Source: Acidobacteriaceae bacterium (GTDB lineage: Bacteria > Acidobacteriota > Terriglobia > Terriglobales > SbA1). Taken from it: a DNA stretch of 18,418 nucleotides. Position 1 is the first letter of the stretch, and each line of letters starts with the position of its first letter. Below the pieces are notes generated by a model. It was not told where the DNA came from, made no database searches, and saw only the letters and a program-made list of their open reading frames with translations. Position numbers and translations under genes: made by a program. Positions 1 through 18,418 of the stretch are shown in pieces. Location of the stretch: NCBI GenBank assembly GCA_003136335.1, contig PLEA01000602.1, forward strand, positions 1-18,418. The letters run 5' to 3'.

Positions 1-206
1 AGATCTTCTTCGCAGGCGAAAAAGCGCAAGAACGCTCGCCGCTGTTGCGTGCCGTGCTCGCGGATAGTGCCACGCAGCATCGGATAACGGGCCTCGAGTG
101 CGTCGAGGACGGAGCGCTGGGTGACCGGGCCGTCTATTTCGAGCGTCACTTCGCGGTCGACGTGCGCCAGAGTTCGTAGGTGTTGCGGAAGTTCGACTCG
201 AATCAT
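1..206 (-). CDS. MoaD/ThiS-like ubiquitin-fold protein (partial, 3' end outside window)
   Basis: Reading the minus strand from the ATG at 206 gives 68 codons open to the window edge, beginning [17 protein letters not shown]. The pattern of a short beta strand, a strand-turn ([20 protein letters not shown]), a helix ([11 protein letters not shown]) and then [13 protein letters not shown] resembles the N-terminal two thirds of small MoaD/ThiS beta-grasp proteins. In that family the C-terminal Gly-Gly is thiocarboxylated for sulfur transfer, but that end lies outside the window and cannot be checked. It is the last visible gene of a minus-strand cluster with an NTF2-like protein and a Asp-box propeller protein. 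No other molybdopterin or thiamine gene is nearby, so a role in cofactor synthesis is not supported by context. I see no strong Shine-Dalgarno upstream of 206. Confidence 0.7.
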
Positions 207-266
207 GGTATTTATTTCGATGCGACGCCGGCGATTATTGCCGCCGCATCGCCCTGCCAACTTCGT

Positions 267-737
267 TCACTTCACCGTGGTTTCTTGGATATAGGTTTCT
301 TGGAGGTAGAGCGCCTTCCAGTCATTGCCCTCGTGAGTCCAGACTTCGCCGAAGATACTGTCTGCCTTTGCCACCTGGCTGCCGGATTTGCTTTCATAGT
401 GCGCCACATAGGTGACCAGCGCGGCGCGGGGTCCGAGCGATTTCACGGTGAAATCCTTAAGGGTGTAACGGATGAGCTCTAACTCGTCCACCGTGGCGAA
501 GTCGGTCTTCTTGTCACCGAACCCGCTTGTGCCCTCTTCAACCATGCGGAAGCCGTCGGCGAGTGCGGCTCCGAGGGACTCTTTGTTTTTGTTCTTGAAA
601 TCTTCCCAAACTTTCCGGACCTTCGGCTCGAGAGCGGGTGCGTTCGGGGTTGACTTGGCCGCCTGCTGCTTTTCCTGCGACGTCGCTGCAGTTGTGAGCA
701 ATAGAAAGCATGCAACGGCGGTGAGAATCATTTTCAT
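267..737 (-). CDS. Secreted NTF2/DUF4440-like small protein
   Basis: A 156-residue protein. The start at 737 is chosen because AGGAG lies just upstream on the minus strand and because it gives a clean signal peptide (MKMILTAVACFLLLTTAATS, cleavage near residue 20). An upstream in-frame start at 812 would bury this signal. The mature part starts with a polar Lys/Gln/Pro linker (21-36). A helix follows (VRKVWEDFKNKNKESLGAAL), then strands ending in GEVWTHEGNDWKALYLQETY. That is the usual order of SnoaL/DUF4440 NTF2-like cone folds: a helical start, then a sheet with a tryptophan-rich strand. These proteins are often of unknown function, and I cannot name a ligand or reaction. It lies between the BNR protein and the MoaD-like gene and has its own candidate promoter. 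Confidence 0.75.
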   Translation of the reverse strand: MKMILTAVACFLLLTTAATSQEKQQAAKSTPNAPALEPKVRKVWEDFKNKNKESLGAALADGFRMVEEGTSGFGDKKTDFATVDELELIRYTLKDFTVKSLGPRAALVTYVAHYESKSGSQVAKADSIFGEVWTHEGNDWKALYLQETYIQETTVK

Positions 738-763
738 TTCGTTCTCCTGGAGTAAACGCTGTG

Positions 764-793
764 ACGCTAGCAGTTGGAGAGTAAGAAAGTCAA
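764..793 (-). promoter_or_regulatory. Candidate sigma70-type promoter of the NTF2-like gene
   Basis: On the minus strand TTGACT (788-793) is followed after 18 bp by TAGCGT (764-769). A TGC sits directly before the -10, giving an extended -10 shape. The start codon at 737 lies about 27 bases beyond it. The -35 matches consensus at 5 of 6 bases and the -10 is weaker. Confidence 0.4.
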
Positions 794-868
794 AATCCCT
801 ATCCTTTCTCAAAAAACGCGAAAGAGTGGGGCACCGAGATCATTTCTTATCTCATTCTTACCCGGAGT

Positions 869-2056
869 TCACGGCAGCGTTTGGACTTCCACCGACAGCA
901 CGGCGGGAAGATCGCGGACGATCGGATTCCAACTGTCGCCTGCATCGGCGGAACAATAGACTTGCCCGCCGGTGGTGCCGAAATAGATGCCGCACTTGTC
1001 GAGCGTGTCCACGGCCATGGCGTCGCGCAGGACGTTGACGTAGCAGTTTTCTTGCGGCAGGCCTTTGGTGAGCGCTTCCCATTCGTTGCCGCCGGTGCGG
1101 CTGCGATACACGCGCAGCTTGCCTTCGTGGACGTAGTGCTCCCCGTCGCTCTTGATAGGGACGACGTAAATCGTCTCCGGCTCGTGCGCGTGAATATCAA
1201 TGACGAAGCCGAAATCGGTAGGAAGATTTCCGCTGATCTTTTTCCATTGATCGCCGCCGTCGTCGGAGCGCATGACGTCCCAGTGCTTCTGCATGAACAG
1301 GACTCCCGGACGTAACGGGTTCATTGCGATGTGATGCACGCAGTGGCCGACCTCGGCCGTCGGATTAGGAATGTACTTGGAATAAAGTCCTTTGTTGATT
1401 GGCTTCCAATTCTTGCCGCCGTCGTCGGTACGGAAAGCGCCCGCGGCGGAGATCGCAATATAAATCCGGTCACGATTGCTGGGATCGAGAATGATGGTGT
1501 GCAGGCACATGCCTCCGGCGCCGGGTTGCCATTTGGGGCCGGTACCGTGGCCGCGCAGGCCGGGGAGTTCGTGCCAGTTCTCGCCACCGTCGGTGGAGCG
1601 AAACAGAGCGGCGTCTTCGACTCCGGCATAGACCGTGTCGGGATCGGTGAGCGACGGTTCGAGATGCCAGACGCGCTTGAATTCCCAGGGATGTTGCGTG
1701 CCGTCATACCACTGATGGGTCGTCAGAGGTTTGCCGCTTCCGGCGGAGGCGTCGTATACGAATTTGTTGCTTACGGCCTTGGGCGGGCCGCCGCCCGGGG
1801 CGGGCGATTCGCCGGGAGGCGTTCCGGGCTGGTGCCAGTTTTTGCCTCCGTCGTCCGAGCGCTGAATGATTTGTCCGAACCAGCCGCTGGTCTGCGAGGC
1901 GTAGATGCGATTCGGATCGGCTGGCGACCCCTTGAGGTGATACATCTCCCACCCGGCAAAGTGCGGGCCGCTGACCTCCCACTTTTGGCGTTTGCCGTCT
2001 GCGGTAAGAATGAATGCGCCCTTGCGCGTGCCTGCGAGGACTCGTACTTTGCTCAT
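869..2056 (-). CDS. Asp-box (BNR/VPS10-like) beta-propeller protein, sialidase-like
   Basis: A 395-residue protein starting at ATG 2056, preceded by GGAAGGAGT at good spacing. Six Asp-box motifs (S-x-D-x-G-x-x-W type) are visible: SDDGGKNW 67-74, STDGGENW 154-161, TDDGGKNW 210-217, SDDGGDQW 264-271, SRTGGNEW 319-326 and SADAGDSW 369-376. Each sits after a DP-x-x-IYA/VYA strand, as in sialidase and sortilin-type propellers. There is no signal peptide or membrane helix, so it is probably cytoplasmic, unlike most secreted sialidases. I do not see the arginine triad layout that would prove sialidase chemistry, so 'sialidase' is only a fold-level label. Residues 78-92 form a Pro/Gly-rich loop. It is the first gene of the minus-strand cluster with the NTF2-like and MoaD-like genes and has a good promoter of its own. 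Confidence 0.85.
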
Positions 2057-2083
2057 GCGTGACTCCTTCCTGAGCGCCCCGAT

Positions 2084-2112
2084 TTTATCTGAGTGGAGGA
2101 TACGGGAGTCAA
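2084..2112 (-). promoter_or_regulatory. Candidate sigma70-type promoter of the Asp-box propeller gene
   Basis: On the minus strand TTGACT (2107-2112), a 17-bp spacer and GATAAA (2084-2089) lead to the start codon at 2056, with a leader of about 20 bases that contains the Shine-Dalgarno. Hexamers and spacing are close to the housekeeping consensus. Confidence 0.55.
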
Positions 2113-2248
2113 CTGGATTTCGTCCGCGGGACTGATATGGGCGAGCGCGTGAGCACCTGTGCCGTCCCTTCTGCGGGACTCGCGTGCTTTTTCCATACTC
2201 ACCCGGCACTTCCTTGCCGCGCTTTCACATGCCGCTGCTTCGCGGCTG

Positions 2249-2274
2249 GAGTTGAGCGGATTTCGCTCTAACTC
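2249..2274. terminator. Bulged hairpin downstream of the GH16 gene, possible terminator
   Basis: GAGTTGAGCG (2249-2258) pairs with CGCTCTAACTC (2264-2274) across the loop GATTT, giving a 10-bp stem with one bulged base. A second, smaller stem GCCGC/GCGGC lies next to it at 2231-2246. The position, 45 to 70 bases past the GH16 stop on the minus strand, fits a transcription end. No U-run follows on that strand, so intrinsic termination is not secure. Confidence 0.3.
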
Positions 2275-2318
2275 TTCTGCTAGATTGATGAGTCGCAGCA
2301 CAACACAGCGCCGGACTG

Positions 2319-3182
2319 TTAATGTTGCGTGCTGGCGACCGTCGAATTCGCGCGGGCATAAACGCGCACATAATCCACGAGCATAGTTTGCGGGAAAACA
2401 GTGGACTCGTCCGGATTTCCGGGCCAAAGGCCGCCAACCGCGACGTTTACCAACAGAAAGAACGGATGGTCGTAAACCCACTTCGTTCCCTTGGGCAGGT
2501 CGGCGGGAGTGCGGGTCGCGTAAAGATGGTCATCGACGTAGAAACGGATCGCGTTCGGTTCCCATTCGACGGCGAAGATGTCAAAGTCGTCGGCGAAGCG
2601 CTGATCGCCGGGAAGGGCGTAGGGAGCGCCGATGCCGTTGGCGCCGGAATATCCCGGGCCGTGAATGGTGCCGTGAACCAGCGTGGGCTCTTTGCCGATG
2701 TTCTCCATGATGTCAATCTCGCCGCAGGCGGGCCAGCCGGCTTTGTCGATATCGTCGCTCAGCATCCAGAAGGCGGGCCAGATTCCCTGTCCACGAGGGA
2801 TCTTGATGCGCGCTTCGAAGCGACCATAGGCCTGAGAAAACTTGCCCTGGGTCTTCAGGCGCGCCGAGGTGTAGTTTCTGGTGACGCCGTCCGTTCCTGT
2901 GTATTTTTCCTGCAGTACCTTGATGACCAGGTTGCCATTCTGCTGTGAGGCGTTTTCGAGACGCCTGGTGTAGTACTCGAGCTCATTGTTACCCCACCCG
3001 CCTCCGCCGGTTTCGGACACCCATTTCGACGAGTCGACCGCGGACCCGTTGGAGCCGTTGAACTCGTCGCTCCAGACCAGTGTCCAGCTGGGAATCGCGG
3101 GTGATGGGGCCTGCGCAACCGCAGATATTCCAAGCAGCAAAATTATTCCGAATAAAGCAGGGCGATGCCATCTGGATCTCAT
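2319..3182 (-). CDS. Secreted GH16 family endo-beta-glucanase (laminarinase-like)
   Basis: A 287-residue protein starting at ATG 3182, with AAAGGA eight bases upstream. Residues 1-24 are a Sec signal peptide (basic MRSRWHRP, hydrophobic LFGIILLLGI, cleavage near AVAQ). The catalytic domain begins at WTLVWSDEFNG. It carries the GH16 active-site motif GEIDIMENIG, with nucleophile E155, supporting D157 and acid/base E160. The aromatic stretch GIWPAFWML before it and HGTIHGPGYSG after it are also typical. The C-terminal strand MLVDYVRVYA closes the jelly roll with no extra binding module. The family retains stereochemistry and cuts beta-1,3 or beta-1,3/1,4 glucans. Laminarinase-type activity is the most likely, though subfamily specificity cannot be settled by eye. 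It is divergent from a GH30 gene, suggesting joint beta-glucan breakdown outside the cell. Confidence 0.93.
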   Translation of the reverse strand: MRSRWHRPALFGIILLLGISAVAQAPSPAIPSWTLVWSDEFNGSNGSAVDSSKWVSETGGGGWGNNELEYYTRRLENASQQNGNLVIKVLQEKYTGTDGVTRNYTSARLKTQGKFSQAYGRFEARIKIPRGQGIWPAFWMLSDDIDKAGWPACGEIDIMENIGKEPTLVHGTIHGPGYSGANGIGAPYALPGDQRFADDFDIFAVEWEPNAIRFYVDDHLYATRTPADLPKGTKWVYDHPFFLLVNVAVGGLWPGNPDESTVFPQTMLVDYVRVYARANSTVASTQH

Positions 3183-3300
3183 CGATCGTCCTTTGAACTG
3201 GTGGTGACGCAGTTTGAGCGTCGACGGCATCCGTTCATCCGAAGATCCAAGCTGCACCCCTGGCGTGAAGTTGATTTCCGTGAAATTATCGAGCGTTGTA

Positions 3301-3324
3301 ACTATACTCACGCACTATACTCAC
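3301..3324. repeat. Tandem 11-bp repeat in the GH16/GH30 intergenic region
   Basis: ACTATACTCAC occurs at 3301-3311 and again at 3314-3324, a 13-bp period. Each copy contains TATACT on the plus strand and TATAGT on the minus strand, both close to -10 hexamers, but I find no convincing -35 for either direction. It lies 30 to 53 bases before the GH30 start codon and about 120 bases before the GH16 start, so it could be a regulator-binding repeat or a pair of -10 elements. Confidence 0.4.
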
Positions 3325-3353
3325 ACCGAAGCGATTCGTGCCAGGAGAACTCC

Positions 3354-4784
3354 GTGTCGAACATACAGAGCAGACGAACCTTCCTGAAATTATCCGCCGT
3401 CGGATTGACCGCAACCGCAACGGCCGACCTGTCGTCCGCGTTCACAACTTCCAGCGCCCCAGCGCCAGCGGGAGACATCATGGTTCGGGTGACCAGCGGC
3501 AAACTCCGCTACGCTTCGGCGGAAAGTTTGACCTGGCGAACTGCCGGCCAGACGGCGGAGAACGCGATTGTGCTGGACCCCAGCAAGAAGTTTCAGGAAA
3601 TGCTTGGATTCGGCGCGGCATTCACCGACGCCGCTTGCTACATGTTCAACCAGCTTCCCGCGCCGGCGCGCGACGAGTTGTTTCACGAGCTCTTTCATCC
3701 ATCAGAAATGGGGCTCAACGTTTGCCGAACCTGCATCGGGTCCAGCGACTATTCCACGGAAGTCTTCAGCTATGACGAAGGCGAGCCTGACCCCGAAATG
3801 AAGCGGTTTTCGATCGCGCACGACCAGGCTTATGTTCTGCCGATGCTGCGACTGGCGCGGAAAGTGAATCCGGATTTGTTTCTGTTCTCGTCGCCGTGGA
3901 GTCCTCCGGGATGGATGAAGGTGGGAGGATCGATGCTGGGCGGTTCGATTCGGCAGCGCTACTTCGGCCCGTATTCGAAATATTTTGTGAAGTTCCTGCA
4001 GGCCTATGCTGCGGAAGGCGTGACGGTGCAGGCGGTTACCGTGCAGAACGAAGTGGATACCGATCAGGATGGCAGAATGCCCGCCTGCCTGTTTCCTCAG
4101 GAATACGAAATCGGATTCGTTAAGAACCACCTGGGCCCTCTGCTTCGGCAAAGTGGCCTCTCAACGAAAATCTGGATTCTCGACCATAACTACAATCTGT
4201 GGGGCCGAGCCATTTGCGAACTCGACGACGAGGAGGTGCGCAAATATTGCGACGCGGTCGCATTTCACGGATATGTGGGCACGCCGGAAATGATGGACAA
4301 GGTGCACGAAGCGCATCCCGACGCACAACTGTATTGGACGGAAGGTGGTCCCGACTACACCTCCCCGGACTACGCGACCGACTGGGCAAACTGGGGGAAG
4401 ACGTTCACGCAGGCGACGCGCCACTGGTGCCAGGCGCTCAGCGGCTGGAATTTGGCGCTCGACGAAAAAGGGCGGCCGAACATCGGGCCGTTTCCCTGCG
4501 GCGGGATGGTCACGATTCATTCCCAGACGAAGGAGATTACGCGTAGCGGTCAGTATTGGGCGTTCACGCATTTCTCCCGCAATGTGAGGCGCGGGGCTAA
4601 GAGGTTCGAATCGGCTTGCCAAACGGCGGGCATTGAGCAAGTCGCTTTCGAAAATCCTGATGGGCAGAGAGTTCTGGTGGTGACGAACCCCGGGCCCGCG
4701 GGAACGGTGAGTCTGAGACAGGAAAACCGGAGCGCGGAACTTGCCTTGGCCCCCGATTCCGTCACCACGCTGTTGTGGAATTGA
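3354..4784 (+). CDS. Tat-exported GH30 family glycosidase (glucosylceramidase / beta-1,6-glucanase type)
   Basis: A 476-residue protein. The GTG at 3354 is taken as start because AGGAG lies six bases upstream and it places a twin-arginine signal (SRRTFLKLSAVG, residues 6-17) at the very N-terminus. An upstream in-frame ATG at 3165 would add 63 residues of non-protein-like sequence overlapping the GH16 start. The mature part carries the GH30 markers: FQEMLGFGAAFTDAA (80-94), FSSPWSPPGWMK (178-189), VQNEVD with acid/base E233, HGY (305-307) and LYWTEGG with nucleophile E330. A C-terminal beta domain (about 395-476) ends in LALAPDSVTTLLWN, as in the family. GH30 enzymes are retaining. Options include beta-1,6-glucanase, glucosylceramidase and beta-xylosidase, and the GH16 neighbour favours a glucan substrate. 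Confidence 0.93.
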   Translation: MSNIQSRRTFLKLSAVGLTATATADLSSAFTTSSAPAPAGDIMVRVTSGKLRYASAESLTWRTAGQTAENAIVLDPSKKFQEMLGFGAAFTDAACYMFNQLPAPARDELFHELFHPSEMGLNVCRTCIGSSDYSTEVFSYDEGEPDPEMKRFSIAHDQAYVLPMLRLARKVNPDLFLFSSPWSPPGWMKVGGSMLGGSIRQRYFGPYSKYFVKFLQAYAAEGVTVQAVTVQNEVDTDQDGRMPACLFPQEYEIGFVKNHLGPLLRQSGLSTKIWILDHNYNLWGRAICELDDEEVRKYCDAVAFHGYVGTPEMMDKVHEAHPDAQLYWTEGGPDYTSPDYATDWANWGKTFTQATRHWCQALSGWNLALDEKGRPNIGPFPCGGMVTIHSQTKEITRSGQYWAFTHFSRNVRRGAKRFESACQTAGIEQVAFENPDGQRVLVVTNPGPAGTVSLRQENRSAELALAPDSVTTLLWN

Positions 4785-5207
4785 CAGGCACGCCGCCTCC
4801 ATGAGTGGCTGGGATTACGGCCTGCCTGCCCGGCAGAAAGAATTACACAGAGGTTTGTCGAGCTAGCGTGCCAATTGCCTGAAATTAAAGTGCTTAGGTT
4901 TGGTACGGTTTGTGCAACCTTTTTGGGGTTCCTGTCCTCAGAAGGATGCTGGTTGCTTGGCTGGCGAGGACGCGGACGTTTGCGTCCTCTTGAATCGACC
5001 CTGCTTGTGCCATCGTCTCATGACGCGGTCTTTCGGGCGGCGGCTGATGCCTCCAGTATTCTGATTTTTGCTCCTGATCTTCGAGACCGCGGCAGAATGT
5101 CTGAGGGCCCTTGCCTGGTCAGTCGGAATCCTAGAGCAGCATCTTGCTCCTGAAGTTTGTTAAGGTGGGACCGCCCGTTGAGTTGCGGGCTTCGGAGGAC
5201 GTGTCAG
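4785..5207. other. 423-bp noncoding region before the GT20 gene, with two inverted repeats
   Basis: No credible gene is seen. An open frame at 4875-5153 on the plus strand gives a Cys/Arg/Ser-rich peptide with no recognisable fold and no Shine-Dalgarno. Two structured elements stand out. GAGGACGC (4966-4973) pairs perfectly with GCGTCCTC (4982-4989) across an 8-base loop. CGCGGTCT (5024-5031) pairs perfectly with AGACCGCG (5084-5091) across 52 bases. A short GAGCA/TGCTC stem lies near 5133-5148. I could not assign a promoter for the GT20 gene with confidence. The region may be an untranslated leader or hold a small RNA, but nothing matches a family I know. Confidence 0.4.
4966..4989. repeat. 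Perfect 8-bp stem-loop
   Basis: GAGGACGC, loop GGACGTTT, GCGTCCTC. It is about 180 bases after the GH30 stop and 220 before the GT20 start. Only two T residues follow, so it is not a classical intrinsic terminator. It could still be the processed 3' end of the GH30 mRNA or part of a structured leader. Confidence 0.4.
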
Positions 5208-7508
5208 ATGCGATTGCTGAGCGCTCGACTGATCGTCTCGCTGATTCTTGGCGTCACGCTGGTGTCGCTTTGTTCCTCGTATTATCAGGTTCTGGTGTTG
5301 AACCGTACCCTAAAGAAGGAGCTGCGGCGGCGTGCCGAGCTTTTGGGTGAGAGTTTGGCAAGCAGTGTGGAACGCGATTTGCAGCGGGACGCACAACGTA
5401 CGCTGCAGCGCACCGTTCAGCAATTCGCCAACCGTGAACATCTGGCAGGACTCGCAGTCTACGATCGGCAAGGACATCCCATTGCCGTTACGACCAACCT
5501 TCAGCCCCTGATCTCGACGGCGCCGGCAATAGTACTGCAGTCTCTTCAGGAAAATCACGACACCGACGCTTTCCTGCGAATGGGCATCGCTTCGATCAAC
5601 ATCTATGCTTTGCCATTGCATCGGGGAGACGAACTCATCGGCAGCCTGGCGATCGTTCACGACTCGGGATACATCAAGGGAGAGAGTCTTCGCATCTGGC
5701 GCGAGACCTTCCTAAGCGCGTTAGCACATGTTTTTCTGATCGTCCTGATTACGTTGCTGATCGTCCGCTGGAGCATCACGGGACCGATCGCGCGGACCGC
5801 CAACTGGATGAAGGCTTTGCGCACCGGGCGCGGCGTGGTGCGAATCAAAGTGCCGGATCTGGAAATGTTTCGTCCGCTGGCGCGGGAGGTGGCGACCTTT
5901 GCCGAGAGCCTGAACGTAGCCCGGTCGGCTGCCGCGTTGGAAGCTCGATTGCGTGAAACGGGCGAATCCATATGGACGGCTGATCGGCTGGCGGTGCACG
6001 TTCGCGCGCGACTGGAAGAGGGCAGGCTGTTTGTGGTCTCGAACCGCGAACCTTACATGCACGTGCGCCGCGGCAAATCCGTCGAAGTCAATGTGCCGGC
6101 GAGTGGCCTGGTCACAGCGATGGAACCTGTGCTTCGCGCCTGCGACGGCACCTGGGTAGCGCACGGGTCTGGCGACGCCGATCTGGAAACCGTGGACGCG
6201 CATGACCGGTTGCTGGTACCGCCCGATGATCCGCGATATGTTCTGCGGCGAATCTGGCTTACGAAGGAGGAAGAGGAAGGGTATTACTACGGGTTTGCCA
6301 ACGAGGGACTTTGGCCTCTCTGCCACATTGCCCATACACGTCCGCTGTTCCGCGCCAATGACTGGCAGCATTATCAGGAAGTGAACCGAAAGTTTGCGGA
6401 CGCGCTGCTGGAAGAAATGGAGAATATCAACCGGCCGGTGGTATTGGTGCAGGACTACCATTTCGCGCTGGTGCCCCGCATGATCAAGCAGAGCAGGCCC
6501 GATGCGCGCGTGGCCATTTTCTGGCATATCCCGTGGCCGAATCCGGAGGCCTTCGGAATTTGTCCATGGCAGCGCGAACTGGTGGACGGGTTGCTGGGCG
6601 CCGACCTGGTCGGGTTCCACATTCAAGCCCATTGTACTAATTTTCTGCAAACGGTCGACCGGATCGTTGAGTCTCGCATCGACTGGGAACATTTCTCGGT
6701 GCAGCGCCTTGACCATCGGACGACGGTGCGTCCGTTCCCCATTAGTGTGGAATTCGCGGATGCAACCGCAAACCGGTCGCGGGAATCAGCCTCTCGCGAA
6801 TCCTCCTATGAAGAGCGGGGGGCGCTTCTGAAGGCGCTGGGCGTGGAAGCCGCGCTCATGGGTGTAGGCGTCGACCGAATGGACTATACGAAGGGGATTT
6901 TGGAAAGGTTTTTAGCCGTGGAGCGCTTTCTGGAAAAGTATCCGCGCTACCAGGGTGTCTTTACTTTTGTGCAGATTGGCGCTCCCAGTCGCACCCACAT
7001 CAAACGCTATCACGACTTGCAGGCCGAACTGGAGGCGGAAGCCGACCGCATCAACTGGCGATTTCAGGCGAACCAGTGGAAGCCCATCGTCCTCCTGAAC
7101 CGGCAGCACAGTCACAAAGAGATCCAGCCTTATTATCGTGCTGCTGACTTGTGCCTGGTGACCTCTTTACACGATGGCATGAATCTGGTGGCTAAGGAAT
7201 TCGTTGCTACCAGAGAGGACGAGCGCGGGGTGCTTATCCTGAGTTGTTTTACCGGTGCGGCGCGGGAATTGCGCGACGCTCTTCAGATCAATCCTTACGA
7301 CATCGATCAGACTGCGGAGGCGATTCGGGCGGCGCTCGAAATGCAACCCGAAGAGAAGCAGATGCGTATGCAGCGAATGCGAAAGCTGGTGCGTGAACAT
7401 AACGTCTATCGCTGGGCGGGAAGTCTGATTGGGGAGCTGTGCGAGGTGCGACTGGATGTTGCCGAGGGTGGCGGGCCCAAATTCCGCGCGGGCGCCTCTG
7501 TAGCGTAA
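5208..7508 (+). CDS. Membrane-anchored trehalose-6-phosphate synthase-like GT20 enzyme with extracytoplasmic sensor-like domain
   Basis: A 766-residue protein. ATG 5208 is chosen because GGAGGA lies eight bases upstream. The N-terminus is a helix (about 7-30), an extracytoplasmic segment of about 135 residues, a second helix (about 168-187) and a HAMP-like linker with a helical stretch (188-250). The cytoplasmic part (about 270-745) is GT20: RLFVVSNRE (273-281), [16 protein letters not shown] (358-373), VQDYHF (411-416), [10 protein letters not shown] (438-447), [11 protein letters not shown] (461-471), VDRMDYTKG with R557 and K562, and [12 protein letters not shown] with D656. The residues that hold glucose-6-phosphate and UDP are largely kept; the usual glycine-rich N-terminal loop reads ASGL. 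Known family members form alpha,alpha-trehalose-6-phosphate or glucosylglycerol-phosphate from a nucleotide sugar. The substrate here is not decided. Ordinary OtsA is soluble and about 450-500 residues. No phosphatase (otsB) is in the window. Confidence 0.88.
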
Positions 7509-7583
7509 CGCAGACCCGACGATCCCGGCAACCCGAATACCCGGAATTTTCATTCAGCGGTCAGCCCGATACAGATAACCTCA

Positions 7584-7612
7584 GGCCGCGGAATGCCCGA
7601 CTTCGCGCGGCC
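7584..7612. terminator. Hairpin in the convergent gap between the GT20 gene and lacI, possible bidirectional terminator
   Basis: GGCCGCG (7584-7590) and CGCGGCC (7606-7612) form a 7-bp GC stem with a 15-base loop, followed by a GGGG/CCCC mini-stem at 7615-7629. The 145-bp gap separates the ends of two convergent genes, where a terminator is expected. No U-run is present. Confidence 0.3.
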
Positions 7613-7653
7613 CAGGGGACAATGCCCCGGAACGGAAGCGTACAATAAGCCTT

Positions 7654-8313
7654 TCACGCACCTTCCCGAGTTTCCTTCTCAACTTCCAAAGTTGCATGGG
7701 CCAGATCGAAATACGCGGGCGGTAGTCTGGGAACAGTCTTCCTCCCGATCGCGCGTGAGACTGGGCCCTTCTTTTCTATCTGCCAGAGCAGAGTTTCTGC
7801 CGCAGATTCGCCCAATTCCGATAGCCATGTCCGCGTATCATCCGCGAACGGCTCCAGCAGAGTCATGCAGCCGAGATCCACGGAAGCTACGGGAAAAGCG
7901 AGGTCCGGCGGCAGGGGTGCATCGATCGCGATTACGCCTTCGATCCCTCGCTGCTGAAGCTGGACAGAAACACTGCGCCACTCCGCCGTCGAATCCCACG
8001 ATCCGAGAGCGAGCAAATATCCTCTGCGATGCAACAGGCGTTCGACGCCGGCCAGCACTCTGGCCACGGGCGCAAGGCCGATATCAGAGGTGCCGGCCGC
8101 AACCAGCCGGGTCCGCTTAGTTCGCAAGGACCGCGCCCACAAATTCGGACGATAGTTCAGCTCGGTGACCGCACGGAAGACTCGATCTTTTGTCCGCTCG
8201 GGAATCGCCTTCGACGCAGGTGTCCTGTTTAAAATTGCAGAGATCGTACACGGAGCCAGTCCGACTCGTTCGGCCACAGTTCGCAGGCTGGCCACAGCTG
8301 TTTTGTCCGACAC
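7654..8313 (-). CDS. Shortened LacI-family transcriptional regulator
   Basis: A 219-residue protein starting at GTG 8313, preceded by a strong GAGGAGGA. Residues 9-66 are a full LacI-type DNA-binding region: LRTVAERVGLAPCTISAILN, then ERTKDRVFRAVTELNYRPNLWARSL with the hinge helix. A first effector-domain stretch follows (TRLVAAGTSDIGLAPVARVLAGVERLLHRRGYLL and GVIAIDAPLP). After VASVDLG (142-148) the chain passes within about 18 residues to LSELGESAAETLLWQIE, which is the last conserved helix of the normal LacI family. Usual members are 330-350 residues, so about 110-130 residues of the ligand-binding core (the DN-x-x-G, NDxxA and GFDD regions) are missing. The frame is intact, so an effector-independent regulator is more likely than a decayed gene. 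Targets are unknown; palindromes upstream are candidates. Confidence 0.85.
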   Translation of the reverse strand: MSDKTAVASLRTVAERVGLAPCTISAILNRTPASKAIPERTKDRVFRAVTELNYRPNLWARSLRTKRTRLVAAGTSDIGLAPVARVLAGVERLLHRRGYLLALGSWDSTAEWRSVSVQLQQRGIEGVIAIDAPLPPDLAFPVASVDLGCMTLLEPFADDTRTWLSELGESAAETLLWQIEKKGPVSRAIGRKTVPRLPPAYFDLAHATLEVEKETREGA

Positions 8314-8324
8314 ACTTCCTCCTC

Positions 8325-8342
8325 ATCCTGTCGATTCAGGAT
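8325..8342. promoter_or_regulatory. Inverted repeat just upstream of lacI, candidate operator or leader hairpin
   Basis: ATCCTG (8325-8330) and CAGGAT (8337-8342) are perfect complements with a 6-base spacer. The element abuts the Shine-Dalgarno of the GTG start at 8313, so it could be an autoregulatory operator or an RNA hairpin affecting translation start. Confidence 0.35.
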
Positions 8343-8445
8343 TCTCAAACCTTCTCACCTGGCGCAGTTCTTACCTTAAGACGAAGTCAACTGCATACGG
8401 GAAACCCATTCGTGGGGAAACCAAACTGCGAAAGTCTGGAAAGCC

Positions 8446-8463
8446 TTCTGCGACGTTGCAGAA
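8446..8463. promoter_or_regulatory. Near-perfect 18-bp palindrome with central CG, candidate LacI-family operator
   Basis: TTCTGCGACGTTGCAGAA is symmetric at 16 of 18 positions, with ACGT at the centre. LacI-family operators are typically palindromes of about this length with a central CG step. It lies 133 bp upstream of the lacI start and about 105 bp past the end of fdnI. Its closeness to the regulator suggests autoregulation; binding is not shown. Confidence 0.4.
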
Positions 8464-8472
8464 TAAGTATTA

Positions 8473-8493
8473 GCCACTTTGCGGCAGAGTGGC
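8473..8493 (-). terminator. Stem-loop after fdnI, candidate terminator of the fdn operon
   Basis: On the minus strand GCCACT and AGTGGC (plus-strand 8473-8478 and 8488-8493) form a perfect 6-bp stem, followed by TAATACTTATT. It is about 75 bases past the fdnI stop. The following tract is U-rich but mixed, so termination would be moderate. The same DNA lies upstream of lacI on the same strand. Confidence 0.4.
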
Positions 8494-8568
8494 CAGATAG
8501 TCCAACTCAAAAAATCCATCGCAAAGATCAGTGTCGCGAGGGTGGGAGAAGGTGTTATTGACGAGCTT

Positions 8569-9315
8569 CTATTTTCTTACCATCTGGCCGCGCCGGCGGG
8601 CTTCCTCGCAGGCCGCGACCGGATCGCGCCCGGTGACCTGTTTGTACCATGCGCGATGGAATGTCCAGGCCCAGGCTTCGCTGAAGGCGCCGCGAATCAT
8701 CGCCTGAAAAGTCCCGGGCTCGCCGATTGTGCTGAGATAAATGTGAATAAAAATTCCGCCCAGCATGATCACGGCGGAGATATCGTGCAGAATATAGCTG
8801 ATCGCGACCGGCCAACGGCCAAAGGTGCGAGCGCCCTTCCATAAGATAATCCCGGTGATCACAAAAACCACGGACCCGGCGACGATCTCCCAGAATTGCG
8901 CTTTCTGTCCGCCGTTGAAGAAGCCCGTGTCGGGCGGATCCTGCTTTTCTTTACCGCCGGCGATGTTTCGAAGATTGCGCATCCACCTCGAGTCGGCTGC
9001 CGTCCATAGCATGGGCTGAATCCAGTTCAGCATTTGCAGTCCGAAGAAAACGACAAATCCCACACCGAACCAGGGATGCATTTCGCGACTCAGCGGGCCG
9101 CCTCCAAAGACGGGTGTGAACCAACGGAAAAGCCAAGGCAAGTAAATTCCAAATCCGGTGAACAACGCGAGAAAAAAGAAGAGGGCAACCATCCAATGCA
9201 GGAATCGCGTATAAACCCGGTGACGCAGCAGTTCGCCTTCGTAGACTTCGTTCTGCCCGATCTGATCGAAGGCGTTGCGCGCTTTGTCATCGAACCGTTC
9301 AATCGCAGTGGACAT
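8569..9315 (-). CDS. fdnI: Formate dehydrogenase-N type gamma subunit, cytochrome b556
   Basis: A 248-residue membrane protein starting at ATG 9315 with AAAGGAG upstream. Four hydrophobic segments are visible (about 38-62, 80-100, 141-160, 171-196). Histidines at family positions can serve as ligands for two b hemes: H40 (RFLHW), H80 (EMHPWFG), H177 (YILHD) and H191 (IFIHIYLS). A cytoplasmic N-terminal tail of about 30 residues precedes helix 1. In the known complex this subunit takes electrons from the Fe-S subunit and reduces quinone on the cytoplasmic side. It is the last gene of the operon, 16 bases after fdnH. Length is slightly above the E. coli protein (about 217), mainly from the N-terminal tail and a loop at 105-135. 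Confidence 0.93.
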   Translation of the reverse strand: MSTAIERFDDKARNAFDQIGQNEVYEGELLRHRVYTRFLHWMVALFFFLALFTGFGIYLPWLFRWFTPVFGGGPLSREMHPWFGVGFVVFFGLQMLNWIQPMLWTAADSRWMRNLRNIAGGKEKQDPPDTGFFNGGQKAQFWEIVAGSVVFVITGIILWKGARTFGRWPVAISYILHDISAVIMLGGIFIHIYLSTIGEPGTFQAMIRGAFSEAWAWTFHRAWYKQVTGRDPVAACEEARRRGQMVRK

Positions 9316-9331
9316 CAGTTCTCCTTTCTTC

Positions 9332-10237
9332 TTAGCTTTCCTTCTCCCGAAGCGGTTCCTTGAGCGGCGGTTCGGGTTGCGGCCGGCGTGGTCCTACCGT
9401 CACATAATGGAACAGAACCCCTGCCAAACCGAATAGCGCGAACGTTCCCAAGACCGGCTTAAACAGCCACTTCCATACGGTGTAACTCCACGGGATCACC
9501 GGATTTTTAGGCAGACCGCCGTAGCGCTCCGGATTCTCCGCGTCATGCAAGACGTAGACGACGTGCGTGCCGCCGATCGATTGCGGATCGTACACGCCGG
9601 CTTTCTCAAATCCGAAGTTCTCGCGGAGTTGTTTGGCGCGTTCTTCCGCGATGTACTTCATGTCGTCCTTGGTGCCAAATTTCAGGCATCCGGTGGGACA
9701 AGCCTTGATGCAGGCGGGCTCCAGTCCTCCGCCGACGCGGTCGGAGCACAACGTACACTTGTAGACTTTCTTCGTAGCCGGATTAAATTTGGGAATGTCA
9801 TAAGGACATCCCGAGACACAGAACTCGCAGCCGATGCAGTTTTCCTGCTGGAAATCAACGATGCCGTTGGTGTATTGCACGATGGCGCCGTCGGCGGGGC
9901 AGGCGCGCAGGCAGCCCGGATCGGCGCAGTGCATGCACTGGTCCTTGCGCATGAGCCACTGGATGGTGCCGTCCTCGCGCTGATGCTCATTAAACTTGAT
10001 CAAGTTCCAGAAATTCCAGCGCGTGGCCGGCATGGTCTGGTAGGTGTTGTCGAACGTGGTGGGACTGAACGGCATGTCGTTCCACTCCACGCACGCGACC
10101 TCACATGCCTTGCAGCCGATGCAAATCGTGGTATCGATCAGCTTGCAGACTTCCGCGTCGCGCTGCATGTCGAAACCGGCCGACGGCCCGGAGTGTCCCG
10201 AGATTTGTTTGATCTGAAGTGTCTTGCGGTCGCTCAT
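9332..10237 (-). CDS. fdnH: Formate dehydrogenase-N type beta subunit, four-cluster ferredoxin-like protein
   Basis: A 301-residue protein starting at ATG 10237, 34 bases after the fdnG stop; its Shine-Dalgarno is weak (CGAGAG). Sixteen cysteines in four groups fit four [4Fe-4S] clusters: C39/42/45/49, C101/104/109/113, C134/137/140/144 and C161/164/176/180. One C-terminal helix (about 258-280) anchors it, followed by a proline-rich tail. In the known formate dehydrogenase-N structure this subunit passes electrons from the periplasmic catalytic subunit to the cytochrome b. Lacking a signal of its own, it is expected to be carried out with FdnG through the Tat system. The weak ribosome site suggests coupling to fdnG translation. 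Confidence 0.95.
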   Translation of the reverse strand: MSDRKTLQIKQISGHSGPSAGFDMQRDAEVCKLIDTTICIGCKACEVACVEWNDMPFSPTTFDNTYQTMPATRWNFWNLIKFNEHQREDGTIQWLMRKDQCMHCADPGCLRACPADGAIVQYTNGIVDFQQENCIGCEFCVSGCPYDIPKFNPATKKVYKCTLCSDRVGGGLEPACIKACPTGCLKFGTKDDMKYIAEERAKQLRENFGFEKAGVYDPQSIGGTHVVYVLHDAENPERYGGLPKNPVIPWSYTVWKWLFKPVLGTFALFGLAGVLFHYVTVGPRRPQPEPPLKEPLREKES

Positions 10238-10271
10238 TATTTTGCTCTCGGTTGCGTGCTCGTTTCGCCGC

Positions 10272-13200
10272 TTAGGCCTTTTCGATCTTCACCAGAAATC
10301 CCTTGAACTCTGGGGTGAACGCATTCGGGTCGATCACCGTCGGGGTGAGCTGATTCGCCAGCGACCTCGCCGTCTTGCCTTCGTCTTCGGCAATCCCACG
10401 GAATCCCCAATGAATGGGGATGCCGATCTGAAACATCTCCTTGCCGTCGATTTTCATGGGGCGAATGCGGCGCGTGACCATGGCTTTGGCGATGTAGTGG
10501 CTGCGCGCGCTGGTGACTCGGACTTTTTCTCCGCCGGAAATGCCCATGCGATCCGCCAATTCCGCCGGCACCTCCACGAACGGCTCCGGCACCAGCTGCA
10601 CGTTCATGGGATTGTTCTTGGTCCAGTAGTGATAGTGCTCGGTTAAGCGGTAGGTCGTGCAAATCACGTTGAAACCCTGCTCCACAGTGCCGTACTTGTC
10701 CATATCGGTTTTGTACTTCTTCACCACCGGATTCGTGGATTGATTTGGATGCAGCGGATTCAAAATCGGGCTCTCGATCGGCTCGTAGAATTCGGGGAAT
10801 GGGCCGTCCGCCATGGCCCCCAGCGGTACGAACAGCCGGCCAATGCCCTCGGGATTCATGATGAACGGTCCCATGTGATCTTTTGGTGGGGAATCGGCCT
10901 TGAAGTCGGGGACGTCGACTCCGGCCCAGGATTGTTTCGACTCGTCCCACCAAACCTGACGGCGAGCCTGATCCCAAGGCTTGCCGTCGACATCGCACGA
11001 GGCGCGGTTGTACAGTACCCGCCGGTTCAACGGCCAGGACCACGCCCAGTTCGGATACACGCCCAGACCCGACGGATCCTCGGTGCCGCGACGCTGAGTC
11101 ATTGCGCCGGCTTCAGTCCAGGAGCCGCAGTACAGCCAGTTGCCGGAAAGAGTGGTGCCGTCATCTTTAAGCCAGGCGAAACTGGGCAGTTGCTGACCGG
11201 CTTTGATGGTTACATTCGTTTTGGGGTCGGTGATGTCGGCGGTCGCTTTTCCGTTGATCTCCTTTGCGACCTCCGACAGCGACGGGCTGTAGGGATTGGT
11301 GTAGGCAAACGATGCGTTCAGGATCGCGTCGGGGAATTTGCCGCCCTCCTTCTGATACAGTTCGCGAACTTTCAGAAATATCGTGGCCAAGATTTCCTGA
11401 TCCAACCTGGCTTGACCGGGCGGCGGCAGCGCGACATTTTTCCATTGCAGCCAGCGGGCGGAATTTACAAACGTTCCATCTTTCTCGGCGAAACCCGCGC
11501 CCGGCAGGCGATAGACAGTAGTGTTAATCTGCTTCATCTCGTCGGTCGAGATGCCGGGAGCGCGCCAGAATTCGCTGGTCTCATCGGGATAGATTTCGCA
11601 AACCACCAGCCAGTCGGCCTTCTTCAACGCGTTAATGTTTTTCTCCGAATCCGGCCCAATCATTACACCATTCATGCCGAAGGCGAAAATGCCCTTGACC
11701 TTGCCTTCGTACATATCGTTCCAGATGTTCACCCAGGAATAGTTGCGGTCGATCTTTGGCAGGTAGTGAAATGCGAAGTCGTTTTCCTTGGTCGCCGCCG
11801 GACCGTACAGCGCTTTGAGCAACGACACGGTGAACTTCGACGTGTTCGACCAGTAGTTATACGAATCCCACGGGTCGGGCTTGGACACCGTCGGGGTGAT
11901 TCGCTTCACGTACGTGGCGAGATCAACGTCGGCGGGGTTAGGCATTTTCAGATATCCCGGCAGAATGTCGAAGATGCCCGCCATATCGGTGGCGCCCTGA
12001 ATATTCGAGTGTCCACGCAGTGCGTTCACGCCCCCGCCTGCGCGCCCTATATTCCCCATCAGCAACTGCAGCATTGCCGCGGTGCGAATAATCTGGGTAC
12101 CGAAACTATGCTGGGTCCAGCCCACCGCATAGATGATGGTCGACACCTTTTTCATGTCTCCGTCTTTGCGAACCGAGGTGTAAAGATCGGTGGCTTTCAG
12201 GAACTGATCTTGCGGAATTCCGGTAATGCGCTCGACCATCTCCGGGGTGTAGCGCTCGTACTGCTTTTTGAGAAGTTGGAAGACGCAGCGCGGATGCTGC
12301 AGGGACAGATCAAACGCAATTTTCGGCGGCAACATCGGTCCGGGTGCGGCTCCGCCTTTCGCTCCGGCCGGACTCGCAGCTTGATGCCCCTGTCCTTGCT
12401 CTGTGTCGCTGCCCTGCGCATGCGGTGCGGGTGGCTCTTGTCCGGCCGGGGTTGGCATGACCGGCTTCCCGGTTAGGTCCCCGCCTTCTTCGTAGTTCCA
12501 GGTTGCCTTATCGTAAACCTGCTTCTCCGGATCGAATCCTGAGTACAGCCCGTCATCCGGAAGCTTGAATCCGTCTTTGATGATGAATGCGGCATTCGTG
12601 TAGTTGAGCAGGTAATCGTGGGCGATGCGGTTGTTCTGAATGGCGTAGTTGATCACCCCGCCGAGAAAGGCAATGTCGGAGCCCGCGCGAATCTGCACAT
12701 ACATATCCGCAGTCGCGGCGGTTCGCGTGAGGCGCGGATCGACCACGATCGTCTTCGCGTTGCGATGAATCTTGGCTTCAATCGCCCACTTGAAGCCGCA
12801 AGGATGGTTTTCGGCTGGATTCCCCCCCATGATCAACATCATGTCGGTGTTCTTGATGTCGATCCAGCCATTGGTCATCGCCCCGCGTCCGAATGTTGGC
12901 CCCAAACTGGAGACCGTAGGGCCATGTCAAACCCGAGCCTGGTTTTCCAGGTAGCAGACCCCCAGGCTGCGCATGCTTTTGACCACCAGATAATTAAATT
13001 CATTGGTGTCGGTGCAGCCCCCGGTGAAGGCAATGCCCTCGCAGCGGTTCACGGTGTGGCCATTCGCGTCTTTCTCCAGGAACGAGTCTTCACGCGTTTT
13101 CTTCACCCGCTGTGCGATTTCGCTGTAGGCCTGCTCCCAGGAAATGTCTTCCCAATCGGTGGCTCCCGGCCGCCGCACTTGCGGCTTGAGCAGCCGCCGG

Positions 13201-13508
13201 TCATTCATGATGTCCTGTTCGAGCGATGAACCTTTGGGGCAGAGAGTTCCGCGGTTGATGGGATGGTCGGGGTCGCCTTCGACGTGGACCACCTGCGGGA
13301 TCGCGTTCTTGGCCTTGTCGCCGAGCGTGTAAATAATGACGCCGCAGCTCACCGAACAATAAGGACACGTGCTGCGCGTTTCGCTGGCTCGGGAAATTTT
13401 CAGGTTCTGGGTCTGGGCGTAGACCGGAGTGAGATCGAATCCCAGTGCGGAGAGGCCTGCTCCGCCAAGGATGGAACCTTTAAGAAACGTTCTGCGGGAG
13501 AATTCCAT
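10272..13508 (-). CDS. fdnG: Formate dehydrogenase-N type alpha subunit, selenocysteine-containing (in-frame TGA at 12927-12929)
   Basis: Read as one 1078-residue selenoprotein. ATG 13508 has GGAGG five bases upstream and begins with a Tat signal (SRRTFLKGSILGGAG; processing near VYAQ, residue 32). Cysteines 48, 51, 55 and 90 bind one [4Fe-4S] cluster. The frame meets TGA as codon 194 in the context NQARV-U-HGPTV, the same context as the selenocysteine of E. coli FdnG (residue 196). Downstream are PTFGRGAMTN, MLIMGGNPAENHPCG, LQHPRCVFQLLKK and a molybdopterin-binding C-terminal domain (about 920-1078). A Pro/Ala/Gly/Gln-rich insert of about 45 residues (about 349-395) is absent from the E. 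coli enzyme and helps explain the extra length (1015 there). It oxidises formate to CO2 in the periplasm. Automatic callers would split this gene into a 193-residue and a roughly 877-residue piece. Confidence 0.95.
12898..12929 (-). promoter_or_regulatory. Selenocysteine codon and bacterial SECIS hairpin in fdnG
   Basis: The TGA codon is at 12927-12929. Eleven bases after it the mRNA can fold as GG, a bulged U, CUCC, loop AGUUU, GGGG, CC (12915 down to 12898): six pairs, a bulged U on the 5' side and a small apical loop holding GU. This has the same spacing and layout as E. coli fdhF (GG, bulged U, UGC, loop, GCA, CC), where SelB recognises the bulge and loop. The loop carries one G before U where E. 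coli has two. Confidence 0.85.
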
Positions 13509-13609
13509 TGAAACCTCCAGCAATCTAAAGCACGCGTTCAACCGTCGCGGACTACAGGGCAACTAGTGTGAGACGGAGATTGAAGTTTGCGGCCGCGGCG
13601 TTTTTACTC

Positions 13610-13642
13610 GACCGACGACCGAATCGTTATTCAGACCGATTC
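13610..13642. promoter_or_regulatory. GACCGA repeats and inverted repeat at the fdnG transcription start region, candidate operator
   Basis: GACCGA occurs at 13610-13615, 13617-13622 and 13634-13639 on the plus strand. GAATCG (13621-13626) and CGATTC (13637-13642) are perfect complements with a 10-base spacer. The set lies just downstream of the predicted fdnG -10, where a repressor or an RNA hairpin would act. Confidence 0.35.
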
Positions 13643-13647
13643 CGGAG

Positions 13648-13677
13648 ACTATAACGCTGCGGCCGGAAGGGAGTCAA
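13648..13677 (-). promoter_or_regulatory. Candidate sigma70-type promoter of the fdnGHI operon
   Basis: On the minus strand TTGACT (13672-13677), an 18-bp spacer and TATAGT (13648-13653) precede fdnG. Transcription would begin near 13641, leaving a leader of about 130 bases before the ATG at 13508. Both hexamers are 5 of 6 to consensus. Confidence 0.55.
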
Positions 13678-13729
13678 TGCTGGAAAGTAAAAAAGGTGAT
13701 CTTAAATAATTGCGTGCGCGATTCCTGGG

Positions 13730-13759
13730 TTGCTCTCAATCTGCGACTGGGCTGATAAT
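13730..13759 (+). promoter_or_regulatory. Candidate promoter giving a leaderless fdhE mRNA
   Basis: GATAAT (13754-13759), preceded by TTGCTC (13730-13735) at 18 bp. Six bases separate the -10 from the ATG at 13766, which places the transcription start at or next to the start codon. There is no Shine-Dalgarno. The -35 is weak. Confidence 0.45.
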
Positions 13760-13765
13760 CTGCCG

Positions 13766-14566
13766 ATGACAGTCTCTCCCTGGCAGCGTCGGATTCATCG
13801 CGCGCAAGAACTTGGCAGCCAGCATCCATTTTCTGCGGAAATGCTCGGGTTCTACGTTCACGTCGCTCGCTTTCAGGAAGACTTGCATCAGCGGCTGAGC
13901 AAGGCTTTGCCTTGGGCATCGCAGTCTGCTTCCGTCCATACTGAGCTTAGTCGGGATGAGCTAGAAAATCTCAGTTCCAGGTTCGAGTCGTTTCTGTCCG
14001 TGGCCGAAGCGCACGGCCCCAAACCGTTGACCGAACTGAGCCGCGAATTGCGCACTCGCGGCAAAGACTTCTGGTCTGAGTTGCTGCGAGGCGCTTGGAC
14101 CGCGCTCTCCCCCTCCGACGCACAGGGCCTGCTAGCCTTTACGTTTCTTCAGCCCTACGCCGAACTGTTGCGCTCTCGTGCCTCGCTGCGCCCGGCTCCG
14201 ACTGCGCACGCGCTGTGTCCTTTCTGCAATCGCAAGCCCGGCTTGGGTGTGTTGCGCCAGATGGGCGATGGTGGCGCGCGATCCATGATCTGTGCTTTCT
14301 GCCTCGCCGAGTGGGAGTTTCGCAGGATCGTTTGCCCCGGATGCGGCGAAGAAAACGACCGCAAACTTCCGGTCTTTTCCGCCAGCGATTTCGATTACAT
14401 TCGCGTGGAGTGCTGCGACGCCTGCAAGACCTATATCAAGAGCGTGGACCTCACAAAAAATGGACGCGCCGAACCGCTGGTCGACGAACTCGCCTCCGCT
14501 CCACTCGATCTTTGGGCACGCGAACACGGCTACGCCAAACTGCAAAGCAACCTGCTGGGAATGTAG
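13766..14566 (+). CDS. fdhE: Formate dehydrogenase accessory protein FdhE
   Basis: A 266-residue cytoplasmic protein from ATG 13766. A TTG at 13730 would add 12 residues, but the GATAAT box just before the ATG favours the shorter form. The helical N-terminal half includes FSAEMLGFYVHVARFQEDLHQ. The C-terminal half is the rubredoxin-like FdhE metal region with four CxxC motifs: CPFC 151-154, CAFC 176-179 followed by LAEWEFRR, CPGC 190-193 and CDAC 217-220 followed by KTYIKSVDLTK. FdhE binds iron through these motifs and interacts with the catalytic subunits of Tat-exported respiratory formate dehydrogenases during assembly. The gene is divergent from fdnGHI over a 257-bp shared region, fully consistent with that role. 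FdhD, also needed for activation, is not in the window. Confidence 0.93.
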   Translation: MTVSPWQRRIHRAQELGSQHPFSAEMLGFYVHVARFQEDLHQRLSKALPWASQSASVHTELSRDELENLSSRFESFLSVAEAHGPKPLTELSRELRTRGKDFWSELLRGAWTALSPSDAQGLLAFTFLQPYAELLRSRASLRPAPTAHALCPFCNRKPGLGVLRQMGDGGARSMICAFCLAEWEFRRIVCPGCGEENDRKLPVFSASDFDYIRVECCDACKTYIKSVDLTKNGRAEPLVDELASAPLDLWAREHGYAKLQSNLLGM

Positions 14567-14584
14567 CGCTGCATTCTCAGCGCT
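14565..14584 (+). terminator. Perfect 7-bp stem-loop at the fdhE stop codon, candidate terminator
   Basis: AGCGCTG, loop CATTCT, CAGCGCT; the first stem bases overlap the TAG stop. A short GTTTTG tract follows about 8 bases later. It separates fdhE from the promoter of the ABC genes, but the weak U-tract keeps confidence moderate. Confidence 0.45.
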
Positions 14585-14595
14585 GCCCGACCGTT

Positions 14596-14624
14596 TTGAC
14601 TACCACGTCGTTCTCCAGTAGCCT
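14596..14624 (+). promoter_or_regulatory. Candidate sigma70-type promoter of the ABC operon
   Basis: TTGACT (14596-14601), a 17-bp spacer and TAGCCT (14619-14624). Transcription would begin near 14631, only about six bases before the ATG at 14637, leaving no room for a Shine-Dalgarno; none is seen. Confidence 0.5.
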
Positions 14625-14636
14625 AGCGGTCTCCCT

Positions 14637-15566
14637 ATGAGTTCGACTTCGCCAGCGATTTCGGTGCAGGGCCTCAAGAAGTCCTACGGCGAGGTAGAAG
14701 CCGTGAAGGGAATCGACTTCGAAATCCAGCCGGGGGAAGTGTTCGGACTGCTCGGACCGAACGGCGCGGGCAAGACGACGACGGTGGAGATTCTCGAAGG
14801 ACTGCGTCCGCGCACGGGTGGTCAAGTCGCCGTTCTCGGTTTCGATCCCGACAAACAGCGCCAACGACTCAAAGACCGCATCGGCGTATGCCTGCAGGCG
14901 ACGAACTTGCCGGAGAAAATCCGCGTTCACGAAGCCATGGACGTGTTCGCATCCTTCTACAGCCGCAACGTGAATCTCGACCAACTACTGAAGCGTTTGC
15001 AGCTCGAAGAAAAGCGGAACGCCTTTTACGGCACGCTTTCGGGAGGTCAGAAGCAGCGGCTCGCTCTGGCCCTAGCCCTGGTAAACGATCCGCAGCTCAT
15101 CTTCCTCGACGAACCTACGACCGGGCTTGATCCGCAGGTCCGGGCGGAAATCCACACGTTGCTGGAGGAGTTGAAGCGCGAACGGCGCACGATTCTCCTG
15201 ACCACGCATTACATCGAAGAGGCCGAGCGGCTGTGCGACCGTGTCGCCATCGTCGACGAAGGCCGCATCATCGCGCTCGACACGCCGAGCCGCCTGCAAC
15301 AGCAGAGCCGCAACGCATCGAGCATAGTCGTGACTTGTGCCACACAGTTCCCGGATCCGCGTCCCGCATGGGCGGAAGCCACCGAGAGCATTCTTGATTC
15401 CAACGGCCACACCTTGACAGTCCGCTCGCGCCGTCCGGCGGCCACGCTCGTCGATCTGGTGAAGTGGATTGACCAGCAAGGGCTCGAACTGACCGATGTT
15501 CGCTTGAAGCAGCCGAGCCTCGAAGACGTGTTCATCGAGATGACCGGAAAGAGCCTTCGCCAATGA
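14637..15566 (+). CDS. ABC-2 type transporter ATP-binding protein
   Basis: A 309-residue cytoplasmic ATPase. Motifs are complete: Walker A GPNGAGKTT (40-48), Q-loop Q87, signature LSGGQ (134-138), Walker B LIFLDE (154-159), D-loop GLD and switch H191. About 90 further residues after the nucleotide-binding core (about 220-309), ending PSLEDVFIEMTGKSLR, are the C-terminal extension of the DrrA/CcmA-type exporters of drugs, polysaccharides and similar substrates. The stop overlaps the start of the next gene as ATGA, so the two are translationally coupled and probably form one transporter, each as a homodimer. The gene lacks a Shine-Dalgarno. The substrate cannot be told from this subunit. Confidence 0.93.
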   Translation: MSSTSPAISVQGLKKSYGEVEAVKGIDFEIQPGEVFGLLGPNGAGKTTTVEILEGLRPRTGGQVAVLGFDPDKQRQRLKDRIGVCLQATNLPEKIRVHEAMDVFASFYSRNVNLDQLLKRLQLEEKRNAFYGTLSGGQKQRLALALALVNDPQLIFLDEPTTGLDPQVRAEIHTLLEELKRERRTILLTTHYIEEAERLCDRVAIVDEGRIIALDTPSRLQQQSRNASSIVVTCATQFPDPRPAWAEATESILDSNGHTLTVRSRRPAATLVDLVKWIDQQGLELTDVRLKQPSLEDVFIEMTGKSLRQ

Positions 15567-17761
15567 AAAGCTACAAGGCTTTGATTGCAATCGATCTGAA
15601 GCTGGCTCTGCGCAACCGGTCTGTCATTTTTTTCAACTATCTTTTCCCGCTCATTTTCTTTTTTATCTTCGGACAGGCAATGCACGCCGAGCGCGGCGCA
15701 GCCATCACGATGGTTATCGCCATGGTCCTCATCATCGGTATCCTCGGCAATGGACTAATGGGCGCCGGCATACGAGCGGTACACGAACGCGAAGCCAACA
15801 TTCTGCGCCGCTACAAGGTTACGCCCATCACGCCCGCTCCCTTGCTCGTTGCTTCCGTGGTGACCGGCTGGATTCTGTATATGCCGAACGTGATTCTTAT
15901 TCTCGCGCTGGCACACTTCCTATACGGAATGCCGTGGCCCCAATCGATGGGCTCGATCCTCGTTTTCATTTCTGTGGCCATCGCCGGCTTTCGCGCCATC
16001 GGACTGATCCTCGCTTCGGTTGTGAACTCGATGCAGGAAAGTCAGCTGATCGTGCAGTTGATCTATCTTCCCATGCTGTTCCTGAGTGGCGCGACATTTC
16101 CTCTCTCCATGTTTCCGCCCTGGCTGTTGTTGATAACGCAGTTCGTCCCTGCGAGCTACATGGTGACGGGCATTCAAGGAATGCTTCTGCGGCAGGAAGG
16201 CATCGGGGCGAACCTTGAGCCCATGTTGGCGCTGGTGCTCACCACGTTCGTCGGCCTTTTCATCGCTTACAAATTATTTCGCTGGGAAAAAGAAGAGAAG
16301 ATTCGCGCCTCCGCGAAGCTCTGGCTGCTGGCTGTGCTGGCTCCATTCCTGTTGCTGGGCGCATGGCAGATGCATACCCGCAGCGGCATCGCCAAGACCA
16401 AGGTTCTGAACCGGCAACTCGCCCGCGGCGATACCTATCTGATTCGCGGAGCCCGCATCTTCGTCGGCAACGGCACCGTCATTGAAAATGGAACCGTGCT
16501 GGTGCGGGGCGGAAAAATTGCCGAAGTCTACGAGGGGGCCGGTCCCGATCCCAAGTCGGTAAAGGCGGAGGTCGTCGAGGCGGAGGGTAAAACAATTCTT
16601 CCCGGGCTGATTGACGTTCACGTTCATCTCGGGGCGCCCGGCGGCTTCTATCCCGACATGAGCAAGTACGATCCTGAGAAAAGCATGCTGCGCGAACTGG
16701 CTGCCTATTTGTACAGCGGCGTGACCACCGTCCGAAGCGTGGGCGACGGCTTGGACAGCGTGCTCAAGGTGCGCTCTACGGTCAATGGCGGTGAGGTCCT
16801 GGGCGCGGAATTATTCACGTGCGGGCCGCTGTTCACGGCACCCGGAGGACACGGCACCGAATATTTCACAGACCTTCCGGCCAACATTCGAGCGAATGTT
16901 GAAAAACAATTCACGCGTCTTCCGGCTTCCGCCGAACGAGCCAGGCAGCAAGTGGATGAATTGAAGAAGCAAGGAGTCGACTGTATTAAAGCGATTCTCG
17001 AGGCTGGCGCGGGCGGGCGGGTCTTCAACCGTCTTGATACTGGATTGTTTAATGCCGTTGCTCAAGCGGCGCACGCGGATGATCTGCCGCTGGCGGTTCA
17101 CACGGGAGATGCTCGCGATGTCGCGGACGCGGTGCAAGCCCAGGCCAACTCCATTGAACACGGTTCTTTTCGCGAAGCGATTCCAGCCGCGGTGTTTGAT
17201 CAGATGGCCAAGCAGGGAACGTTTTACGATCCGACCTTGAGCGTAGGCGAGGCGTTCAAAGATTTCGCAGCCGGCAAGACCGGCCTGCTGAAGCGTTCTC
17301 TCGTGCAGCAAGTGGGACCGCCGGAACTGCTGCAGGGAACGGAAGACGCTCTCGCCTCGAAGGACACCGAGTCGATGCGCGCGGCGCTGAGCCGCTACCC
17401 CATCGATATGCGGGTTGCCGTCGATAACCTGAAGCGCGCTCACCAGCACGGAGTCTCACTTGTCACAGGCAGTGACGCGGGAAACTTTCTCGTAATTCAC
17501 GGGCCCACCGTGCAACATGAACTTCAACTCTGGGTGCAAGCCGGAATTCCGGCGGCCGTGGCATTGCAGGCCGCCACTTTTAACGCCGCTCGGCTGTTGC
17601 GAGCCGAGAAGCGAATTGGTTCCATCCAACCCGGCAATGACGCCGATTTGCTCGTGGTCGACGGAAATCCTCTTGACGATATCACCGCTACCGAACGCAT
17701 CTCCCTGGTCGTTTTCAAGGGCGAGCGCGTCGACCGCACTGCACTGTTCGATCAGCACTGA
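15563..17761 (+). CDS. ABC-2 permease fused to an imidazolonepropionase-like amidohydrolase
   Basis: A single 732-residue open frame. Residues 1-240 are an ABC-2 permease: helices near 21-38, 47-70, 94-120, 130-154, 162-180 and 219-238, with cytoplasmic HEREANILRRYKVTPI (74-89) and the family-typical PASYMVTGIQGML (196-208). A charged linker (WEKEEKIRASAK, 241-252) leads to a seventh helix (253-270). Residues 290-732 are a complete amidohydrolase: H353 and H355 (DVHVH), K476 in CIKAI as the likely carboxylated lysine, H513 (LAVHTGD), H533 (SIEHGS) and D638 (TGSDAG), closing with GNDADLLVVDGNP. If the permease has both ends inside, helix 7 places the enzyme outside the cytoplasmic membrane. 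No internal ATG, GTG or TTG lies in the linker before helix 7. The substrate is unknown; related secreted enzymes act on cyclic amides or Xaa-Pro dipeptides. Confidence 0.9.
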   Translation: MKSYKALIAIDLKLALRNRSVIFFNYLFPLIFFFIFGQAMHAERGAAITMVIAMVLIIGILGNGLMGAGIRAVHEREANILRRYKVTPITPAPLLVASVVTGWILYMPNVILILALAHFLYGMPWPQSMGSILVFISVAIAGFRAIGLILASVVNSMQESQLIVQLIYLPMLFLSGATFPLSMFPPWLLLITQFVPASYMVTGIQGMLLRQEGIGANLEPMLALVLTTFVGLFIAYKLFRWEKEEKIRASAKLWLLAVLAPFLLLGAWQMHTRSGIAKTKVLNRQLARGDTYLIRGARIFVGNGTVIENGTVLVRGGKIAEVYEGAGPDPKSVKAEVVEAEGKTILPGLIDVHVHLGAPGGFYPDMSKYDPEKSMLRELAAYLYSGVTTVRSVGDGLDSVLKVRSTVNGGEVLGAELFTCGPLFTAPGGHGTEYFTDLPANIRANVEKQFTRLPASAERARQQVDELKKQGVDCIKAILEAGAGGRVFNRLDTGLFNAVAQAAHADDLPLAVHTGDARDVADAVQAQANSIEHGSFREAIPAAVFDQMAKQGTFYDPTLSVGEAFKDFAAGKTGLLKRSLVQQVGPPELLQGTEDALASKDTESMRAALSRYPIDMRVAVDNLKRAHQHGVSLVTGSDAGNFLVIHGPTVQHELQLWVQAGIPAAVALQAATFNAARLLRAEKRIGSIQPGNDADLLVVDGNPLDDITATERISLVVFKGERVDRTALFDQH

Positions 17762-17779
17762 TCAAGAAATCCACGGTGC

Positions 17780-17788
17780 TGCTATCCT
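17780..17788 (+). promoter_or_regulatory. Extended -10 candidate giving a leaderless mRNA for the YkgJ-like gene
   Basis: TGC followed by TATCCT (17783-17788) lies six bases before the GTG at 17795. No good -35 is visible and no Shine-Dalgarno exists. The spacing would put the transcription start on the start codon. Confidence 0.35.
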
Positions 17789-17794
17789 TGAATT

Positions 17795-18406
17795 GTGAGG
17801 AGCCGCTTTCCATCTTCCGGCGATCAGAAGCTGATCCAGATCGTGGACTCCGCGTTAAGCGATGTGACCCGTAGAAGCGGAAAATGGCTGGTCTGCCGCC
17901 CGGGATGCACGCAATGTTGCATCGGCGGGTTCTCCATCAATCAGCTCGATGCCTTCCGCTTGCGCCGAGGACTCGCCGATCTGGAAAAGCGTGCTCCGGA
18001 ACGTGCGGCACAGGTTCGCCAGCGTGCGCGCGAGTCGGTGGCGCGTCTGTCGCCGGAGTTTCCGGGCAATCCGATCACTGGCGTGCTAGACGAAGGGGAA
18101 GAGGCGGAGCAACTGTTCGCCGACTTCGCCAACGACGAGCCTTGCCCGGTGCTCGATCCTGTGACAGGAAATTGTGAACTGTATGAATCCCGCCCAATGA
18201 CCTGCCGCGTTTTCGGTCCGCCGGTGCGGTCGGAAGAAGGGTTGAGTGTTTGCGAACTCTGCTTCCAAGGCGCGTCGGATGATGAGATTGCCGCCTGCGA
18301 GATGAAGCCTGGTCCGGACGACCTGGAATCGCGCTTGCTCGAAGAACTCGAAAAAAGTACAGGAGCGCGCCGAAACACAATCATCGCCTTCGCCCTGGCA
18401 TCCTGA
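17795..18406 (+). CDS. YkgJ/UPF0153-type cysteine-cluster protein
   Basis: A 203-residue cytoplasmic protein starting at GTG 17795. The conserved cysteine pattern is C34-x3-C38-x2-C41-C42 (VCRPGCTQCCIGG), then CPVLDPVTGNCELYESRPMTCRVFG with C117, C127 and C137, and CELC at 153-156. The motif 'CPxLD...C-x-LYE-x-RPxxCR-x-F' defines the YkgJ family, described as a putative zinc- or iron-chelating domain and probably metal or Fe-S binding; no reaction is established. Between the two Cys blocks is an Arg/Glu/Ala-rich helical segment (about 52-86). It starts 33 bases after the ABC fusion gene and may be read from its own promoter. A functional link to the upstream genes is not evident. Confidence 0.85.
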   Translation: MRSRFPSSGDQKLIQIVDSALSDVTRRSGKWLVCRPGCTQCCIGGFSINQLDAFRLRRGLADLEKRAPERAAQVRQRARESVARLSPEFPGNPITGVLDEGEEAEQLFADFANDEPCPVLDPVTGNCELYESRPMTCRVFGPPVRSEEGLSVCELCFQGASDDEIAACEMKPGPDDLESRLLEELEKSTGARRNTIIAFALAS

Positions 18407-18418
18407 TTCCAATCAGGC

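What the first reader, a model, noticed from the sequence alone, without database searches (positions are those of the whole stretch)
15563..17761. ABC-2 permease and metal-dependent amidohydrolase in one polypeptide
One uninterrupted frame joins a six-helix ABC-2 permease to a full amidohydrolase with all expected metal ligands (H353, H355, K476, H513, H533, D638). The joint is a charged linker plus a seventh hydrophobic helix that looks like a captured signal peptide, suggesting the fusion arose when a permease gene read through into a neighbouring secreted-amidohydrolase gene. The expected topology puts the enzyme outside the membrane, tethered to an ATP-driven transporter. Two models follow: the hydrolase trims or detoxifies what the transporter exports, or the enzyme merely gains a membrane anchor. 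I know of no characterised protein with this architecture, though that is from memory.
Basis: partly seen in the sequence, partly recalled or inferred. Interest (0 to 1): 0.85.

Follow-up and report, generated by a model that had tools for sequence, protein, structure and literature searches.

The report
ABC exporter carrying a dispensable hydrolase
A soil bacterium makes one long protein that is half membrane export pump and half metal-dependent hydrolase; the pairing is old and widespread, and relatives have repeatedly lost the enzyme's active site, or even its core, while keeping the rest attached to the pump.

Summary
The fusion is real. ORF 15563-17761 (732 aa) joins an ABC-2 (DrrB-like) permease, a seventh hydrophobic helix and an Amidohydro_1 enzyme with all six metal ligands; a DrrA-like ATPase gene overlaps it by 4 bp. 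The same architecture recurs in Acidobacteriota and Verrucomicrobiota MAGs, down to 23-26% identity, and the ATPase lies beside it in 70 of 71 loci. Fused enzymes plus a small stand-alone group form one clade, which fits one old fusion followed by losses. The 'captured signal peptide' idea is not supported: permeases without hydrolase end soon after the same helix.

Catalysis is expendable. Of 66 genomes of the class that carry the gene, 37 keep all ligands; 7 keep the domain with ligands changed; 17 lost part or most of the barrel core but keep both ends; 4 keep only the permease; 1 is frame-split. Well-supported branches force at least 13 changes. In the closest hollowed pairs the remnants are under purifying selection, and in an 11-species clade many scaffold residues are kept 11 of 11. 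I read this as an exporter whose outer domain began as a hydrolase and also serves the pump structurally. Substrate, topology and that structural job are untested.

The parts
14637..15566 (+). DrrA-like ABC ATPase, partner subunit; its stop overlaps the fusion's start by 4 bp
   Evidence: ABC_tran E 8.4e-32; TIGR01188 drrA 263.7 bits, below its 312.45 cut-off; present beside the gene in 70 of 71 loci, the exception (L139) lying at a contig end
15563..17761 (+). fused permease-amidohydrolase gene, 732 aa
15563..16297 (+). ABC-2 permease, residues 1-245 (six membrane helices)
   Evidence: AlphaFold2 helices
16307..16378 (+). seventh hydrophobic helix, residues 249-272; also present in permeases without hydrolase
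16382..16426 (+). linker helix, residues 274-288
16427..17758 (+). amidohydrolase domain, residues 289-732
   Evidence: Pfam; Foldseek best 2qs8, E 5.5e-26, TM-score 0.86 by target length
16619..16627 (+). metal ligands H353 and H355 (HxH)
16988..16990 (+). K476, expected carboxylated lysine bridging the metals
   Evidence: role from family knowledge
17099..17101 (+). metal ligand H513
17159..17161 (+). metal ligand H533
17474..17476 (+). active-site aspartate D638
16829..17233 (+). stretch (about residues 423-557) that is absent in the 11-species hollowed clade of relatives; intact here
17483..17758 (+). C-terminal part (residues 641-732), kept in the hollowed relatives

Best explanation
This is a two-gene ABC exporter (DrrAB-like ATPase plus ABC-2 permease) whose permease carries, behind an extra seventh helix, an extracytoplasmic domain derived from a binuclear-metal amidohydrolase of the Xaa-Pro dipeptidase / N-acyl-amino-acid hydrolase group. 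In the window the enzyme looks catalytically competent and would cleave an amide or peptide bond in the exported molecule, or in a toxic amide met at the exit. The domain also has a second, non-catalytic job for the transporter (stabilising, capping or gating the permease, or binding a partner), which explains why lineages that lost the metal site, or most of the barrel, still keep the rest. Shown: fusion, conservation, ATPase partnership, recurrent loss of the catalytic residues, low dN/dS on the closest remnants. Inferred: outside location, export direction, substrate class, the structural job.
For: Architecture and ligands. ATPase beside the gene in 70 of 71 loci, while the window's other genes recur only in the nearest relative L001 of the loci compared and other neighbours are shared by at most three loci. 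All 51 fused hydrolases in the tree plus 12 stand-alone ones of the CIA30 clade form one group (99/88) against 33 other stand-alone amidohydrolases, 9 further near-duplicate stand-alone rows having been dropped beforehand. Class sample: 66 of 349 genomes; 37 intact, 7 full or near full length with changed ligands, 17 hollowed, 1 frame-split, 4 permease-only. Permease tree: the label 'active' needs 17 changes, at least 13 forced by starred branches (complete losses of the domain included); hollowed 6, at least 5; one hollowed clade of 11 species at 100/99. dN/dS of the remnants is 0.16-0.23 in the three closest hollowed pairs (permease 0.08-0.12), and 0.07-0.14 over the whole domain in the ligand-less pair L197/L198. 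In the 11-species clade H353, H355, D638 and N641 are kept 0 of 11 and K476, H513, H533 and the GGH motif 428-430 are gone, but R284, R298, G302, G304, I319, D351, G386, L580, Q583, G647, L656, G661, T672, G686, G691, A694, G701, P703, G720 and R725 are kept 11 of 11. Three of these genes lie on contigs of 3.5, 4.4 and 4.9 Mb, which argues against assembly error. 54 of 54 stand-alone relatives read HHKHHD.
Against: No experiment. Low dN/dS on remnants can also mean only that a misfolded tail would harm the permease. Several lineages lost the whole domain, so the structural job is not needed everywhere. Constraint is looser elsewhere: C-terminal remnant 0.50 in L172-L174, middle stretch 0.67 in L169-L170, hydrolase 0.39-0.66 in L199-L159 and 0.25-0.46 in L161-L142. 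Two of the seven ligand-changed genes (L159, L162) have only one or two substitutions and may be active; L188 and L185 are frame-broken. The stand-alone control is biased, since those rows were found by similarity to an intact domain. Residues after TM7 carry a higher mean net charge than the TM6-TM7 loop, so the positive-inside rule does not support an outside C-terminus. No structure of a hollowed remnant was made.
Confidence: 0.5

Rival explanations
1. Export-coupled processing only: the enzyme exists to trim, activate or detoxify the exported molecule, as in prodrug-activating peptidases fused to an ABC half-transporter (ZmaM). Ligand-less and hollowed relatives are simply decaying after the substrate pathway was lost.
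For: 37 of 66 class members keep every ligand. ZmaM, EdeA and PamJ precedent seen in passages of PMC9889268. Complete loss of the domain occurs in several lineages, and constraint on some ligand-less domains is loose (L199-L159, L161-L142).
Against: Remnants persist in an 11-species clade with many scaffold columns kept 11 of 11 and dN/dS well below 1 in its closest pairs; one ligand-less full-length pair (L197/L198) is as constrained as most active pairs.
Confidence: 0.3
2. Topology is inverted: helix 249-272 does not place the C-terminus outside and the hydrolase works in the cytoplasm, for example on the substrate before export.
For: Mean net charge is +2.6 over the 20 columns after the helix and +0.7 over the 13 columns before it, although K/R per column is about equal (4.7 of 20 against 3.2 of 13; 46 fusions). 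Relatives of the enzyme half include cytoplasmic enzymes (recalled).
Against: Canonical ABC-2 permeases have both ends inside (recalled), so a seventh helix puts the C-terminus outside. 9 of 11 stand-alone proteins of the same hydrolase clade begin with a hydrophobic signal- or anchor-like stretch, judged by eye (one of the other two is a fragment).
Confidence: 0.1
3. Membrane anchor only: the enzyme borrows the permease as a tether and transport is irrelevant.
For: Relatives exist with a signal- or anchor-like N-terminus instead of the permease (L046, P0211).
Against: ATPase kept in 70 of 71 loci; permease more constrained than the enzyme in most pairs; in the class sample the enzyme, not the permease, is what decays.
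Confidence: 0.05
4. Sequencing or assembly artefact that joined two genes.
For: None found.
Against: Same junction in the 120 listed homologues and in 15 of 15 loci of named genomes.
Confidence: 0.01

Closest known systems
DrrAB / NodIJ-type ABC-2 exporters
   Same: the ATPase scores best against DrrA and NodI models and the permease part best against DrrB; two-gene arrangement
   Different: below the DrrB (60 of 223 bits) and DrrA (263.7 of 312 bits) cut-offs; extra seventh helix and a hydrolase domain
Xaa-Pro dipeptidase / Cc2672 Arg-Lys carboxypeptidase / ochratoxin hydrolase ADH3 group of the amidohydrolase superfamily
   Same: fold and all metal ligands; 2qs8 best by sequence (E 1e-37) and by fold (E 5.5e-26)
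   Different: about 26% identical; NCBIfam Xaa-Pro model 183.5 of 500 bits; fused to a transporter; substrate unknown
ZmaM-type prodrug-activating peptidases fused to an ABC half-transporter (PMC9889268, passages)
   Same: hydrolase and ABC transporter part in one polypeptide, enzyme meant to act at the exit side
   Different: beta-lactamase-family (PF00144) peptidase, ABC part C-terminal to the enzyme, found in biosynthetic clusters; no shared Pfam family here

Membership tests
ABC-2 (DrrB-like) export permease | ABC2_membrane domain over the full profile | tested here: met
   PF01061 3-209 of 211, 75.8 bits, cut-off 26.9
ABC-2 (DrrB-like) export permease | cognate ATPase with Walker A, signature and Walker B | tested here: met
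   ATPase beside the gene in 70 of 71 loci; all three motifs in the 58 of 71 loci where a narrower motif scan found an ATPase frame
DrrB subfamily proper (TIGR01247) | score above curated cut-off | tested here: not met
   60 bits against 223
ABC-2 (DrrB-like) export permease | ATP-driven export | not testable with these tools
   needs reconstitution or knock-out
Amidohydrolase superfamily, binuclear-metal subtype | HxH, lysine, H, H, D | tested here: met
   all six in the window
Xaa-Pro dipeptidase (NF051886) | score above curated cut-off | tested here: not met
   183.5 bits against 500
Xaa-Pro dipeptidase | cleaves Xaa-Pro dipeptides | not testable with these tools
   needs assay
ZmaM/ClbP prodrug peptidases | beta-lactamase-family (PF00144) peptidase domain | tested here: not met
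   no PF00144 among the Pfam matches
ZmaM/ClbP prodrug peptidases | lies in an NRPS/PKS cluster | tested here: inconclusive
   neighbours named in the window are FdhE-like, a CxxCxxCC protein and a SECIS-bearing formate dehydrogenase; no search for NRPS/PKS genes was run and the window ends 0.7 kb downstream

The most novel reading that the evidence does not exclude
A metallohydrolase was captured by an ABC exporter long ago and became a structural part of the pump; since then its active site, and in one 11-species clade most of its barrel, has been discarded repeatedly while the shell that serves the transporter is kept: a new kind of extracytoplasmic accessory domain for ABC-2 exporters, born as an enzyme and convertible into a pseudo-enzyme.
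Probability: 0.4. Interest if true: 0.75.

Novelty: new variant of a known kind. Interest (0 to 1): 0.6.

Why it matters
It gives a natural series, from active enzyme through ligand-less and hollowed domains to a bare seven-helix permease, in which the catalytic and structural contributions of an enzyme fused to an ABC exporter can be separated. It also bears on automatic annotation: one source already names both halves of these proteins, and some fused 'amidohydrolases' cannot be active.

Tried and rejected
Captured signal peptide: rejected as the simplest reading because TM7 occurs in permeases with no hydrolase. Repeated independent fusions: less likely, since the fused hydrolases plus the CIA30-clade ones form one group, and the clades around P0141/P0182 and P0236-P0241 are sisters in both the permease tree (90/88) and the hydrolase tree (95/87).

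Fission as origin of the seven permease-only genes of the window's family: favoured, not proved. In the larger permease tree they nest among fusions and 0 of 200 bootstrap trees keep the 34 fused rows together, but the AU test gives p 0.055, and an ATPase+permease tree of 28 loci puts them as sister to 14 fusions (87/80). Their genomes hold no close stand-alone hydrolase (best E 1e-26, 34%).

Functional hints from neighbours: prolyl oligopeptidase (shared by L009, L012), D-aminopeptidase (L013-L015), M13 peptidase (L008, L057), one member of each checked with Pfam; near unfused loci an M24 peptidase (L091) and DUF1287 (L047, L050). No background was measured, so I give this no weight. An Amidohydro_2 gene near permease-only locus L049 belongs to another family.

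Literature: searches found no paper that by title or abstract describes this fusion; one search listed one paper and five, none opened; only open-licence full texts are held. PMC9889268 was read in passages only. Papers were seen as search listings only.

Limits: the phylum searches scored few candidates per genome, so low rates there (3 fused of 396) are lower bounds. Protein search lists are capped at 120. dN/dS was by Nei-Gojobori with Jukes-Cantor on 22 chosen pairs; dS is near or above 1 in many of them. Dropped before trees: 9 near-duplicate stand-alone rows and L144 and L163.
Full report
OBSERVATION. The frame 15563-17761 is open over 732 codons and encodes an ABC-2 permease followed by a complete amidohydrolase. 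An ABC ATPase gene (14637-15566) overlaps it by four bases. The AlphaFold2 model (56-sequence alignment) is confident (mean pLDDT 91.4, pTM 0.88, no residue under 50), with helix 249-272 and a second helix 274-288 between permease and hydrolase. By sequence and by fold the enzyme half is nearest to 2qs8, a Xaa-Pro dipeptidase; ochratoxin-degrading ADH3-like hydrolases and Cc2672 are also near, at 23-27% identity. That is too far to name a substrate.

DISTRIBUTION. A protein search gave 3619 relatives; the 120 listed are full-length fusions with the same four Pfam domains. Searches from two distant members (120 of 1107 and 120 of 389 listed) show fusions named Terriglobales, Bryobacteraceae, Thermoanaerobaculia, Chthoniobacterales and Verrucomicrobiota, and a clade including 'bacterium HR10' at 23-26% identity to the window. 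Fifteen of 15 loci from named genomes are Acidobacteriota by title. In the family-level sample 22 of 200 genomes matched: 6 with a full fusion, 3 with fragments, 7 permease-only and 6 with stand-alone hydrolases at 31-33%. In the class-level sample 66 of 349 matched (class of G001, the genome of the 90% identical locus L001). The ATPase is beside the gene in 70 of 71 loci checked; the exception starts at a contig end. Of the window's other genes only those in L001, the nearest relative, recur among the 24 loci compared, and other neighbours are shared by two or three loci at most (17 loci), so this looks like a self-contained two-gene unit.

ORIGIN. In a tree of 96 hydrolase domains (9 near-duplicate stand-alone rows left out) the 51 fused ones and 12 stand-alone ones of the CIA30 clade form one group (99/88) that excludes 33 other stand-alone hydrolases. 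Nine of the 12 sit with the fused P0121 and P0122 (100/100), so they too may be former fusions. In the permease tree fused and unfused genes are interleaved. Unfused permeases end at or after TM7, a separate set (L062, L068, L072) carries a Pro-rich linker and another C-terminal stretch there, and five lack TM7. TM7 is therefore shared by this permease subfamily and acts as an attachment point; it is not a signal peptide peculiar to the hydrolase. Whether it predates the fusion is not settled. That the seven permease-only genes of the window's family are fission products is favoured by one tree and not by another (see Tried and rejected).

LOSS OF CATALYSIS. The 66 class-level genes were aligned and read at the six ligand positions. 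Thirty-seven are intact. Seven are full or near full length with ligands changed: L159 HHRQHD, L161 DRARRG, L162 HHKHYD, L197 and L198 QFKMSG, L199 RQ-A-G, L200 RDRYNG; L159 and L162 are mild cases that could retain activity. Seventeen are hollowed (L169-L184, L188): in L171-L184 the stretch from about residue 423 to 557, with three of the ligands, is missing, and the remaining ligands are mostly substituted (L176 still has H355 and D638). L169 and L170 lose a smaller part, and L188 lacks the middle but is also frame-broken. One gene is split by a frame break (L185) and four are permease-only. L029 (DHAHRG) and P0134 (GRSHHG), outside this sample of 66, are further full-length cases. On a permease tree of 81 rows the label 'active' changes 17 times, at least 13 forced by starred branches (complete losses of the domain included), and hollowing 6 times, at least 5; 11 hollowed species form one clade at 100/99. 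Three of these lie on contigs of 3.5, 4.4 and 4.9 Mb.

SELECTION. For the closest hollowed pairs dN/dS is, permease / N-terminal remnant / C-terminal remnant: L181-L184 0.08/0.16/0.19, L177-L180 0.09/0.21/0.17, L179-L182 0.12/0.23/0.20. More distant hollowed pairs are looser, up to 0.50 in the C-terminal remnant (L172-L174) and 0.67 in the middle of L169-L170. The ligand-less full-length pair L197-L198 gives 0.07-0.14 throughout; of eight active pairs seven give 0.03-0.18 where a value could be computed, and L140-L142 reaches 0.37. Other ligand-less comparisons are looser: L199-L159 0.39-0.66 outside the permease, L161 against active L142 0.25-0.46 in the hydrolase. In the 11-species clade, among columns at least 95% constant in 42 active genes, those inside the deleted stretch are gone by definition; outside it H353, H355, D638 and N641 are kept 0 of 11, about 25 beta-sandwich and C-terminal columns 11 of 11, and some are intermediate (G348 4, T388 5, G640 6, E653 8). 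This is what selection for a folded remainder would give; a slowly eroding tail remains possible.

MECHANISM. My reading is an exporter whose extracytoplasmic domain hydrolyses an amide in the cargo or at the exit (active members) and also supports the transporter. The nearest precedent is ZmaM, a prodrug-activating peptidase fused to an ABC half-transporter (passages of PMC9889268), which is analogous, not homologous. For an outside location stand the helix count and the signal- or anchor-like N-termini of 9 of 11 stand-alone relatives, judged by eye. Against it, mean net charge after TM7 (+2.6 over 20 columns) exceeds that before it (+0.7 over 13 columns), with K/R per column about equal.

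VERDICT. The architecture is a new variant of a known kind (transporter-hydrolase fusion). The recurrent conversion into a retained pseudo-enzyme is the surprising part. Six literature searches found no description of it (listings only).

Noticed in passing
window 10272-13562, - strand: Formate dehydrogenase catalytic subunit with an in-frame TGA that fits selenocysteine (residue 212 of the read-through) and a SECIS_3 element at 12874-12932 (66.6 bits); an FdhE-like gene lies at 13730-14566.
   Followed up: partly
L062, L068, L072: Relatives of the permease with TM7, a Pro/Ala-rich linker and a different C-terminal stretch that matched nothing in Pfam in the one tested (G178, as L086).
   Followed up: partly
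L054 4274-6700 and L082 5582-8122: Histidine kinase gene (PF06580) directly downstream of the permease gene in one fused (G380) and one unfused (G066) genome.
   Followed up: no
L046 4740-8715: Stand-alone amidohydrolase-CIA30 gene with an anchor-like N-terminus, directly followed by an ABC ATPase and a different ABC-2 permease: the enzyme is ABC-linked here even when unfused.
   Followed up: partly
L054 6749-9466 (same gene as L019): Three-part fusion: permease, amidohydrolase and a C-terminal CIA30 domain, 905 aa.
   Followed up: no
L029 (G431) and P0134: Full-length fusions outside the class sample in which several metal ligands are substituted.
   Followed up: partly
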